From the NCBI GenBank assembly GCA_025356015.1, contig JANXYO010000103.1, positions 1 to 64,000 of the forward strand: a DNA stretch of 64,000 bases, given 5' to 3'. The position numbers and the translations under genes are program-made. Source of the DNA: Spirochaetaceae bacterium. Lineage in GTDB: Bacteria > Spirochaetota > Spirochaetia > Treponematales > Rectinemataceae. Below the pieces are notes generated by a model that saw nothing but the letters and a program-made list of their open reading frames with translations, ran no database searches and had not been told where the DNA came from. The number at the start of each line of letters is the position of its first letter. The stretch's first letter is position 1. Positions 1 through 64,000 of the stretch are shown here, in pieces.

Positions 1-2406
1 CGCGCCTTCGCCGAGGCTGGAGCGGTCCAGTGCGGATACTGCACACCCGGCATGGTCCTGGCCACGAAGGCCCTCCTCGACAAGAATCCATCGCCCAGCG
101 AGGCCGAGGCTAGGACGGGCCTTCGCAGGAACCTCTGCCGCTGCACCGGCTACCAGAAGATCGTCGCCGCGGTCCTCAAGGCCGCCGCATACCGATCCGG
201 AGGAGCCCCCTCCCCTCAAAGCGACAAGGCGGCTTCGATCGGCGGCCGGCTTTCACGTGTCGATGCCCTCAAGAAGGCCCGCGGCGTGGCCAAGTTCGTC
301 GACGACCTGGACGAGCCTCCCGCGATGCTATTCGGCGCGGCACTCAGGACCCCCCATCCGCGGGCCAGGCTCGTATCGATCGACGTCTCGGCCGCCCGCG
401 CCCTTCCCGGTGTCGCGGTTGTCGCGACCTGGGAGGACATTCCCGGCAAGCGATACACCGGCCATGTCGTGGCCGACTGGCCAAGCCTCATAAAGCCGGG
501 TGAGGAGACCAGGTACGTGGGCGACGCAATCGCCCTCGTGGCAGCCGAGACCGAGGCGATCGCGCGTGAGGCCCTCGGCCTCATCTTGGTCCAGTACGAG
601 GTCCTCGAGCCCCTTCGCGATCCCGAGGAAGCCCTCGCCGCGGGGGCACCGGACATCCATCCCGGCGGGAACATCCTCTCGCGCATCGAGCTCCGCAGGG
701 GTGACGCCGCGGCCGCCATAGCCTCTGCCGCGCACAGCGTGACCGCGAGCTTCGAGACCCCTTTCTCCGACCATGCCTTCCTCGAGCCGGAGAGCGCCCT
801 CGCCTTCCCCCCGGACAGAGAGGGCCTCGTGCGCGTGCATACCGGAGAGCAGAACGTCTATGATGGAAGGAAGTACATCGCCGACACCCTCGGCATAGGC
901 GAGGAGAAGGTGCGGGTCTCCTCGGCCTATGTCGGCGGCGGCTTCGGTGGCAAGGAGGACCAGACAGTCCAGCACCACTCGGCCCTCCTCGCCTGGCTCT
1001 CGCTCAGGCCGGTGAAATGCACCCTCGGCCGGGCTGAGAGCACCCGGGTCCATCCCAAGCGCCACGCCATGAGGATCGAGCTCTCGGTCGGCTGCGACAG
1101 GGACGGCAGGATCCTGGGGACCAAGGCACGGATCGTCGCAGACACAGGGGCCTATGCCTCCCTGGGTGGTCCCGTCCTCCACCGCGCCGTCACCCACCTC
1201 GGCGGACCCTACGCCTACGACAGCATCGATGTCGAGGGCCTCGCGGTCTTCACCAACAATCCACCGGCCGGCGCCTACCGGGGCTTTGGCGTGCCGCAGG
1301 TCGCCTTCGCCATGGAGAGCGCCCTCGACCTCCTTGCGCAGAAGGCCGGGATCAGCCCCTGGGAGATCCGCTACCGCAACGCCGTCCGTCCCGGACAGGC
1401 CCTCCCCAACGGCCAGCTGGCCGGCCCCGACACCGCCCTCGAGGAATGCCTCCTCGCCGTGAAACCGGCCTTCGATGCTTCGGGTGGCCGGGCGGGGCTC
1501 GCCTGCGGCTTCAAGAACACCGGCATCGGCGTTGGACATCCCGATATCGGCCGCTGCCGTCTCGTCATCGGTGGCGCGGCTGTCCAGGTCCTCACCGGGG
1601 CGGCATGCATCGGCCAGGGCCTCGCGACCGTCCTCACCCAGATCGCCTGCGACACCCTCTCCCTTCCGCCAGAGAGGGTCGAGGTCGCCCTGCCCGACAC
1701 GGCCTCGACGCCCGACTCCGGCACGACCACGGCGTCGCGCCAGACCCTCATCACCGGCCAGGCCTGCAGGCTGGCCTGCCTCGCCGCGGTGGACGCGTTG
1801 CGCGCCTCTCTGGCCTCGGCGGCGCCAGAGGGATCCCCCAGCCAGGCTTCCCCGGTGCCTGATCCCTCCTTCCCGCTCGCGGCCCTCGCTGGCCGCGAGT
1901 TCAGGGCCGAATACTCCGCCGAGACAGACCCCTTCGACAGCGCCAAGACCAATCCGGTGCGCCATGTCGCCTATAGCTACGCCTGCCAGCTCGTCGCCCT
2001 GGATTCCGCGGGGCGTCTGGAACGCGTAGTGGCTGCCCACGATTCAGGCCTGGTCGTTAACCCCCTGGCCTTCGAGGGACAGGTAGAAGGCGGAGTCGTG
2101 ATGGGCCTCGGCTTCGCGCTGACCGAGGCCTTCCCCATGGTCGACTGCGTGCCGACTGCCCGTTTTGGCCAGTTGGGGCTGATGAGGGCGGGCGATGTGC
2201 CCCCCATGGAGACCATCATCGTCAGGAAGGCGGGCTCAGGCAACGCGGCCGATGGCGGGATCGCGGGCGCGGGCTACGGAGCGAAGGGGATCGGCGAGAT
2301 ATCCTCGATCCCCACGGCTGCCGCCGTCGCGGGGGCCTATTTCGCCATGGACGGCCTGACGAGGACCAGATTGCCCCTCGACGGGACACCCTACTCAAGA
2401 AAGTAA
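1..2406 (+). CDS. Molybdenum hydroxylase (xanthine dehydrogenase-like), fused [2Fe-2S] and Mo-binding subunits; 5' end missing
   Basis: The reading frame is open from the first base, so the gene begins before the window; 801 residues are visible. The start carries the second [2Fe-2S] cluster of the xanthine dehydrogenase family: CGYCTPG at visible residues 11-17 and CRCTG at 46-50. The rest is the molybdopterin-binding large subunit: GGFGGKE near 312-318, AYRGFG near 426, and the C-terminal KGIGE whose Glu766 matches the family's catalytic base. Family members hydroxylate purines or N-heterocycles using a Mo-MCD cofactor. Fe-S and Mo subunits in one chain without an FAD domain resembles the XdhD or selenium-dependent hydroxylase (TIGR03311-like) branch, not classical XdhABC. 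Substrate cannot be read from sequence. A 47-codon gene with a strong RBS follows 12 nt later. Confidence 0.9.
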
Positions 2407-2418
2407 AGGAGGCGCGCG

Positions 2419-2562
2419 ATGGACAAGGAGAGCGAGGACAAGATGATCCTGGAGCAGGAGTTCAAGGCCGTCCCCGCACCCGAGCTTTTCGAGTGCGAGG
2501 ATATCATCGAGGAGGAGGAGGGCCTGGTCGAAGTGGACTGCGAGCAGCAGAAGGGCGACTAG
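2419..2562 (+). CDS. Small acidic protein (47 aa), unknown function
   Basis: ATG at 2419 sits 6 nt after a strong ribosome binding site (AAGGAGG, 2406-2412) that overlaps the stop of the molybdenum hydroxylase gene. Translation gives 47 residues: 18 Asp/Glu against 4 Lys, an EEEE run at 31-34, and two cysteines (26 and 41). No family is recognised. The tight spacing and good RBS indicate co-translation with the hydroxylase, so an accessory or cofactor-handling role is possible but is inference. Its TAG overlaps the stop of the convergent aminotransferase gene in the tetranucleotide CTAG. Confidence 0.6.
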   Translation: MDKESEDKMILEQEFKAVPAPELFECEDIIEEEEGLVEVDCEQQKGD

Positions 2563-3788
2563 AAACGCGGAAGCCCTTCCTTGAAAAGCTCGCCAAGGGC
2601 CTCGAGCAGGGCCTCGGCATCGGCCTTGTCGTTGTAGATATGGAAGGACAGGCGCAGGAATGAGGCGCCGCACCAGGAAGTCACCGGGACCTCTATCCTC
2701 CAGCTGTCGAACAGGGCGGTCTTGAGACGCTGAGCGTCGCAAGGGGGCAGGGCGACGAGGGACATCCTCAAGGAAGAGCCCTCGCGCACAAGGCTCCGTG
2801 TCCCCAGCTGGGCCGAGGCCTTGAGGGCCGTGTCGGCGGCCAGCCAGGCGCAGGGTCCAGCCTCGCTCGCGTGGACCCGGCAAAAATCGATCGCCGCCGG
2901 CACAGACAGGAAGGCCGAGAGGTCTCGGGTGCCCTGCCAGCGCAGCCGCCGCGCGAGGGCATCGCAGCCAGCATAGGGATCGTGGTCGCAGCTGCCCGCC
3001 GACTCGTCGACAAGACCCCAGCTCACGACGGGAGGCTCGACCGAGGCATGAAGGCCCCTGCGCACGTGCAGGAAGGCCGAGCCAAGGGGCGCGCAGAGCC
3101 ACTTATGGCAGTTGCCCGCATAGAAATCGGCACCAAGCGAGTCGAGGTCGAGGTCGAGCTGACCCGGGGCATGGGCGCCATCGACCACGCACAGCAGGCC
3201 GCGTTCCCTCGCCGTTGCGCAGACCTCGGCCACCGGCAACTGAAGGGCGGTGGGGCTTGTCACATGGGAGATGAAGATGGCCTTCGTCCTGGGGCCAATC
3301 GCAGCCTCGAGGGAGGCGATGAAGGCCTCATCGCCCTCGTAGGGTAGGGGCACGTGGACGGCGCGATAGCTGGCTCCGCGGGCGGCGCAGGCCCGGCTCC
3401 AGGACTCGGCGCAGGCCCCGTATTCGTGGTCTGTCCCGATCACCTCGTCACCGCTGGCGAGCCCAAGCGAGCGGGCGGCGATGCCAACCGCTGTTGTGGC
3501 GTTTTCCACGAAGGCGAGGTCCCTGACCGAGGCTCCCACTAGGCTAGCCAGCCAGGCGAGCGCGCCCTCGAGGAGGACGCCCGAGTCACGGGCCAGGAAG
3601 CGGACGGGCTCGGCCTCGGCCAGGCTCCTGAACCTTGCCTGTTCCTCGGCCACTATCGCCGGCCTCGCCCCGAATGAGCCGTGATTAAGAAAGACAATGT
3701 CCGGATCGAGGAGGAATAGTCCCCCAAGGCCGGCGGATTCATGCCGCTCCCGGGGGAGCGGGAAACCCGCCTGACCCCGGGCCATCAT
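2559..3788 (-). CDS. PLP-dependent class V aminotransferase, isopenicillin-N epimerase (CefD)-like
   Basis: 409 residues of fold-type I class V aminotransferase. FLNHGSFGA at 33-41 is the signature of the CefD/isopenicillin N epimerase-like branch. VVDGAHAPGQ (Asp203) would hold the PLP pyridine nitrogen, and GNCHKW places the Schiff-base lysine at Lys229. The family covers epimerases, cysteine lyases and desulfurases; the substrate is unknown. Start: ATG at 3788, 4-5 nt after AGGAG; the ATGATG start overlaps the TGA of the upstream tetR gene, so the two are translationally coupled. The stop overlaps that of the 47-aa gene on the other strand. Context suggests control by the TetR protein. Confidence 0.85.
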   Translation of the reverse strand: MMARGQAGFPLPRERHESAGLGGLFLLDPDIVFLNHGSFGARPAIVAEEQARFRSLAEAEPVRFLARDSGVLLEGALAWLASLVGASVRDLAFVENATTAVGIAARSLGLASGDEVIGTDHEYGACAESWSRACAARGASYRAVHVPLPYEGDEAFIASLEAAIGPRTKAIFISHVTSPTALQLPVAEVCATARERGLLCVVDGAHAPGQLDLDLDSLGADFYAGNCHKWLCAPLGSAFLHVRRGLHASVEPPVVSWGLVDESAGSCDHDPYAGCDALARRLRWQGTRDLSAFLSVPAAIDFCRVHASEAGPCAWLAADTALKASAQLGTRSLVREGSSLRMSLVALPPCDAQRLKTALFDSWRIEVPVTSWCGASFLRLSFHIYNDKADAEALLEALGELFKEGLPRF

Positions 3789-4627
3789 TTTCTCCTGGAG
3801 CTGGGAACCGGCTTTTTGGCCGCCTTCTTGGCGGGGGCAGAAGCCTTTTTCGTGGGCAGCTGTTTCGACGCTGTCTTCTTCGCGGCCGCCTTCCTGGCGG
3901 GAGCCGGTTCGGGGGCGGCCTTCGCCCTAGCGCCAGGGCTCTTCTTCACGACCTGGGGCGGGGGCGGGGGAGCCGCCGCGACGATCTTGCGCTTGGGCAG
4001 GCGGCGGGCCCCGGGCTTGGAGATCAGAAGCTCGATGTCGTCCCACCTGCGATCGGCGAGCTCCCGGAGGTCGAAGGAGAAGGAGGACTCGATCCACACC
4101 ATGACAGTGATCGTCACGGCTCCGAGGATGGAGACGGCCATCGACTGGGGATCCGCATCGCTGCGGATCTCGCCGCGCGCGATGCCCTCGACGATGCATT
4201 CCATGACGTTCGCCCTGTCTCTCGCGGAGTACTCGCTTATCTTGCGCTTGAGCTCGGGGTAGCCCCGGAAGACGCCCTGCGCGTGGAGGAGTATGTAGGC
4301 GAACTCGCGGCTGGCGGCGAAGTAGTCGATGATGGTGAGCACGGCGGTGCGCAGACGCAGGAGTCCTCGCTCGTCCCCGTGGTAGGCCTCGTCGAAGCGG
4401 CTGTACACGCGCTCGTAGGCGTGGAAGAGGCCATCGAAGAGGCCGTCCACACCTTCGAAGTGGCGGAAGATCGCCGGCTCGGTGATGCCGGCCCTCCCGG
4501 CGATGTTCTTGAGTGTAGCGGCCCTGGGACCACTCTCACAGATCACGGAGGCAGCCGCCGTAAGGACGGCGGTCTTTGCCTTTGAATAGGGCCACTCGGG
4601 GTCCCTGGAAATAATTTCAGCAGTCAT
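3785..4627 (-). CDS. TetR-family regulator with Lys/Ala/Pro-rich, histone H1-like C-terminal tail
   Basis: TetR/AcrR N-terminal helix-turn-helix: residues about 15-60 read AVLTAAASVICESG, then TLKNIAGRAGITEPAIFRHF. A helical ligand-binding domain runs to about residue 205. The last 65-70 residues are a low-complexity basic tail made of a PPPPP run and repeated KKA/KKT/AKK units, unlike normal TetR proteins of about 200 residues and resembling histone H1/AlgP-type tails that bind DNA nonspecifically. Start chosen at 4627, preceded by AGGAG although spacing is long (14 nt); an in-frame ATG at 4657 would add 10 residues but lacks an RBS and lies inside an inverted repeat. Overlaps the aminotransferase start by 4 nt. 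Confidence 0.8.
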   Translation of the reverse strand: MTAEIISRDPEWPYSKAKTAVLTAAASVICESGPRAATLKNIAGRAGITEPAIFRHFEGVDGLFDGLFHAYERVYSRFDEAYHGDERGLLRLRTAVLTIIDYFAASREFAYILLHAQGVFRGYPELKRKISEYSARDRANVMECIVEGIARGEIRSDADPQSMAVSILGAVTITVMVWIESSFSFDLRELADRRWDDIELLISKPGARRLPKRKIVAAAPPPPPQVVKKSPGARAKAAPEPAPARKAAAKKTASKQLPTKKASAPAKKAAKKPVPSSRRK

Positions 4628-4649
4628 ATAATAATCATATACTCCTATC

Positions 4650-4677
4650 TTATTCATGTGAAGCCAGTAATGAATAA
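4650..4677. promoter_or_regulatory. Candidate TetR operator: TTATTCAT-N12-ATGAATAA
   Basis: A perfect inverted repeat with 8-bp arms at 4650-4657 and 4670-4677 lies in a markedly AT-rich patch directly upstream of the TetR gene. A 28-bp dyad with this spacing suits a TetR dimer. A plausible promoter on the minus strand (TTGCGA near 4700, AT-rich -10 near 4680) would place the repeat at the transcription start. Autoregulation is inferred. Confidence 0.5.
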
Positions 4678-4715
4678 ATTATCATGATATTAAGCTTCTC
4701 GCAAGACAGATACTC

Positions 4716-6197
4716 CTAGCGGGGTCGCCTGATCGACCGGGCCCCGCGCAGCCAGGCCAGACGGGCGACGTTGCGTAGCGACCCGAAGAAACAGGCCGAT
4801 GTGAACCAGGCAGCGATTCCCGGCTCGAGGGCGAAGGCCATGTTCCAGGAGAGCCCCCGGTGCAGGGCGAGGCCGAGGGCAGCCGGGGCGAGGGCGAACA
4901 CCACGCAGCGCAGGGCAAGCCCGAGGACCGAGCGCGCCATCGCGAAGCGGATCGGCCCGGGCGCTCCGACTGCGTCGGCCCTTCCCTTGATGTCCTTGGC
5001 CCAGCGGAGCGCGCCCCCGGTCTGGGCGGAAAGCACGAGAATGTGGACAGCGGCTATGACGGCAAGGAGGATGTACAGGCGGCCGAGGGGGAAGGGCCTA
5101 TCAGTGGCTCCGTCGCGGATGATCCGCCTTGCGCCCGCGGCGAGGGCGGGCAGGGAGAGGGAAGACTGGAGCAGGGAATTCTGGGTCGCGGCGATCGCGA
5201 CTCCGTTTCTTTCCTGTGGCCAAACGACTATGCGGGAGGAAAAGCCGTCAAGCGGCCCGTCGCTGGAGCCCGATCGCAGGCCCTTGTCCTCCTGGAGGGA
5301 CCAGCCCCAGCCATAGGCGATGCCCGGGACAAGGGGCTCGAACAGCCTGGTCACGGAGCGCTGGGGAAGTGGCGGGCGTCGCTGCCTCTCTGGCGCCGCG
5401 AGGAAGGCGAGGTAGACTCCAAGATCAGAAGCCGTGGAGACGATGTAGGCCGAGGGCGCTCCGAAAGGCCTCTGGGTCTGGGCCCGCTGGAGGGACATGC
5501 CGAAGAAGGAGCCGTTGCCCTGCGGGATCGCCTTTCGCAGATCCTCCGACCGCGCAGTGCTCCCGCTCATGCCCAGGGGCTTGAAGACGAGGTCGGCGAT
5601 GAGATCGGAATAGCGCTCGCCCGAGACCTTCTCCATGACGAGGCCAAGAGCCTGATAGTCGGTGTTGATAAGGTGGAACTCCGCGCCGGGGGGGGCGACG
5701 GGCACCGCCTCGAGCAGTGAACGCACCGCCGCGGTCAGGTCGGACGCGGAGTCGTGGGCATCGTCGAATCCAGATTCGGTGACTCCCGACGTGTGCGAGA
5801 GGAGGTGGCGCGCAGTGACCTCCAGGCCCGAGCCGCCTGCGAAGCCGAACCAGGGGAGGTACTTCCTGACCGGGGCATCGATGTCCAGCCTGCCGTCACG
5901 CACAAGGGAGGCCGCGGCGACCCCGGCGAGGGTCCTGGCCGCCGCTCCCACGAAAAGCTGGCTGTTGGGACCGAGGCTCCGGCCAGAGCCGTCGTGGCCA
6001 AAGGCATCGACGTAGATGAGGGAGCCGTTCGAAACCACGGCCACGGCCAGGCCGGAGAGGGCCTGACGCGCCCTTTCGACGCGGAAATAGCTGCCCAGGT
6101 CCGTATAACGTTCCGGTCCGATGTCCGGCGCGTACAGAAGGACAATGGCGGCCGCCACGATAACCGCAAAGGGGGCGATCCGCTTGAGGATCTTCAT
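4716..6197 (-). CDS. Membrane-anchored beta-lactamase/PBP4*-fold protein lacking catalytic residues (probable pseudoenzyme)
   Basis: 493 residues. An N-terminal membrane/signal segment (about 6-26) precedes a class C beta-lactamase-like serine hydrolase domain (PF00144; landmarks HLLSHTSGV and FKPLGM), then three hydrophobic segments at about 370-460. The catalytic motifs are altered: where family members have SxxK (GSVSKT) this protein has GAAART, so Ser and Lys are both lost; the YxN tyrosine is replaced (HLINTDY), and the H/KxG box reads SSDG. It is therefore unlikely to hydrolyse beta-lactams or peptides and may be a binding or sensor protein. An extended -10 lies 8 nt before the ATG. Neighbouring thioesterase gene is divergent. 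Confidence 0.8.
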   Translation of the reverse strand: MKILKRIAPFAVIVAAAIVLLYAPDIGPERYTDLGSYFRVERARQALSGLAVAVVSNGSLIYVDAFGHDGSGRSLGPNSQLFVGAAARTLAGVAAASLVRDGRLDIDAPVRKYLPWFGFAGGSGLEVTARHLLSHTSGVTESGFDDAHDSASDLTAAVRSLLEAVPVAPPGAEFHLINTDYQALGLVMEKVSGERYSDLIADLVFKPLGMSGSTARSEDLRKAIPQGNGSFFGMSLQRAQTQRPFGAPSAYIVSTASDLGVYLAFLAAPERQRRPPLPQRSVTRLFEPLVPGIAYGWGWSLQEDKGLRSGSSDGPLDGFSSRIVVWPQERNGVAIAATQNSLLQSSLSLPALAAGARRIIRDGATDRPFPLGRLYILLAVIAAVHILVLSAQTGGALRWAKDIKGRADAVGAPGPIRFAMARSVLGLALRCVVFALAPAALGLALHRGLSWNMAFALEPGIAAWFTSACFFGSLRNVARLAWLRGARSIRRPR

Positions 6198-6205
6198 CGC
6201 TTCGG

Positions 6206-6214
6206 ATTATACCA
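6206..6214 (-). promoter_or_regulatory. Extended -10 promoter (TGGTATAAT) of the beta-lactamase-fold gene
   Basis: Minus-strand TGGTATAAT ends 8 nt before the ATG at 6197. No good -35 is visible, as is usual for TGn-extended -10 promoters. Transcription would begin at or next to the start codon. Confidence 0.5.
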
Positions 6215-6264
6215 TGTTTCGAGGTCGTGCGTTGACCGGAATCGGACGCGGCGAGGAGGGGCAC

Positions 6265-6708
6265 ATGGGCGACAAGGCAGTGGGGGACGGGGCATGGATG
6301 CATGAAATCGGATTCGAGGTCAGGGACTACGAGCTCGACCTGCAGGGCATTGTCAACAATTCCGTGTACCAGAACTACCTGGAGCACGCCAGGCACAAGT
6401 TCCTTCGGGAGATCGGTCTCGATTTCTCCGATCTCCACGCTCGGGGCATCGATGCCATCGTGACGAGGGCCGAGATCGACTACCGCTCGAGCCTCAGGTC
6501 GGGCGACCGCTTCGTGGTGCAGACCCGGGTCGAGCAGCATGGGCGGCTGCGGTTCATTTTCAGACAGGAAATAAGGCGCGTGGACGACAAGGCAGCCTGC
6601 ATCGAGGCACGGATCGTAGCGGCGACCCTGGTGAATGGGCGTCCGGCGCCATGCGAGGAAATCCGCCTCGCCCTTGAGAAAGCAGCCAGCTCCCTGCGGA
6701 GGAGTTGA
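6265..6708 (+). CDS. Acyl-CoA thioesterase, 4-hydroxybenzoyl-CoA thioesterase (4HBT/hotdog) family
   Basis: 147 residues, the normal length of a single-hotdog thioesterase. The motif ELDLQGIVNNSVYQNYLEHAR (about 16-36) is the 4HBT active-site helix region, with Asp at the usual catalytic position. The family hydrolyses acyl-CoA or aryl-CoA thioesters in the cytoplasm; substrate is not deducible. Start chosen at ATG 6265, which follows GAGGAGG by 5-6 nt; the frame is open further upstream but those codons do not look coding. It runs convergently into glnN across a strong GC hairpin. Confidence 0.8.
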   Translation: MGDKAVGDGAWMHEIGFEVRDYELDLQGIVNNSVYQNYLEHARHKFLREIGLDFSDLHARGIDAIVTRAEIDYRSSLRSGDRFVVQTRVEQHGRLRFIFRQEIRRVDDKAACIEARIVAATLVNGRPAPCEEIRLALEKAASSLRRS

Positions 6709-6714
6709 GGCGAG

Positions 6715-6740
6715 AGCCGCGCCCTCCCTGGGGCGCGGCT
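6715..6740. terminator. GC-rich hairpin between convergent genes
   Basis: Perfect 9-bp stem (AGCCGCGCC/GGCGCGGCT) with an 8-nt loop between the thioesterase stop and the glnN stop. There is no clear U-tract on either strand, so it may be a weak or factor-assisted bidirectional terminator. Confidence 0.45.
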
Positions 6741-6747
6741 TCAGGCT

Positions 6748-8889
6748 TCAGAGACCGAAGAGCAGGTCCTCGTAGCTGGGGAAGGGCCAGCGATCCTTGG
6801 CCACCTGCTTCTCGAGGGCATCCACCTTCATCCTCAGCGACTCCATGCGGGGGACCACGCTCTCGCGGTAGGCCTGGGCCTGGGCGAGGGGCTCGTCGAT
6901 GTCCTGGGCGGCGAGGAGGGCCTTTTCAAGGCGCTCGGTGTCCTCCGAGGCCGTCGAGATGAGCTCGGCGACCTTCCGGGCGCGGAGCTCGGGCACCGAC
7001 GATGCCGCGCCGACGGCGGCCATGGCCGAGGCCGCCCTGGCGAAATCCTCGGCGCTTGAGATCGCCGCTGGCAGTATCGAGCGCCGCGACATGTCGACCA
7101 TCACCCCGGCCTCGATGTTCACCTGCTTTAGATATTTCTCAAGATAGATGACGCAGCGGCTCTCTATCTCCTCCCGGCTGAAGACCGCGTGCTTGGTGAA
7201 GAGTTCGACCGCCACTGGCGAGGCGAATTCCGGAATCACCTCAACCGCCGACCTGAAGCGGGGAAGGCCCCGCTTCTCGGCCTCGCGGTGCCATTCCTCG
7301 GAATAGCCATTGCCATTGAACACGACCCGTCTGTGTGCCTTGTAGGACTCGGCGATGATCGACCTTACCTCGGCAGTGATTTTCGCGGGATCGGCGCCTT
7401 GCCTGAGTCTCTCCTCGAGGCGGTCGGCGAAATGGGAGAGGACCTCGGCCACCGCGGTGTTGAGGGTCGCCGTCGGAGTCGCCACCGACTGGGAGGAGCC
7501 GACCATGCGGAACTCGAACTTGTTTCCGGTGAATGCGAAGGGGCTCGTCCTGTTGCGGTCGGTGAGATCGCGCGGCAGCTTGGGGAGGGAGGCGGCTCCG
7601 ATCTCGATGCAGCCCCCGTCCTTCGAGACGCAGGCCCTGCCCTCCGCCGAGGCACTCAGCAGATCGGAGAGCTCGTCGCCGAGGAAGACGGAGATGATGG
7701 CGGGGGGGGCCTCATTTCCCCCGAGGCGGTGGTCATTGCCCGAGGTGGCCACGGCGGCCCGCAACTGGGTCGCGTAGCGGTCCACGGCCTCGATCACGGC
7801 GGTCAGGAAAAGGAGGAAGCGGGCGTCCGCCGCGGGATCGCTGCCCGGCTCGAGGAGGTTGACGCCAGTGTCTGTGGCCATCGACCAGTTCACGTGCTTG
7901 CCCGAGCCGTTGATCCCTGCATAGGGCTTCTCGTGGAGGAGGGCCGCCATGCCGTGGCGCTCAGCCACCTTGCTTATCGTCTCCATCGCGAGCTGGTTCG
8001 CGTCGGCGGCTACGTTGCAGGTCGAATAGACGCAGGCGATCTCGAACTGGTTCGGGGCGACCTCGTTGTGCTGGGTCTTCGCAGAAACCCCCATTGCCCA
8101 GAGTTCCGCGTTGAGCTCACGCATGAAGCCCGCGACCTTTTCCTCGAGGGCGCCAAAATAGTGGTCCTCCATTTCCTGGCCCTTGGCGGGCATCGAGCCG
8201 AATACCGTCCTGCCCGTCAGGAGGAGGTCCGGCCTCTTGTCATACAGGGACCGCTTCACGAGGAAATATTCCTGTTCGGGGCCGATCGTGGGGATGACCC
8301 GCTTCACCTCGGCGTGGCCAAGCACGGCGAGGATCCGCACAGCCTGCTTGGACAGGGCCTGCATGGACCGAAGGAGGGGGACCTTTTTGTCCAGGGCATG
8401 GCCGTAGTACGAGACAAAGGCCGTGGGGATGCAGAGGGTCATCCCAGCCTCGGGGGAACTCTTGAGGAAGGCCGGGCTTGTGACATCCCAGGCCGTGTAG
8501 CCTCGGGCCTCGAAGGTCGCCCGGAGGCCACCCGATGGGAAGCTGGACGCGTCCGGCTCGCCCTTGACCAGCTCCTTGCCCGAGAATTCCATGACGACCC
8601 GGCCGTCCCCTGTCGGGGCTATGAAGGAGTCGTGCTTTTCGGCGGTCAGGCCCGAAAGAGGGTGGAACCAGTGGGTGAAATGGGTCGCCCCTCGCTCGAG
8701 GGCCCAGTCCCGCATCGAGCTCGCCACGACCTCGGCGATGTCCAGGGTGAGCTCGCGCTCGCCAGCCTGGACAAGGAGGAGTTCGGCGAAGACGCTCTTT
8801 GGCAGCCTCTCCCTCATGACAGCATTCGAAAAGCAATTCGAACCATAGATTTCCGTGATCGAGGCTGGCCGGGCGTTCTTTCCGTTCAT
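6748..8889 (-). CDS. glnN: Glutamine synthetase type III (GSIII)
   Basis: 713 residues, typical of GSIII (about 700-730) and much longer than GSI (about 470). Recognisable landmarks are the N-terminal EIYGSNCFS, the catalytic GINGSGKHVNWS loop, APNQFEIA, RTSPFAFTGNKFEFRMVGSSQS, and the GSIII-specific C terminus RWPFPSYEDLLFGL. It condenses ammonia with glutamate using ATP. The start ATG at 8889 follows GGGGAG. Upstream is a near-perfect sigma-54 promoter with a dyad that could be an enhancer site, and the next gene encodes a sigma-54 activator, so nitrogen-responsive control is likely. Confidence 0.95.
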   Translation of the reverse strand: MNGKNARPASITEIYGSNCFSNAVMRERLPKSVFAELLLVQAGERELTLDIAEVVASSMRDWALERGATHFTHWFHPLSGLTAEKHDSFIAPTGDGRVVMEFSGKELVKGEPDASSFPSGGLRATFEARGYTAWDVTSPAFLKSSPEAGMTLCIPTAFVSYYGHALDKKVPLLRSMQALSKQAVRILAVLGHAEVKRVIPTIGPEQEYFLVKRSLYDKRPDLLLTGRTVFGSMPAKGQEMEDHYFGALEEKVAGFMRELNAELWAMGVSAKTQHNEVAPNQFEIACVYSTCNVAADANQLAMETISKVAERHGMAALLHEKPYAGINGSGKHVNWSMATDTGVNLLEPGSDPAADARFLLFLTAVIEAVDRYATQLRAAVATSGNDHRLGGNEAPPAIISVFLGDELSDLLSASAEGRACVSKDGGCIEIGAASLPKLPRDLTDRNRTSPFAFTGNKFEFRMVGSSQSVATPTATLNTAVAEVLSHFADRLEERLRQGADPAKITAEVRSIIAESYKAHRRVVFNGNGYSEEWHREAEKRGLPRFRSAVEVIPEFASPVAVELFTKHAVFSREEIESRCVIYLEKYLKQVNIEAGVMVDMSRRSILPAAISSAEDFARAASAMAAVGAASSVPELRARKVAELISTASEDTERLEKALLAAQDIDEPLAQAQAYRESVVPRMESLRMKVDALEKQVAKDRWPFPSYEDLLFGL

Positions 8890-8931
8890 TGAAGCTCCCC
8901 TTTTTCTGGCAATGCGCTGATGCCACCTACA

Positions 8932-8947
8932 AGCAAGAAGCGTGCCA
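8932..8947 (-). promoter_or_regulatory. Sigma-54 (-24/-12) promoter of glnN
   Basis: Minus strand reads TGGCACG-N4-TTGCT, matching the RpoN consensus at the invariant GG (-24) and GC (-12). TTGCT ends about 43 nt upstream of the glnN ATG, leaving a leader of roughly 30 nt that contains the RBS. Confidence 0.8.
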
Positions 8948-8974
8948 CGACTTGAAAGGAGGTATATCCTGCGC

Positions 8975-8991
8975 GCGCAAGGCTATTGCGC
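8975..8991. promoter_or_regulatory. Candidate enhancer (UAS) for the sigma-54 activator: GCGCAA-N5-TTGCGC
   Basis: A perfect dyad with 6-bp arms and a 5-nt spacer lies 28 bp upstream of the -24 element, between glnN and the activator gene. The symmetry and spacing resemble Fis-type/NtrC-like binding sites. It is closer to the promoter than many enhancers, so this is a candidate only. Confidence 0.45.
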
Positions 8992-9042
8992 CGGGAGGAG
9001 CCAGAGCGAACCCCACATGGATGTAGTTTCTTCGACCGTTTC

Positions 9043-10545
9043 CTACGTCTGTGTACGGAATCTCCGCCAATCCACGCCAAATCGGCGCATCGCCAGGCCC
9101 ATCCTCCTCTCGCTGAGTCCGAGCTTCCTGGCCGCCGCAGCCGCATTCCCCTTGCAGATCTTGAGGGCCTCGATCAGGAGTTCGCGCTCGAGGCGGGCCA
9201 GGGCCGCATCAAGGGTCGACCCAGGCCCGGTTCCGGTTGATTCTGCCGACTGGAGACTCGGAGGCAGGTGGTAGGCATGGATGACCGAATCTGCGCTCAG
9301 GACAACGGCCCTCTCGATGCAATTCTCCAGTTCGCGCACATTGCCGGGCCAGTGGTAGCTCATGAGAAGGTCGATGGCGGGGCTGGAGATCCGAAGGATC
9401 TTCTTCCCCGACCGGGATCCGTATTTCTCGGCGAAATGGTCTGCGAGGAGGATGATGTCGGGCCTGCGCTCGCGCAGTGGAGGCACCCTGATGGGGAAGA
9501 CATTGAGCCGCCAGAACAGGTCCCGGCGGAAACGGCCGTCTTCGGTGTCCCTCTCAAGATCGCGGTTAGTGGCTGCGATCACCCGCACATCGGCATGAAG
9601 GGTCGCCGAGGCTCCAACCCTCTGGAATTCCCCCTCCTGGAGCACACGGAGCAGTTTCGCCTGGACATTGGATGACAGCTCACCGATCTCGTCGAGGAAG
9701 AGGCTGCCGCCATCTGCAAGCTCGAAACGCCCCCTCCTCTGCACCTGGGCCCCGGTGAACGCTCCCCTCTCGTGCCCGAAGAGCTCGCTTTCGATCAGGG
9801 ACTCCGGCAGGGCGGCGCAGCTAACGGCCACGAAGGGCTTCCTCGACCGGGGAGAACTGTCGTGCAGGGCGCGGGCCACGAGCTCCTTGCCGGCGCCACT
9901 CTCGCCCGTGATGAGGACAGTTGTCTCGGTTTTGGCGACCCTCTCGATGAGGGCGAAAAGCTCCCTGATCGCCGTGGAGCTCCCCACGATCCCCCCGGGA
10001 AGGCCGGAGGAGGCTGCGGGAATCTCCCGGGCCGGAAGCTCATCCTGGCTGGCCTCGGCCGCCTTGGCGAGCTTCCTGCGCAAGGCCACGGCCTCGGCGA
10101 CGAGGGCGGCGACCGCCTTCCCGAGGACCAGGGTCCTCTCGCGTGCGGCAGGCTTGGGCCTGAAGGATATGGCGCCGACTCCGATGCCGCCGATCAGGAT
10201 CGGGAGGGCCACCTCGTCACCATCAATGACAGGGGCGGCTCCCGCGATAGCGCGACCAAGGCTGCCCTCGCCGAAGCTCAGCTCGGCCGGCACGCGCGCG
10301 CGCCCTGCCAGAGCGGACGAGAGGATCCTGAGCCCCGCGCGGGGATCGAAGGGAAGGGGTGATTCGATGCCGCGACCCAGGGCCGCCCGGGCGCAGCCGA
10401 AGCCTGCCCTTTCCTCGAGCAGGGAGAGCAGGGGCTCGATGCTCTCCGTGATACTCTCATAGCGCCCGAGGAGCCTCGATGCCTCGAAAAGCAGGGGCAG
10501 GTCGGCCGGAGAGGGCGGCAGGAGGGAAGACCTATCGTCGTGCAT
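9043..10545 (-). CDS. Sigma-54-dependent transcriptional activator (GAF-AAA+-Fis)
   Basis: 500 residues. An N-terminal GAF-like sensory region (about 10-160) is followed by the sigma-54 interaction AAA+ domain (about 185-420): Walker A GESGAGKE, the sigma-54-contacting GAFTGA loop, Walker [10 protein letters not shown], and the arginine-rich sensor region [10 protein letters not shown]. The C terminus (about 455-500) is a Fis-type [22 protein letters not shown]. The architecture is that of NifA/NorR-type activators: the GAF domain, not a phosphoreceiver, gates ATPase activity. Its only visible target is the adjacent glnN sigma-54 promoter, suggesting control of ammonia assimilation. The GAF ligand is unknown. 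Confidence 0.9.
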
Positions 10546-10616
10546 CCTCTCCTATCCTGCATTCCGGAAGGGCGGCGGTTCAAGTGCCCGGAGCGAAAGA
10601 GATGCTGTCTTTAGGC

Positions 10617-10644
10617 TTGCGTTTGCCATGGGGGAGATTATACT
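10617..10644 (+). promoter_or_regulatory. Sigma-70-type promoter of pilZ-proC (TTGCGT-N16-TATACT)
   Basis: The -10 box ends 9 nt before the pilZ ATG, so transcription should start 0-3 nt before the start codon. A GGGGGAG sequence lies between -35 and -10 and would not be in the mRNA. Confidence 0.55.
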
Positions 10645-10653
10645 GGGATCATC

Positions 10654-11004
10654 ATGGAGGAAAAGCGTTCGTCCCGCCGCTTCAGGATCAATCAGCTCAT
10701 CGGCTATTTCCCCAACCGGGAGGAATACCTCTGGGCCGAGGGAATCGAGATCTCCCGTGGCGGACTGCGTTGCTCGTCGGCCGCTGCCGTCGATCCGCTG
10801 ACGAACGTGTTCATCATGATTGGCGTGCCAGCCCCCGAGGGAGAACGCCTCGTGCGCTGCGAAGGCTATGTCGCCCATTCCCGCATGGAGGGCGACCGCT
10901 GCGTCTTCGGGATCAGGATCGAGCACGTATCCGATGAGGACAAGCCCTACTACGACACATATCTCGAGGGCCTCGAGACCGACGAGCAAGCCCCCCAGGC
11001 CTAG
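10654..11004 (+). CDS. PilZ-domain protein (c-di-GMP receptor)
   Basis: 116 residues forming one PilZ domain. The RxxxR c-di-GMP motif is at the N terminus (KRSSRRFR) and the second motif appears as EISRGG, with Glu where Asp/Asn is usual in [DN]xSxxG. The fold is otherwise standard and binding is likely. Stand-alone PilZ proteins act as cytoplasmic c-di-GMP adaptors, in spirochaetes often for motility. It precedes proC by 8 nt, probably one transcript. Two EAL proteins elsewhere in the window could set its ligand level. No RBS is visible; the promoter suggests a leaderless mRNA. Confidence 0.85.
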   Translation: MEEKRSSRRFRINQLIGYFPNREEYLWAEGIEISRGGLRCSSAAAVDPLTNVFIMIGVPAPEGERLVRCEGYVAHSRMEGDRCVFGIRIEHVSDEDKPYYDTYLEGLETDEQAPQA

Positions 11005-11012
11005 CTGGCGCG

Positions 11013-11837
11013 ATGCAGACGCGGGAATACAGACTCGGGATCATCGGCGCCGGGAAGATCGGCGAAGCCATCGCGACCGGAGTGGTCGGCAGGGGACTCG
11101 TCGCGGCGACCGAGATAATCCTCTCGGTCCGCTCGGAAAAGCACCGCGCAGAGCTCGAAGCCAGGACCGGCATGAGAACGGTGTGCGACAACCTCGAGGT
11201 CGCCCGCACATCGGACACCATCGTGCTCGCCGTAAAGCCGAAATCGGTCGCCGACGTCGTCACTGAGATCGCGGCCCAATTGAGTCAGGACCAGCTCCTC
11301 ATCTCCACCGCCGCGGGTGTGAGTCTCGACCTCATCGAGTCCAGGGCTCCGAAGGGCCTCCCCATCATCAGGACGATGCCCAACATGGCGGTGGCGATCG
11401 GCGAAGGCATGACCGTCCTGTCACCCGGAAGCTCGGTGGGTCCCGAGCGGCTCGAGTGGGCGACCTCGATCTTCCGGGCCCTGGGCAGGGCCCTGGTCCT
11501 CGAGGAGCAGCACATGGACGCGGTCACCGGCCTCTCGGGTTCGGGCCCGGCCTATGTGTACATCATCATCGAGTCCCTCGCGGACGGGGGGCTCAAGCTC
11601 GGACTCCCCCGCGATGTCGCGACCGAACTCGCGGCCCAGACCGTCCTCGGTGCGGCGCGCAACGTGCTTGTGACGGGGGAGCACCCGGCGAAGCTGAAGG
11701 ACCAGGTGACCACCCCCGCAGGGGTCACCATCGACGGCATACTCGAGCTTGAGGCAGGGAGACTGCGCGTCACCCTCATAAACGCCGTGGTGAAGGCTGC
11801 CGAGAGGGCGAGGCAGCTGCTCCACCACCCGCACTAG
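11013..11837 (+). CDS. proC: Pyrroline-5-carboxylate reductase
   Basis: 274 residues, the usual length. N-terminal Rossmann motif GIIGAGKIGEAIATG binds NAD(P)H. The C-terminal dimerisation/active-site signature is present: GLSGSGPAYVYIIIES at about 172-187 and DQVTTPAGVTIDGI near 230-243. It reduces 1-pyrroline-5-carboxylate to proline. The gene follows pilZ by 8 nt and ends just before alr, but there is no metabolic link with PilZ beyond shared transcription. Confidence 0.95.
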   Translation: MQTREYRLGIIGAGKIGEAIATGVVGRGLVAATEIILSVRSEKHRAELEARTGMRTVCDNLEVARTSDTIVLAVKPKSVADVVTEIAAQLSQDQLLISTAAGVSLDLIESRAPKGLPIIRTMPNMAVAIGEGMTVLSPGSSVGPERLEWATSIFRALGRALVLEEQHMDAVTGLSGSGPAYVYIIIESLADGGLKLGLPRDVATELAAQTVLGAARNVLVTGEHPAKLKDQVTTPAGVTIDGILELEAGRLRVTLINAVVKAAERARQLLHHPH

Positions 11838-11853
11838 TAGCCAAAGCTTTGGA

Positions 11854-11882
11854 TTGCTCCCGCGATGGAGCCGGTGTATCAT
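11854..11882 (+). promoter_or_regulatory. Promoter of alr (TTGCTC-N17-TATCAT)
   Basis: The -10 box ends 9 nt before the ATG at 11892, again indicating a leaderless or near-leaderless mRNA and arguing for that ATG rather than the one at 11865, which would lie inside the promoter. A 12-bp palindrome, CCAAAGCTTTGG (11841-11852), abuts the -35. Confidence 0.5.
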
Positions 11883-11891
11883 TCCACCCCA

Positions 11892-13025
11892 ATGGAGAGC
11901 TGCCTCCCCCCCGATTCCGAACGGCCGACCCGCGCCGAGATACGCCTCGGCGCCCTCCGCAGGAACTTCGCCCGGGCCCGCCACCTCGCCGGCCCGGGGA
12001 TAAAGGTTATGGCCGTCGTGAAGGCGAACGCCTATGGCCACGGCATCGTCAGGGTCGCCCGCGAGCTCTGCGCGGAGGGCGCCGACTACCTCGGGGTCGC
12101 CTACCTCGAGGAGGGCATCTGCCTGAGGCAGGCCGGGATCGCGGTGCCGATACTCGTTTTCGGGGCGGCGGCCAAGGCCCAGATCCCGCGTTTCCTCGAA
12201 TACGGCCTGGAGCTGAGCATTCCCTCGGCGGAGATGGCCAGGGCCATCTCTGCGGCTGCCCTTGCAGCGAAAAGGCCCGCCCGTGTCCACCTCAAGATAG
12301 ACACGGGCATGGAGCGCATCGGCGAGCACTGGTATTCCTGCGAGGCATTCTTCAACGAGGTCTTCGGCCTGCCGGGCCTAGAGATCGCGGGGGTCTTTTC
12401 GCACTTCGCCACGGCCGACGACGACCTCGATTTCGCCAGGGTGCAGCTTGACCATTTCCGCGCCGCTCTAGCCATCCTTGAATCGAGTGGCAGGACTCCT
12501 CCCCTTGTCCATATGGCGAATTCCGCCGGCCTCGTGAACCTGCCGGAAAGCCGCTTTTCAATGGTCCGCCCCGGCATCATGCTCTACGGATACGAGCCTT
12601 CTCCACTCGCTCGCGTGGGCTTCGAGCCGGTCATGCGTCTTGTGTCGAGGATCGCCTTCGTGAAGGAGATCCGCAAGGCCGCTGGGGTGAGCTACGGAAG
12701 GACCTGGATCGCCCCTGCCCAGACGCGGATCGCGACAATACCAATCGGCTATGGGGACGGATACAGCCGCTCCCTCTCCAACCGGAGCAAGGTCCTCATC
12801 GGCGACGTGGCATACCCTGTCGTAGGCAGGGTATGCATGGACCAGATCATGGTGGACCTTGGCCAGGGGGCTGGGGCTGAAGAGGGGGACGAGGTCCTGC
12901 TTTTCGGGTCGCGGGGGGGCAGGGGCATCGCCGCTGAGCTGCTCTGCGAAATTATGGGGACCATACCCTATGAGCTGACTTGCATGGTGAGCTCTCGGGT
13001 CCCTCGCCTCTATATGGATGATTAG
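11892..13025 (+). CDS. alr: Alanine racemase
   Basis: 377 residues. The N-terminal TIM barrel carries VVKANAYGHG, whose lysine forms the PLP Schiff base. The C-terminal domain has AGVSYGRTW (the catalytic Tyr), IPIGYGDGYSR, and VGRVCMDQIMVDL, all standard for Alr. The enzyme makes D-alanine for peptidoglycan. The start at 11892 fits the promoter spacing and the usual short lead before the first strand (RAEIRLGALRRNF); starting at 11865 would add nine residues. Confidence 0.93.
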   Translation: MESCLPPDSERPTRAEIRLGALRRNFARARHLAGPGIKVMAVVKANAYGHGIVRVARELCAEGADYLGVAYLEEGICLRQAGIAVPILVFGAAAKAQIPRFLEYGLELSIPSAEMARAISAAALAAKRPARVHLKIDTGMERIGEHWYSCEAFFNEVFGLPGLEIAGVFSHFATADDDLDFARVQLDHFRAALAILESSGRTPPLVHMANSAGLVNLPESRFSMVRPGIMLYGYEPSPLARVGFEPVMRLVSRIAFVKEIRKAAGVSYGRTWIAPAQTRIATIPIGYGDGYSRSLSNRSKVLIGDVAYPVVGRVCMDQIMVDLGQGAGAEEGDEVLLFGSRGGRGIAAELLCEIMGTIPYELTCMVSSRVPRLYMDD

Positions 13026-13033
13026 ACTCCTGA

Positions 13034-13061
13034 TTGAAATATTTGCGAAAATTGATATAAT
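13034..13061 (+). promoter_or_regulatory. Sigma-70 promoter of the chemoreceptor gene (TTGAAA-N16-TATAAT)
   Basis: Near-consensus -35 and perfect -10 in an AT-rich gap between alr and the chemoreceptor; the leader is about 25 nt. The sequence just downstream includes ATGAATAA, the same half-site found in the candidate TetR operator at 4650-4677, but without the second arm. Confidence 0.65.
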
Positions 13062-13091
13062 GAATAAATTCTCCCAGATCTGGAGATCCGC

Positions 13092-15329
13092 ATGTTCCGC
13101 AACTACTCTATCCGGACAAAACTCCTCATCCCGATATTCGGCCTTCTGGCACTGGTTTTTCCCTTCCTGATCTTCATCATCTACACGCAGATATCAGGAG
13201 TGACGACCGATTTCGCCTATAAGCAGACCGCGAACATCTCGGCAGAGCTCGGCAGCAAGGTGGGCGCGAAGCTTGAGGAGGGAATCCAGAGCGCCCGCAC
13301 TGCAGGCGCCGCCCTCTCAGCCCTCAAGGGCAGGCCGAAGGACGGCCGCGACCTCGCCGACAAGGCGCTCTCGGCCATCCTCGCCTCCGAGCCTGGTTTC
13401 TTCGGCATCGAGGCGGCCTTCGAGGCCGGGGCCTTCGACGGCGCCGATCCCTCCTACGCGGAGAAGCGACCCGATTCGGACCGCGTCGGCCGATTTGGCG
13501 CAAGGTTCTACCGGGACTCATCGGGGAAGCCCGCCATCGAGGCCACACCCGACCAGGACCAAGTGAGCTGGTACTTGAGGGCCCGCGGTCTCAAGAATCC
13601 GGGCGTCACCGAGCCCCTCAACCTGGCTACGGCAGCCGGCACCTCCTTTGTCGCAGTCTGCTTCGCGCCGATCCTCGCCGGTGACGAGTTCAAGGGAGCG
13701 GTTGCAGTCGATCTTCCCCTGTCGGCTGTCCAGGCCCTCGTTTCCGAGGCCCGCCCCATGGGCACTGGCCAGGCTGCGCTCTTTTCAAACGAGACACTCA
13801 TCGTAGCCCACGCCGACAAGGACCGCATCGGACGGTCCCTCCGCGAGACGGAAGCGGCCCTGATCGGCGACCGCATGGAAGAGGTCATCAGGGCCGTCAG
13901 CGATGGCAATCCCCTCACCTTCATCTCCGATTCCGGGGAAAGGGGATCCAAGGTCCTCGTGACGATCAGCCCTGTCAGGATCGGGCAGTCGGACAAGGCC
14001 TGGGCCCTCGCGATCTCGGTCCCCCTCTCCAGCGTCCTCGCGAAGCAGTCGGGCATCCTGACCTTCATGGCCGCGATCGGAGCCCTGACCCTGGCCCTCG
14101 TCTTCGCCATCGTGTTCTTCCTGGCCGCCGCCGTCGTGCGGCCCATACGACGCACCGCCGACCTCCTCGCCGACATTGCCCTGGGTGAGGGAGACCTCTC
14201 CCACCGCATGCCCGCCCTCGGCAGCGACGAGATATCCCGCATGGCCCGCAACTTCAACGCCTTCATGGAAAAGCTCCAGGACATCGTCGTCTCGATCAGG
14301 GCAGCCGGGGGGGCCCTCGAGTCCACGGGCGACGAACTGACTCAGAGCATGGAGGAGACGGCCGCGGCCGTGGCCCAGATCGCCGCGAGCGCGAGGAGCG
14401 TGAACGAGAGAGTCTTGAGCCAGGCCTCGAGCGTCTCGGAATCGACCGGCGAGGTGGAGGGTATCTCCTCGACGATCGGCGCCCTCGAGTCGAGGATCGA
14501 GGAACAGGCGGCGGGGATCGCCGATTCCTCGTCGGCCGTGGAAGAGATGGTCGCCAACATCGCCTCGGTGGCGAGGACGGTCGAGCGGCTCGGAAGCAGC
14601 TTCGAGACCCTTCTGTCCGCCTCAGAGTCCGGGCGGGGCGCCCTGAGCGGCCTGAATGTCCGGATACGGGAGATCGCGGCGCAGTCTGAGAGCCTCATGG
14701 AGACCAACCAGGTCATTGCAGGCATTGCCTCGCAGACCAACCTCCTCGCGATGAACGCCGCCATCGAAGCGGCCCACGCCGGGGACGCCGGCCGCGGTTT
14801 CTCGGTGGTCGCGGACGAGATTCGCAAGCTCGCCGAGATGTCAGGTGGCCGGGCGAAGGCGACGGCCAAGGAGCTCAGGTCAATCAAGTCCACCATCGAC
14901 GCGATGGTCGGTTCCTCGACCGGGGCCGAACAGGAGTTCTCCACGATCCTCAGCCTCATCCGTTCCCTCGACGGCCTGCGCCGGGAGATCGAAAGTGCCA
15001 TGGAGGAGCAGGGAACCGGTTCTTCCCGGGTGCTCGAATCCCTGGAGCGCATGAACACCTCGACCCGGGAGATCCGCGAGGGAGCCGGCCAGATGACCTC
15101 GGGTGGCAAGGCCGTGCTCCAGGAGATGGAGGGGCTGCTCGGGCTCACGGAGGAGATAAGGGCAGGCATGGGTGAGATCGCCAAGGGCGCCGGAGAGATC
15201 GACGACGCGGTGCGCCGCGTGGCCGGCCTTGCCGAGCGCAACGGCGAGCACATAGGCGAGGTGCTCGCAGCGGCCGGGAAGTTCAGGGTAGAGGATGCTT
15301 CTCGGTCGGCTTCGCCGCGGCAGCCCTAG
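13092..15329 (+). CDS. Methyl-accepting chemotaxis protein (periplasmic sensor, HAMP, signalling domain)
   Basis: 745 residues. A first TM segment at about 11-33 and a second at about 320-347 bracket a large extracytoplasmic sensor of the Cache type. HAMP follows ([22 protein letters not shown]), then a long coiled coil with the receptor hairpin tip [23 protein letters not shown], which contacts CheA/CheW. It senses an extracellular ligand and feeds the flagellar chemotaxis system whose cheA-cheW/R-cheX genes are at the right end of the window. Ligand unknown. Its TAG overlaps the stop of the convergent tetR gene in a CTAG. Confidence 0.92.
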
Positions 15330-15928
15330 GCACCGCGCATCGCGGCCTCGTGCCGGCCAAGGAGCCTGTCGTAGCCCTCGGCCGCGAGTACCCTGTAGCG
15401 CTCAGGCGACATGCCCGAGCGCCCGGCGAGGACGTTCATCGCAAGGGCATTGATCAGGACCTCGAAGAGATAGACGTCGTCGCCGATCTCCTTGATCGCC
15501 GCCTTGTCCTCGATCCTGTCGATCACCCCCGTGAAGGCCTCCCGGTAACGCAGGAGGATAGTCTCGTCGCGCATGAGGGCTCCAAGATCGGCCCAGAACA
15601 GGAAGCGGTAGAGGTTTGGCCGCGCGAGGGCGAACTCGATGAGGTGTTCGGCCAGGACTGAGTAGACCCGCAATGGGTTCGCACAGGCATCGTAGCACCG
15701 GTCGATCTTTTCAGGCAGCCCTTCCCAGAATATCTGGAAGCCGCGAAGGACGGTCTCCTTCAATATCGCATCGCGATTGTCGTAGTAGTTATAAAGGGTC
15801 ATCGCGGAGATGCGAAGCTCGGCCGCCAGGCGCCTGGTCGAGAACTCGTCGAAGCCGCTTGTCTCGATGAGGGCGACCGCCGCCTCGACGACAACGCTCG
15901 TGTCGACGATCTTTTTTCCCCTGCCCAC
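15326..15928 (-). CDS. TetR/AcrR-family transcriptional regulator
   Basis: 200 residues, typical TetR length. The HTH lies at about 22-58 ([28 protein letters not shown]). The remaining helical ligand domain is divergent, so the inducer is unknown. GTG start at 15928 follows GGGAGGAG by a good distance. A small perfect inverted repeat lies just upstream. The nearest candidate targets are itself and the DinB-like gene transcribed in the same direction upstream. Confidence 0.85.
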
Positions 15929-15947
15929 CTATGCTCCTCCCAGCCAT

Positions 15948-15962
15948 GAAGCATCATGCTTC
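15948..15962. promoter_or_regulatory. Candidate operator GAAGCA-TCA-TGCTTC
   Basis: Perfect 6-bp inverted repeat with a 3-nt centre, 20 nt upstream of the tetR GTG start and in the short gap after the DinB-like gene. Binding by the adjacent TetR protein is inferred from position. Confidence 0.4.
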
Positions 15963-15983
15963 GAGGTCAGCATTTCAATATCC

Positions 15984-16475
15984 TCACCCTTCCTTGGCTT
16001 CCTTCAGGCCCGGAACCCCCATGCTGCGCAACTGGGCGGCATGGTAGGCATCATGGCCGAAGAACCAGGCCACGGCCTTGCCGATGGGCACTCCCCAGCG
16101 CGGAGTCTCCTCCTCGAACTTCGGCCACGGCGCGGCGCGGATGAGGCCCATGGCCCGCCCATGGATTTCGCGCAGGTAATCGAGGACCCGCCGCCAGGCT
16201 TCAGGACTCGCATCGGTGACCACCGCGAAGCCGGAAGGACCCTTGGGCAGGGGGTAGGCCTCGATCGAGGGGTCGAGGGCCTTCGCGATGAAGTGCTTGT
16301 AGTAGGCGACATGGAGGGCAATCTCCCAGGCGCTATAGCCCTCGTGGGTACGGTCATATATTGCCATTCCCGGAGTGAGGCTCTCGAGACTTGCCATCAG
16401 GGAAGGCCCGTTGAAGGAATCGCCGCTGAACTCGGCGTCGGCCATGTCGGCAAAAAGGGATAGGTACTTGTCCAT
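15984..16475 (-). CDS. DinB-like four-helix metal-binding protein
   Basis: 163 residues from the chosen ATG at 16475. The histidine pattern of the DinB/YfiT superfamily is present: EIALHVAYYKHF around the first helix pair and GHDAYHAAQLR near the C terminus, which supply the usual three-His metal site. Superfamily members act as thiol transferases or damage-inducible proteins of unknown activity. The frame is open further upstream but that part is not protein-like; GGGAGAG lies 14 nt before the ATG. A TetR regulator follows 55 nt downstream. Confidence 0.7.
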   Translation of the reverse strand: MDKYLSLFADMADAEFSGDSFNGPSLMASLESLTPGMAIYDRTHEGYSAWEIALHVAYYKHFIAKALDPSIEAYPLPKGPSGFAVVTDASPEAWRRVLDYLREIHGRAMGLIRAAPWPKFEEETPRWGVPIGKAVAWFFGHDAYHAAQLRSMGVPGLKEAKEG

Positions 16476-16696
16476 GAGACCAATTATGCTCTCCCGATCC
16501 CTCCGGTGCAAATACCAAAGCCGCGGTCGCAGCCAGTGGCAGGTGGCCATGTATTTCTCGAACGATGACGTCAATGCGCTCGTGTGCCAAGATCCCAAAA
16601 GTATGGACATATTGGCGCATTGCCGGTAATATCCCGCACGCGCGGGAATAGCCCGGCGCGAAGGCCATGCGCGAATGTACTTATGAAGGATTGAGA

Positions 16697-17698
16697 ATGA
16701 AGAAGCTACCATTCGCTCTCATAGTCGCCGCCGTCCTTTTTGCTGGCTGCGCGGGCAGTTCGGGCGGCAAGACCAGGATCGGCGTGGCGATCTACAAGTT
16801 CGACGACACCTTCATTTCCTCGGTTCGACTCGCGATAGAGTCCAATGCATCCGCCAAGGCCGAGCTTTACATAGTCGACAGCCAGAACCAGCAGGGCGCC
16901 CAAAACGACCAGATAGACACATTCCTTTCCCAGAAGGTGAAGGCCCTCGCGATCAACCCCGTCGACCGCACCGCGGCCGGCGTCATCATAGACAAGGCCA
17001 AGGCCAGGAACGTGCCCGTGGTATTCTTCAACCGCGAGCCCCTGCCCGAAGACATGAAGAAGTGGGACAAGGTCTATTACGTCGGCGCCAAGGCCGAGCA
17101 GTCGGGCACCATGCAGGGCCAGCTCCTCGCCGACTGGTGGAAGGCCAATCCCGCCGCCGACAAGAACAGGGACGGCAAGATGCAGTTCATCATGCTCACC
17201 GGCGAGCCGGGCCACCAGGATGCCCTCCTCCGCACCGAGTTCAGCATGAAGGCCATCGACGCCGCGGGGATAAAGGTGGAAAAGCTCGCCGAGGACACCG
17301 CGATGTGGGACCGCGCGAAGGGCCAGGAGAAGATGGCCGCCTTCATCGGGAAATTCGGCGACAGGATCGAGGCCGTCCTGTGCAACAACGACGACATGGC
17401 CCTCGGCGCCATCGAGGCCTTCCGGGCCGCCGGCTTCTTCAAGGACCACAGGAGCTTCGTGCCCATCGTCGGCGTGGACGCCACCGCACCCGCGCTCGAT
17501 GCCCTCGAACAGGGCAGCCTTCTCGGCACCGTCCTCAACGACGCAGACAACCAGGGCAAGGCGACCTTCGACCTCGCCTACGCACTCGCGACCAGGGCCG
17601 ACATCTCCAAGACCGGCTGGGAGATCGCCGACGGCAAGTATGTTTGGATTCCCTACCAGATGGTCACCAAGGAAAACCTCAGGAGCTTCAGGAAATAA
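16697..17698 (+). CDS. mglB: Galactose/glucose-binding periplasmic lipoprotein, MglB family
   Basis: 333 residues. A lipoprotein signal peptide ends in LFAGC. The mature protein is a periplasmic sugar-binding protein (PF13407) with the MglB hallmark Ca2+ loop DKNRDGKMQ near 157-165 and the conserved LTGEPGHQDA segment. It would bind galactose or glucose outside the inner membrane, for ABC uptake or for chemotaxis. Start at 16697 follows AAGGA; the earlier in-frame ATG (16667) would bury the signal peptide. No mglA/mglC genes are nearby, so it is an orphan here; a receptor-linked sensing role is possible. Confidence 0.88.
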   Translation: MKKLPFALIVAAVLFAGCAGSSGGKTRIGVAIYKFDDTFISSVRLAIESNASAKAELYIVDSQNQQGAQNDQIDTFLSQKVKALAINPVDRTAAGVIIDKAKARNVPVVFFNREPLPEDMKKWDKVYYVGAKAEQSGTMQGQLLADWWKANPAADKNRDGKMQFIMLTGEPGHQDALLRTEFSMKAIDAAGIKVEKLAEDTAMWDRAKGQEKMAAFIGKFGDRIEAVLCNNDDMALGAIEAFRAAGFFKDHRSFVPIVGVDATAPALDALEQGSLLGTVLNDADNQGKATFDLAYALATRADISKTGWEIADGKYVWIPYQMVTKENLRSFRK

Positions 17699-17757
17699 GC
17701 GCGCGGCGGGGCGTCTGAAGGCTCCCACCTCAGGCCTCGAGGCAGCCCGTCCGCCCT

Positions 17758-19950
17758 TTAGGCCAGATCGAAATCCCCCCTGATCTCGGCCATCCGTCTT
17801 CCATAGGCCTCGCGGAGGCCCCAGAGCAAGGCTGGCTTGTCCTCGACGAGGGGGGCGGGAATGAAGTACGCGATCGAGTTGCCTTCGGAGCTGGAGTCGA
17901 AAAGCCTCCTGCCCTCGCCCACGATCGCTTCCTCCCCACAGAAGTCCCCGACGCCAAGGCGCACCATCTGCTTCCCCATGTAGCGCATCGAGCCCTTGCC
18001 CTGTGCGATGATGGTGATGCCCGCGGGCTCATCGAAGGACAGCCTGTCCCCGTCCTCATGCTTCATGAGCTCAACGCCGTCAGCGAGTTCGTCGAGGACG
18101 TCGAGGGAGCCAATCTCGAGGAATAGGGGCAGCCTCCGGAAGAAGGAGACGATGTCGTGGCGGGCCTCGACCGCCCAATGGTCGGGTCGGCCTGACACCA
18201 GGCCCCGGTAGCTCATCGCAGGGATCATCGTGGTGATGACGGCGCCAAAGGCGGTGTAGCCCGCGGAAGCGGGGACGCGATGCACGCACTCGACCCCACC
18301 GAGGATGGAACCCGGAGAGGAGGTCCTCGTGCGCCGGCCCGCGCGGTCCACGGCCTCGACGACCCCATGGAGCAGGAGGTGGACTGAGTCGACAGAGGCG
18401 CCCTCCCTAATGAGGACGGCACCGTCCTCGAAGCGCGTCGGCTCGTCCCGGGACAATAGGGCAAGCTCCTCTCCCCAGTTGGAGGCAAAGGCCCGCCTGA
18501 GGAGGGATTCCGCCCGCCGGGCGAGGTAGTCGAGGCTTGCGACCTTGAGGATGGTAAGCTCCCCGAAGGCGGCAACCCTGCCCACCGAGGGGCTGACCGG
18601 GCCGCTCGTGTGGCTGACGAATAGCGTGCCCGAGGCGTCCTTGGCGAAATCCTCAACCTCGCCGTGGATCATGCCCCCGCCCGCGTCGATCTTCTTCGCC
18701 TCGAAGGGTTCGAGGTATTCCGACTTGAATCTTCTCGCCGCGGAGGGGCGCAGGCCCGGCACCGAGGCATCGGCTGTCGTCATCGAGTCGATGACCCTGA
18801 ACGAGGTGAGATCGGCGTAGTGGGCATAGGTCAGCGCCTGCCTTCCCTTGCCGGAGCGGAAGCGCATGATGGAATTCTCAACCGGATGGGGCGAGAGGAT
18901 TGGCATCACCTCCATGCCATCGACATCGTTCCAGCTCCCCTCTTTGAGGTCGTGCACCTCGAAGTATCGGGAGAAATCCGCCTCCCGCAGCCCGGTGAGG
19001 GCGCAGAGCTTCTTCGTGGCCGAGGCGCGTACGCAGGGAAGGGCGAAATAGCGCAGCCTCCTGTCGGCCCGGAACAGGGCGGTTATCCCGATGAAGTGGT
19101 CGTCATGGGCATGGGTCTGGAACACCCCTGATAGCCCGCCAACCCCGATCCCGATCGCATCGAGGCTCTCCTCTATGTCCGGTCCGGCGTCGACCAGCCA
19201 GGCCTCGCCCCGGTGGATGACCACGCTCCCCATGCAGGGCCGAAGCGGATCCCAGCCGTCGCCCTCTCCGATGTGGACCACGGCAAAGTCCTCGAGGCTC
19301 GCAAGGCGCCGCGGGAGGGAGTAGGGAGCTGGCGTGACGGAGAAGGCCGTGGTGTCAAGGCTGACGGCGATGGACTCCTGGCCCAGCACGAACTCATATT
19401 GGTTGACTCCGCTGCGGTGCAGGCTCAGGGCTCCGCGAAGCGGGAGACTGTCCCGGTCGATAACGCGCAAATCGAGGAGTTCCCCCGTCCTCTTGCGGCG
19501 GCCGAAGGCGAACTTGAGCTTCATCCTCTCGAGTTCGGCGGCCTTGAAGCTCCTCATGCCTGTGGCCAGGACCTCGTCGGGGTCGAGGCCGTAGTTGCCG
19601 ACATAGATGTACGCGGCCTGGGCTTCGATCTGCGCCTTGAGCCCGATCAGCATGGGCCTTGCCCCGGTGTTGTTCGGGTGGGCGGGGACGATCATGCCCT
19701 GTCTGTACAGCATCTGGAGGATCGGGAATTCCGCGAGGTTCCTGAAACGCCCGTTCTGGACGGGGACCTCGCCGAGGAGTATCGCGTTCGGCCCGGTCTC
19801 GTACCTGGAGCCGTCCCGCTCGGCCTGGCGGATCACGGCCGCCTTCACCAGGTACTTCACGATGTTCTCGGGACAGCCGCAGAGCACAGAGAGGCCGACC
19901 TCGGGGACGTCCACGACAGAAACGCCCTCGATGATCGTGGTCTTCGTCAT
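17758..19950 (-). CDS. Multidomain protein: N-terminal unknown region, metallo-beta-lactamase fold, two cyclic-nucleotide-binding-like domains
   Basis: 730 residues. Residues 1-235 match nothing I recognise. Residues about 240-480 form a metallo-beta-lactamase-type domain with THAHDDH (HxHxDH metal motif) and later HPVEN and FVSHTSGP segments. The C-terminal part has two cNMP-binding-type beta-rolls: one with DGAVLIREGASVDSVHLLLHGVVEA, one with GDRLSFDEPAGITIIAQGKGSM and GDFCGEEAIVGEG. A metal-dependent phosphodiesterase or hydrolase gated by cAMP/cGMP is a reasonable hypothesis. GGAGG lies 6 nt before the ATG; TATACT (19973-19978, minus strand) is a likely -10. A class III cyclase and a CRP-like gene elsewhere in the window could be partners. 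Confidence 0.75.
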   Translation of the reverse strand: MTKTTIIEGVSVVDVPEVGLSVLCGCPENIVKYLVKAAVIRQAERDGSRYETGPNAILLGEVPVQNGRFRNLAEFPILQMLYRQGMIVPAHPNNTGARPMLIGLKAQIEAQAAYIYVGNYGLDPDEVLATGMRSFKAAELERMKLKFAFGRRKRTGELLDLRVIDRDSLPLRGALSLHRSGVNQYEFVLGQESIAVSLDTTAFSVTPAPYSLPRRLASLEDFAVVHIGEGDGWDPLRPCMGSVVIHRGEAWLVDAGPDIEESLDAIGIGVGGLSGVFQTHAHDDHFIGITALFRADRRLRYFALPCVRASATKKLCALTGLREADFSRYFEVHDLKEGSWNDVDGMEVMPILSPHPVENSIMRFRSGKGRQALTYAHYADLTSFRVIDSMTTADASVPGLRPSAARRFKSEYLEPFEAKKIDAGGGMIHGEVEDFAKDASGTLFVSHTSGPVSPSVGRVAAFGELTILKVASLDYLARRAESLLRRAFASNWGEELALLSRDEPTRFEDGAVLIREGASVDSVHLLLHGVVEAVDRAGRRTRTSSPGSILGGVECVHRVPASAGYTAFGAVITTMIPAMSYRGLVSGRPDHWAVEARHDIVSFFRRLPLFLEIGSLDVLDELADGVELMKHEDGDRLSFDEPAGITIIAQGKGSMRYMGKQMVRLGVGDFCGEEAIVGEGRRLFDSSSEGNSIAYFIPAPLVEDKPALLWGLREAYGRRMAEIRGDFDLA

Positions 19951-20043
19951 CGTGATCCTCCATCGCTTGAGGAGTATAGATCATTTTGGCCCCAGGCGCC
20001 TCTCCAGTGGAATTTCCCCGGGATTGCCGGTATGCTGGTGTGC

Positions 20044-20241
20044 GGCCGCAAGTGCGGCCCCCAAGGAGGATCAAGGACAGGAATACGGGGGGAAATAGCG
20101 CATGACCCTTCCCGGGCAGCTGCCGGGAAGCCGCCGATTTCGTGAGAGGCAGAATGCAAGACGAAATCGCGGGCGGTTCGTGAAGGTCCATGGATCCGCA
20201 GTTCGTCCAGTTTCGCTCGACTAGGCGTCGGAGCGAAACTG
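20044..20241 (+). repeat. Series of perfect hairpins in the glmS leader, upstream of the ribozyme
   Basis: Between the MBL-cNMP gene and glmS (616 nt without a protein gene) four strong stems precede the ribozyme: GGCCGC/GCGGCC (20044-20059), CTTCCCGG/CCGGGAAG (20108-20130), CGATTTCGT/ACGAAATCG (20135-20169), and an 11-bp stem CAGTTTCGCTC/GAGCGAAACTG (20208-20241). The last one covers the most likely ribozyme cleavage site. The section 19979-20043 shows nothing else; no convincing -35/-10 for glmS was found. Confidence 0.6.
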
Positions 20242-20458
20242 CGATGCGAGCCGGGATTCCTGTGCCTCCCGGCTCGCAGGTGACGAGGCAGAGGGTTTCC
20301 CGCCGCAGGGCGGGAATACGCGCCCGGACACATGGGCGCGGAAAATCGAGAGTTCAGCGGAAGCCCTCCGGGCGCGCCACGCCCGACCATCCACCCCTTC
20401 CAACATAAGTCCCTCCACAAGGCCGCGCGGGTAACCGAGCGGACAAAAGGAGGGGCAT
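20232..20458 (+). ncRNA. glmS ribozyme (glucosamine-6-phosphate-activated self-cleaving riboswitch)
   Basis: Directly upstream of glmS the conserved core is present in order: P1 hairpin with 11 perfect pairs (20245-20255/20268-20278), GACGAGG (20282-20288), GGGTTT (20293-20298), ATCGAGA (20345-20351), GCGGAAGCCCTCCGGG (20357-20372), P3 hairpin CGGGCG/CGCCCG (20369-20385), then stem CCCTCC/GGAGGG (20411-20416/20449-20454) enclosing a GTAA-capped stem (20423-20442) flanked by ACAA and ACAAAA, exactly the 3' domain layout of the Bacillus ribozyme. Two extra hairpins (20297-20316 and 20320-20340) are inserted between GGGTTT and ATCGAGA. Cleavage is probably at A20232/G20233. Binding of GlcN6P would trigger cleavage and lower glmS expression. 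Confidence 0.85.
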
Positions 20459-20523
20459 GGCTCGCACGGAAAATGTCGCTGCTCGAACCATCCCGGAGCT
20501 TACGCTCCGGGACGGCGAGCCAT
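20457..20523 (+). promoter_or_regulatory. Branched stem between ribozyme and glmS start
   Basis: ATGGCTCGC (20457-20465) pairs perfectly with GCGAGCCAT (20515-20523), enclosing a 9-bp hairpin TCCCGGAGC-TTAC-GCTCCGGGA (20491-20512). It sits 43 nt before the glmS ATG. It has no U-tract, so a terminator role is doubtful; it may stabilise the cleaved or uncleaved mRNA. Confidence 0.5.
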
Positions 20524-20566
20524 CCTAAAGCGGCTCTTTCCGGACCGATATGGGAGGGTATAAACC

Positions 20567-22408
20567 ATGTGTGGAATTGTGGGCTATGTCGGCCCGCGCC
20601 AGGCGGCGCCGGTCATTCTCGAGGGGCTCAAACGGCTTGAGTACCGCGGATACGACTCCGCCGGGCTCGCTGCGATGAACGGCGGCGGCATCGATATCCG
20701 GCGGGACGTGGGGAAACTGCGCAACCTCGCCTCGCTCTGCGAGCGCGAGCCGATAGCAGGATGCACAGGCATAGGACATACACGATGGGCGACCCACGGA
20801 GCGCCGTCTGAGCGCAACGCCCACCCCCACCTGAGCGACGGGGGCCTCGTCGTCGTGGTCCAGAACGGGATCGTGGAGAACTTCGTCGCCCTCAAGGCCG
20901 AGCTTTCCGCCGAGGGAGCGAAGTTCAAGTCGGACACGGACACCGAGGTGATCGCGAACCTCATCGAGCGCTTCATGTCCGGAGGCCTCCCGCTCGAGCA
21001 GGCAATGCGGAAGACCCTGTCCCGCCTCAAGGGATCGAATGTCGTCGTGGCCATGTCTCCACGGGATCCGGGCAAGATCGCGGTGGCCAGGATCGGGAAC
21101 GCCGGCGGCGTGGCAGTGGGCCTGGGAGAGGGAGAGACCTTCATCGCCTCGGATGTGCCGGCCATCCTCGAGCATACGAGGCGGATGGCCTTCCTCGAAT
21201 CGGGATGGATGGCGATAGTGACAAGCGAGGGCGCGGCCTTCGGCACCCTGGACGGGGCAGTTGTCCAACCCGAGATCCATTCGATCGCATGGGACCTCGT
21301 GGCCGCCGAGAAGGGCGAGTATCGCCACTTCATGCAGAAGGAGATCCACGAGCAGGTCCGCTCCCTCACCGACACGATCGGCGGCCGGGTGGACTTCCAG
21401 ACCGGGCAGGTGTCCCTGGCCGACCTTCACCTCGACGAGGCCCTCGCGAAGCGGATAAAGAAGATTGTCATCGTCGCCTGCGGGACCGCAGCCCACGCGG
21501 GGATGGTCGGGAAGATGATGATCGAAAGCCTTGCGCGTCTCCCTGTCGAGGTCGACATCGCCTCCGAATTCCGCTACCGCGACCCCCTCGTCGACGAGAA
21601 CACCGTGGTGCTCGCCATCAGCCAGTCGGGCGAGACGGCAGACACCCTCGCAGCCATGGAAGAGGCGCGCAAGAAGGGCGCAATCCTCTGGAGCATCGTC
21701 AATGTCATAGGCTCCCAGCTAATGCGCTCGTCCATGGGATGGATCACCATGCAGTCAGGACCAGAGATCGGCGTCGCCTCGACCAAGGCATTCACCGCTC
21801 CCCTCATCGACCTCTACCTGCTTGCCATGAGGCTCGGAGAGCTTCGCGGGATACTCGACCCCGGGCGGCTTCGCGAACTCGCCCAGGACCTCGCGAGGAT
21901 TCCGGACCTGGTCGGACGCATACTCGAGCGGGAGGGCCTCATTGAGGTTCTCGCGCGCAAGATGCGCGACACCTCCCACTGCCTCTATCTGGGACGGGGG
22001 ATCAACATGCCCATCGCCTACGAAGGCGCGCTAAAGCTCAAGGAGATCTCCTACATCCATGCCGAGGGCTACCCCGCAGGAGAGATGAAGCACGGTCCGA
22101 TCGCCCTGGTCGAAAAGGACATGCCCGTCCTCGTCATCGCTACCAAGGACCAGTGGTATGACAAGATGCTGAGCCAGGTAGAGCAGGCCAAGGCCCGCGG
22201 GGGCTACGTGATCGCCGTCGCGACCGACGGCGACGGGCTAATAGCGGAGAAGGCCGACCACGTGCTTTACGTGCCCGAGTGTCCCTGGCTCCTCAGCCCG
22301 GTCCTGACCGTCCTCCCCCTCCAGCTCCTTGCCTACCACATTGCGGTGCTCCGTGGCTGCGATGTCGACCAGCCGAGGAACCTCGCGAAGAGCGTCACGG
22401 TGGAGTAA
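20567..22408 (+). CDS. glmS: Glutamine-fructose-6-phosphate aminotransferase (isomerising)
   Basis: 613 residues, normal for GlmS. The N-terminal class II glutamine amidotransferase domain starts MCGIVGYVG, with Cys2 the nucleophile after Met removal, followed by YRGYDSAG and HTRWATHG. Two SIS sugar-isomerase domains follow (VACGTAAHAG, SQSGETADT, and the C-terminal YIHAEGYPAGEMKHGP and LAKSVTVE). It makes glucosamine-6-phosphate, first step of the amino-sugar pathway to peptidoglycan. The RBS is GGGAGG 8 nt before the ATG. Feedback through the upstream ribozyme is expected. Confidence 0.97.
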   Translation: MCGIVGYVGPRQAAPVILEGLKRLEYRGYDSAGLAAMNGGGIDIRRDVGKLRNLASLCEREPIAGCTGIGHTRWATHGAPSERNAHPHLSDGGLVVVVQNGIVENFVALKAELSAEGAKFKSDTDTEVIANLIERFMSGGLPLEQAMRKTLSRLKGSNVVVAMSPRDPGKIAVARIGNAGGVAVGLGEGETFIASDVPAILEHTRRMAFLESGWMAIVTSEGAAFGTLDGAVVQPEIHSIAWDLVAAEKGEYRHFMQKEIHEQVRSLTDTIGGRVDFQTGQVSLADLHLDEALAKRIKKIVIVACGTAAHAGMVGKMMIESLARLPVEVDIASEFRYRDPLVDENTVVLAISQSGETADTLAAMEEARKKGAILWSIVNVIGSQLMRSSMGWITMQSGPEIGVASTKAFTAPLIDLYLLAMRLGELRGILDPGRLRELAQDLARIPDLVGRILEREGLIEVLARKMRDTSHCLYLGRGINMPIAYEGALKLKEISYIHAEGYPAGEMKHGPIALVEKDMPVLVIATKDQWYDKMLSQVEQAKARGGYVIAVATDGDGLIAEKADHVLYVPECPWLLSPVLTVLPLQLLAYHIAVLRGCDVDQPRNLAKSVTVE

Positions 22409-22419
22409 AGCCCTCGATC

Positions 22420-23298
22420 CTAGGCGGGGGGCCGGCGCCCCGAGGCCCCGCCCCTCGCCTTCCATCCCCCGCTCGATCCGATCGCGGCGCCTGAGATGAT
22501 GAGCCCCATCGCGAGACCGGCCGCGGTGGTGAAGGGCTTGCCGCCGAGGACCACCAGGTTCAGCGTGGACAAGAGGGGCGTAATGTAGGCGAGGGATCCG
22601 ATCACCCGTGGATCTCCGCGTTTGATCGAGGCGTCCCATGCATAGAAGGCCGCCCCCATCGGTCCAAGGCCAAGGAGCGCGAGAAAGAGCCAGTCGGCCG
22701 GGAACAGGTTGAGGGGGATCGGTGAAGCCAGGTTCCCAAGGCCGAAACAGGCCAGGGAAAGCATACCCGAGGCCAGGCAGAATCCCCCCACCGCTCCCGT
22801 GGGGAAGGGGGCCACCCGCTTTGTCAGCAGGGAATAGCTGGCCCAGACGAAGGCCGCGGCTGCGGCCAGAAGATAGCCGCCCAGATGCGAGAGATCGGGA
22901 GAGAGCCTGCCGCCAGAGACGATGATGAAGGCCCCCGAGAGACCCAGGAGGGCCCCGGCGATGTGCCTGGCTCCCAGCCTCATGCCGGGGAGGAAAATAG
23001 GGCTCAGAACAACGATGAGAAGTGGCCACAGGTAGTTGAGGAGGTTGGCCTCGACCGCTGGCGCCGCGCGGAAGGCCGTGAAGAGGAGGAAGTGGTATCC
23101 GAAGATGCCGCCCACCCCGATCGCGAAGGTCAGAAGGGGTAGTTTCCAGTCGCGGGCCCGGAAGGCCCCCGCGAGGCCCCCGACGCAAAGCGCCACCCCC
23201 ACGGAGAACAGGGGCGGCAGGTGGGCCACCTTGGTGCCGAGGAGGGCGAGGCTGCTCCAGATCCCTATTGCGCACAACGCGAGCCCTATCGATGCCAT
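22420..23298 (-). CDS. EamA/DMT-superfamily permease
   Basis: 292 residues with about ten hydrophobic segments arranged as two EamA repeats (first repeat ending near 145; second begins LGGYLLAAAAAFVWASYSLL). Such proteins export metabolites or amino acids across the inner membrane; substrate unknown. Start at 23298 follows GGGGGAG by 6 nt and begins immediately with the first TM helix; the frame extends 25 codons further but that region has no coding character. Convergent with glmS, 11 nt apart. Confidence 0.85.
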   Translation of the reverse strand: MASIGLALCAIGIWSSLALLGTKVAHLPPLFSVGVALCVGGLAGAFRARDWKLPLLTFAIGVGGIFGYHFLLFTAFRAAPAVEANLLNYLWPLLIVVLSPIFLPGMRLGARHIAGALLGLSGAFIIVSGGRLSPDLSHLGGYLLAAAAAFVWASYSLLTKRVAPFPTGAVGGFCLASGMLSLACFGLGNLASPIPLNLFPADWLFLALLGLGPMGAAFYAWDASIKRGDPRVIGSLAYITPLLSTLNLVVLGGKPFTTAAGLAMGLIISGAAIGSSGGWKARGGASGRRPPA

Positions 23299-23426
23299 CG
23301 AGGCTCCCCCCTTCCCCTGCGGCTCACAGAGCCTGCCGGGCGGCCAACTATAATCCCGCCCGCGCGGGGGCACAAGGAGCCGGCCTCCAAAGGAGCTGCG
23401 GGGACTCCTTGGCGCCGCAGGGAGGA

Positions 23427-23445
23427 TCAGGTATCCTCCCTTACC
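23427..23445 (+). promoter_or_regulatory. Hairpin covering the ribosome-binding site of the FAD dehydrogenase
   Basis: GGAGGAT (about 23421-23427) and ATCCTCC (about 23433-23439) are exact complements separated by 5 nt and lie directly before the GTG start. Pairing would hide the SD and bring the stem next to the start codon. A TATAAT at 23349-23354 may be the -10 of this transcript. Confidence 0.35.
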
Positions 23446-24723
23446 GTGGAAAGCTACGACGTCGTCATAATCGGCTCCGGTCCCGCTGGGCTCGGCGCCG
23501 CCTTCGAGCTCCTCGGCCGAAGGCCAGGAACGAGCGTGCTCATGCTCGACAAGAACGATTTCTCCTCAGGCGGCCTGCGGAACGACTGTAAGATGAACTT
23601 CACCTGGCCCATCGGCTTTCCCGAGCTCTGCTGGACAAGCCGGGAGGCGGGAGCCTACCTCGGCCGCGTCGAGGCCTTCCTCGCTCCCAAGATCATGGAG
23701 AAGCGCAACATCGAGGTGTATGCGAGGCGCGCCGAGAAGATTGGCGTGGCTCTCCTCGAAATCAGACAGGCCCACCTGGGCACCGATGGCGGCCTCGAGC
23801 TGATCAAGCGGCTCATGCAAAGGCTCGGGGAACTCGGCGCGTCTCTCTCCCTTGGCGAGCGCGCCCTCTCACTCGACTCAGGCGCGCGTGTCCTCCGTAC
23901 CGACCGCAGGGAGCTTAGGTACCGCAACCTCGTCATAGCCCCGGGAAGGGGAGGATTCGCCTTCCTCCAGGAACTGATGGCGGCGGCGGCTGTCGAGTTC
24001 ACCGACAACATCGTGGACGTCGGGATACGGATCGAGACCGGCGAGGAACGATACCCAATCGTGCGAGACTACTACGATCCCAAGTTCCTCTTCCCCAAGA
24101 AGACCAGGACCTTCTGCACCAATTCCCGGGCCGCCTACGTGGTGCAGGAGAAATACGAGGACAGGGACGGTGGCGTCTGGTACAGCGTAAACGGGCATTC
24201 CTGGTCGGGATCCAGGCCTCCGAACGGCCTCGTCAATTTCGCCCTCCTCAAGACCGTCACCCTCACGGAGCCCCTGGCCTCGGGCCAGGCCTATGCGCGC
24301 ATGCTGGGCATCCAGGCTGCCCTCCTTGGCGGGGGCAGGCCCATAATGCAGAGGATAGGCGATTTCAGGCTCGGCAAGCGCTCCACCCGGGAGGCCTTCT
24401 CGGGGGATCTCTACGACTTCGAGCCGACCCTTCCCTCGGCCACTCCCGGCGACATAGGCCTGGTGGCGCCGGCCAAGGTAATGCGCGCCCTCTGGAACGC
24501 GATGAAGCTCCTCGACACCATAGTCCCGGGCCTCCTACACCCGAGCACCATTATGTACTATCCCGAGATCAAGCTCTACGCCAACCGACCGGTCTTCATG
24601 GATGCAAACTTCCGCGCGGCCCCGGGACTCTACCTGGTCGGGGACGGGGCGGGAACGAGCAGAGGGATCACCGCGGCCTGGGCCTCGGGCATGCGGGCGG
24701 CCGACGGCATCCTCTCATCCTAG
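23446..24723 (+). CDS. FAD-dependent dehydrogenase (COG2509-like)
   Basis: 425 residues. The N terminus is a Rossmann dinucleotide motif, DVVIIGSGPAGLGAAFELL, and the C terminus is the FAD-closing motif GLYLVGDGAGTSRGITAAWASG. Overall layout matches the uncharacterised FAD dehydrogenases of COG2509. Reaction unknown. The GTG at 23446 is the only sensible start before the Rossmann motif. Just before it GGAGGAT and ATCCTCC form a 7-bp hairpin, so the only SD-like sequence is paired. The downstream ferritin-VIT gene starts 19 nt after the stop and is likely co-transcribed. Confidence 0.8.
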   Translation: MESYDVVIIGSGPAGLGAAFELLGRRPGTSVLMLDKNDFSSGGLRNDCKMNFTWPIGFPELCWTSREAGAYLGRVEAFLAPKIMEKRNIEVYARRAEKIGVALLEIRQAHLGTDGGLELIKRLMQRLGELGASLSLGERALSLDSGARVLRTDRRELRYRNLVIAPGRGGFAFLQELMAAAAVEFTDNIVDVGIRIETGEERYPIVRDYYDPKFLFPKKTRTFCTNSRAAYVVQEKYEDRDGGVWYSVNGHSWSGSRPPNGLVNFALLKTVTLTEPLASGQAYARMLGIQAALLGGGRPIMQRIGDFRLGKRSTREAFSGDLYDFEPTLPSATPGDIGLVAPAKVMRALWNAMKLLDTIVPGLLHPSTIMYYPEIKLYANRPVFMDANFRAAPGLYLVGDGAGTSRGITAAWASGMRAADGILSS

Positions 24724-24742
24724 GCGAAGGAGCCCTGACAAC

Positions 24743-25858
24743 ATGGTGAAGACCGACATCGCCCGTGCGAAGGCCCATCTCAAGGAAGAACGAGAGGCTG
24801 CATACCTCTATGGCAGGCTCGCCGCGGCCGAGCCCAACGAAAACATAGCCTCGATCTATTCCCGCCTCGCCGAGACCGAGACCCGCCACGCCGCCTTCTG
24901 GGAAGCCAAGCTTGTCGAGGCCGGGGCGGCGGTCGGCATCTTCAGGCCGGGCTTCAGGACCAGGCTCTCGGCCGGCATCGGCGACCGCTTTGGACCCTCG
25001 TCCGTCATCAGTGCCCTGGCCGCGACCGAACGGAATGCCGCGGGAAGCTACGATTCCGAGCCGGGCGCCGAGTCCTTGGTCGGCGATGAGAAGTCCCACG
25101 CCAGGGTCTTCAGCCTCATGGCAGGCGCAGCCAGCGGCATGGCTGGCGGTGATGTGGCCAGATTCGAGGGGCGACATCGCTCTGGTGGGAATGCCCTCAG
25201 GGCCGGAACCCTGGGAGCCAATGACGGCCTGCTCTCGGTCTACAGCCTGGTAATGGGAGTAGCGGGCGCCGGGGTGGGGAAACGCGAGATCCTCCTCACA
25301 GGGATCGCGGGCCTCCTTGCCGGCGCCCTGTCGATGGCCCTGGGAGAGTGGATCTCGGTGCAGAGCTCGCGCGAGCTCTACGAGCACCAGGTCGAGGTCG
25401 AGAGGGAGGAGCTCGCCGACAATCCCGAGGAAGAGGCCGAGGAACTCGCCCTCATCTACATGGCCAAGGGTGTGGACGCCGAGCAGGCCCAGAAGATTGC
25501 ACGCGGCATCATCGGCAAGGGCGGAGAGGCTGCGCTCGATACCCTCGTCCGGGAGGAACTCGCGATCGACCGTTCTGAGCTCGGGGGCTCGGCCTGGGAA
25601 GCCGCCTTCACTTCTTTCGGCCTCTTCGCCCTTGGGGCCGCCATCCCGGTTGTGCCCTACCTCTTTCTTTCGGGGATGGCCGGCATCGCAACAAGCTCCC
25701 TCGCGAGCGCCCTTGGCCTCTTCGGGATCGGGGCCATCACGACCCTCATGACGGGCAAGAAGCCAGTGGTCCAGGGCCTGAGGCAGGTGGCGATCGGCAT
25801 CGCCGCGGCTGCCTGCACCTATGGGGTCGGACGACTCATAGGGGTCGCGATCAGCTAG
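24743..25858 (+). CDS. Ferritin-like domain fused to VIT1/CCC1 transporter (MbfA-type iron exporter)
   Basis: 371 residues. The first about 140 form a ferritin/rubrerythrin-like four-helix region with EEREAAYLYGRL, ETETRHAAFW and DEKSHARVF supplying Glu/His metal ligands. The C-terminal part is a VIT1/CCC1 membrane domain starting RAGTLGANDGLLSVYSLVMGVAGAG, with about five TM helices and an acidic cytoplasmic loop (EVEREELADNPEEEAEEL). Family precedent is MbfA, which exports iron and protects against iron/peroxide stress. RBS AAGGAG lies 10 nt before the ATG. The stop shares CTAG with truA. Confidence 0.88.
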   Translation: MVKTDIARAKAHLKEEREAAYLYGRLAAAEPNENIASIYSRLAETETRHAAFWEAKLVEAGAAVGIFRPGFRTRLSAGIGDRFGPSSVISALAATERNAAGSYDSEPGAESLVGDEKSHARVFSLMAGAASGMAGGDVARFEGRHRSGGNALRAGTLGANDGLLSVYSLVMGVAGAGVGKREILLTGIAGLLAGALSMALGEWISVQSSRELYEHQVEVEREELADNPEEEAEELALIYMAKGVDAEQAQKIARGIIGKGGEAALDTLVREELAIDRSELGGSAWEAAFTSFGLFALGAAIPVVPYLFLSGMAGIATSSLASALGLFGIGAITTLMTGKKPVVQGLRQVAIGIAAAACTYGVGRLIGVAIS

Positions 25859-26592
25859 TAGCGGACCTCCATGAGGCAGAGCCCGAAGGCGCCCAGCATG
25901 CCCGGCGCCTGGCTCCTGACCCTGGCAGCGAGAAGCCGGCTCACTTCTTCTGGCCCGAGCTTGCCCTGGCCCGCCTCGAGAAGGACAGCAGCCATGATCC
26001 TCACCTGGTTGGTAAGGAAGCCCGGGGCGAGGAAATACATGTCGACGAAATCCCCTGAGCTCTCGATCCTGACTTCGGTGAGAGACCTCGAGGTCTCGCC
26101 GCCGCCTGAGTTCGAAAAAGCCCGGAAGTCGTGCTCTCCGACCATGACGGCGGCTGTCCGCCTCATCGCCTCGAGATCGAGCTTGCCGCGAACGTGGAAA
26201 CTGCGGCCGCGCACCGATGGATCGGGCTCCCAGGCGACATGGAGCCTGTAACGATAGACCTTGGCCTTCGCGCGAAAGCGCGCATGGAAACGCGGGTCTA
26301 CTTCGCGGCAGGAACGGCAGGCGATATCGGCTGGCAACTCCTTCGCAAGAAGCTCGCACAGGGCTCCGGGAGACAGGGGAGTCCTCGAGTGGAAACTAGC
26401 GGCCTGTCCTTCCGCATGGACACCCGCATCTGTCCTTCCCGCGCCCGTGATCTCCACGCTTTCGCCGAGGATTCTGGCAAGGGCTGCCTCGACCTCGCCC
26501 TGGACGCTCCTTCCCTTTCCCGGAAGCCTTTGCCAGCCAAGAAAATCCGCGCCCTCATACGCGAGAGTAAGGAGAAAATTGCGTCTGGGCAT
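25855..26592 (-). CDS. truA: tRNA pseudouridine(38-40) synthase
   Basis: 245 residues, normal length. The catalytic motif is GRTDAGVHAEGQ, its Asp being the universally conserved nucleophile; LTLAYEGADFLGWQ at the N terminus and KVYRYRL are also diagnostic. It converts U38-40 in the anticodon arm of tRNAs to pseudouridine. Start chosen at ATG 26592 (MPRRNFLLTLAYEG) by comparison with family starts; no clear RBS, and a TTG at 26628 is the only longer alternative. Confidence 0.93.
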   Translation of the reverse strand: MPRRNFLLTLAYEGADFLGWQRLPGKGRSVQGEVEAALARILGESVEITGAGRTDAGVHAEGQAASFHSRTPLSPGALCELLAKELPADIACRSCREVDPRFHARFRAKAKVYRYRLHVAWEPDPSVRGRSFHVRGKLDLEAMRRTAAVMVGEHDFRAFSNSGGGETSRSLTEVRIESSGDFVDMYFLAPGFLTNQVRIMAAVLLEAGQGKLGPEEVSRLLAARVRSQAPGMLGAFGLCLMEVRY

Positions 26593-26666
26593 GGCTGCAT
26601 CATGGCCGCCCATGCCGAAGCGTGTCAACGCGACCGATCCGGTTTCCGCTTTCCCTCCCGCGGGGA

Positions 26667-26694
26667 TTGCATGTGGCGGGATGGCACATACTAT
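26667..26694 (+). promoter_or_regulatory. Promoter of the response regulator-phosphatase operon (TTGCAT-N16-TACTAT)
   Basis: The -10 ends 7 nt before ATG 26702, so the mRNA would start at or next to the start codon. This also explains the lack of an RBS and disfavours the ATG at 26681, which lies between -35 and -10. Confidence 0.5.
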
Positions 26695-26701
26695 TAAGGT
26701 G

Positions 26702-27874
26702 ATGGAAGATCAGTCAGCGAAGGCAAACAGCCTCCTCTTCGTGGACGACGAGATCGGGATTCTAAACTCCCTCAAACGCGAGCTCCACGACTGGTCGCGT
26801 GATAATGGCCTCACGATCCTCATCGCCCCATCGGCGAGAGAGGGTCTGGCGATTCTCGAGGCGAATGCCCCGGAGATCTGCCTCATAGTCTCGGACCTCA
26901 GGATGCCCGAGATGAAGGGCTCGGATTTCCTTCTCCTCGCCAAGGAAAAATGGCCCGACATCATCTCCATACTCCTTACTGGGTTTTCCGAGACGGAGGA
27001 GGTGATGAAGGCAGTCAGGGCCGGCATCTTCTCCTACATCCTCAAGCCCTGGGAACCAGACTATCTCAGGGCCGAACTCGACAAGGCCATAGCCCTTTTC
27101 CGCCTGCGCAGGCAGGACGAGACGCGTTCTAGGACGATGGAGGAGGAACTCCGCTGGGCCGGAGAGATGCAGCGGGCCATCCTTCGCCCCAGCCTCACCA
27201 CGACCGAGGGCATAGAATTCCGCACAAGCTACAGACCTGTTCCGGGCCTGTATTGCGGGGGGGACTACTATGACGTGGTGTCCCTCCTTCCGGGCCGATA
27301 CCTCATGCTTCTCGGGGATGTCGCCGGGCACGGGGTGAAGGCGGCCTTCATCACCGGAATCCTCAAGGCCGTCATCTATCCTGAATACATCCGCACCCTC
27401 CAGAACAAGAGGTTCTCCCCTGCCGCCTTCCTCGGCTGGCTGAACGACCGGATGAATTTCGAGCTAAGGCGGACCTCGGGCCTGATAATCACCTTCCTGG
27501 CCGGGGTCATCGATCTCAAGGGCATGACCTTCACCTACTCCAACGCTGGACAGGATCATCCCTTCATAATCAGCAATGGTATCCCCCGGGAGCTGCCGGT
27601 ATCGGGCTCTGGCCTTGGCTTCGCGGACTCCGTGATATACACGGAGAAGACGGAGACCATCTTGCCCGGCGATGTCATCTTCGCCTTCACCGACGGCCTC
27701 GTCGAGCCTGGCGCCAAGGCCAAGGCGAAGGATCCGGTCAGGCTCTCCGAAATCCTCGCGGCCAACCCCTACGGACCGGAATTCCACAAGCGGATCCTCG
27801 AGGCGGCCCTTGAGTCGGCCGGTGTTGGCGACTTCGAGGACGATGTGGCCATCATGACCGCGAGACTGCTGTGA
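26702..27874 (+). CDS. Response regulator receiver fused to PP2C-type (SpoIIE/RsbU) phosphatase
   Basis: 390 residues. N-terminal receiver domain: LFVDDE acidic pair, phosphoacceptor Asp in LIVSDLRMPEMKG, LLTGFSE and the Lys of ILKPW. A short coiled coil links to a SpoIIE-type PPM phosphatase with metal-binding GGDYYD and LGDVAGHGVKAA, NAGQDHPF, FTDGLVE and a terminal DDVAIM. These proteins dephosphorylate STAS anti-anti-sigma factors upon receiver phosphorylation. The next two genes, overlapped by 4 nt each, encode exactly a STAS protein and a sensor kinase, so this is the output enzyme of a partner-switching two-component module. Confidence 0.9.
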   Translation: MEDQSAKANSLLFVDDEIGILNSLKRELHDWSRDNGLTILIAPSAREGLAILEANAPEICLIVSDLRMPEMKGSDFLLLAKEKWPDIISILLTGFSETEEVMKAVRAGIFSYILKPWEPDYLRAELDKAIALFRLRRQDETRSRTMEEELRWAGEMQRAILRPSLTTTEGIEFRTSYRPVPGLYCGGDYYDVVSLLPGRYLMLLGDVAGHGVKAAFITGILKAVIYPEYIRTLQNKRFSPAAFLGWLNDRMNFELRRTSGLIITFLAGVIDLKGMTFTYSNAGQDHPFIISNGIPRELPVSGSGLGFADSVIYTEKTETILPGDVIFAFTDGLVEPGAKAKAKDPVRLSEILAANPYGPEFHKRILEAALESAGVGDFEDDVAIMTARLL

Positions 27875-28269
27875 GCTGGGCCGAAAAGAGATTCGTGCCC
27901 GAACTTGATGCCTTCCGCACCCGGCATCCGAGGACCCAACTGGTGAGCCTGGAGAGCAGCTCGCCACCTGCCCTGGTGGTTCGGGTGATCGGCGACCTCG
28001 ATACCGACAATTCCCAGGACTTCCAGAAGGCCCTGGGCGAGGCACTGCCCGCGGCGAAGGTCCTGGGTGGCCTCATCCTCGACCTCACCGAACTCAAGTA
28101 CATTTCGTCCACGGGCGTAGGCGCCCTGACATCACTGCTTGTCGCGGCCCGGGGTTTCCAGTTGCCCTTCCTCATCGCGGCGATCCCGGATCGCGTGAAG
28201 AGCATCTTTGACATCCTCGGCTTCACCAGCTTTTTCGATTTCATCCCCGGATACACCGCGCGGCAATGA
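27871..28269 (+). CDS. STAS-domain protein (anti-anti-sigma factor-like)
   Basis: 132 residues. The STAS fold is evident: ALVVRVIGDLDTDNSQDFQKAL, then LILDLTELKYISSTGVGALTSLL. The SSTG segment contains the serine that is phosphorylated by anti-sigma kinases in SpoIIAA/RsbV. The GTG start overlaps the preceding TGA (GTGA), and the stop overlaps the next ATG (ATGA). No anti-sigma kinase of the RsbW type is in the window, so its partner is elsewhere or is the adjacent histidine kinase. Confidence 0.88.
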   Translation: MSWAEKRFVPELDAFRTRHPRTQLVSLESSSPPALVVRVIGDLDTDNSQDFQKALGEALPAAKVLGGLILDLTELKYISSTGVGALTSLLVAARGFQLPFLIAAIPDRVKSIFDILGFTSFFDFIPGYTARQ

Positions 28270-31121
28270 AGGGCATTTTCGGGACGCGAGGCCGGAGCCT
28301 GCCAAGCGGCGCGCATGCCCTCCCTCTTTTCACCAGGACGCTCCTGGCCACTGGCCTGATCCTTGTGCTCGCGAGCCTCGCGTCCTACCTGATCTCCTAC
28401 AACGGGGTCACCCGGCTTGGGTATGAAGGCCGAAGGTCGATCCTGGGCTCTCGCCTGACCGAAGGCCTCCGCAGATCGGCGCAGACAAAACGCGACCTTA
28501 TCGATTTCTGGTTCAGCCAACGCTTCGTCACCGCCCGCCAAATCGGCGATTTACTCCTCGCCGTCGCTCAAATGGACAGGCTCCTGGATGCTCCTCTGCG
28601 CGGCTGGCCCAAGGAAGACAGACAGCTGGCCGATTCGATCGGTTCCTACCTCGGCAATGTCACGGGCCAGGGCTCCCCGATCCGCGACGTCGAGGTCGCC
28701 GACATGGCCACGGGCAGGGTCATACTGAGCAGCTCCGAGGCTCCCTTCTACCGCTCCAGGGATGTCGGTTGGATTGGGGATGGACCTTCGGTCGGGCTGG
28801 GCAGCTCTGGAGACCTCGTCGTGGGAATTCCCATGAAGCTGGCCATGGGTCGTGCGATGGCCATCCTCATGTCGGTAGACCTCAGGGACTATTTCTCCCA
28901 CCTGAGTGGCGATTCAGTGGATCTCGCCTTCGGCTTTAAGTCGGCGGTCCTGGATCCCGAATCGAGGGTCCTTATCGCCTCGGACAGCGTGACTTTTCAT
29001 CCAGGCCTCCTTCCCCTGCCCCTCCGCGATCTTGACAGGGTCAGAGACGGGAACCTGGTGATCGCAAGGACCGAGGCCGGTCAGGAACTTTACGTGCGCG
29101 CCGTGCCCATCAGCCTGCCGGGGGGCATAAGGCTCGGCGTCCTGGTCGCCGCCGACAGGATCGAGGCCGACAGGCCCATCCTGACTGACATCGCGGTCAC
29201 CGCGGCGACAGGGCTCTTCACGACGGCCCTCTCCCTCCTCCTGATCGGGGCTAACATGCGCCTCATTTCCCTTCCCATGCGCAAGCTCGTCGATGCGATC
29301 CGCGCCTTCTCCGCTGGCGAAGCCACGCTCGAGCTTCCATTGACTGCCCCGGGCGAGGTTGGCCTCATTGCCCAGTCCTTCTCGGCCCTTGTGGCGAGGG
29401 TCGTCAACTGGCGGAGCGAGCTTGAGACGGCCCTCGCCTCGCGCACCGCCGAGCTTGAGCTGAGGCAGGCCGTGGCCTGGGTCTTCGCCCACGACCCAGA
29501 CGATGATGACGCCTATCGGCATGCCTTGCGTATAACCCTTCACACCCTCGGCGCCGATGGGGGCCTCCTCTTCGTCCTCGATGGACGAGGGCAGGCGAGG
29601 GTCTTGGGGAAAGAGGGCCAAGCCATCAACTTGGTTGCGGTCGAGCCCCTCGAACGGCTAAGGCTGGCCTGCGGCTCCCACAACGAAGCCTTCGAGCTGC
29701 TGGGTTTCGCCTCGGCCCATTGCATCGCGAAGATGCTGACAGCTGGCGGCGCCGAGCTGGGTTGCATCCTGGCAGGACGATCGGACAGGCCATTCAGCCG
29801 GAACGAGGTCGACCTGCTGGACGGCGTGATAGGAGCGATCAGTCCCCTGGTGTCCACCCGCAGGGAGCGAAGCCGGGAGGAGTTCATCCGGGTCGAGGCA
29901 GAAAGGGCGCTCAGGAGAAGCGAAGAGCGCCTCCGGGCCTTCTTTGAAGAGTCCCTCGACATGATCTACACGACCAACGCCGACGACATCGTCGCCTCGA
30001 TGAACGGTGCCGGGATGAAGCTCCTCGGGCAGAACGACAGGTTCGAGATCATTGGCAGGCCATTCTCGAACTTCGTCAACAACCGGGAAGACCGCGACTT
30101 CTTCCTCGAGCGGATACGGACCCAGGGTTTCGTCGACGACTACGAGCTCATAATAAGGCCCCTGGGGAGGGACCCCATCTTCTGCATCGAGACTGCCCGT
30201 GCGGTCCGCGATGCCCAGGGCCGCACCCTCGAGATCCAGGGGATAGTCAAGGATATCTCCGAGAGAATCGCCGCGGAGCGCGCGCTCTGGAAGACGAACA
30301 TGGAGCTCGCCGAGGCGAATGCCAGGATCAAGCGCACTCAGATGATGATCATCCAGCACGAGAAACTCGCCTCGATAGGCCAACTCGCCGCCGGCATAGC
30401 GCACGAGATCAACAACCCCCTGGGCTTTCTCAAGAGCAACCACGGTGTCCTCGCCGGATTCCTGAGGTCCATCGTGAGCGCGTGGGAGGAGGCCAAGGCA
30501 AGCGCACCGGAACCGCTCGCGGGAATCGCCGACCGCTATGACCTGGGCTATGTCTTTTCCGAGATCGATTCCCTCGTCAAGGATTCCGACGAGGGCTACC
30601 GACGGATCATGGAGATCGTGAAGAACCTCAAGAACTTCGCGCGGACTGAGGTCGACTCGGGCAGGGGTCCTTACGACCTGAACAAGGGGATAGAGAGCAG
30701 CCTGGTCGTCGCGAGGAATGAGGTGAAATATGTCGCCGAGGTAGCCCTCGACCTGGGAGAGATTCCCGTCATCGAGGCGACCGGTGGCGAGATAAACCAG
30801 GTGATCCTCAACCTCATCGTCAACGCGGCCCAGGCGATCGAGGCGCAGAAACGGCCAAAGACCGGAGCTATCGCGATCTCCACCCGTCTTGAAAACGGCA
30901 AGGTCGTATGCACCATCTCCGACGACGGGCCTGGGGTGCCAGAGGATCTCAGCCTCAGGATCTTCGATCCATTTTTCACGACCAAGGAACCCGGCAAGGG
31001 CACTGGCCTCGGGCTCTCGATATCCTACGACATCATCGTGAACAAGCACCGCGGATCCCTGACCGTCGACCGCTCTCCATTCGGAGGGGCGGTGTTCAGG
31101 ATCGAGCTGCCGCTCTCATAA
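28266..31121 (+). CDS. Membrane sensor histidine kinase (extracytoplasmic sensor, HAMP, PAS, HisKA, HATPase)
   Basis: 951 residues. TM segments at about 24-45 and 310-335 enclose an extracytoplasmic sensor. HAMP follows ([21 protein letters not shown]), then a GAF-like stretch (about 400-530), a PAS domain (about 555-675), HisKA with the phosphoacceptor in [13 protein letters not shown], and HATPase_c with [34 protein letters not shown]. It presumably phosphorylates the receiver of the first gene of the operon. Signal unknown. It overlaps the STAS gene by 4 nt (ATGA). Confidence 0.92.
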
Positions 31122-31225
31122 ATGTACAATCTGCCAAGAATCTGCTAGAGGGCGACTCGCGGTAATCCGATAGTTCTAGAATGCAGGTGGCCGATCCGCT
31201 TAGTGTGCTTTTCCGCTAGAAGAAT

Positions 31226-32740
31226 TTGAAAGACAGGTGCGACCCAAAGGTGAATGCCATAGAGCAGCAGACAATCCAAGCCGATCCTTGGGCAGATGAG
31301 CGCAGAAAGCTGCTGGGGGACAACGCTAGGCTCGAGCGCCGTGTCGCCGAGCTCGAGCGGAAGATATCCGTCCAACCCCAGACCGGCCTGCCAACGCACT
31401 TCAGGCTGGAGCTGGAGCTGGACACTACAATCGAGGGGATGGGCCGACAGAAGGACGCCAGCTTCACCGTCCTCATCATCCAGCTTGGCGACAACTACAC
31501 CGTGGTCAGAAAGACCCTCAAGTCGAGCGTGAGCGAATGGATCCTCTACCAGACTGGCTGCCGCATCGAGAGCCTCCTCGGGCCAGACGACAGGATCTTC
31601 CACACCCGGGAAAGCGAGTTCGTCCTCATCCTTCCAGGGCTCGCCGGCAAGGCCCTCAACGCCTTCCTCCGCACCCTGATCGGAAAACTCGGGGAACCCC
31701 ACATCTTCTCGGGATTCAACGTGGTGATCCAGGCGGCCACTGGAGCCGCGTACTGGCCCCTTCACGGTCGCGAGCGCTCCGTCCTGCTCCACAACGCGGA
31801 CATTGCCGCCGGCACGGCCACGGAAAACAAAAAGGCCTTCATCCTCTTCAGGCCCGAGCTCCTCAAGAGCGCCGTGGAGAAGATCGAACTTCAGAACTCC
31901 ATCATAAAGGCGATCGAGCGATCGGCCCTCGACCGCATAGGGGAGCAGTTCATCCTCTACTTCCAGCCCAAGGTCTTCGCCTCTTCCCTGGAAGGCAACA
32001 TCCTCAAGGTCGAGCGAATCGAGGCCGAAGCCCTCATCCGCTGGATCCACCCCGAGAAGGGCATGATCATGCCCTCGACCTTCATCCCCCTCGCGGAGGA
32101 GACCGGTCTCATCCTTCCCCTCGGGAAGTGGCTCATCTACCAGTGCGTCCGAAAGCTGGACGCCTGGACAAGGGCGAGCAAGGACGACCTGGGCATCTCC
32201 ATCAACCTCTCGGCCCGGCAGTTCCGGAGCGAGGACGGACCCGAGGTCCTGGCCTCGGCCCTCGCCTCGACCGGCCTCGACCCAAGCCGCATCACCATCG
32301 AGCTCACCGAGACCAGCCTTTTCGAGGACCCGACAGCGACGGCGACCATCCTCAAGCGCTTCTCGAAGCTTGGCGTGCGCGTCTCTGTGGACGATTTCGG
32401 TACCGGTTACTCATCGTTGAGCCACCTCCATCGCTTCCCCCTCGACGAGATAAAGATCGACCGCCTGTTCATAGAAAACCTCGACTCGAACCGCCATGAC
32501 AGGATCATCGTCAGGTCCCTCGTGACCATAGCGAAGGGCCTTGGCCTGGCCCTGGTCGCCGAGGGAGTCGAGAAGCTGGAGGCGATGAAGATCCTTTGGG
32601 ACATGGGCTGCACCGGATACCAGGGCTACCTCATCTCGAGGCCTCTTCCCGCCGATGACTTCCTCGCCTTCCGCAAGAAGGTCATCGCTGACGGCATGGT
32701 GATCAGGCTGGACTCAATCTCCCCCACACAGGGGGCTTAG
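31226..32740 (+). CDS. EAL-domain protein with degenerate GGDEF (c-di-GMP phosphodiesterase)
   Basis: 504 residues. A short coiled coil (LERRVAELERKI) leads to a diguanylate-cyclase-fold domain in which the GGDEF loop has become HTRESEFVL, so no cyclase activity is expected. The EAL domain is intact: EAEALIRWI, NLSARQF, ELTETSLF, VDDFGTGYSSL, KIDRLF and VAEGVE. It should hydrolyse c-di-GMP, with the dead GGDEF domain possibly sensing GTP. The start is uncertain: TTG at 31226 with AGAAGA before it, or GTG at 31250. It lies 104 nt after the kinase gene; a strong terminator follows. Confidence 0.85.
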   Translation: MKDRCDPKVNAIEQQTIQADPWADERRKLLGDNARLERRVAELERKISVQPQTGLPTHFRLELELDTTIEGMGRQKDASFTVLIIQLGDNYTVVRKTLKSSVSEWILYQTGCRIESLLGPDDRIFHTRESEFVLILPGLAGKALNAFLRTLIGKLGEPHIFSGFNVVIQAATGAAYWPLHGRERSVLLHNADIAAGTATENKKAFILFRPELLKSAVEKIELQNSIIKAIERSALDRIGEQFILYFQPKVFASSLEGNILKVERIEAEALIRWIHPEKGMIMPSTFIPLAEETGLILPLGKWLIYQCVRKLDAWTRASKDDLGISINLSARQFRSEDGPEVLASALASTGLDPSRITIELTETSLFEDPTATATILKRFSKLGVRVSVDDFGTGYSSLSHLHRFPLDEIKIDRLFIENLDSNRHDRIIVRSLVTIAKGLGLALVAEGVEKLEAMKILWDMGCTGYQGYLISRPLPADDFLAFRKKVIADGMVIRLDSISPTQGA

Positions 32741-32750
32741 AGGGTCGACG

Positions 32751-32773
32751 GGTCCTCCCCAGGACCGCTTTTT
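32751..32773 (+). terminator. Intrinsic terminator after the EAL gene
   Basis: GGTCCT-CCCC-AGGACC hairpin (6 bp, tetraloop), then GC and five T residues. Confidence 0.75.
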
Positions 32774-32891
32774 CGCGCTAGACTCAAAAGCGGTAACATC
32801 GGTTACGGTCAGACTGCCGCGCCATGGCCATACTTAAGGTCATCGAGCCCAAGACGATCAGGCCATGGGCGCAGAGTCAAAGGGGGAAGAC

Positions 32892-34082
32892 ATGATCCGG
32901 CATGTGAAGGGCAATGTGCATTGGGTGGGGAAGACAGACTGGGAGCTCAAGAAGTTCCACGGTTCCGAGTATTCCACGCACAGGGGATCCACCTACAACT
33001 CCTACCTCGTGCGTGAGGGCAAGACCGCCCTGATAGACACGGTCTGGGCCCCCTTCGCGAAGGATTTCGTCGACAACCTCGAGGCCGAGGTCGGCTTGGG
33101 CTCGATCGACCTGGTAGTCCAGAATCACGCCGAGGTGGACCATTCGGGCTCCCTCCCCGAGCTCCTTAGGCGGCGTCCTGGCCTCCCGGTCTACTGCACC
33201 GCCAACGCTGTCAAGTCACTCAAGGGCCATTACCACGAGGACTGGAACTTCCAGGTCGTGAAGACCGGCGATTCGGTCGAGCTCGGAAACGGCAAGCAGC
33301 TCGTCTTCGTCGAGGCGCCGATGCTGCACTGGCCGGACTCGATGTTCACCTACCTCGCAGGCGAGGCAGTCCTCTTCCCCAACGACGCCTTTGGCCAGCA
33401 CTACGCCTCGGAATTCCTCTTCAACGACGAGGTCGACCAGGATGAGCTCTGGGCCGAGTGCGTGAAGTACTACGCGAACATACTCACCCCCTTCTCCCCC
33501 CTGGTCGCGAAGAAGATAAAGGAGGTGGTCGCCTTGAACCTTCCGGTCGAGGTGATCGCCCCGAGCCACGGGATCATTTGGAGGAAGGACCCCCTGCAGA
33601 TCGTGACGCAGTACGCCGAATGGGCGGCCGATTACCGCGAGGACAGGGTGGCGATCCTCTATGACTCCATGTGGGACGGGACGCGCCACCTCGCGGAGGC
33701 GATAGCGAAGGGAGTCTCCCAAGCCTCGCCTTCCACCGACGTCAGGGTCCACAACGTCGCGAAGACCGACAAGAACGACGTAATCACCGAGGTCTTCAAG
33801 GCGAAGGCCGTCCTCCTCGGCTCGCCCACGATCAACCACGGGATCCTGCATTCCATGGCAGGCCTGGTCGAACAGATGAAGGGCCTCAAGTTCAAGGGAA
33901 AGAAGGGAGGCTCCTTCGGCACCTACGGCTGGTCGGGCGAATCGGTGAAGCAGCTGGGCGCATCCCTCCGCGATTGCGGCTTCGAGGTCCTGGACGAGGG
34001 CTTCGCCGCGCTCTGGGAGCCCGATGCGGGTGTGCTGGCCTCCGCCTTCGAGTACGGAAAGAGCCTCGCCACCAGGCTGTGA
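32892..34082 (+). CDS. Flavodiiron protein (flavorubredoxin-type O2/NO reductase)
   Basis: 396 residues. N-terminal metallo-beta-lactamase domain carries the diiron ligands: HAEVDH (HxExDH), LHWPDSMFTY, NDAFGQHYAS and SHGIIW. The C-terminal flavodoxin domain (about 250-396) binds FMN: VAILYDSMWDGTRHLAEAI, LGSPTINHGI, and FGTYGWSGESVKQL. Family members reduce O2 to water or NO to N2O in anaerobes, fed by rubredoxin or a reductase not seen here. Start at 32892 follows AAAGGGGGAAG; an upstream in-frame ATG (32865) lacks an RBS. A cupin gene follows 11 nt later. Confidence 0.92.
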   Translation: MIRHVKGNVHWVGKTDWELKKFHGSEYSTHRGSTYNSYLVREGKTALIDTVWAPFAKDFVDNLEAEVGLGSIDLVVQNHAEVDHSGSLPELLRRRPGLPVYCTANAVKSLKGHYHEDWNFQVVKTGDSVELGNGKQLVFVEAPMLHWPDSMFTYLAGEAVLFPNDAFGQHYASEFLFNDEVDQDELWAECVKYYANILTPFSPLVAKKIKEVVALNLPVEVIAPSHGIIWRKDPLQIVTQYAEWAADYREDRVAILYDSMWDGTRHLAEAIAKGVSQASPSTDVRVHNVAKTDKNDVITEVFKAKAVLLGSPTINHGILHSMAGLVEQMKGLKFKGKKGGSFGTYGWSGESVKQLGASLRDCGFEVLDEGFAALWEPDAGVLASAFEYGKSLATRL

Positions 34083-34093
34083 GAGAGAGGGCC

Positions 34094-34420
34094 ATGAAGA
34101 CGATCCGCGTGGATGCAGGTGAGATAGTCAAGGACGACGGAGGGGCCAGGGGCAGGCTCCTCTACGATGCCCCCGAGGCATCGATAGTCCACATCGAGGT
34201 GGAGCCGGGCGGGTCGATATCCCCCCACCCGACCGAGGTGGACATGGAATTCTTCGTGTACGAGGGCAGGGGAAGCTTCACCCTCGGAGAGGAAACGGTG
34301 GAGGTGGGAGCCGGGACCCTGATTCCAAGTCCGCGCAACGTGCCGCACGGTATGGCCAACACCGGCAGCGTGACTCTGAAGGTCCTGGCCATAAAGAATC
34401 CACGCCCCGTGTGTTGCTGA
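34094..34420 (+). CDS. Small cupin-domain protein
   Basis: 108 residues forming one conserved beta-barrel cupin. HPTEVDMEFFVYEGRGSF and PRNVPHGMANTG give the metal-binding His/Glu/His of the two cupin motifs. It ends in PVCC, two adjacent cysteines. Function unknown. The start lies 11 nt after the flavodiiron stop with only a weak AGGG before it, so it is probably a co-transcribed accessory to O2/NO detoxification; that link is inference. Confidence 0.75.
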   Translation: MKTIRVDAGEIVKDDGGARGRLLYDAPEASIVHIEVEPGGSISPHPTEVDMEFFVYEGRGSFTLGEETVEVGAGTLIPSPRNVPHGMANTGSVTLKVLAIKNPRPVCC

Positions 34421-34423
34421 CAG

Positions 34424-34448
34424 CGCTTGCCTGCGGAGCGAGCAAGCG
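34424..34448 (+). terminator. Possible terminator hairpin after the cupin gene
   Basis: CGCTTGC/GCAAGCG, 7 perfect pairs with an 11-nt loop, directly after the stop. No U-tract follows, so termination is uncertain. Confidence 0.3.
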
Positions 34449-34554
34449 GGGGCAACGAGGCCCTCGCTTTTCATTGCCTCGCCTGGCGATCGGCTATTGC
34501 CCGGAGCGGGACAGGACAGCATAGTGCTGCGAAGGGACAATCGAGGGGGCAGGC

Positions 34555-35184
34555 ATGAGCGGACGAAGGGAAATCGCGACCGGGGCATCGGAGGACAGGC
34601 TCCAGCGCCTGATCAGGGAGCGCCTCGAGCCGGGTTCGGACAAGAGGCGGATCGACGAGAGGATCTGGGACCTCTTCGGCGAGGACTGGTGCGTCATGTT
34701 CACCGACCTCTCGGGCTTCTCCCGCCAGGTAGCGGAGTTCGGCATCATCCACTTCCTCCAGACCATGCACGAATCCGAGCGCATCCTCCTTCCCGTCATT
34801 GAGGACCACGACGGGATCCTCCTCAAGGTCGAGGGAGACAGCTTCCTCGTCATCTTCCGCAATGCCAGGAAGGCCCTGCAGTGCGCGATAGCGATGCAAA
34901 GGACAGTCGCGGCCTATGACGCGGACAAGAGCGACGAGGAGAAGGTCCTCCTCTGCGTGGGACTGGGCTACGGCAGGATGCTGCGTATCGGTGACGCCGA
35001 CGTCTACGGAGCCGAAGTGAACGCCGCGAGCAAGCTCGGGGAGGACCGTGCGAAGGCCTGGGAGATCCTCGTCACGGGCGCGGTGAAGGAACGATGCGCG
35101 GAGGATGCCGGTCTCGGTTTCGAGGGCCTGAGCGAACCCCCAGCGGGCTGCACTGAAGCCTTCAGGGTCTCCTACCGCCTCTAG
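34555..35184 (+). CDS. Class III nucleotidyl (adenylate) cyclase catalytic-domain protein
   Basis: 209 residues, a stand-alone class III cyclase domain. FTDLSGFS supplies the first metal Asp. LLKVEGDSFLVIF has the purine-selecting Lys (adenine-type) and the second metal Asp. VYGAEVNAASKL carries the transition-state Asn but has Lys where most cyclases have Arg. Likely makes cAMP in the cytoplasm, possibly with reduced activity. The CRP-like gene at 39048-39698 and the cNMP-domain protein at 17758-19950 are potential effectors. No RBS stronger than GGGGG is seen. The 3' end overlaps the convergent radical SAM gene by 23 nt. Confidence 0.82.
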   Translation: MSGRREIATGASEDRLQRLIRERLEPGSDKRRIDERIWDLFGEDWCVMFTDLSGFSRQVAEFGIIHFLQTMHESERILLPVIEDHDGILLKVEGDSFLVIFRNARKALQCAIAMQRTVAAYDADKSDEEKVLLCVGLGYGRMLRIGDADVYGAEVNAASKLGEDRAKAWEILVTGAVKERCAEDAGLGFEGLSEPPAGCTEAFRVSYRL

Positions 35185-36886
35185 GGCCGGTCTCGACGAG
35201 CGCCCCTCCACCGGGCTTGGGCGACACGATGAGGACGGAGGGGCGCTTGCGCGCCCTCCGCACGAAACGGGCAAGATCGAGGGCCTCGGGGCCGAGGACC
35301 TCGTCGGGATCATAGCTGAGCTCCACCCTCGTCCTGCTTCCCTCGGCAAGAGCCCGCCCCCAGGCCCCGTGGAAGTGGACCAGGTCAGCGAGGGCGGGCA
35401 GAAGGGCATCGAGGCCCTTCTTCTGGTAGCGCTCGCCAAGATAGCCCAGCTGCATCGACTCAATCCCCGCGCTTGAGGGCTCCCCTTCGCTGCCACTATT
35501 CCCTAACCTTGTCCTTCCGGCCGCCTTCCAGGCACCGAAGTCCTCGAAAAAGGCCGAGGGACCGAGCCGGAGGGGCTTGAGGGCCGCGAGGAACCAGGCC
35601 ACGGCACGGCCGCGCGTGTAGAAGAGGTCGCAGGCCTGGGCCAGGGACTCCGCGCGGTCGAGGGCCTCGGAAGGGAAGCTAGGCGTCGAGCGCAGGAGGT
35701 AGGGTGCCGCCTTTTCCGCCACAAGGCCGTGCTCCGCCATCCTGTCGGCCAACTCAGTCCCGGGAAGCACGGACAGACGGAATATGTCCAGGTGGTTTGG
35801 CAGGAGGCCGATGGCGTAGTCGAGGCTTTCGCGGAATCCCGACAGGGTATCGCGGGGAAGGCCATAGATGAGGTCGAGGCCAAAGGTCAGGCCCTCGGCG
35901 TTCAGCAGGGCGATCTTGCGCGAGAAGTCCTCCCTGTCGATGCGGCGACCTATTGCTTCGAGGACCTCGCTGCGCGCGCTCTGGAGGCCGATCTGCAGGG
36001 AGCAGTCCAGGGCGGCGAAGGCCCGGGCCAGGGCCCTGTCGAGGAGCTCGGCTCTGACCTCGAACTTCCACCTGACTCCGGGGGCCCGCCGGGCGAAGAG
36101 CCCCAGAAGCCTCGCTGCCCTCTCCCTGTCGGCATTGAAGGTCGGGTCAAGGACGAAGACCTGTCCCACCTTGGCCTTCACGAAGAGCTCGAGCTCGGCC
36201 TCGATCCTCTGCATCGGAAAACGCCTCACCCCCGCCTCGCCCTTGGATTCGTAGCAGTAGGCGCAGCGGAATGGACAGCCGCGCGCAAGCTCCCAGAGCA
36301 GGCCCTCCCGTGCCGCCGGGTCGAGGACTGCCTTCCTTAGCGGAGCAATTGCCAGCCAGGGCGAGGGCAGGAGTCCGGGATCCTCGATCGGAGCCCTGCG
36401 GCCTCCCGTCACGGAAGACCGGGTTTCAATTCCGCTCATCGCGCCAAGTCCCGCAATTGCCTCGCGGGGCGAGGACGATTCCAGTATGAGGGAGAGGAGT
36501 TTCGCGCAGGCGCTCTCGCCCTCGCCAGCGACGACAAAATCCAGGTCACCCTCGGACAGGACCCCGGAAGGATCGGCGGTGGCCTCGGGCCCGCCGGCGA
36601 AGAGGAGGGCTTCTGGCCTTTCCCTCCTGAACGCTCTCGCGGCCTCAAGGACCATGGCCCTGTTCCAGGAATAGACCGAGAAACCTACCCATTCTGCCCG
36701 GGACTCGCGTATCGAGTGGGCCAGGGAAGCCGCATCTCCGCCTTCCTTGCCCTCCAGGATGAAGGCATCAATCCAGGCGCCAAGCCGGGGGTGGGCGCGC
36801 AGGGCGGCGACGACAGAGGCGGCGCCGAGGGGGAGGGATTCGGCCGAGCTCTCGATGGCCAGGGATACGATTGCCGTGCGGATCAT
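35162..36886 (-). CDS. B12-binding-domain radical SAM protein
   Basis: 574 residues. Residues 1-160 form a cobalamin-binding-type Rossmann domain (GAASVVAALRAHP, WVGFSVYSWN, LLFAGGPEATA, DFVVAGEGE) without an obvious DxHxxG. The radical SAM core begins ARGCPFRCAYCYESKG (Cx3Cx2C) and continues with VFVLDPTFN, SLQIGLQSA and GLDLIYGLPRDT. The C-terminal domain is of the DUF4080 type. Such proteins do methylations or other radical chemistry; substrate unknown. It is the last gene of a four-gene minus-strand operon, 12 nt after the ADP-ribosylglycohydrolase/phosphatase fusion. Confidence 0.83.
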   Translation of the reverse strand: MIRTAIVSLAIESSAESLPLGAASVVAALRAHPRLGAWIDAFILEGKEGGDAASLAHSIRESRAEWVGFSVYSWNRAMVLEAARAFRRERPEALLFAGGPEATADPSGVLSEGDLDFVVAGEGESACAKLLSLILESSSPREAIAGLGAMSGIETRSSVTGGRRAPIEDPGLLPSPWLAIAPLRKAVLDPAAREGLLWELARGCPFRCAYCYESKGEAGVRRFPMQRIEAELELFVKAKVGQVFVLDPTFNADRERAARLLGLFARRAPGVRWKFEVRAELLDRALARAFAALDCSLQIGLQSARSEVLEAIGRRIDREDFSRKIALLNAEGLTFGLDLIYGLPRDTLSGFRESLDYAIGLLPNHLDIFRLSVLPGTELADRMAEHGLVAEKAAPYLLRSTPSFPSEALDRAESLAQACDLFYTRGRAVAWFLAALKPLRLGPSAFFEDFGAWKAAGRTRLGNSGSEGEPSSAGIESMQLGYLGERYQKKGLDALLPALADLVHFHGAWGRALAEGSRTRVELSYDPDEVLGPEALDLARFVRRARKRPSVLIVSPKPGGGALVETGPRGGRRP

Positions 36887-36898
36887 CAGGCTCTGTCC

Positions 36899-38434
36899 CT
36901 AGATGGTCAGTGCGGCTGCCCCGGAACGCCACCGGGAGACGGCAAGCCTCTGCTCCTGGGTCTCGGGCGAGCCATGTTCCCCCGCCCCGCTGGCCTCGCG
37001 GAGGGCGGCCAGAAGATCGAGGGCCTCGCCCGGAGCTGCAAGGCCGTGCTCGACAAGCCAGGCCCCGATTACTGTCCCCGTCCTCCCGAGCCCGCCAAGA
37101 CAATGAACATAGACACGCCTCCCCGAACCCAGCATGGCATCGATGTCAGCAAGCGCCGCCCGGATCTCCGGGCCGCCTGCTGCGCTCATGTCGGCTATCG
37201 GCACGCGTCTCCGCTCGGGCTCGATGCCATATCCCGCCGCCATGGCTTTGAACTCCGCCCAATAGTGCGGCAGGACCTTTGCCCCGAAGCCCTCTCCGGC
37301 CTCCGTAAGGTCGAGGACGGCGTCGATGCCCGCATCGAGGAGGGCGGAGAGACGCATGTTCGAGGACCCGTCCTCGGCCCCGTGCGGCCAGGGACCGGCG
37401 AAGAGACGTCCCGGCAGGACCCGGTAGACGCCCGGCAGGAGGATGCGGGTCTCGACCAGTCCGGCGAGGGCGAGGCCCGAGGCCTCCACGTCCTGGGCAT
37501 GGGACAGCCGGGAGACCCATTTCTCGGGCAGGGCCTCGCGCCCATAGGCCAGGCCAGCCAGGCCTCCCGCGGTCGCGGCAGTCGCGTTGGCGTTCTCGCC
37601 AAGGTTCACGGCGGCGAGCACGCAGTCGTGGAAATCGCCTGTGCCAAGCAGGCACCAGAGCGAGGCCTCGAGACAGTGGACGACGTAACCCGATCCACGC
37701 ACGGCCGTTGAGGGAAGTTTGGCCAGATTCCCCCCAAGCACGCGATCGAAATGCCCGGCCTCGGCCCTGAGGCGCGGCTCGCCCGTCGCGAGCCAGACTT
37801 GGGCCCTTTCCATGGCCTCGCCGTATGCCTCGGTGGGGCTGAGTCCCGCCATCAGGCCTGTGACTACCAGGGCATGGAGCCAGGAAGCGAGGAAGGAACG
37901 GGGATGTCCGTGGGTCGGGGCGGAGTAGGATGCGACCGCGCGCCAGAGCAGGGGCTCGCTCATGCCGGCGAGCCAGATCGAGGCGGGAAGCATCCGCGAA
38001 AGCCCGCCATTGCCATTGTCATTTTCTCCGCGGCCCCCCGCGATCACCGCCGGCATGCCGCCCCTTATGCGCTCGAGGGCGCGCACGACCTGGCCTCCCG
38101 CGCCGAAGGACCTTCCTATCGCGCTTCTGTGGCCCTCGTCGAGCCATGACAGGGCCCTTTGGCCGAAGTCCTGGGGATCGAAGCCCGTGGCGCAGATGCT
38201 GTCCGCGAGACAGAGAGCCAGAGAGGTCTCGTCCGACCATATCCCGAGGCCCTTTCCCCAGCCGCTCGCCTCGCGTAATCCCGTCACCGGGTCTGCCTGC
38301 CGCTCGGCCCTTGATCCGAAATCCACGCAGAGGCCGAGGGCGTCGCCTAGCGCCAGGCCGAGGAGGCCACCAGCTGCCCGCGAACGGATGTTCATGGTCA
38401 TGCCCGGTACCCTGCCAACCCGAATGTCGTGCAT
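36899..38434 (-). CDS. ADP-ribosylglycohydrolase fused to dual-specificity/tyrosine phosphatase
   Basis: 511 residues. Residues about 15-330 are an ADP-ribosylglycohydrolase (DraG/ARH) fold: GLALGDALG (Asp31), IWSDETSLALCLADS (Asp68) and the C-terminal metal loop, which here is NLGENANATAA instead of GDDTDT, so both Asp ligands are Asn (281, 283). Residues about 345-500 are a cysteine phosphatase with an intact P-loop HCLGGLGRTG (Cys445, Arg451). The first domain may bind without hydrolysing ADP-ribose, while the second should cleave phosphate esters. The ATG follows GGAG by 7 nt. Gene spacing to both neighbours is 12 nt, indicating an operon with the NTAQ1-like and radical SAM genes. Confidence 0.85.
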   Translation of the reverse strand: MHDIRVGRVPGMTMNIRSRAAGGLLGLALGDALGLCVDFGSRAERQADPVTGLREASGWGKGLGIWSDETSLALCLADSICATGFDPQDFGQRALSWLDEGHRSAIGRSFGAGGQVVRALERIRGGMPAVIAGGRGENDNGNGGLSRMLPASIWLAGMSEPLLWRAVASYSAPTHGHPRSFLASWLHALVVTGLMAGLSPTEAYGEAMERAQVWLATGEPRLRAEAGHFDRVLGGNLAKLPSTAVRGSGYVVHCLEASLWCLLGTGDFHDCVLAAVNLGENANATAATAGGLAGLAYGREALPEKWVSRLSHAQDVEASGLALAGLVETRILLPGVYRVLPGRLFAGPWPHGAEDGSSNMRLSALLDAGIDAVLDLTEAGEGFGAKVLPHYWAEFKAMAAGYGIEPERRRVPIADMSAAGGPEIRAALADIDAMLGSGRRVYVHCLGGLGRTGTVIGAWLVEHGLAAPGEALDLLAALREASGAGEHGSPETQEQRLAVSRWRSGAAALTI

Positions 38435-38446
38435 CGCTTCACTCCG

Positions 38447-39034
38447 TCATACCGGATATCCGCTGCCCTGACGGTAGCGGATGAAACTCTCGAATCCCCC
38501 GAGGTCCACGACCATGCCCGGGGAAGGCAGGGCAAGGTCGATCCAGGACAGGAGGTTTCGTTCACCAGGATCCCCGGGGGCAGGCCATCCTGGCGGAGGG
38601 GCCAGCCAGCCGCCGTCAGGACCCCTCATGTGCGAGCGGTCCGAGGAGAGCTTCGCGACATAGAAGGCCGCGGGCATGATCCGGAACAGCGGCTCCTGCC
38701 CTCGCCTCGCGGGGCGGCCGAAGGTAGCCTCGAGGTAGCTGAAGGCCGGGCAGGGGAAGGGGAGTGCCGAATCGACGTCGAGCACCAGACAGCCAAGCTC
38801 GCTGTCACTCGCCACGGAGAATACATGGTAGTCCCAGTTGACCAGACCGTCTCCCGGCCTTCCCGCCATCTGGCGCAGCAGGGCCACCCGTTTCGAGGGG
38901 CTCGAGACGATCACTACCCAGGCCTCGTCGACGGCAAGGTCGGACCTTGCCAGGAGACGCCAGATGTTCTCCTCGCAGTAGAACGGCACGCGTTCGCAGG
39001 TGCCCCGCTCGATCCCGATCATAAGCGGGATCAT
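38447..39034 (-). CDS. NTAQ1-like protein N-terminal glutamine amidohydrolase
   Basis: 195 residues with an unmistakable match to eukaryotic NTAQ1 (PF09764). YCEENIWRL contains the nucleophile (Cys20). RPGDGLVNWDYHVF contains the catalytic His70. LVLDVDSALPFPC contains Asp86. SDRSHM and WLAPPPGWPAP match the C-terminal family blocks. NTAQ1 converts N-terminal Gln to Glu, which in eukaryotes leads to arginylation and degradation. All three catalytic residues are kept, so activity is expected. In bacteria the Glu product could be leucylated by Bpt, but neither Bpt nor ClpS is in the window. An ATG four codons in (39022) has an extended -10 (TGCTATGAT) 7 nt before it and may be the true start. 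Confidence 0.9.
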   Translation of the reverse strand: MIPLMIGIERGTCERVPFYCEENIWRLLARSDLAVDEAWVVIVSSPSKRVALLRQMAGRPGDGLVNWDYHVFSVASDSELGCLVLDVDSALPFPCPAFSYLEATFGRPARRGQEPLFRIMPAAFYVAKLSSDRSHMRGPDGGWLAPPPGWPAPGDPGERNLLSWIDLALPSPGMVVDLGGFESFIRYRQGSGYPV

Positions 39035-39047
39035 AGCATGGTCGGAC

Positions 39048-39698
39048 CTAGCCCGGCTCTCCCTCCCTCGTGCGCCGATCGTTCGCCTTGACGAAATCGG
39101 CAGGGAGGAGGAGGAACTCCTTGGTCTTGGCGCTGGTCGCTGCCCAGCTTATGGATTCGGCCTTGAGAAGGCGGTAGATCGCCGCCTCGATCTCGTCCAT
39201 GGACGCGCCGATCCGGCCGTTTATCCAGGCCTTCATAGCCTCGACGTTCGCCTTGATCGCCCCCTCGTGGATCCGCTCCCCGTGGTTCACCGCGAAGTCG
39301 ACCATGCCACGGGCAATGCGTTCCCTTGGCATGGTGTCGATGAGGTCGGAAACCTGGTCATTCGAGCGCCTGATCCTCGCTGCGAGGATCTTGATGATCT
39401 TGAGGGCGAATTTTCCGTTCGAGAGGATCATCGACTCAAAAGTCGGGCCGTCAACCGGGAGGACCCGCGTGGGCCTTGCGGCGACGGCGCTGGCCGAGCG
39501 TGGCCTGTCGTCGAGGAGGGCCATCTCCCCGAAAAAGTCGTTCGGGGTGTCGACGGTCTTGATGACAGTCTCGCCGCGATCGACCTTGATCTTGATGTCC
39601 ACGGCCCCGTCGAGGAGGACATACATCATCTTGCCCGGATCACCTTCGGCGAATATCAGCTCGCCGGCCGCGTACTCTTTCACGTTTTCGTTTGCCAT
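39048..39698 (-). CDS. CRP/FNR-like cyclic nucleotide-binding protein
   Basis: 216 residues. A cNMP-binding beta-roll covers about 5-120: GELIFAEGDPGKMMYVLLDGAVDI, then the phosphate-binding cassette FFGEMALLDDRPRSASA, with the Glu and Arg that contact cAMP ribose and phosphate in CRP. A C-helix and a degenerate winged-helix-like region follow (about 120-210); the recognition helix is not obvious, so it may be a DNA-binding regulator or an adaptor. It heads the operon with the NTAQ1-like, ARH-phosphatase and radical SAM genes. A promoter with its -10 9 nt before the ATG is visible and no RBS is present. Confidence 0.85.
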   Translation of the reverse strand: MANENVKEYAAGELIFAEGDPGKMMYVLLDGAVDIKIKVDRGETVIKTVDTPNDFFGEMALLDDRPRSASAVAARPTRVLPVDGPTFESMILSNGKFALKIIKILAARIRRSNDQVSDLIDTMPRERIARGMVDFAVNHGERIHEGAIKANVEAMKAWINGRIGASMDEIEAAIYRLLKAESISWAATSAKTKEFLLLPADFVKANDRRTREGEPG

Positions 39699-39707
39699 AC
39701 GCCGTGA

Positions 39708-39736
39708 ATAATACGCCGGCCGCGGTCGAGGGACAA
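39708..39736 (-). promoter_or_regulatory. Promoter of the CRP-like/NTAQ1 operon (TTGTCC-N17-TATTAT)
   Basis: Minus-strand -35 at 39731-39736 and -10 at 39708-39713; the -10 ends 9 nt before the ATG at 39698, consistent with a leaderless transcript. Confidence 0.55.
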
Positions 39737-39788
39737 GGACTGGAGAAGGCCGGCGCGCTCAACGGGGCCGCGGCCGCCCCCTCCTGGA

Positions 39789-41261
39789 CTAGGCGCCCGT
39801 ATAGCCCAGGACTTCCTTTTCCAGCCTGCCGCGATACTCGAGGAGGGCGAGGAGGATGCCCCTTTCCCGCGCGGGCGTCGCCGGGTTCTCAAGCTTCTGG
39901 GCGATGATCTTTGAGAATGTCGCGAGATCGACAGCTTCCCGTGTTGGGGGAAGCTGGAGGCGGCCGGCGCAGAACGCCCTCCAGCGCTTCGACTCCGGAG
40001 GGGACAGGGTGGCGGGGAAGTTCCGGGCGAAGAAGCGCCGCAGCATCTGGGCCGGTCGATCGTCCCGGAAACGCAGAGCGTAGAGTCTCGCCTTGGCCGC
40101 CGCCGGGCCTTCCTCGTCGAGAGCCTCGTGGATGGTCTCGAAGGAGGCCGCATCCTCCTCTCCGAAAAAGCCGTCGGAGTAGATCCTAAGCTCGGGATCC
40201 TCGAGCGCCTCGCCCGGCGGTGGCGGCTCGAAGACCGCCACGAGCTTCTGCATGAGCTCGCCTTCGCCCTTTATGAGGGCAAGGTGGGATAGGCATTCGT
40301 CGAGGTCGATCCCAAGCCGCGCCGCCGCATCAGCGCTCAGTGCTCCGAGAGGGGACAGGAAAGGGCAGCGGTTGAGGCGGATGACCACGAGGGGGAGCCG
40401 CTCGACATCGAGTTCCGTAGCCTTGGTGAACACCCGGCGCCTGAGCTCCTCCACGGGAAGGTCGACGATGCCTCGGGGATCAAAACGGAGATCGATGGCG
40501 ATCAGCCTGTTGCGGTCCTCGGGATCGATGGATAGTGGCGCGACGACTGTCGTGCAGCCCCGCGGGGAGGTGTATGAGACCGATGTATGAAGCAGGGGAA
40601 GCCTTTCCACGAGGTCGATGAGGGGCTTGAGCGACTCGCGGCCCCGATGCGAGAAGTACCACTCGAAGAGCTTGGGCTGCCGCGTCCGGACGAGCTTCGC
40701 AAGTCCGATCGTCGCGAGTACGTCGTGCATCGCGTCGTGGGCTGCCTCGTGGGCGATGCCGTTCGCCTTGGCGAGGGCAGCAAGGGTAAAAAGCGGGCGC
40801 CCCTCGTCGTCGGCGGGCCAGATAATGCCCTCGGGCCGCAGGTCCCGGGCGGCACGCATGAGGTCGATCATGTCCCAGCGCGAGTTGCCGTTCCTCCACT
40901 CGCGCGAATAGGGATCCAGGAAGTTCCTGTAGAGCAGATTGCGCACGAATTCGTCGTCGAACTTGAGGGAGTTGAAACCCACCACGGCCGTACCGGGCAC
41001 CGACATCTCCGACTGGAGCCGCCGCGCGAGCTCGTACTCCGTGATACCCTCCGAAAGGGCGAATTGCGGCGTGATCCCGTGAACAAGACAGGAATAGGGG
41101 CTTGGCAGGTAGTCAGGTGTCGGCCTGCAGTAGACCAGCACCCTTTCCCCGATCTGCTCGAAGCGGTCATCGGTCCTGACGGCCGCGACCTGCACGATGC
41201 GGTCATAGCGCGGGTCAAGCCCGAAGGTTTCGAGGTCGTACCAGAGGAGGGAGGGCGGCAT
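39789..41261 (-). CDS. sbcB: Exodeoxyribonuclease I
   Basis: 490 residues, close to E. coli ExoI. It starts with the DEDDh exonuclease motif LLWYDLETFGLDP, followed by VGFNSLKFDDEFVRN (Exo II) and HDAMHDVLATIGLA (Exo III with its His and Asp). The SH3-like and C-terminal helical regions that form the ssDNA channel follow. It degrades ssDNA 3' to 5' during recombination and mismatch repair. The -10 (TGCTATAGT) ends 6 nt before the ATG and there is no RBS. It is divergent from the Gre-factor gene, with a 10-bp palindrome in the 54-nt gap. Confidence 0.93.
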   Translation of the reverse strand: MPPSLLWYDLETFGLDPRYDRIVQVAAVRTDDRFEQIGERVLVYCRPTPDYLPSPYSCLVHGITPQFALSEGITEYELARRLQSEMSVPGTAVVGFNSLKFDDEFVRNLLYRNFLDPYSREWRNGNSRWDMIDLMRAARDLRPEGIIWPADDEGRPLFTLAALAKANGIAHEAAHDAMHDVLATIGLAKLVRTRQPKLFEWYFSHRGRESLKPLIDLVERLPLLHTSVSYTSPRGCTTVVAPLSIDPEDRNRLIAIDLRFDPRGIVDLPVEELRRRVFTKATELDVERLPLVVIRLNRCPFLSPLGALSADAAARLGIDLDECLSHLALIKGEGELMQKLVAVFEPPPPGEALEDPELRIYSDGFFGEEDAASFETIHEALDEEGPAAAKARLYALRFRDDRPAQMLRRFFARNFPATLSPPESKRWRAFCAGRLQLPPTREAVDLATFSKIIAQKLENPATPARERGILLALLEYRGRLEKEVLGYTGA

Positions 41262-41267
41262 TGGGGG

Positions 41268-41283
41268 ACTATAGCACGCGTGC
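41268..41283. promoter_or_regulatory. sbcB extended -10 and adjoining palindrome GCACGCGTGC
   Basis: On the minus strand TGCTATAGT (41268-41276) is an extended -10 for sbcB. A perfect 10-bp palindrome at 41274-41283 overlaps its TG extension and lies between the divergent sbcB and Gre-factor genes, a good position for a shared operator. Confidence 0.4.
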
Positions 41284-41315
41284 CGGTGTATATTCGAGCG
41301 AGAGGAAGGGCCAAG

Positions 41316-41861
41316 ATGAGCAGAGCCTTCGTGGATGAGGACGCGTCGGCCGATGGCGCGAACGCTGCCCCCGAGGTCAGGATCCCGTTACCCCCGGGCT
41401 CCCGCAATTACCTTACGCCCGAAGGGGCCCGCCGCCTGAACGAGGAGCTCTCCTCCCTCGTGGAGACGCAGCGGCCGGCCACGGTCTCGGCGATCGCCCG
41501 CCTTGAGTCGGGATCGGACAGCTCGGAGCTCGACACAATAGCCATGCTGCGCCAGCGCCTGGCCACGATCGATCGGAGGATCGAGTACCCGGGCAGGATG
41601 GCGTCCATAGCCGAGGTGGTCGAGTACCACGAGGGCCGGTCCGATCACGTTGTCTTCGGATCGGGCGTGCGCGTGGAGGATGAGGGCCAGGGTGAGCGGT
41701 ATTACAGGATCGTCGGGGTGGACGAAAGCGACCCCGAGGCCGGGCGCCTGAGCTGGCGCTCGCCCATCGCGCGCGCCTTGATCGGCAGGAAGGCCGGAGA
41801 GGCAGCGAGGGTCCAGCTACCCGGCATGGTCAGGATCTTGCGCATTCTCTCGATCGACTAG
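41316..41861 (+). CDS. GreA/GreB-family transcript cleavage factor
   Basis: 181 residues. An N-terminal extension of about 35 residues leads to the Gre coiled coil (LTPEGARRLNEELSSLVETQRPATVSAI, then DSSELDTIAMLRQRLATIDRRIEYPGRMASIAEVVE), with acidic residues near its tip. The C-terminal FKBP-like domain is clear: DHVVFGSGVRVEDEGQGERYYRIVG and SWRSPIARALIGRKAGEAARVQLPG. Gre factors enter the RNA polymerase secondary channel and stimulate cleavage of backtracked RNA. GreB-like by its basic C-terminal half, but I cannot assign A or B. RBS AGGAAGG lies about 7 nt before the ATG. Confidence 0.88.
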   Translation: MSRAFVDEDASADGANAAPEVRIPLPPGSRNYLTPEGARRLNEELSSLVETQRPATVSAIARLESGSDSSELDTIAMLRQRLATIDRRIEYPGRMASIAEVVEYHEGRSDHVVFGSGVRVEDEGQGERYYRIVGVDESDPEAGRLSWRSPIARALIGRKAGEAARVQLPGMVRILRILSID

Positions 41862-42002
41862 GCCATCCCCAGATATTTCAGGTCATTGAGCGGGCAAAAC
41901 CCGTCCTCATGCCCTATACTGAGGCCTTGCCCGTGGGCTGGCAACTTGCGACCCGACCGAGTCCGGAGTAAAGTGCCGAATCAAGCCTCTGGAGAAAAGC
42001 CC

Positions 42003-43874
42003 ATGCAAAAAAGAGCCTTCGCGTTCCAGGTGATAGTCGCGGCAGCTGGCCTTGTCTATGTGGCCGTAGTCGCCGCCGCCTTCGCCTTCTTCCGCGAGCA
42101 CGGAAGCCTGGCTTCGGGTTCCCTTGGTACAATCGCCCTGACGGGCCTGCTTTTCCTCCTCGGCAGTTTCCTTTTCCTGGGACGCAAGGCCAAGGCCTAC
42201 AGCTTCGATTTCGAGGGAAGCCAGGGCAGCGAGGAGTCCTACCAGGCGGCGATAGGCGCCCTTGGGGGATCGCCGCTCAAGTCCCTCATAGGCTTCATAC
42301 TGTTCATCCTCGTCTGGCTTGCCTGCCTCTTTTCCCTTGGCTCCGCCGCCGGACTCCCGGATACGGGGAGGACGCCCCTTTTCCTCTTCGTCTTCTCCCT
42401 GGGCATGCTCGACGCCGCCTTCCTCTTCGTCCTTGCGGACAATCTCGTATCGAGGACCCTCCTTGAGGGAAGGCTTTCGGCCTACCCGGCGGAGCTGCGG
42501 GAAACCAGACAGCAGAGAAAGATATTCATAATACCTGCCTTCATGAGCCTCATGTCCTTCGTCTTCGCCTTCGCGACGTCCTCTCTTTCCGCGGGACGAT
42601 CGGGCGCCGAAGCAGTCGGGAAACCCGCGGCATCCCTCGCGGTGACAATAGGCCTTTCGGTGGCGTATTTCGTCATCGTGCTGGCCCTGATGACCGTATG
42701 GAACATCAACACCGGCCTCATATACCGGTCGGTCATCGCACAGCTCGAGCGCCTCTCGGCCGCGGAGAAGGACCTATCCGCGCGGATATCCATCGGTTCG
42801 GTGGACGAGCTGGCCACGATAGCTGGCATGGTGAACGTCTTCTGCGAGGGCCTGTCCCGGAGCATGGTCGGCCTGAAGGCGGCGCAGCAGGAGCTCAACG
42901 TGCTCGGCGAGGAGCTTGGAAAAAGCGCGGGCGATACTGCTGGCGCCGTTGCCCAGATCTCGGCGAGCGTAGGGAGGGTGCGCGAGAAGACCCTCTACCA
43001 GTCCCAAAGGGTCGCAGAGTCCTCGAGCGCCGTCGAGCAGATCGCGAAGAACATCGAGTCCCTCGAGATACGCATCGCCGACCAGGCGGCGAGTGTTGCC
43101 GAGGCATCGACCTCGATCGAGGAGATGATTGGCAACATCGCCTCGGTGACCCGATCGATCGATACAATGGCTGAGCAATTCGGAATGCTGCTGACCGCCG
43201 CAGAAGAGGGCCGGGCGACCCAGACCGAATCTCGCCTCCGGATCGAGCAGATCTCACAGCGCTCGGAAGCCCTCCTCGAGGCCAACAAGACCATCTCGAC
43301 CATCGCCTCGCAGACCAACCTCCTCGCCATGAACGCGGCGATCGAGGCGGCTCACGCCGGTGACGCGGGAAGGGGCTTCTCCGTCGTCGCTGATGAGATC
43401 AGGCGCCTCGCCGAGACCTCCGCGGGACAGTCCAAGGCAATCCGCAACGAGCTCACCCAGGTCCAGAAGGCGATCGAGGAGGTCGTCGCCTCTTCCAAGG
43501 AATCGGAATCCTCTTTCGTGCGCGTCTCCGAGCGCATCGGGGAGACCGATTCACTGGTCCGCGAGCTGCAGCGCGCCATGGTGGAGCAGAAGGAAGGTTC
43601 GGTCCAGGTCCTCGAGGCCTTGCGCGCCATGAACGACATAAGCACCGAAGTGAGGATCGGCTCCCGCGAGATGAGCGCGGGCAACACGATGGTCCTTGAG
43701 GAGATCGGGCGGCTCCGGGAGGCGACTGCCGACATCAATTCCAGCATGGAGGAGATGGCCATAGGTGCTCACGGGATCGCCGAGAGCACGAAAAGGGTTT
43801 CCGACATGGCGGAGGGGACCAGGCAGACGATCAGGACCATGGACGAAGCCGTCCGCGTCTTCAAGACGGCCTAG
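42003..43874 (+). CDS. Methyl-accepting chemotaxis protein with six-helix membrane sensor
   Basis: 623 residues. Instead of a periplasmic sensor it has about six TM helices in residues 5-240 (for example VIVAAAGLVYVAVVAAAFAFF and LAVTIGLSVAYFVIVLALMTVW) with short loops. A HAMP-like segment (IAQLERLSAAEKDLSARISIGSVDELATIAG) and a full signalling domain with [23 protein letters not shown] follow. It may sense membrane state, light, redox or a hydrophobic ligand. Start at 42003 follows GGAG by 11 nt; earlier in-frame ATG (41886) lies in noncoding sequence. Downstream of it, convergent, is a GGDEF-EAL protein also with a polytopic N terminus. Confidence 0.9.
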   Translation: MQKRAFAFQVIVAAAGLVYVAVVAAAFAFFREHGSLASGSLGTIALTGLLFLLGSFLFLGRKAKAYSFDFEGSQGSEESYQAAIGALGGSPLKSLIGFILFILVWLACLFSLGSAAGLPDTGRTPLFLFVFSLGMLDAAFLFVLADNLVSRTLLEGRLSAYPAELRETRQQRKIFIIPAFMSLMSFVFAFATSSLSAGRSGAEAVGKPAASLAVTIGLSVAYFVIVLALMTVWNINTGLIYRSVIAQLERLSAAEKDLSARISIGSVDELATIAGMVNVFCEGLSRSMVGLKAAQQELNVLGEELGKSAGDTAGAVAQISASVGRVREKTLYQSQRVAESSSAVEQIAKNIESLEIRIADQAASVAEASTSIEEMIGNIASVTRSIDTMAEQFGMLLTAAEEGRATQTESRLRIEQISQRSEALLEANKTISTIASQTNLLAMNAAIEAAHAGDAGRGFSVVADEIRRLAETSAGQSKAIRNELTQVQKAIEEVVASSKESESSFVRVSERIGETDSLVRELQRAMVEQKEGSVQVLEALRAMNDISTEVRIGSREMSAGNTMVLEEIGRLREATADINSSMEEMAIGAHGIAESTKRVSDMAEGTRQTIRTMDEAVRVFKTA

Positions 43875-43884
43875 ACCCGGCCGA

Positions 43885-45921
43885 TCACAGGATCTCCACG
43901 CTCCTTCCCATGCCTCGCTTCGCTCTGTCGGCAGCGACGAGCCCGAGGAAACGCTGGGAATCGACTGGCTGGGAGTAGAAAAATCCCTGGCCGATGCTGC
44001 AGCCGCAGCTGCGCAGGTAGCGGTGCTGCTCCGCGGTCTCCACTCCCTCGGCGACGGTGTCGAGACCGAGCCTTCCAGCCATCGCGATGATGGCATCGAC
44101 TATCGAGCGCAGCTTCGGGTCGCCCGTGCTTCCCCGCACGAATGACTGGTCGATCTTTATTTCCTTCACCGGAAAACTCGCCAGGTAGCCGAGCGAGGAA
44201 TAGCCGGTTCCGAAATCGTCGATCGCGATCCGGACGCCAAGCTCGTTCATTTCTATCATCGTTCGCCTGGCGAGGCCAATGTTCTCCATAAGGGATGATT
44301 CGGTCACCTCGACGATCAGGGAGCCCGGAGCCAGGCCGCTCTTTGACAGGGCCGACGAGAGGAGGTCCATGATGTCGGCGCACTTGAACTGCCGGGATGA
44401 GAAATTGACCGAAACGGGGATATCGAAACCCTGGCGGCACCAATCGGCCGCCTCCGAGCAGGCCGATTCAAGCACCCACTGGCCCAGTTTCACGATTAGG
44501 CCGGTCTCTTCCGCGAAGGCTATGAACTCCCCGGGCGAGACAAGCTCTCCGTCACTCTTCTGCCACCTCACCAAGGCCTCGGCTCCAACAATCTGTCCGG
44601 TCGCGAGCGAGATCAGGGGCTGGAAGTGAAGGATGAAATTATTCCGATCAATCGCCAGCCTGAGCGTCGTCTCGAGCTGAAACCTGGCCTTGTTGCTGGC
44701 ATCAGTCTCGCCCGAGATGAAGCGGTAGCCGTTGCCCCCGTCCTGCTTCGCCTGGTACATGGCGGCATCGGCCTTCCGGGTGAGGCCCTCGGCGCTCATG
44801 TCGTCGTATGGGTAGATGGCGATGCCAATGCTCCCGCCTGCGCAGAACTCGGTCTCGCCGATGGTAATCGGGCGCGAGAATTCGCCGAGGAGGGAACTGG
44901 CCACCTGCATCGCGTCGCTGCTCCGCGCTATGCCCTCCAGGATCACAGTGTACTCGTCTCCTCCGAGGCGTGAGACCGTATCCGATTCGCGTACCTTCGC
45001 CTTGATCCGCTTTGCGATCTCGATGAGCACGGCGTCCCCGGCCGCGTGGCCCAAGGTATCATTCACGCTCTTGAAACGGTCCAGATCTATGAACAATAGG
45101 GCCATGCGTCGGGCCGAGCGCTTGGCACGGGCAATCGCGGCCGAAAGGCATTCGTGGAACATCTCGCGGTTGGGCAGGCCTGTGAGGGGATCGAAATAGG
45201 CCAGCCGCTGGAATCGCCTCGAGGTGGCGCTGGTTTCGCGCGATGAGAGAAATGCGATTGAGACGAGGGCGAGGGCCCATCCATACTCGGTCAGCGGCAC
45301 AAAGTGATAAGCGCCCATGTGTATAAGGGCATCGCTGAGCACCGAGAGGGCAGCGGTGGAGATGGCCACGCCGATGCTCAGGGCTTCATAGAGGTTCCCG
45401 AGCATCGCGAATCGCCTAAGGACGGAGAAGCAGTAAGCCAGAAAGGGAATAGCCATTATGATCCCCATGACACCAAGGGGGCCAAGGGAATAGCTCAGGA
45501 AACCAAGTTCGGGCAGGAGGGGAAGCCGGACGAAGAAGCCTGCTTCACTCGAGGCGACCCAAGTCAGGGCTCCGGGAAGAAGCAATCCGGCGACGGCAAG
45601 CAGGCCGAAGGCGGAAGCCGCAAGAACCAGGATCCTACGGGGAATGAGGCCGGTGACCTCGGCCAGATACCAGATTGCCAGGGAGGCGACGACCTCGTCC
45701 ACAGCGGGAACCCACCTCAACCACGGGAGGGCTCCGGAAAAGCCTGTGCTCGAGTACACCCGAGAGATGATGATGTCGTAGCACCCCATTGCGAAAAACA
45801 TCAGGGCAAGGGCGAGGTCTTTCCGCCTTTCCCTATTTCCGACAAAGAGGAAGAGAAGGTTCAGCGCGAAGGCGAACATCGCGCCTGAGAGGAGCAAAGA
45901 AATTGCCCGGTAGTTCCCCAT
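43885..45921 (-). CDS. Membrane GGDEF-EAL protein (c-di-GMP turnover)
   Basis: 678 residues. The N terminus has about seven TM helices (residues 5-225). The GGDEF domain is active-looking: DPLTGLPNREMF, FIDLDRFKSVNDTLGHAAGD and RLGGDEYTVIL. The EAL domain also keeps its catalytic motifs: GAEALVRW, NFSSRQF, EVTESSLM, IDDFGTGYSSLG, KIDQSF, VAEGVET and GQGFFYSQP. It could synthesise and/or degrade c-di-GMP in response to a membrane signal. ATG follows AGGAC. It converges on the six-TM chemoreceptor gene with a 10-nt gap, an arrangement that invites a shared sensory role. Confidence 0.92.
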   Translation of the reverse strand: MGNYRAISLLLSGAMFAFALNLLFLFVGNRERRKDLALALMFFAMGCYDIIISRVYSSTGFSGALPWLRWVPAVDEVVASLAIWYLAEVTGLIPRRILVLAASAFGLLAVAGLLLPGALTWVASSEAGFFVRLPLLPELGFLSYSLGPLGVMGIIMAIPFLAYCFSVLRRFAMLGNLYEALSIGVAISTAALSVLSDALIHMGAYHFVPLTEYGWALALVSIAFLSSRETSATSRRFQRLAYFDPLTGLPNREMFHECLSAAIARAKRSARRMALLFIDLDRFKSVNDTLGHAAGDAVLIEIAKRIKAKVRESDTVSRLGGDEYTVILEGIARSSDAMQVASSLLGEFSRPITIGETEFCAGGSIGIAIYPYDDMSAEGLTRKADAAMYQAKQDGGNGYRFISGETDASNKARFQLETTLRLAIDRNNFILHFQPLISLATGQIVGAEALVRWQKSDGELVSPGEFIAFAEETGLIVKLGQWVLESACSEAADWCRQGFDIPVSVNFSSRQFKCADIMDLLSSALSKSGLAPGSLIVEVTESSLMENIGLARRTMIEMNELGVRIAIDDFGTGYSSLGYLASFPVKEIKIDQSFVRGSTGDPKLRSIVDAIIAMAGRLGLDTVAEGVETAEQHRYLRSCGCSIGQGFFYSQPVDSQRFLGLVAADRAKRGMGRSVEIL

Positions 45922-46175
45922 CTTTTTGTCCTGTCATCGGGGCAACCCGTCCGGAGAAGGCCCCGAATCCGATTTCAGGCATTATCAATCAAAAAAGGAT
46001 CATAGCATGCTCGGGCAAAACCCGGAATGCGGGCAATGGCCTTGCGCTTCCCGAATGATAAGTCTCGACGCCCGCGGGAAAGGGGTTTAGTACAGAAGCA
46101 GGAACGGGGAATGTTCCCTGCGACACGCGTGTGTTCAAACAAGGCATTACATAAACTCGGCTCGCGGAGAATCCC
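45922..46175. other. Intergenic region between the GGDEF-EAL gene and the WD40 remnant
   Basis: 254 nt, more AT-rich than average. It includes a small hairpin sequence CGGGCAAAACCCG (46012-46024) that is repeated exactly at 41891-41903 on the other side of the chemoreceptor/GGDEF-EAL pair. No gene, terminator or clear promoter is supported; GGAGA lies before the ATG at 46176. Confidence 0.4.
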
Positions 46176-46544
46176 ATGACAGTAGAGCGGCGGCGGTTCC
46201 TGATCATTTCGCTCTCCATTTTTTTCCTTGCCCTGACCACGGGCAGCCTCTTGGCCGAGCAGGCCTCGGACGCCTATGGGATGGTCGTGCAAACTGGCCA
46301 TTCGGACAGCGTCGAGTCCATCTCCGCGGGCACCGACCCTCGTCTCGTTCTAAGCGCCTCGCGCGACGGCACGGCAAGGCTCTGGGACCTGTGGCGGAAC
46401 GCGTCGCGCGGAGGACGAGCAACTCCGATCGGCCCGCTGGAGCTCAGCACCCGGTCGTTGACCGGGACAACCTCGAGGCTCGATTCGCCTTTTCCGTGCC
46501 CGGGAACTAGTCTTTCAGTGACACGAGGCACAGGCCATCATTGA
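46176..46544 (+). pseudogene. Remnant of a secreted WD40-repeat protein gene
   Basis: 122 codons. It starts with an RBS (GGAGA) and a good signal peptide (RRRFLIISLSIFFLALTTGSLLA), followed by one WD40 repeat ending SASRDGTARLWDL. After that the frame turns into low-quality sequence without further repeats and stops. Functional WD40 propellers need several repeats, so the gene appears truncated by an internal deletion or frameshift. Another frame downstream (ending near 46510) reads like a normal C terminus, which would fit a deletion. A weak terminator follows. Confidence 0.55.
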
Positions 46545-46649
46545 TAATTGTTAGGACATGCCGGGCACGCGGTTATGCGCAGAGCACATAGCGTTGCCTG
46601 AGTCCAGTTTGCACCTGTAAAGAGAGAACGGTTTTCTAGCCATGGACGA

Positions 46650-46681
46650 CCCTCCCGGAAGTTCCAGTAAGGGCCGTTTTT
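46650..46681 (+). terminator. Probable intrinsic terminator after the WD40 remnant
   Basis: Imperfect hairpin (CCCT/AGGG outer, GGAA/TTCC inner stem) followed by CCG and five T residues. Stretch 46545-46649 shows nothing else. Confidence 0.4.
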
Positions 46682-46731
46682 GTGAGAGATTTTGTCACAG
46701 GCCTGAGATCCCCGCCGAATGGCTAAAGATC

Positions 46732-46764
46732 AAAAAAAACAAGTCGCTGCCTTGCAACGACTTG
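46732..46764 (-). terminator. Intrinsic terminator of tRNA-Pro
   Basis: On the minus strand CAAGTCG-N11-CGACTTG (7 perfect pairs) is followed by eight T residues, about 50 nt downstream of the tRNA 3' end. Confidence 0.85.
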
Positions 46765-46812
46765 CATCAAATCGGGCATACGTCGCTGACGCTCCGTTTG
46801 CCTTCAACCTTG

Positions 46813-46886
46813 TCGGGCATCCCGGACTCGAACCGGGGACCCCGAGTCCCCCAGACTCGTACGCTAACCACCTGCGCTAATGCCCG
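46813..46886 (-). tRNA. tRNA-Pro (anticodon GGG)
   Basis: Minus-strand cloverleaf: acceptor CGGGCAT/ATGCCCG, D arm AGCGCAGGTGGTTAGCGT, anticodon stem CGAGT/ACTCG with loop CTGGGGG (GGG at 34-36), T arm CCCGG-TTCGAGT-CCGGG, discriminator A. CCA is not encoded. It reads CCC/CCU codons. A promoter lies upstream and a terminator downstream. Confidence 0.95.
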
Positions 46887-46912
46887 TGCGCTCTCTTCTA
46901 GAAAGCGTGCCG

Positions 46913-46942
46913 AGCCTAGCACGGCCCATGGGCGGCGGTCAA
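46913..46942 (-). promoter_or_regulatory. Promoter of tRNA-Pro (TTGACC-N18-TAGGCT)
   Basis: Minus strand -35 at 46937-46942 and -10 at 46913-46918, 27 nt before the mature tRNA. The other two tRNA promoters in the window also have TTGAC and an 18-nt spacer. Confidence 0.6.
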
Positions 46943-47091
46943 GCATAAGGACCAAAACGGTGGCGCATAGTCTCGAAAGCTTTCAAATTTCTGACAACGT
47001 GGCCCGGAAGCCGCCTTACTCCCTCACTCTGTCCCAAATGCCTTGCCGCCTCTGACTCTCGCAGGTAGAGTATCCTGGTGATGGATCAAGA

Positions 47092-48342
47092 ATGACATCG
47101 AGCCTTCCCTGCTCCGTCGCCTCAAGGCTTTTCCCCGCCCTTAAGCAGCGGAATTTCAGGCTCTTCTGGGCCGGGCAGTGCGTGTCCCTGGTGGGCTCGT
47201 GGATGCAGAACGTCGGACAGGCCTGGCTCGTCCTCCAACTGACCCATGATCCAGCGAAGCTTGGCATTGTCGGCGCTGCGCAGTTCCTGCCTATGATGTT
47301 CCTTTCCCTCTTCGCCGGGCCTTTCATCGACCGCATCCCAAAGCGGCGGACCCTCATCGCGACGCAGACAGCCCTCATGCTCCTCGCCCTCGCCCTCGCC
47401 CTGCTCACCGCGACCGCTGTGGTCCGGTACTGGATGATCATCATCCTCGCCCTGCTGCTTGGCTTCGTGAACCTTGTCGACATGCCCACTCGCCAGGCCT
47501 ACGTGATCGAGCTCTCCGGCCGCGAGCACCTTATGAATGCGGTCTCCCTCAATTCGGCGGCCTTCAACCTGGCACGCATGATCGGGCCAGCCGTCGCCGG
47601 CCTCCTCATCGAGGGCATAGGCATAGCGCCGTGTTTCTTCCTCAACGCCATTTCCTTCATCGCCGTAATCATTGCCCTCTTTGTCATAGATGCCCCGCCC
47701 GTGGTCTCCGCCACCGATGTCTCCGGCCCGGCCAAGGTGCTGGAGAGCGTACGCGAGGGCCTCAGTTACGTGCGCGAGCGGGGAAGCATCCTGGGTCCCC
47801 TCGCCCTCCTTGCCTTCATCTCCACGGTGGTCATCAACTACAACGTGTTTGTCCCGACCTTCGCGGAGGGCCCCCTGGGACTTGGTGCCTCTGGCTTCGG
47901 TTTCCTCATGACCTCGATGGGCATCGGCTCCCTGCTCGCGGCCCTCACCCTCGCCGTAAGGAGCTCGAAGGGGCCGAGCCCCTTGAGGCTCTACGGCGGA
48001 GCAGTGGGCATGTGCCTCATGCTCGCGGCCTGTGGCCTTCAGCGGAGCTATGCTCTATCCTGCGTCCTTCTCGGCCTCGTTGGCTATTTCACCATCACCT
48101 TCTCGGCCTCGACGAACGCGACCATCCAGCTGCGGTCGGACGACGCCCACCGCGGCAGGGTGATGAGCGTCTACGCCATGGTCTTTGGAGGGGTCACTCC
48201 GATCGGCGCCCTCTACGCGGGCTTTGTCACAAAGGCGGCGGGACCGGGGCTCTGCATGGCCCTGAGCGGGGCCGCAGGCCTAGCCGCCGCCCTGCCATTC
48301 GCGATCGGGGCCCTGCGCAACCGGCACGCAGGGGCCCGCTAG
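47092..48342 (+). CDS. MFS exporter, EntS/MFS_3 type
   Basis: 416 residues with about 11-12 TM helices. The MFS_3 (PF05977) pattern is clear: NFRLFWAGQCVSLVGSWMQNVGQAWLVLQLT at the N terminus and the loop DRIPKRRTLIATQ between helices 2 and 3; the C-terminal half ends with NATIQLRSDDAHRGRVMSVYAMVFGGVTPIG. Members export siderophores, drugs or metabolites by proton antiport. Substrate unknown. Weak RBS (GGA, 6 nt before ATG). Its stop shares CTAG with the convergent TIGR02757-type gene. Confidence 0.88.
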   Translation: MTSSLPCSVASRLFPALKQRNFRLFWAGQCVSLVGSWMQNVGQAWLVLQLTHDPAKLGIVGAAQFLPMMFLSLFAGPFIDRIPKRRTLIATQTALMLLALALALLTATAVVRYWMIIILALLLGFVNLVDMPTRQAYVIELSGREHLMNAVSLNSAAFNLARMIGPAVAGLLIEGIGIAPCFFLNAISFIAVIIALFVIDAPPVVSATDVSGPAKVLESVREGLSYVRERGSILGPLALLAFISTVVINYNVFVPTFAEGPLGLGASGFGFLMTSMGIGSLLAALTLAVRSSKGPSPLRLYGGAVGMCLMLAACGLQRSYALSCVLLGLVGYFTITFSASTNATIQLRSDDAHRGRVMSVYAMVFGGVTPIGALYAGFVTKAAGPGLCMALSGAAGLAAALPFAIGALRNRHAGAR

Positions 48343-49151
48343 AAGGCGCCCGCGGCGAAACCAAAGCGCTCGTCCCCCGGGTCGGGATCGATGCCCGGCC
48401 GGGTGAGGGCGAAGTCATACTTCACTGGGTCCTCGGGGGCATAGAGCCTGAATCCGGCCGTCGCGGCGAGGGCGTTGCGCAAGGTCGCGTAGGGCGAGGA
48501 GATAAAACGCAGGCGCTCCCTGCAAACGCGGACCATGTGCAGGTCCAGGGGCACAATGAGCCTCGAGCGATCGACACCATCCCAGCCACCCGGATCTACC
48601 TCGTCCCGCCTCACCAGCCAGCGAAAGAAGAGGAACAGGCGCTTGCAGGCGCTGCCGCGCTCCGGATCGGGCAGGAGGTTCTCCCTGAGGCCCGGGCCGA
48701 GGAGCCTGAGGCCCTTGACGAAGGCCGAGGTCGCGGCGCTGATGTCCGTTCCGCCCGGATCACCGGCGAGGAAAAATGCCTCGAGCGATCCGCTTTGTTC
48801 CCTCGCGCGCCTCGCCGCGGTAAGGAGGGCTATCATGTCCTTGGCGAAGCAGAAGCGGTACTGGAACTGGCCCCAGGTCTCCGCGATTTCCGCCTCTCCC
48901 ATCGCGGATAGTGCCCTCGCCGGAGAATCCCCCAGGGGGGCAAGGGCCACTCGGCAGGCGCGGATAATGAGGTCCACGCCGCCGAAGGCGAGGGTCGAGC
49001 AGACAATGCCCGCGATTTCCCTGTCTGCCCTGTCCGGATAGCGGGCCACGAGGGCGAGGGGATCCCTGCGCAGCCGTGAGGCGAGGTTGCATGCCCGGTG
49101 TATGTCGCGAAGGAAATCGCCGGTCGCCGGGTCTGGCCTTTGCTCCCTCAT
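48339..49151 (-). CDS. TIGR02757 (DUF2400) family protein
   Basis: 270 residues. DREIAGIVCSTLAFGGVDLIIRACRVAL, GQFQYRFCFAKDMIALL and RSRLIVPLDLHMVRVCRERL match the conserved TIGR02757 family, whose HhH-glycosylase-like helical layout suggests a DNA-repair link but whose function is unknown. The ATG at 49151 overlaps the TGA of the TPR lipoprotein gene (ATGA), so translation is coupled. The open frame extends upstream but inside the TPR gene in another frame. Confidence 0.82.
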   Translation of the reverse strand: MREQRPDPATGDFLRDIHRACNLASRLRRDPLALVARYPDRADREIAGIVCSTLAFGGVDLIIRACRVALAPLGDSPARALSAMGEAEIAETWGQFQYRFCFAKDMIALLTAARRAREQSGSLEAFFLAGDPGGTDISAATSAFVKGLRLLGPGLRENLLPDPERGSACKRLFLFFRWLVRRDEVDPGGWDGVDRSRLIVPLDLHMVRVCRERLRFISSPYATLRNALAATAGFRLYAPEDPVKYDFALTRPGIDPDPGDERFGFAAGAF

Positions 49152-50989
49152 TGCCCTGCCGCCGCCTCGATGTCCCGCTGCCTCCGAAGGAGCTCGGGGT
49201 CGTCGGGGCTCGCCGCCAGTGCTTGCCTGACATAGAAGCGGGCCTTGGCGAAGTCCTTCCTCCTGAACTGGATGTCGCTCAACGCGGTGAGGGCTTCCTG
49301 GTTGTTGGCGTTCTCGACGAGGGCCGTGCGCAGAAGGCCAAGGGCCGCGTCGTCGGTCTTTTGCAGGGTGCTCTGCAGATAGTGGATGAAGGACCGGAAG
49401 GGAGGCGTGGCCTTGGCCTGGAGGAGCCGGGCCATCAGATCCTGGGCCGCCTTCGGGTTGCCCGAATCGACGAGGGCCCGCAGGTAGGCTTCGGCGGCGC
49501 TCTCGGATTCGGGCCTGTCGCGGTACCAGGAGCTTGCGTACTCCATGGCGGCCTGCAGGTTTCCTGATCGCCTGAGGACCATTGCCGCCAGGGCCTTGTC
49601 CGCGAAGACGCCGTATGCCTTGGCCCGCTCCAGGTATTTTGCCGCCGCCCCCCATGCATACCTGGCTGCGGCGTCGGCGGTCAGGAGGCTCGCCGCCTCG
49701 AAGGCCGCCTCCGCCCTTCCCTCGACCTGGACGGGGGAGAGATCCCCGTCCGCCCTCTCTTGCGGCGTAAGTTCGTATGCCCTCGCCGCGAGGATCCTGG
49801 ACTCCTCCCTTCCGGAGGCCGGGCCGTTGAACAGAAGGCGGGCAGCTGCCACGAGCAGCTCGGGATCGTCAGGGTAGAGGGCCAGGCCCCTGCGCGCCCA
49901 TTTCATCGCATCATCGCGATCCCGGAGCCCCTCCGAGACCAGGCAGCGAAGAAGGAGGAAGAGCCGGTTGGAGGCGTCCACGGTGCCATAGGCGTCGAGA
50001 AGGGGCATGGCCTGCTGCCAGGAGCGGCTGCGAGCAAGAAGGTGGGCGCGGATAAGGATGAAGCGCGAGTCCTGGGGATCATCGACAAGGGCTCGCGAGA
50101 CGAACTGGTCGGCCTGGGCGTAGCGGGCATTCTCATAGAGGGCCTCTGCGAAGGGCCTGACAAAGGACTTGAGACTTGAGCCAGCATCGGCCAGAGGCTC
50201 GAGGCTTGCCAGGGCCTCGACAGGCCTGCCGAGTGCCAGCAGGGCCCGGCCCCTGCCCAGTCTGGCGGGCCAGGCATCCTGCCCAAGGTCCAGGACCTCG
50301 GTGTAGTGCTTCAGGGCCGAGTTCCAGTCCAGCCTCCGCTCGGCGTCCAGTCCGAGGGCCAGGCCCGGAATGACGGAGGCGATGCCAAGACCGGCGAAAC
50401 GGTCAATGGCCTCCAGGGCCTGCCTGGCCGTATCGCGGGAGCTTGAGCCGAAGAGGGCCAGGCCCGGCACGAGCTCTCCCAGTCCAGAGGCTTCGTAGTC
50501 CGGCGGAGTCTCGTCCACACGCCCGGCGAAGGCGTCGACCGCTGCCTTGGCCAGGAGGGCCGATGCGCCGCCGAGCCTCGCCGGCACCCCGGCGCCCAGG
50601 GACTTTGCCGCCCGATCCGAGGCGTACACAAGGGCATCAACTGCATCAAGGACGAAGCCGAGGGCTGTCACTTCGTCCTCCTTGAGGGTCGAGGCGACAG
50701 GGAGCATCTCGCGCGCGCGCTCCAGAGCGGCAGGGGATCCGAGGACCAGGGCATCCTCAATGGCTGACCGTTCCCCCCGTGCGCGCTGGTCCTTCAGGAT
50801 GGGGCTGACCTTTATCGCCGTACCCTCGCGGGGCGGCACCTGCTCCGCCACGGCGTCGACAGAGCCGGAGGCGAGCGTCATGGGGGAGGCTTCGTGCACG
50901 GGCGCGGGGGCTGGGGCCGAAGCACAGGAAGCGAGAAGCAGTGCCGCGATGAGAACCGAGGCCAGCATGACCACGCGGCCCGGCGACAT
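49148..50989 (-). CDS. TPR-repeat lipoprotein
   Basis: 613 residues. A lipoprotein signal peptide ends in LLLASC (Cys about 22), followed by an Ala/Pro-rich linker and a long array of TPR-like helical pairs (for example DSRFILIRAHLLARSRSWQQAMPLLDAYG and DDPELLVAAARLLFNG), ending with another pair near NQEALTALSDIQFRRKDFAKARFYVRQAL. It is probably a periplasm-facing scaffold for envelope protein complexes. It is in an operon between a membrane protein and the TIGR02757 gene. The start ATG lies just after the upstream stop (TAAAGGATG). Confidence 0.82.
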   Translation of the reverse strand: MSPGRVVMLASVLIAALLLASCASAPAPAPVHEASPMTLASGSVDAVAEQVPPREGTAIKVSPILKDQRARGERSAIEDALVLGSPAALERAREMLPVASTLKEDEVTALGFVLDAVDALVYASDRAAKSLGAGVPARLGGASALLAKAAVDAFAGRVDETPPDYEASGLGELVPGLALFGSSSRDTARQALEAIDRFAGLGIASVIPGLALGLDAERRLDWNSALKHYTEVLDLGQDAWPARLGRGRALLALGRPVEALASLEPLADAGSSLKSFVRPFAEALYENARYAQADQFVSRALVDDPQDSRFILIRAHLLARSRSWQQAMPLLDAYGTVDASNRLFLLLRCLVSEGLRDRDDAMKWARRGLALYPDDPELLVAAARLLFNGPASGREESRILAARAYELTPQERADGDLSPVQVEGRAEAAFEAASLLTADAAARYAWGAAAKYLERAKAYGVFADKALAAMVLRRSGNLQAAMEYASSWYRDRPESESAAEAYLRALVDSGNPKAAQDLMARLLQAKATPPFRSFIHYLQSTLQKTDDAALGLLRTALVENANNQEALTALSDIQFRRKDFAKARFYVRQALAASPDDPELLRRQRDIEAAAGQ

Positions 50990-50992
50990 CCT

Positions 50993-51625
50993 TTAGCCCT
51001 TCGGCCCGTCGCGCCCGGCCGTCTTGCTGGCCCCTCCGGCAGAAGAGTCCTTCGCCGGCCCCTTGCGCGCCCTAGGCCGCCTCTGGCCGCGGCCCGGGCT
51101 CTCCGAGCGGGAACTGAATCCGTAGGCGCCGAAAAGGAAGATGCCTCCGGCTATCAGGAGGCTTGGCCACCAGCCCGCGACAAAACGGCCAAAGCTGATG
51201 TCTGTCGCCCGGAAGCTGAACAGGGCGAACATCGAGCCGAGCACGATGAAGCCAAGCGATGGCGCGGCGTAGAGGGCGCGCAAACGCCTCCAACGGAACA
51301 GGCCTCCGGCGATTCCGGCGAGGCCAGCCGCCACCATGCCGAGGGGCCAAGCCTGGCGCAGGCTCCAGCCCGAGAGGCTTCCCACGATGAAGATCAGGCC
51401 CGCGAGCTCAAAGAGAATTCCGCCGAAGAAGAAATAATGCGAGAACCCGCGCACGAAGACGAGATAGAGCAGGACTCCCCCGGCAACGAGGGCACTCAGG
51501 GGCCAGACATGCAAGGCGCCGGAATAGGCTCCCGTCGTGTACAACAGGAGTTCTATGCCCAAGAGCACTGCAGCCAGGGCAGCAACGAAGAGCACATCAT
51601 CCGAGCGGGAGCAGGGGCGTTTCAT
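50993..51625 (-). CDS. Polytopic membrane protein, unknown function
   Basis: 210 residues with about six TM helices between 10 and 175 (FVAALAAVLLGIELLLYTTG, WPLSALVAGGVLLYLVF, FGGILFELAGLIFIVGSL and others), ending in a basic Arg/Lys/Pro-rich tail of about 35 residues. No family recognised. The start at 51625 is chosen because the promoter -10 (TACAAT) overlaps the alternative ATG at 51637; AAGG precedes the chosen ATG. It heads the operon with the TPR lipoprotein and TIGR02757 genes. Confidence 0.75.
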   Translation of the reverse strand: MKRPCSRSDDVLFVAALAAVLLGIELLLYTTGAYSGALHVWPLSALVAGGVLLYLVFVRGFSHYFFFGGILFELAGLIFIVGSLSGWSLRQAWPLGMVAAGLAGIAGGLFRWRRLRALYAAPSLGFIVLGSMFALFSFRATDISFGRFVAGWWPSLLIAGGIFLFGAYGFSSRSESPGRGQRRPRARKGPAKDSSAGGASKTAGRDGPKG

Positions 51626-51635
51626 TGGAGCCTTC

Positions 51636-51664
51636 ATTGTACCTACAAGGGTCGATCTTGCCAA
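51636..51664 (-). promoter_or_regulatory. Promoter of the membrane protein/TPR operon (TTGGCA-N17-TACAAT)
   Basis: Minus-strand -35 at 51659-51664 and -10 at 51636-51641, ending 10 nt before the ATG. The -35 overlaps that of the divergent promoter for the lipoprotein operon. Confidence 0.55.
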
Positions 51665-51687
51665 TGCAAATAACGCCGTGTTATCCT
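51658..51687 (+). promoter_or_regulatory. Promoter of the lipoprotein-mltD operon (TTGCCA-N18-TATCCT)
   Basis: -35 at 51658-51663 and -10 at 51682-51687, ending 6 nt before the ATG at 51694. The heptamer TTGCCAA serves both divergent promoters, so RNA polymerase cannot occupy both at once. Confidence 0.5.
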
Positions 51688-51693
51688 CCGCCC

Positions 51694-52830
51694 ATGGCGA
51701 GACGGCGAGCTTCCGGGTTCAGAGGCGCTGTCATTGTCCTCGCCAGCTTCATTGCCTGTGCCGTCCTCGCGTCATGCGGATCCCCGCGAGACGCATTCGT
51801 CGTCGGGACGGCCAAGGAAAGGGCCGAGCTGCGCGAGCTCTTCGCCCTCCTGGATTCGGCCGGCCATGACCCGATCCAGCGCTTTGCCGCGGTCAGACAG
51901 ATCTCTGCAGACCTCCTCACCCATCGCGAATACGGCCGCCTCACCGTCCTCCTCACTGGCCTCGCCACGCGTTCGCCCCAGAGCCCCGAATCCTCGGACA
52001 GCGACGTGGCGCGTCCGGGCGAAGGCCTGGCCGTGGGCGCCGCCGGCGTCGATCCCTATTCGGCCTGGTACCTTTTCACCGCGGCATTTGCCTATGAGCG
52101 CCAGGGCGACGCCCCCATCGCGGCCATCTACTATGACAGGATCATCAAGAACTGGCCCGACCTCATAGTCGACGGCAGGTCGATCCACTTCGAATGCCTC
52201 TCGAGGCTCATCGAGACCGTGACCTCACCGGAGCGGCGAATCGAATATTACAAGGATCTCCTGGCCAGATTCCCCGACCGTGTGGACATGGGCAGGGCCC
52301 TCTTTCTCCTGGCCAAGGAGTACGAGAGAGTCGGGGACTGGGACCTCGCCATCAAGACCTACGCCAGGTTCCTTCCCTACTTCGGGGCTTCCATCCAGGG
52401 CTATCCCGACGCCTTCCAGTATGCCCGGAACGTGATCGATTTCTACAACAGCCCGAAGGACTGGGCCTACGCCGACCTTCAGGCCCTTGTGGCCAAAATC
52501 AAGGCCGCTCTTGCGGCCAACGACGCCTATCGCCTCCGAGGCCTCAGGGCAAAGGTCAATTTTTTCGCGGTCGACTGGAACAAGGACGAAATCGACGCGA
52601 ACAGCCAAGCCCTCTTCGACTTCGGCGAGTTCATGTCGGGGCGCATAAGTTCCGCCGAGACTCTTGATCCGGGCTCGGGTCCCCGCGAGGCCTTTCTGAA
52701 AACCTGGGGATGGTCCGACAGGATTTCGACCTGGTATCTGTACTTCAGGAAGATCTACTTTCCTGCCGATCCTGAGATCCACGGACGCTGGGAATGGGCC
52801 GGCATCTATTTCGGGGAGAGGATGAGGTGA
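51694..52830 (+). CDS. Lipoprotein with helical repeats (TPR/BamD-like), unknown function
   Basis: 378 residues. Signal peptide FRGAVIVLASFIACAVLASC gives a lipobox ending at about Cys28. The mature part is helical, with TPR-like units (SAWYLFTAAFAYERQGDAPIAAIYYDRIIKNWPD; MGRALFLLAKEYERVGDWDLAIKTYARFLPYF), similar in feel to BamD/YfiO but not assignable. It is the first gene of an operon; its TGA overlaps the GTG of the lytic transglycosylase gene (GTGA). A cell-wall or outer-membrane assembly role fits the context. Confidence 0.78.
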   Translation: MARRRASGFRGAVIVLASFIACAVLASCGSPRDAFVVGTAKERAELRELFALLDSAGHDPIQRFAAVRQISADLLTHREYGRLTVLLTGLATRSPQSPESSDSDVARPGEGLAVGAAGVDPYSAWYLFTAAFAYERQGDAPIAAIYYDRIIKNWPDLIVDGRSIHFECLSRLIETVTSPERRIEYYKDLLARFPDRVDMGRALFLLAKEYERVGDWDLAIKTYARFLPYFGASIQGYPDAFQYARNVIDFYNSPKDWAYADLQALVAKIKAALAANDAYRLRGLRAKVNFFAVDWNKDEIDANSQALFDFGEFMSGRISSAETLDPGSGPREAFLKTWGWSDRISTWYLYFRKIYFPADPEIHGRWEWAGIYFGERMR

Positions 52831-54176
52831 TTTCTACCAGGCGAGGCGCGGCGGCCGCCATTCTGCTAATCGGGCTCTGCGCGGTTCGTGGCTCAGCCCA
52901 GGACTGGGGTAACAGGCCCCTGCGCACAGATCCATCGGGCGAGGCAGCCGCTTCGACAGCCCTTGACTGGGGCGGGACGGGGCCTCCATGCGCCGGGCGC
53001 TCGGTGAGCCCGGCCTATGGCCTGGTGATGCCCTGGGGCCAGGAGGACTTCGAGGCATTCAGGGCCGCCTATCTGAGCGATGATGGCAGGATATGGCTCG
53101 AGGCCATCATGTCGCGGGCTCGGCCCTATCTTGGCTACATCGAGGAGCGCCTCAGGCTCTACGGGCTTCCCGAGGAGCTTGCCTTCCTCCCGGTCGTCGA
53201 ATCCGAGTTCTCCCCAAAGGCGGTCTCAAAAAGCGGGGCGGCGGGCCTATGGCAGTTCATGAGGAACTCCATCTCGGGATACGGAATGCGGATAGACGAC
53301 TGGGTCGACGAAAGACGCGATTTCATGAAGAGCTCAGACGGGGCCCTGCGAAAGCTCGCTGACAACTATTCGACCTTCGGCGACTGGAATATCGCGATCG
53401 CTGCCTACAACGCCGGCGCCGGGGCCCTTGGCCGGGCGGTGGCCGCGGCCAGGCGCGAGGGTGTCGATTCACCGGACTACTGGGAGCTAAGGCGACGAGG
53501 AATGCTCTCCCGCGAGACGGCAGCCTATGTTCCCAAGTTCCTGGCGATCGCCTCGATCCTCACCCACCCTGGCCGCTCCGGCCCAGCCCCGAACTGGGAG
53601 CCACCAAAATCCTGGGAAGCCCTCCAACCCGGAAAGCCGATCGACCTCTCCCTGCTCGCGAGCGCGGCAGGCCTAGACCTCGCCCTCCTCCGCCAGGCGA
53701 ATCCCGAGCTCAGGTATGGCGTGACCCCCCCCACCCCGGGTTACCTCCTCAAGATCCCCGCCGAATCCGCCACCCTGGTAAAGACAGTGCTTGAGGACCC
53801 CAACCGCAAGCTGATCCGCTATTACCTGCACACTGTACGCTCGGGCGACACGCTCTCCGCGATCTCCAGGCGCTTCGGCACGCCGATCCCTGCGATCCTT
53901 CAGTCCAACCCCGGCCTGCGGCCCGACCTCATCCGCCTGGGCATGTCGATTGTCGTGCCGGCATTCAAGGATGGTCCGGTGCCCGAGGATCCCGCACCGC
54001 CGCAGGGGGAGAATCTGGACTATGCGGCCTCCTATACCGTGGCAAAGGGCGACAGCCTCTGGGCCCTCTCCCTGCGCTACAACGTCCAGCCCGAGGCCCT
54101 CGCGGAGAAGAACGGACTCACCATTACGAGCGTGATCCGTGAAGGCATGACACTCCATGTGCCGATACTCAATTAA
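52827..54176 (+). CDS. mltD: Membrane-bound lytic murein transglycosylase D-like (SLT + two LysM)
   Basis: 449 residues. Signal peptide at 1-22. The SLT domain (about 90-240) has the catalytic Glu in LPVVESEFSPKAVSKSGAAGLWQFM and AIAAYNAGAGAL. Two LysM domains follow: HTVRSGDTLSAISRRFGTP near 340 and YTVAKGDSLWALSLRYNVQ near 400. It cleaves peptidoglycan to 1,6-anhydroMurNAc products. GTG start at 52827 overlaps the previous stop and follows GAGAGGA; the coupling suggests stoichiometric production with the lipoprotein. Confidence 0.92.
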   Translation: MISTRRGAAAAILLIGLCAVRGSAQDWGNRPLRTDPSGEAAASTALDWGGTGPPCAGRSVSPAYGLVMPWGQEDFEAFRAAYLSDDGRIWLEAIMSRARPYLGYIEERLRLYGLPEELAFLPVVESEFSPKAVSKSGAAGLWQFMRNSISGYGMRIDDWVDERRDFMKSSDGALRKLADNYSTFGDWNIAIAAYNAGAGALGRAVAAARREGVDSPDYWELRRRGMLSRETAAYVPKFLAIASILTHPGRSGPAPNWEPPKSWEALQPGKPIDLSLLASAAGLDLALLRQANPELRYGVTPPTPGYLLKIPAESATLVKTVLEDPNRKLIRYYLHTVRSGDTLSAISRRFGTPIPAILQSNPGLRPDLIRLGMSIVVPAFKDGPVPEDPAPPQGENLDYAASYTVAKGDSLWALSLRYNVQPEALAEKNGLTITSVIREGMTLHVPILN

Positions 54177-54180
54177 GGAA

Positions 54181-55071
54181 ATGAAAACAAGCCAGGTCTT
54201 CCTTGGGCTGCGCCGCATCCTCGCGCCCGCCCTCTTCCTGTCCGCGTTTGCTCTCGGGGCCCAGGTTTCTCCGTACAGGGTGGAGTCCAGGATATTCTGG
54301 GAAACCAGGGTCCTCAGGGTGGATGTCAGGCTTGACATCAGGGCCGTCGGCATCCGCCTCCCCGCCGGAAGGCTCGAAGCGGAACGCATGATCGACCGTG
54401 ACTTTCCCGGGCTCGCAAAAAACCCGGTCTTCGCCCTGCGCGTCGATTCGCGGCGGACGGTCGCGGACACGGTCGAGGATGGCAGCCTTGAGGTGGCCGA
54501 GCTCCTGGCGATCGCCGACCTCGCCCACAGGACCGAGGCCTCCTTCACCAAGGACATGTCGAGCTTTTCCGCGAGCTACGAGATACCCATCGACGCGATC
54601 GGCACCATGTACCTGCGGCACGCAATTCCATCCTCTTTCGCGCCTGCACCAGACTGGGCCCCGTCGCGGTCCTTCACGGGAATAGTGATCTACGCGAAGG
54701 GAGAGTTCCCTGTCCACGGGGAAAACAGGATGGCAGTCCTCGCGCCCTGCCTCTTTCCGCGGATCTTCGACGACTCGATGGATCTCATATTCGACCGCGG
54801 CGTCGTCGATCCCCTTGTCCTTCGCAGCCAGGGCGAGGCCGCCTACTCGGGGAGCTACGGCAGCCTTGCCCTCGACAGGGTCGGCGACGACCCCTTGCGC
54901 ATCATGGCCACCGAAGTGTTCGGGCTTCTGCGAACCGACCTCGTGATCCCAGACGAGGACGCGAAGAGAATCCTGGCATTACCGGAGAACCAAAGACTCC
55001 TCCGCGAGGGCAAGGTCCTGATCGTCCTCGACACCCCGGCGGCCGATGCCGCCGGCGCTTCGTCGCGCTAG
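54181..55071 (+). CDS. Secreted protein of unknown function
   Basis: 296 residues from ATG 54181, 4 nt after the mltD stop. Signal peptide RRILAPALFLSAFALGAQ. The mature protein is beta-rich with a recurrent pattern of short strands and a conserved-looking C terminus (PLRIMATEVFGLLRTDLVIPDEDAKRILALPENQRLLREGKVLIVLD), reminiscent of flagellar or envelope LPP20-type proteins, though I cannot assign a family. Spacing indicates co-transcription with the lipoprotein and mltD genes, so an envelope role is likely. The RBS AAGGA is very close to the ATG. Confidence 0.75.
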   Translation: MKTSQVFLGLRRILAPALFLSAFALGAQVSPYRVESRIFWETRVLRVDVRLDIRAVGIRLPAGRLEAERMIDRDFPGLAKNPVFALRVDSRRTVADTVEDGSLEVAELLAIADLAHRTEASFTKDMSSFSASYEIPIDAIGTMYLRHAIPSSFAPAPDWAPSRSFTGIVIYAKGEFPVHGENRMAVLAPCLFPRIFDDSMDLIFDRGVVDPLVLRSQGEAAYSGSYGSLALDRVGDDPLRIMATEVFGLLRTDLVIPDEDAKRILALPENQRLLREGKVLIVLDTPAADAAGASSR

Positions 55072-55095
55072 CCCCAAGGCAGACGCGACTATGGT

Positions 55096-56325
55096 TCACT
55101 CCCCCAGAAGGAGTGTGGCGAAGACCTTGGCGTCCCCGATGATGTTGGCTATCACGGCGCTTTCGTTGGGCTGGTGGGCCGTCTCGTTCATCCTCGCCCA
55201 GACCACGCAGTCGAAGCCCGCATTCCTGAGATAGGCGCCAACCGTGCCGCCGCCAATCCCGATGGGCCTGGCAGTCACCCCGTACACCGACTTCACAGCG
55301 CGCGAGAGATGCTTCACCACGGGGGCGTCGGGCTTCGTGGCCTTCGACTCGTTTCGCTGAATCAGCTCGAAGCGCATCGTCACCTGGTGGGCCTTCTCGA
55401 CAAGGCGCATTCGCTTCTCCACCTCGGCAAGAACGCCGTCGAGAGGGTACTGGGGCAGCATGCGCATGTCGACGCAGAACACATCGTCGCCGGGGATGGT
55501 GTTGACGTTCGGGACGTTCGCTTCCTTCTTCGTCGGGTTGATCGTGCTCCGGTCGGGCTCAAACAGGCTGTCCCTCGCGGTAAATGTGTCTTCCTCCATC
55601 GCGTGGAGCCTGAGGGCCAGGTCGCAGGCGGCGAGGAAGGCGTTGTGGCCCGCGTCGGGCATGGCAGCGTGGGTCTGCTTGCCCTTTGTCACGATCTTCA
55701 GCCAGCAGATGTTCTTCTCGGCGACCTCTATCTCTGAGCCGTCAGCCGAGCCCCCGTCCGGGATCACGATGAGGTCGTCCTTGCGGAAGATTGCGTTCAG
55801 GCTGAGGAGATGCTGGATCCCGTAGGTCGAGCCCACTTCCTCGTCGGCGACGAAGAGGAGCTTGAGGGTGCGCTGTGGCCTCACACCCTTCTCGACAAAG
55901 GCGAGGGCCGCGAAGACCGAGCTCACCAGCCCCTGCTGGTTGTCCTCGACGCCCCGGCCATAGACCTTGCCGTCCTTGTGGACGACCTTGAAGGGGTCGG
56001 AGTCCCACATCGTGCGGTCGCCCTCGGGCACAACGTCCAGATGACTCATGATCCAGAGCCTGCCCTCGTCGCTCTCGCCCCTTATCGTCGCGATCACGTT
56101 CGGGCGCTTGCCGCCAGGGACCCTTGGATCGGGCGCATCGTGGCGCTCGATCTCTATGATGCCCTTCTTCGCGAGCCAGGCGATGAGGGCCTCGGCCTTC
56201 TTCATCTCGCCCTCGCCGCCGGAATCCGGAGCGATCGCCGGGATCGAGGTCATGAGTGATTCCAGCTCGACGATCCCCTGTGTCGAGGAATCGAGGTAGG
56301 AGAAGATAGAGGTCTTATCGGCCAT
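55096..56325 (-). CDS. M20-family metallopeptidase (ArgE/DapE/dipeptidase type)
   Basis: 409 residues. M20 metal motifs are present: SHLDVVPEG (His and the following Asp), GRGVEDNQQG (bridging Asp), ADEEVGS (catalytic Glu pair), and a late GIGGGTVGAYLRNAGFDCVVW. The dimerisation lid domain lies at about 195-310. Enzymes of this group cleave dipeptides or deacylate amino acids with two zinc ions. Substrate unclear. Start at 56325 follows AAAGGAG; the longer open frame upstream is not protein-like. Confidence 0.9.
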   Translation of the reverse strand: MADKTSIFSYLDSSTQGIVELESLMTSIPAIAPDSGGEGEMKKAEALIAWLAKKGIIEIERHDAPDPRVPGGKRPNVIATIRGESDEGRLWIMSHLDVVPEGDRTMWDSDPFKVVHKDGKVYGRGVEDNQQGLVSSVFAALAFVEKGVRPQRTLKLLFVADEEVGSTYGIQHLLSLNAIFRKDDLIVIPDGGSADGSEIEVAEKNICWLKIVTKGKQTHAAMPDAGHNAFLAACDLALRLHAMEEDTFTARDSLFEPDRSTINPTKKEANVPNVNTIPGDDVFCVDMRMLPQYPLDGVLAEVEKRMRLVEKAHQVTMRFELIQRNESKATKPDAPVVKHLSRAVKSVYGVTARPIGIGGGTVGAYLRNAGFDCVVWARMNETAHQPNESAVIANIIGDAKVFATLLLGE

Positions 56326-56378
56326 AGAAGCTCCTTTCATTGTCGTGAGGCGCCAATGGGCGTCCCGTTTATCCTGAT

Positions 56379-57350
56379 CTAGCGTTTCCTTGAATATGCT
56401 TCCCAGGTGGTGCGGACCAGTGTCTCCAGGTCCGACTCTCGCGCTTCCCAGCCAAGGAGCTCTCGCGCGAGGCGGGAGGATGCCACTAGCCTCGCGGGGT
56501 CGCCGGGGCGCCTCGGGACAATCTTCGCGGGGATCGGCTTGCCGGAGATCCGACGTGCGCACTCGAGGATGTCGAAAACGGAGAGCCCCTCTTCCGAGCC
56601 AAGGTTGACGACGAGGCTCTTGTCGTTGCGGGAGATCCAGTCGAGGGCGGCGACATGGCCACGCGCGAGATCGCTCACGTGGACATAGTCCCGGACTCCG
56701 GTGCCGTCCTTGGTCTGGTAGTCAGTGCCGAATACCTGCAGTTCCTGCCTCATCCCCACCGCGGTCTCCATGATCACCGGTATGAGGTTGGCTGGGCTCT
56801 TCTCGAGTCCCGCGATCCGCCCCCGCACGTCATAGCCGGCCGCGTTGAAGTAGCGCAGGGCGGCATAGCGGATCCCCTTGAGCCGGTCGTACCAGCCGAG
56901 GATGCGCTCGATCTCGAGCTTTGTGAATCCGTAGAAATTCTCGGGCTCGGTGGGATGCTTCTCGTCTATAGGCAGGTATTTCGGCTCGCCATAGGCAGCG
57001 GCCGAGGACGAGAACACGATCCTGGCGATGCCCCTCTCGAGGGCGGCGTTGATGATGTTCACGGTCCCGTTGAGGTTCTGAAGCGAGTATTTCTCGGGTT
57101 TCACCATGGATTCGCCGGCTGCCTTCGCCGCAGCGAGGTGGATTAGGGCGTCGTAGCCCAAGCCCATCGCGTCACGGAGCCGCGGGTAGTCGAGGATATC
57201 CCCTTCGGTGAAGCCCTCCTCGGGGAAGAGGTTGTCCCTGCTTCCGGTCGAGAGGTTGTCGTACACGTCGACCTGATGGCCCGAATCCAGGAACTCGCGC
57301 GCAACGTGGCTGCCGATGTACCCTGCGCCCCCCACTACGAGTATCTTCAA
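56379..57350 (-). CDS. galE: UDP-glucose 4-epimerase
   Basis: 323 residues. Extended SDR: GGAGYIGSHV at the N terminus binds NAD, SSSAAAYG holds the catalytic Ser, and FYGFTK the YxxxK pair. LRYFNAAGYD and DGTGVRDYVHVSDL are GalE landmarks. It interconverts UDP-glucose and UDP-galactose for cell-envelope glycans. RBS AAGGAG lies 13 nt before the ATG. It may be co-transcribed with the M20 peptidase 53 nt downstream. Confidence 0.93.
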   Translation of the reverse strand: MKILVVGGAGYIGSHVAREFLDSGHQVDVYDNLSTGSRDNLFPEEGFTEGDILDYPRLRDAMGLGYDALIHLAAAKAAGESMVKPEKYSLQNLNGTVNIINAALERGIARIVFSSSAAAYGEPKYLPIDEKHPTEPENFYGFTKLEIERILGWYDRLKGIRYAALRYFNAAGYDVRGRIAGLEKSPANLIPVIMETAVGMRQELQVFGTDYQTKDGTGVRDYVHVSDLARGHVAALDWISRNDKSLVVNLGSEEGLSVFDILECARRISGKPIPAKIVPRRPGDPARLVASSRLARELLGWEARESDLETLVRTTWEAYSRKR

Positions 57351-57492
57351 GACCTGCTCCTTCCCGGACCTGTGGACCAGGCACGGAACGCCATGCGCTC
57401 TGCTATTAGCTCACTTTCGCGAAGTATATCGCCCGGTCCCGATCCGGGTCCATGACCCGGCCCCCGAGGAGAGATGGGATATCCAGGGGCGC

Positions 57493-57518
57493 AAAAAAAA
57501 CCGGCCCAGGTGGGTCGG
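57493..57518 (-). terminator. Intrinsic terminator of tRNA-Phe
   Basis: Minus-strand CCGACCC-ACCT-GGGCCGG hairpin (one mismatch) followed by eight T residues, about 13 nt after the tRNA. It also separates the tRNA from galE. Confidence 0.8.
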
Positions 57519-57530
57519 CTTTCCTTGTCG

Positions 57531-57603
57531 TGCCGCCGATCAGAATTGAACTGATGACACGTGGATTTTCAGTCCACTGCTCTACCAACTGAGCTACAGC
57601 GGC
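57531..57603 (-). tRNA. tRNA-Phe (anticodon GAA)
   Basis: Minus-strand cloverleaf: acceptor GCCGCTG/CGGCGGC, D arm TAGCTCAGTTGGTAGAGCA, anticodon stem GTGGA/TCCAC with loop CTGAAAA (GAA), T arm ATCAG-TTCAATT-CTGAT, discriminator A. CCA is not encoded. Confidence 0.95.
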
Positions 57604-57617
57604 TACTAACGGGTAGG

Positions 57618-57647
57618 TTTATACCCGGATACCCCTTGCCGAGTCAA
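57618..57647 (-). promoter_or_regulatory. Promoter of tRNA-Phe (TTGACT-N18-TATAAA)
   Basis: Minus-strand -35 at 57642-57647, -10 at 57618-57623, 14 nt before the mature tRNA. Confidence 0.65.
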
Positions 57648-57679
57648 GCCCGCGCACCGCCTAAGGCTGCCATGCACGG

Positions 57680-58095
57680 CTATTCCCCGATGATCTTCAC
57701 CAAGACGCGCTTCCGTCTCCGGCCGTCGAACTCCCCGTAGAATATCCGCTCCCAGGGCCCGAAATGGAGGCCAGCCTTGGTGATCGCGACGACCACCTCG
57801 CGACCGAATATCTGCCTCTTGATGTGGGCGTCGGCGTTGTCCTCTCCGACATTGTGACGTAGCGCGATACGGGCTCGTGCGGTGCCATCTTCTCAAGCCA
57901 TTCGAGAAAATCGGCGTGGAGCCCTGATTCGGCGTCGTTGATGAACACGCTTGCGGTGATGTGCATCGCGTTGACGAGGCAGAAGCCATCCGCGACGCCC
58001 GATGCCTCCACGGCCCTTTCGACCCGGTCGGTGATGTCGATGAACTCGAAACGCTTGCTCGTCTGGAAGACGAGTTCCTCGGTGAAGGATTTCAT
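57680..58095 (-). pseudogene. yjbQ: yjbQ (UPF0047) gene with a one-base frameshift
   Basis: The start region ([18 protein letters not shown], then [27 protein letters not shown]) and the end ([23 protein letters not shown], then [27 protein letters not shown]) together make one normal YjbQ protein of about 138 residues, but they lie in two frames. Adding a single base near 57859 would restore RYRHNVGED, the family's conserved histidine-containing junction. So either the gene was recently inactivated or the base is missing from the assembly. YjbQ has weak thiamine-phosphate synthase activity in vitro; its true role is unknown. Confidence 0.8.
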
Positions 58096-58208
58096 GATCC
58101 GAATATCGGCATTCGCCCCGGAGCGGGATAGTCCGGGTTTTGCACCTGGGCAGCAGACCGCCAGGGCCGTCAGGGCTGCCGCCCTTCTCGCGGCTGTGCT
58201 TTCGCGTC

Positions 58209-58214
58209 TATAGT
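58209..58214 (+). promoter_or_regulatory. -10 box (TATAGT) of the radical SAM gene
   Basis: It ends 7 nt before the ATG at 58222; no good -35 is visible. The gap shows GTGGGG but the mRNA may begin after most of it. Confidence 0.35.
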
Positions 58215-58221
58215 CGTGGGG

Positions 58222-60525
58222 ATGAAGGCAGTCCTGATCCAGCCTCCCTTTACCCAGCTGAACTCCCCCTATCCGGCGATCCACTATCTGGCGGCCTTCC
58301 TGAAAGCCGAGGGGATCGAGGCGAGGGCCTTCGACCACTCGATCGAGCTCTTCCGGCTGATCTTCTCCCGGGCCGGCCTATCGAAGGTCTTCGCCGATGC
58401 GAGGGCCGCACTGGCCACGAGAACCCCGGCCGAGGGGGAGGCCGAGGCCACGGCCCATGAGCTCGAGCGCTACCTATCTTACGAAGGACTCTACCTCGAG
58501 TGGATCGATCCCTTGGTCTCATTCCTCTCTGGCGGTGATCCGGCCCTTGCCCACCGCCTGGCCTCTGCAGCCGAGCTGCCCCTTGGCATGCGGGCCGCCG
58601 CCTACCTCGAGGCCCACGACCGAAGGATCGACTCGGGCAAGGCCCGGGCCCTGGCGACCCTCATCCTCGAGGACCTCGCCGACTTCCTCTCCTACGCCCT
58701 CGATCCGGGGTTCGGCACCGTCCGCTATGGAGAGAGGATTGCCTCAAGCCGGGACGATTTCCCGCCGGCCAGGGCTGCCCTTGATTCCTCGTATGTCCTC
58801 GCTGACCACTACCGCGAGTACCTGGCTGACTTCTGGGCCTCCCAGGACTGTCAGCCCGACCTCGTCCTCATCACGATCCCATTTCCAGGCTGCCTCCTCG
58901 GGGCCCTCGCCTGCGCCAGGGAAACGCGTTCGATCCTCGGGCGGGGCCCGACGGTATGTTTCGGCGGAGGCTATGTCTCGACCGAGTTGCGGGATCTAAG
59001 GGACCCATCGATCTTCGACTTCTGCGACTACCTCTGTTTCGATGCGGGATTCGGAAGCCTCGCCTCGATCCTCGAACTTGCATCCGGTCCCGGCCTCGGG
59101 GCGAGCTCCCCCTCTGGCCTCTATCGAACGATGTACCGGAGGGAGGGTCTCATCCACGCCTCGGGCTTCCTCACTGAGGCCTCGGACCGCGCAAGGACTG
59201 CCGGACAGGGACAAATGGCCGCAGAAGCCTTTCCCGAGAGGGTCACGGTCGGCTGCCAGCACGAGGAAGCCTTTGCCCAGGGCGAGCGGAGGGCTTTGGC
59301 TTCTGTCTTTCCCGACTATTCACAACTCGATTTTGGGCGCTATCTCAGGGTCGTCGATTCGGAAAACCCGATGCACCGCCTCTGGTCGGACTCGCCCTGG
59401 CTAAAGTTCCACCTCGCCCACGGCTGCTATTGGCGGCGCTGCGCCTTCTGCGACACGGAACTCGAGTACGTCGCCGACTTCGTCCCCGCCGACACGGCGG
59501 TCCTTGTCTCCGCAGCGGAAGCCGCGGCCCAAAAAAGCGGGCTTTGGGGCATCCACTTCGTGGACGAGGCCATGCCGATGTCAAAGCTCATCGCCTTCGC
59601 CATCGCGAACCGCTCGGCCTCGGCCCGGGGTAGAAAGCCCTTCCACTTCTGGGGCAACGCACGCTTCGATTCGTCCTGGACCGCCGACCGCTGCGAATTC
59701 CTGGCAGCATCGGGCCTCGTCGCGGTCTCAGGCGGGATAGAGATCGCCACGGAATGCGGGCTTGAAATGACGGACAAGGGCTTCGACCTCGAGGGCCTGG
59801 TCAGCAGCCTCGTCGCCATGCGCCAGAGCGGGATATTGGTGCACGCCTACCTCATCTACGGCTTTCCCGGGCAGGACGAGGCCGATATCATCGACTCGGC
59901 CGAGGTCTGCAGACAGCTCTTCGCCTCGGGCCTCATCGACTCCGCCTTCTGGCACCGCTTTGTCCTCACCAGGCATTCCCGCATGTACGCCGAGTGGAAG
60001 GAAGGGCGCAGACCCTCCTTGAAGCCCCTGGATCGTCCCCATGCCTTCGCCGACAACGACCTCGGCTTCGAGGGCCACGAAGCCTTCGATCGCTTCGAAG
60101 AGCCCCTCGCATCCTCCCTGGCAGCGTGGATGGCCGGTGAGCATATCGACCGCCGCGCCGACCGCTGGTTCCCCCCTGGATCCAAGACGAGGGCACCACG
60201 CGTGGCGGCCAGCCATGTCGAGGACCTCATCGCCAGGGCCGGCCAACGCCAGGATGGAATCCGCTCCAGCGTCAAGGGCTTGGCCTTCTGGATAGCCGGC
60301 TCTCCGCGCCTCTCCCCTTCGGGAAGACTTGCCTGGGCCTACCGGGGAGAGCTTGAGGAGTTGAGCCTTTCGCCTGGGCGGGGAGCTCCCCTGCTCAGGA
60401 CCATAGATCTTCTCCAGCGCGCAGGTGGCGGCCTCGATCTGGGAGCATTCCTCGAGCAGTCGGGGCTTGACCCGCATGACTTCGTCTTCGCCCGGCTGCG
60501 GAGTGCAGGGCTTGTTGTCATCTGA
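58222..60525 (+). CDS. B12-binding-type radical SAM protein with Cx4Cx2C cluster motif
   Basis: 767 residues. The N terminus resembles B12-binding radical SAM proteins ([34 protein letters not shown], and [35 protein letters not shown] near 215-255). The cluster motif is [12 protein letters not shown] at about 404-412, a Cx4Cx2C spacing rather than the usual Cx3Cx2C. The core continues with [30 protein letters not shown]-like strand and [12 protein letters not shown]. The reaction is unknown. The start ATG 58222 is two codons after an in-frame GTG. Monocistronic; followed by tRNA-Val on the other strand. Confidence 0.8.
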
Positions 60526-60581
60526 GTCAAATCGCGCGCCCGAGCGTCGCTCGAACCCTTCGACTCTTGTAGACCGGACAT

Positions 60582-60612
60582 AAAAACAGCGGCCGTCCCT
60601 TACGGAACGGCC
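60582..60612 (-). terminator. Intrinsic terminator of tRNA-Val
   Basis: Minus-strand GGCCGT-N10-ACGGCC hairpin followed by GCTG and five T residues, 10 nt after the tRNA. Confidence 0.75.
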
Positions 60613-60621
60613 ACCTTCTTG

Positions 60622-60695
60622 TGGGCGATACAAGAGTCGAACTTGTGACCCCCAGCGTGTCATACTGGTGCTCTAGCCAACTGAGCTAATCGCCC
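60622..60695 (-). tRNA. tRNA-Val (anticodon GAC)
   Basis: Minus-strand cloverleaf: acceptor GGGCGAT/ATCGCCC, D arm TAGCTCAGTTGGCTAGAGCA, anticodon stem CCAGT/GCTGG with loop ATGACAC (GAC), T arm ACAAG-TTCGACT-CTTGT, discriminator A. CCA is not encoded. Confidence 0.95.
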
Positions 60696-60757
60696 TGGAG
60701 CTACTCGTTCCCACAGTGGCGGAACCTGGCTCGCGCGGTTCCCCGTGCGTGGGGGTT

Positions 60758-60787
60758 TTTATAGCAGGGGCCACCCGTTCGTGTCAA
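60758..60787 (-). promoter_or_regulatory. Promoter of tRNA-Val (TTGACA-N18-TATAAA)
   Basis: Minus-strand perfect -35 at 60782-60787 and -10 at 60758-60763. The -35 lies 5-10 nt from the cheX stop codon, so the promoter occupies the end of the chemotaxis operon. Confidence 0.7.
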
Positions 60788-60791
60788 GGTG

Positions 60792-61256
60792 CTATGCCCT
60801 TTCGCGGATCGCCACGTTGATCTCGATCTTTCCATGGACGGTCTCCATGGGCACTATCAGAGCCTCGACATCGGAGTTGGAGACTTCCATGTTGTCTCCG
60901 GTGAAGATCGCCGGAGGAGTGAGGTCGAAGCGGAAGCCGAGATCGTGCAGCTTGGTCACGGCCTGGGCGGTGATCATGTTGGCGAGCTCGGTGATTGTCG
61001 CCTTGACCAGGTCGTCAAGTGTGGCGAGCTCCTCCCCGTTCATCGTCGAGGCGATCTGCAAGGCTGTGGGCCTGTCCATGTCGAAGAGCACCCTGCCTTC
61101 GACGTCGCCCGCAAGACCCACGATGGCGGCAACGCCCATGACCGGAGTCGAGGTCGACTTGAGGTAGAGTTCGCCACGGCGGACGTCAGATTGCAGCACT
61201 TCCCGGAGCACGTTGAACGCCGCTTCGACGAAGGGATTGATGTACTCGACTCTCAT
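60792..61256 (-). CDS. cheX: CheX, CheY-P phosphatase
   Basis: 154 residues, the normal CheX length. The CheC/CheX-family helix with the catalytic ExxN pattern appears in DLVKATITELANMITAQAVTKL. The N terminus MRVEYINPFVEAAFNVLREVL is typical for spirochaete CheX. It dephosphorylates CheY-P and replaces CheZ in spirochaetes. Start at 61256 follows GAGGAG; the frame is open upstream without coding character. It lies 34 nt downstream of the CheW-CheR gene; cheY, usually next, is absent on this side (tRNA-Val follows). Confidence 0.92.
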   Translation of the reverse strand: MRVEYINPFVEAAFNVLREVLQSDVRRGELYLKSTSTPVMGVAAIVGLAGDVEGRVLFDMDRPTALQIASTMNGEELATLDDLVKATITELANMITAQAVTKLHDLGFRFDLTPPAIFTGDNMEVSNSDVEALIVPMETVHGKIEINVAIRERA

Positions 61257-61290
61257 GCCGCACTCCTCGAATCGGCCGGTTTCCGGCTCG

Positions 61291-62610
61291 TCATACCTTT
61301 CGGAAGGCCGGGACGGCCTCCGTGCCCACGTGTGCCCAGCCTTCGCCAAGGCGCTCGTTCGCCCCGGTGAAGATGACGCCGTTCGGCTTCAGCTTGTCGC
61401 TAAAATCGCCTATGAGCCTCTTTTGGTCAATTGGGGGGATGAAAGAGAGGACATCCCTGCAGAGAATGAGGTCCAGGGGAGGAAGGGTGTTCGCGTTCAG
61501 GATGTCGTGGAACTCGAAGAATATCGAATCGCGGATCGACTGGATGAAGGCGAGACCGTTCCGGCCGCGGCCGAGGAAATCCCCATAGTAAGGCGGCACG
61601 TTCTCTCCGAACACCATATTGGGGGCCATTGAGATGGCAAGCAGGTCAGAGTCATTGGCCCAGATCCTGATGCGGGCCTCGGGGTAACGCTTGCGCATTA
61701 TGCAGGCGACCGACCAGGTCTCGTAGCCCTTTCCGCAGCCGGGATTCCAGACATTGATGCTGCGCGCCTCTATGGGAGGAAGGGCGGCTTCGAAAGCCGC
61801 GGCATAGTCGTCGTCCCATAGTCTACCCGTCTCGGGGGACCAGAAACTCCCCAGGAACTCGTCGGCCTCTGAGGCTTCCTTGAGCTGGAGGTCCTGGGCC
61901 TTTCTGGAGGCCTTCCACTCCGCGAAGCGGGAGCGGAACCATGCATCGGTGAGCTCGCTTCCGTGGAAGCCCCTGAATGCAGCGAGAGTCTCGCGCACGA
62001 AGTCGAGGGCGACATCGGCGCCCCGGTCCCCCGTGCGGCGATCGCGTTCGATGAGCTCGCCTTCCTTCTGGAGCAGGCTGGCGCTCTTCGCCTTCGCCTC
62101 GATATCCTCCTCGCGCTCGGGGGCGAAGATCTTCTCGACATCGAGGATGATGTAGAGCTTGCCGCCGTTCTCGACGATCCCCTTGATGTACTTGACGTTG
62201 ATGTCGCCAAAAATCGGGTGGGGAGGCTGGATGTTCGAACTGGATATGCCGACTACCTTGTCTATCGCATCGACGATAACGCCAAACACATGCTCGTCGA
62301 TCCGCAGGATGATCAGGCTCTCGAGCGCCTCCTCCGCCTTCCGTTCCGCCGGTAGGTGGAAGAAGATGCGGAGGTCTATGACAGAGATGATCTCGCCGCG
62401 GAGGTTGTAGACGCCCCGGACATAGGTCGCGGCGTTGGGGACGTAGGTGAATCGACCAGCTTTCGCGATCTCCTTCACGCTCATGATGTCGATGCCGTAT
62501 TCCTTCCCCGCGAGGGAGAAGGTTACCATCTTGAAATCGACCTTGCCCGCCCGCTTTGCGGCCTCGGCCGTGTCCGCGTTTGCCTGCTGTTCTGCTGTCT
62601 GCGCCGCCAT
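61291..62610 (-). CDS. CheW fused to a CheR-like domain
   Basis: 439 residues. The CheW coupling domain spans about 25-165 (MVTFSLAGKEYGIDIMSVKEI, VYNLRGEIISVIDLRIFFHLP, KLYIILDVEKIF). After a helical linker, residues about 210-435 form a CheR-like SAM-methyltransferase fold: INVWNPGCGKGYETWSVACIM, IRIWANDSDLLAISMAPN, DLILCRDVLSFIPPIDQKRLI. This domain pair is characteristic of spirochaete chemotaxis arrays, where the CheR-like part is thought to be structural. The glycine-rich SAM loop is partly altered (GCGKG). RBS GAGGAG precedes the ATG; it follows cheA by 15 nt. Confidence 0.92.
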   Translation of the reverse strand: MAAQTAEQQANADTAEAAKRAGKVDFKMVTFSLAGKEYGIDIMSVKEIAKAGRFTYVPNAATYVRGVYNLRGEIISVIDLRIFFHLPAERKAEEALESLIILRIDEHVFGVIVDAIDKVVGISSSNIQPPHPIFGDINVKYIKGIVENGGKLYIILDVEKIFAPEREEDIEAKAKSASLLQKEGELIERDRRTGDRGADVALDFVRETLAAFRGFHGSELTDAWFRSRFAEWKASRKAQDLQLKEASEADEFLGSFWSPETGRLWDDDYAAAFEAALPPIEARSINVWNPGCGKGYETWSVACIMRKRYPEARIRIWANDSDLLAISMAPNMVFGENVPPYYGDFLGRGRNGLAFIQSIRDSIFFEFHDILNANTLPPLDLILCRDVLSFIPPIDQKRLIGDFSDKLKPNGVIFTGANERLGEGWAHVGTEAVPAFRKV

Positions 62611-62625
62611 GCTCTCTCCTCGCCT

Positions 62626-64000
62626 CTAGCGGATGGTGGCTTCGAGCCTGCGCCGTTCCTCGAGCTCTCGCTTGAGGCCGAGTTCGAGCAACTGGCTCAC
62701 GTCTATGATGAGACAGACCGAGCCGTCCCCGAGGATCGAAGCCCCGGCGATGCCTGGCGACTGCGTGAACTGGTCGCGAAGTGGTTTGATGACCACGTCC
62801 TCCTCACCGATCAAGGAGTCGACCATGAGCCCCATCCGTTTCTCCGCCGTGCCGACGATCACAACGAAGTGGTAGTCGCGCTGCTCGGCCGTCTGAATGC
62901 GGAACACCCGGTTGAGGCGGAGGAGGGCGACGACGTCGTTGCGGATGTTGAAGACCTCGTAGTTGTCGATCATCTTTATGTCGCTTGGCTTGATGCGGTG
63001 GCTCTCTATTACGCTGGTGATGGGGATCGAGTAGATCTCCCTGCCCACGCGCACAAGGAGGCCCTGGATGATGGCGAGGGTGAGGGGCAGCTTGATGCTG
63101 AAGCGCGTTCCCTTGCCCCGCTGGCTCGATACGGTGACCGAACCGTTGAGCTTCTCTATTTGCCGTTTCACCACATCGAGGCCGACGCCACGGCCCGAGA
63201 TGTTGGTCACGGACTTCGCCGTCGAGAAGCCCGCGTCGAAGATCAGGTTGAAGGCCTCTATGTCGGTGAGGACCTTGTTCGGATGGATGATGCCCCGCTC
63301 GACGGCCTTGGTCCTGACAGCCTCGACGTCGATTCCCTTCCCGTCGTCGGAAATCTCAATGATGATCATGTTGCCTTCGTTCGAGGCCTTGAGGAGGACC
63401 GTGCCCTCTTCGGACTTCCCTGCCGCCCTTCGCTCCTCGGGTGTCTCGATGCCGTGGTCGAGGGCGTTGCGCACGGAATGCATGAGGGGGTCTAGCAGGT
63501 CCTCGATCACCGACTTGTCGAGCTCGGTGTCCTCGCCCTCGATGACCAGGTTCACCTTCTTGTTCAGGGACTTGGTGAGGTCTCTCACGAGACGGGGGAA
63601 GCGGCTGAAGATCTGGCTTATGGGAACCATGCGGATCCTCATGACGCCTTCCTGGAGCTCCCCGGTTATGCGTCCAAGGTTCTGCGCCGTGGAGCGGAAC
63701 TTCGCCACGTCGGTCTTGAGGGCGGCCTCGACTCCGTCAAATGCCTGGTAGATCGACCCGTACTTCTCGGTAATCTCTTTCTTGAGCTGCTTTGCGGTCT
63801 TGCCGGCTTGGAGCCCGGACAGCTGTTCGGGAAGATCGTCAAAGAGCTCCTTGAGGCCCTCTCGGAACTTCCCCTGGGCGGACTGGAGGGCACCCATGAG
63901 CTCGCCGAACTGCGCGGAGATCTGGTTGAAGGTTGCCTTGTTGATGACCGTTTCGGACACCAGGTTGAGGAGGTTGTCTATGCGCCTGCTGTCGACACGC
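62626..64000 (-). CDS. cheA: Chemotaxis histidine kinase CheA (5' end outside the window)
   Basis: 458 visible residues, from the dimerisation helices onward (RVDSRRIDNLLNLVSETVINKATF at the window edge). The ATP-binding domain is complete: LMHSVRNALDHGIETPEER (N box), EISDDGKGID (G1), GRGVGLDVVKRQI (G2) and GSVTVSSQRGKGTRFSIKLPLTLAI. A C-terminal CheW-like P5 domain (LLVRVGREIYSIPITSVIE, ending with DVSQLLELGL) docks on CheW and receptors. The HPt and CheY-binding domains must lie beyond 64000. First visible gene of the cheA-cheW/R-cheX operon. Confidence 0.96.
   Translation of the reverse strand, partial: RVDSRRIDNLLNLVSETVINKATFNQISAQFGELMGALQSAQGKFREGLKELFDDLPEQLSGLQAGKTAKQLKKEITEKYGSIYQAFDGVEAALKTDVAKFRSTAQNLGRITGELQEGVMRIRMVPISQIFSRFPRLVRDLTKSLNKKVNLVIEGEDTELDKSVIEDLLDPLMHSVRNALDHGIETPEERRAAGKSEEGTVLLKASNEGNMIIIEISDDGKGIDVEAVRTKAVERGIIHPNKVLTDIEAFNLIFDAGFSTAKSVTNISGRGVGLDVVKRQIEKLNGSVTVSSQRGKGTRFSIKLPLTLAIIQGLLVRVGREIYSIPITSVIESHRIKPSDIKMIDNYEVFNIRNDVVALLRLNRVFRIQTAEQRDYHFVVIVGTAEKRMGLMVDSLIGEEDVVIKPLRDQFTQSPGIAGASILGDGSVCLIIDVSQLLELGLKRELEERRRLEATIR

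Follow-up and report, generated by a model that had tools for sequence, protein, structure and literature searches.

The leader of glmS in the window, the 64,000-nucleotide stretch of a spirochaete draft genome analysed here, is by computation a homologue of the glmS ribozymes of Chloroflexota: it has their architecture, was transferred along with its gene into a locus whose flanks are native to the host, and carries a changed cleavage strand. The account that we favor, and hold to be probable, is that of a Chloroflexota-type ribozyme from an Anaerolineae-like donor, whose core has been kept while its self-cleavage has most likely been strongly reduced or lost. For this leader, then, we infer impaired cleavage together with a residual mode of control. 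This altered element is known from one genome only, itself a draft.

The RNA occupies positions 20241-20461, ahead of a TIGR01135 protein that starts 106 nt downstream (Table 1). An earlier note, made from the letters of the window, had recognized glmS ribozyme motifs directly before glmS, and these are indeed present in the order P1, GACGAGG, GAGGGUUU, two hairpins, AAAAUCGAGA, CAGCGGAAGCCCUCC, P3 and P4/P4.1, with the 3' GNRA-capped stem (GUAA tetraloop) bearing the ACAA flanks that it described (ACAA..GGACAAA). As a set they lie far beyond chance: R1, a covariance model of 19 aligned Chloroflexota glmS leaders from whose training the window was excluded, matches 20254-20461 with 113.7 bits (E 1.7e-32). 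The Rfam model RF00234, from which the same note had expected a hit, yields no match to the leader at its gathering threshold (17.2 bits vs 37) and, at a relaxed E-value, a local match restricted to the P4/P4.1 part (20406-20455, 17.2 bits). Elsewhere in the genome (L001, L003, L004) and in its relatives (L005-L011), RF00234 gives further matches below threshold, which resemble chance matches.

Both the double-pseudoknot core strands (GACGAGG, P2, P2.1, GCGG) and the P3/P3.1 and P4/P4.1 periphery of the glmS ribozymes are present, as is their location in the 5' leader of glmS. The Chloroflexota type, as defined by R1, combines two hairpins between P2 and P2.1 with a match to the model; the window RNA has both and is thus a member of this Chloroflexota-specific ribozyme form. 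The fold of 20200-20470 has an energy of -141 kcal/mol (z -5.3), and that of the two hairpins jointly (20297-20340) has -31.6 kcal/mol (z -5.9). From GACGAGG onward, the window retains all 29 columns that are invariant in the donors (29/29) and agrees with the consensus at 40/74 of the variable ones, a contrast which indicates that the core has been under selection. Neither a sigma-70 promoter nor an intrinsic terminator was found in 19940-20600.

Table 1. Elements of the glmS leader and gene in window coordinates.
Feature	Position	Strand	Remarks
Upstream hairpin	20204..20246	+	Near-perfect inverted repeat CAGUUUCGCUC/GAGCGAAACUG plus flanking pairs; occupies the expected cleavage-strand region
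Cleavage-strand counterpart of A|GCGCANGG	20238..20247	+	Reads A-CUGCGAUG-C
P1 hairpin	20245..20278	+	12 pairs, 20245-20256 with 20267-20278; -24.6 kcal/mol
Core strand GACGAGG	20282..20288	+	Conserved
P2 5' strand GAGGGU	20291..20296	+	Partner 20363-20368; P2 covaries in relatives
Insertion hairpin A	20297..20316	+	8 pairs, GCAG loop; 7/7 modelled pairs covary in Chloroflexota
Insertion hairpin B	20319..20340	+	7-8 pairs; apical part varies in relatives; 4/4 modelled pairs covary
Core strand AAAAUCGAGA, P2.1 region	20342..20351	+	Invariant core columns retained
P2.2 3' strand CAGCGG	20355..20360	+	Unchanged
P3 hairpin	20369..20385	+	P3 covaries in relatives
P3.1 pseudoknot (possible)	20376-20379 with 20458-20461	+	Loop GCCA with UGGC; from sequence
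J3/4 tract CCCUUCCA	20395..20402	+	Complementary to the glmS Shine-Dalgarno UGGGAGGG
P4/P4.1	20410..20455	+	GUAA tetraloop 20431-20434, ACAA/ACAAAA internal loop; RF00234 local match
glmS Shine-Dalgarno UGGGAGGG	20551..20558	+	8 nt before ATG; from sequence
glmS, 613 aa, Chloroflexota-type	20567..22408	+	TIGR01135 759 bits; tree

The earlier note was right that the RNA belongs to the glmS ribozyme lineage and that its core holds two additional hairpins; its view of them as a peculiarity of this genome does not hold. The two-hairpin insertion between GGUU(C/U) and AAUCGA is found in nearly all Chloroflexota leaders that we read, including those missed by RF00234, and R1 matches 90/301 Chloroflexota genomes. 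The extra hairpins are therefore the standard form of the Chloroflexota glmS ribozyme, which came with the transferred gene, and no spirochaete innovation. Of the first 20 Chloroflexota leaders, 8 reach the RF00234 threshold, and several bona fide leaders fail or barely pass. The architecture is borne out by covariation across the 19 aligned leaders, in which the whole-structure score is 0.738 vs 0.225 when shuffled (0/500) and collapses when partners are shifted by one column, with two-sided changes at every pair of hairpin A (7/7) and every modelled pair of hairpin B (4/4). A few Chloroflexota glmS leaders (L017, L024, L028, L067, L191, L195) have no recognizable P4/P4.1 domain after P3.

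The history of the gene points the same way as the architecture of its leader. In a protein search of the genome collection, the closest glmS sequences are from Chloroflexota, mostly Anaerolineae (60-70% identity), with the window glmS 70% identical to Anaerolineae glmS, whereas those of other members of the host family and order are only 43-48% identical; among the matches listed for 395 genomes sampled from the host class, none exceeds 49%. A maximum-likelihood tree places the window glmS within Chloroflexota (SH-aLRT 100 for a group of 23 comprising 22 Chloroflexota and the window), and the 29 spirochaete sequences fall elsewhere. The disparity in identity (70% vs at most 49%) and the tree position together establish that glmS and its leader were acquired horizontally. 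It is the single glmS of a genome that is 99.4% complete. The host itself is a spirochaete, as the earlier note had supposed: the FlaA family is characteristic of spirochaetes, and the genome has three matches to it as against 0/14 controls. The genes flanking the locus are native to this host. TruA, 3.4 kb downstream of glmS, is 59-64% identical to proteins of same-family genomes, the metallo-beta-lactamase/cNMP protein just upstream is 57-58% identical to them over the matched part, and two related genomes (G002 and G014) keep the same neighbors, with cydA-cydB in the place that glmS and an EamA gene occupy in the window. The loci compared are 19951-23221 of the window, L141 4951-7694 and L143 1756-4280. 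The genome has two truA-like genes (window 25858-26628; G000:C102:24817-25488), as do several relatives.

Where the window RNA departs from its relatives is in the substrate strand. Donor-type leaders are ordered as flank, A|GCGC[A/C]NGG, P1 and GACGAGG, and NGCGC is retained in every readable Chloroflexota glmS-linked leader, even those with very long P1 insertions; this was judged independently of a 54/54 pattern count, which was set aside as circular because the pattern required GCGC. The window instead has AAACUGCGAUG-C before P1 in place of the P2.2-forming A|GCGC, GCGC is absent from the 170 bases preceding GACGAGG, and the alignment to R1 leaves the GCGCA positions of the model unmatched. 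The most economical alignment has A-1 replaced by U (20240), G1, C2 and G3 retained (20241-20243) and C4 deleted; an alternative register, A|CUGC, allows four bases to pair, with G1 and C2 altered. Cleavage near 20232 (A|GCGAAAC), as the earlier note had proposed, is unlikely because the cleavage strand of the relatives lies directly 5' of P1 (A|GCGCANGG-P1); its counterpart in the window is 20238-20247, which lacks a match to A|GCGCANGG. Since the A|GCGC strand of all relatives examined is altered here, the reading of the RNA as an ordinary self-cleaver also loses its support, and the RNA may have given up self-cleavage.

The same region is drawn into the hairpin upstream of the core (MFE -24.5 kcal/mol, z -5.9; 0/200 shuffles as good), which pairs the cleavage-strand region away and was not seen in the Chloroflexota leaders. 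As a candidate repeat element it was rejected: it is present in a single copy in the genome, and no relatives of it were found. A template-switch event may have made the inverted repeat, which would explain why the flank and the cleavage motif were lost together. In mutational maps of other glmS ribozymes, changes in P2.2 adjoining the cleavage site are strongly detrimental, with changes to the C2-G56 pair being detrimental by >850-fold and deletions being worse than substitutions (PMC7125110); the sensitivity of the P2/P2.1/P2.2 core was confirmed in B. subtilis, and A-1 and G1 are tied into the active-site network (PMC11602151). Extended to the window RNA, these data predict strongly impaired cleavage. 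G1, C2 and G3 are nevertheless kept in homologous register, which counts against the account that we favor, in that slow cleavage may remain; likewise, the perfect retention of the active-site residues argues against a long-dead ribozyme.

A further helix of the donors also has no counterpart in the window. Chloroflexota leaders have an upstream flank, around -10 to -3 and typically GGGAAAG, that complements a CUUUCCC tract located between P3 and P4; we call the resulting helix P0. Its paired strands change together (GGAGGGU/ACCCUCC, GGGCAA/UUGCCC, GGAAAGG/CCUUUCC, GGAGGAAA/UUUCCUCC, GGAGA/UCUCC and others), and over 35 distinct strands the mean duplex is -11.2 kcal/mol vs -8.8 (sd 0.34) when permuted, with 0/500 as low. 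P0 covaries in glmS and glnA leaders of the Chloroflexota type (L012-L049, L146-L175, flank and J3/4). It was not found in the window, where the duplex is -7.3 kcal/mol with a longest run of 3 pairs. The J3/4 tract of the window can form a CCCUUCCA/UGGGAGGG duplex with the glmS Shine-Dalgarno at -15.6 kcal/mol; the corresponding pairing in donors (-12.1 vs -11.1 kcal/mol permuted, 13/1000) is weakly supported. Purely as a hypothesis, cleavage in the donors might free the flank and so release the J3/4 tract to cover the Shine-Dalgarno.

These observations suggest the following scenario. An RNA with a double-pseudoknot core, two hairpins between P2 and P2.1, P3/P3.1 and P4/P4.1 entered the spirochaete with glmS. 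Cleavage at A|GCGC in its donors is presumably triggered by GlcN6P and brings GlmS down. In the window, the ligand-binding and active-site core is fully conserved, yet the substrate strand is short of one P2.2 nucleotide, no longer has the conserved A-1 and is held in the new upstream hairpin, with the P0 helix of the donors gone as well. Most likely the RNA has, perhaps recently, lost self-cleavage or retains it only in strongly reduced form, and whatever regulation remains would operate via folding of the leader, in which the J3/4 tract can pair with the Shine-Dalgarno.

This scenario has to be weighed against others. We doubt, while granting it some plausibility, that the leader is a fully working self-cleaver that represses glmS as in Firmicutes and whose P2.2 is slightly altered, being either U|GCG-AUG, which includes an A.G mismatch, or A|CUGC paired with GCGG. 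Such a reading would accommodate the perfectly conserved core, and a 4-pair alternative P2.2 is possible (duplex -5.3 vs -5.0 kcal/mol for donors), with the glnA-type leaders described below showing that a rearranged P2.2 is tolerated in nature; however, each register alters a critical residue, either by loss of C4 along with A-1 or by changing G1 and C2 (PMC7125110; PMC11602151), the strand is trapped in the -24.5 kcal/mol hairpin, and RNase J was not found in the genome. Rather less likely, in our view, is that the RNA has become an ordinary GlcN6P riboswitch that does not cleave, its host having no RNase J; here the aptamer core would bind the ligand, the J3/4 tract would control the Shine-Dalgarno and the 5' hairpin would hold the former substrate strand.

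Two further readings are less likely still. The stretch is GC-rich and palindromic, and a mistake in sequencing or assembly, with A|GCGC present in the real RNA, might be entertained given that the strand differs from the consensus by one deletion and one substitution and that the sequence comes from one genome of the species, a draft of 150 contigs; we think it improbable, as the GGGAAAG flank of P0 has also given way to an unrelated inverted repeat, which a simple read error would not bring about. Least credible of all is contamination of the bin by a Chloroflexota contig or glmS segment: the gene and leader are clearly of Chloroflexota type and the contamination estimate is 3.6%, but the neighbors on either side have their closest matches in same-family spirochaetes, where their order is kept, and the bin has no other glmS. 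Synteny largely refutes this reading.

The proposed weakening of cleavage can be set beside a second spirochaete ribozyme. R1 has one other match among 393 spirochaetes, in genome G387 (L127 1497-1644), where a canonical glmS ribozyme (RF00234 99.7 bits) lies directly before glmS. It shares with the window element its phylum, class and genomic site but is Firmicutes-like, with an intact A|GCGCC and without the insertion; it is an independent case, so the phylum has two independent glmS ribozymes. In B. subtilis, RNase J is the nuclease known to clear glmS mRNA after cleavage. It was not found in the window genome (best 21.5 bits vs 400) and is present in 11/12 Chloroflexota genomes tested. Its absence as the cause of the strand change is only suggestive: G387, which has no RNase J match, retains an intact ribozyme, making the absence context rather than cause.

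Certain Chloroflexota genomes also harbor a second glmS-ribozyme-like RNA each (L176-L182, L185-L190, L193, L194), with a similar core and two hairpins, a cleavage strand A|GCGGCUG and an apparently shifted P2.2 bulge. It stands directly before a type I glutamine synthetase (TIGR00653) in L189, L190, L193 and L194; in others, an Ada-like gene and an EamA gene lie between it and glnA. The RF00234 threshold is reached in 3/15 of these leaders, which we regard as candidate glmS-ribozyme variants controlling glnA. A 6S RNA lies near the glnA-type leaders in L176, L178, L181, L186 and L188, ending within ~250 bases upstream of the ribozyme in L178, L181 and L188.

More generally, these findings indicate that a gene passing from one phylum to another can take its catalytic riboswitch with it, and that an architecture widespread in Chloroflexota largely escapes the Rfam model, which picks up only the smaller part of its signal. 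The window leader offers a natural case for the fate of such a riboswitch when the host lacks RNase J, and the contrast between its intact core (29/29) and its altered cleavage strand raises the question of whether a retained core could serve as a GlcN6P sensor without cleavage.

Among known systems, variants of the glmS ribozyme whose core has additional stems were reportedly described by McCown and colleagues in 2011 from Deinococcus-Thermus; like the window RNA, these would have their extra stems within the catalytic core and belong outside Firmicutes. A plasmid search for a Deinococcus glmS to compare found none among the 60 entries listed. With the RF00234 ribozyme, the window RNA has in common GACGAGG, P2, P2.1, the P2.2 3' strand, P3, the P4/P4.1 GNRA loop and the site before glmS; it differs in adding two hairpins between GGGUUU and AUCGAGA, in lacking the cleavage strand A|GCGCC and in scoring below threshold. 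Further counterparts are the glmS leaders of Chloroflexota (Anaerolineae; L012-L049, L146-L175). These have A|GCGC[A/C] and P0 (GGGAAAG with CUUUCCC in J3/4), both missing from the window, but share with it the two-hairpin insertion, the short linker, the GGAAAAUCGA joint and the core, and they precede glmS genes orthologous to that of the window.

Follow-up and report, generated by a model that had tools for sequence, protein, structure and literature searches.

A predicted NTAQ1-family N-terminal glutamine amidase in a bacterial operon and its possible place in a bacterial N-degron pathway

Deamidation of N-terminal glutamine by NTAQ1 is described as a eukaryotic step (PMC7022378, PMC4214742), as the earlier note on this DNA had stated. 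The human enzyme has a catalytic triad of Cys28, His81 and Asp97 and contacts the bound N-terminus through Trp78, Asp79 and Tyr80, and mouse NTAQ1 proteins mutated at the equivalent cysteine and histidine are nearly inactive (PMC4214742). Yeast Nta1 and the NTAN1 proteins of metazoans and plants likewise turn an N-terminal amide into an acid ahead of a transferase, but their folds (nitrilase, and CNF1/YfiH-like) are unrelated to that of NTAQ1 (PMC7022378). The bacterial N-degron pathways described start at secondary residues (Arg/Lys, Asp/Glu) without a tertiary amide step (PMC3692480, PMC12493166), and in Vibrio vulnificus Bpt adds leucine to N-terminal Asp and Glu, rendering the protein destabilised (PMC3692480). 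The N-degron literature places deamidation of N-terminal glutamine in plants and animals and has the bacterial pathways begin one tier later. We found no description of a bacterial NTAQ1 in the open-access literature searched.

An NTAQ1 gene in a four-gene operon

The window, by which we mean the whole stretch of 64,000 nucleotides that was analysed, belongs to a 137.7 kb contig of a bacterial genome estimated to be 99% complete. Its minus strand encodes at 38447..39034 a protein of 195 residues with an ATG start that matches PF09764 (Nt_Gln_amidase) across profile positions 3-180 of 184 (E 3.4e-39, 134.8 bits, against a curated cut-off of 27 bits), the only such match in the host genome. Human NTAQ1 is a phmmer match in the PDB (E 5.8e-25), and none of the NCBIfam models puts a name on the protein. 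An alternative ATG at 39022 (Met5) gives a better alignment with the nearest relative than the 195-residue start. The earlier note had called the product a bacterial homologue of NTAQ1 with all of the family blocks and a Cys-His-Asp triad, and both statements are borne out by the full-length match, the human hit and an open reading frame that contains FYCEENIW, GRPGDGLVNWDYH, LDVDSALPFPC, SDRSHM (131-136) and PPPGWP.

Alignment places human C28, H81 and D97 at C20, H70 and D86 of the bacterial protein, and the human W78-D79-Y80 at W67-D68-Y69. Thirteen positions (C20, E21, E22, N23, W67, D68, Y69, H70, D86, D132, R133, H135 and M136) are invariant across 35 bacterial copies, the others of which are 28-53% identical to the window protein, and a protein adapted to some other substrate would hardly be expected to retain the free-amine site. 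An AlphaFold2 model built from an alignment of 35 bacterial sequences has a mean pLDDT of 94.3, and all 17 Foldseek matches in the PDB with E ≤ 0.001 are human NTAQ1, with TM about 0.8 and including complexes that present an N-terminal glutamine; the next-best match is the protein glutaminase 8z3i, at E 0.12. The gene evolves under purifying selection, with dN/dS of 0.07-0.50 in close related pairs, and these genes are therefore maintained. The open reading frame starts about 17 residues ahead of the catalytic block, where a signal peptide would not fit, and because there is no room for one the enzyme is expected to be cytosolic. We consider it very likely, as judged from sequence and modelled fold, that the product is an NTAQ1-family N-terminal glutamine amidase, a member of an enzyme family already known but not expected in this domain of life.

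The gene lies in a tight operon whose four genes share a strand and are separated by 12-13 bases, in agreement with the earlier note, which had placed the copy inside a bacterial operon. It is preceded, 13 bases away, by a gene for a protein with a cNMP-binding (CRP-like sensor) domain (39048..39698), the first of the operon; its stop codon TGA is followed by GGAG and then by the ATG of the next gene, which starts after 12 bases and encodes an ADP-ribosylglycohydrolase fused to a dual-specificity-type phosphatase domain (36899..38434); and the conserved block ends with a B12-binding radical SAM protein (35162..36886), all on the minus strand. Exonuclease I (RNase_T + Exonuc_X-T_C; 39789..41261, minus strand) flanks the block 90 bases upstream. 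The phosphatase domain at 36899-38434 is of the DSP/PTP type (Pfam Tc-R-P), and three genera carry the fusion in their NTAQ1 operon. Beside the operon, a class III cyclase-like domain protein is encoded divergently at 34555-35184; no DNA-binding domain was detected in the cNMP-binding protein at 39048-39698, and these two proteins could form a cyclic-nucleotide pair.

All four genes occur in the same order in two related genera (genomes G001 and G006), and four related genomes have a cNMP-binding gene adjacent to NTAQ1 or close by. In G009 the order is cNMP-NTAQ1-radical SAM, the ADP-ribosylglycohydrolase being absent between the last two, and that gene is likewise absent at NTAQ1 in G017, G014, G032, G037 and G096 and in all other phyla. 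We found no conserved neighbourhood beyond close clades, the remaining carriers of the order and those of every other phylum having different neighbours. The operon is thus an arrangement of local extent that does not specify what NTAQ1 does, and its conserved neighbours have no N-degron role.

Distribution and phylogeny of bacterial NTAQ1

PF09764 occurs sporadically, in 9 of 99 relatives from the host's order and in 4 of 393 genomes drawn from its phylum. A wider scan, with each of 84,980 species represented by a single genome, added 31 loci, cultured strains included, in Pseudomonadota, Planctomycetota, Lentisphaeria (Lentisphaerota), Myxococcota, a Flammeovirgaceae bacterium (Bacteroidota) and a Melainabacterium. 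Cultured carriers that also have Bpt and ClpS include Halochromatium glycolicum, Lamprobacter modestohalophilus, Leucothrix pacifica and Enhygromyxa salina. A search of viral contigs, phages and plasmids for a mobile origin gave zero matches. Some of the loci are unusual in themselves: the gene of Halochromatium sp. A10 (L035:5001-5518) is split over two frames, with a frameshift near 5099 that reflects either a sequencing error or decay, and the draft genome GSL.Bin27 has a pair of unlike NTAQ1 genes, on separate contigs (L016, L031), and is probably a mixed bin.

The earlier note had raised the possibility of transfer between domains, and held that a tree with many deep bacterial lineages would speak against it. 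In a mixture-model tree of 36 sequences, one of them eukaryotic (human), the window protein and eight others of its order form a clade of nine (bootstrap 99, SH-aLRT 95), and the human sequence sits among bacterial lineages of several phyla on a branch of ordinary length, the forks there being open. Deep bacterial lineages are indeed numerous, comprising those of Pseudomonadota, Planctomycetota, Lentisphaerota, Myxococcota, Bacteroidota, Melainabacteria and the host's order. A topology with the window protein and the human one as sisters is disfavoured (AU p 0.029), while one joining the nine order copies with human is not rejected (p 0.22). Given the well-supported order clade, the deep lineages in other phyla and the AU result, these sequences do not support a recent gain of the gene by the host bacterium from a eukaryote. 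An older exchange between domains, whichever its direction, is compatible with the test on the nine copies and with a tree that has one eukaryotic sequence.

That the gene is simply eukaryotic, present through assembly contamination or recent transfer, might be suspected from the open-access literature, in which the family is described from eukaryotes only. We regard this as highly improbable and largely refuted: the contig is bacterial and long, the operon is tight with the same block in two other genera, and against such an origin stand also the order clade, the disfavoured pairing with human and the presence of NTAQ1 in several other bacterial phyla. With NTAQ1 present in bacteria, the origin of the eukaryotic enzyme becomes a question again.

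N-degron partners in NTAQ1 genomes

The earlier note had suggested a bacterial N-degron branch in which glutamate is used by a Bpt-type transferase, and had advised a search for bpt, aat and clpS in the same genome. All three are present in the host. At G000:C56, ClpS adjoins a 760-residue AAA+ protein, ClpA-like as read from its sequence, with Aat close by in a cluster ClpS-ClpA-PAP2-Aat; at G000:C83 is a Bpt-type protein with ATE_N and ATE_C domains whose 251 residues are the size of Bpt, and which scores below the cut-offs of the NCBIfam arginyltransferase models (closest, 168.6 against 170 bits). The suggestion therefore stands as far as the genes go, and the hand-over of N-terminal glutamate to Bpt is a prediction from them.

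ClpS is present in 37 of the 39 NTAQ1 genomes, PF03588 in 34 and PF04377 (Bpt) in 29, and either Bpt or a divergent Aat in 32. The other seven, mostly drafts, have neither, and at least two of these also lack any Aat. Among the 99 genomes of the host's order, Bpt occurs in 6 of 9 with NTAQ1 and in 23 of the remaining 90 (Fisher p 0.017); permuting the labels inside families gives p 0.15, which is not significant, or 0.06 for either transferase, so that the association is at most suggestive and may reflect shared ancestry. None of the three genes bpt, aat and clpS was found beside NTAQ1 in 378 kb of its neighbourhoods. A search for NTAN1 (PF14736) was silent in the 39 genomes and in controls alike, and absence of an Asn branch is not established.

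Nine NTAQ1 genomes of the order divide into six with Bpt and three (G006, G009 and G096) without it, each of which has a second, divergent PF03588 protein (G006:C128:60792-61328, L060; G009:C144:38291-38785, L061; G096:C101, L062; further paralogues are L065-L083). Over the 99 genomes, Bpt (29) and the divergent Aat (41) are mutually exclusive (Fisher p 4e-9, uncorrected for kinship), and the exclusion is also seen within families f1 and f4; in the Bpt-positive genome G002 one search picked up a second, weak PF03588 match (E 2.5e-7) that a later search did not. The 22 divergent sequences that were compared have an invariant DxGMxxxYK where E. coli Aat has DCQVLNDH, they lack the GES motif of E. 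coli Aat, and the new motif resembles the stretch KMDYKxxF of Bpt. We suggest that the divergent Aat may stand in for Bpt in this order as an Asp/Glu N-terminal transferase not recognised so far. A precedent for a Bpt-like divergent Aat is the Aat-like Plasmodium protein ATEL1, which has Asp/Glu specificity; Graciet et al. (2006) reportedly studied both Bpt and ATEL1. Among NTAQ1 genomes of other phyla without Bpt the divergent Aat was not found, and the sites of bpt and divergent aat share zero neighbours, bar one weak match to a common signalling domain type. A separate locus, L084 (G086:C6:182900-184700, minus strand), has a single open frame of 517 residues with an N-terminal Bpt-like (ATE) part and a complete C-terminal Aat, and is by its predicted domains a fused double transferase.

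A possible tertiary step and its comparison with known systems

From the family, the fold and the active and substrate-amine sites we predict activity on N-terminal glutamine, and the genes for ClpS, the ClpA-like protein, Bpt and Aat suggest a physiological role for it. Proteases cutting cytosolic proteins would expose N-terminal glutamine, whose free amino group would be gripped by the invariant Trp-Asp-Tyr; Cys20-His70-Asp86 would attack the side-chain amide, releasing ammonia and leaving N-terminal glutamate; the Bpt of the same genome would then add leucine, and ClpS would bind this residue and pass the protein to ClpA-ClpP. Glutamine would thereby be a tertiary destabilising residue in the host and in scattered other bacteria. 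We think it fairly probable that the main role of bacterial NTAQ1 is to feed Bpt and ClpS in this manner. More tentatively, a three-tier cascade may operate in scattered bacteria of several phyla, running from NTAQ1 to Bpt (or, where members of the order lack Bpt, to the divergent Aat with DxGMxxxYK) and on to ClpS-ClpAP; if so, the NTAQ1 of eukaryotes would represent a single branch within a family of greater age or diversity in bacteria.

A genuine N-terminal glutamine amidase could also act outside protein degradation, deamidating peptides that begin with glutamine and that stem from proteolysis or from import. Such a reaction could salvage nitrogen or prevent the spontaneous formation of pyroglutamate that would block aminopeptidases. 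The sporadic presence of the gene suits an accessory metabolic function, NTAQ1 has no synteny with N-degron genes, and seven of its genomes show no transferase for N-terminal glutamate; moreover, because the structural contacts of NTAQ1 reach only the first few residues of the substrate (PMC7022378), short peptides could serve. We nonetheless find this explanation unlikely, as the substrate site is identical to that of the eukaryotic N-degron enzyme and most carriers have ClpS and either Bpt or the divergent Aat. Still less probable is a retained NTAQ1 fold directed at a specific glutamine, internal or terminal, in a single partner protein, perhaps as part of a regulatory system that involves the co-transcribed ADP-ribosylglycohydrolase/phosphatase. 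Action on internal glutamine is established for other deamidases that belong to the wider papain-like/transglutaminase fold, and the tight operon with that enzyme and the cNMP-binding protein is conserved in three genera; but the neighbours change, the ADP-ribosylglycohydrolase being missing from six carriers and all other phyla as noted above, every copy has the same residues for binding a free N-terminal amine, and the confident structural matches include no protein glutaminase, of which 8z3i is the best hit.

Under the preferred reading, a tertiary step upstream of Bpt and ClpS, the bacterial N-degron pathway would gain a new variant, and the joint presence of an intact NTAQ1 and the downstream parts in a single genome opens such a step to direct testing. 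The bacterial protein shares with eukaryotic NTAQ1 (human C8orf32; PDB 3C9Q/4W79/8JJx; PF09764) the whole domain, the fold, the catalytic triad and the substrate-amine residues, with about 32% identity over the structure alignment; the eukaryotic enzyme has ATE1, UBR proteins and the proteasome as its partners, whereas those of the bacterial copy, scattered by genome and of predicted activity, would be Bpt, ClpS and ClpAP. All known parts of the bacterial Leu/N-degron pathway of E. coli and Vibrio vulnificus (Aat, Bpt, ClpS and ClpAP) are present in the NTAQ1 host genome. The eukaryotic cascade likewise has three steps, but it ends in arginine and ubiquitin, whereas the bacterial one proposed here would end in leucine and ClpS.
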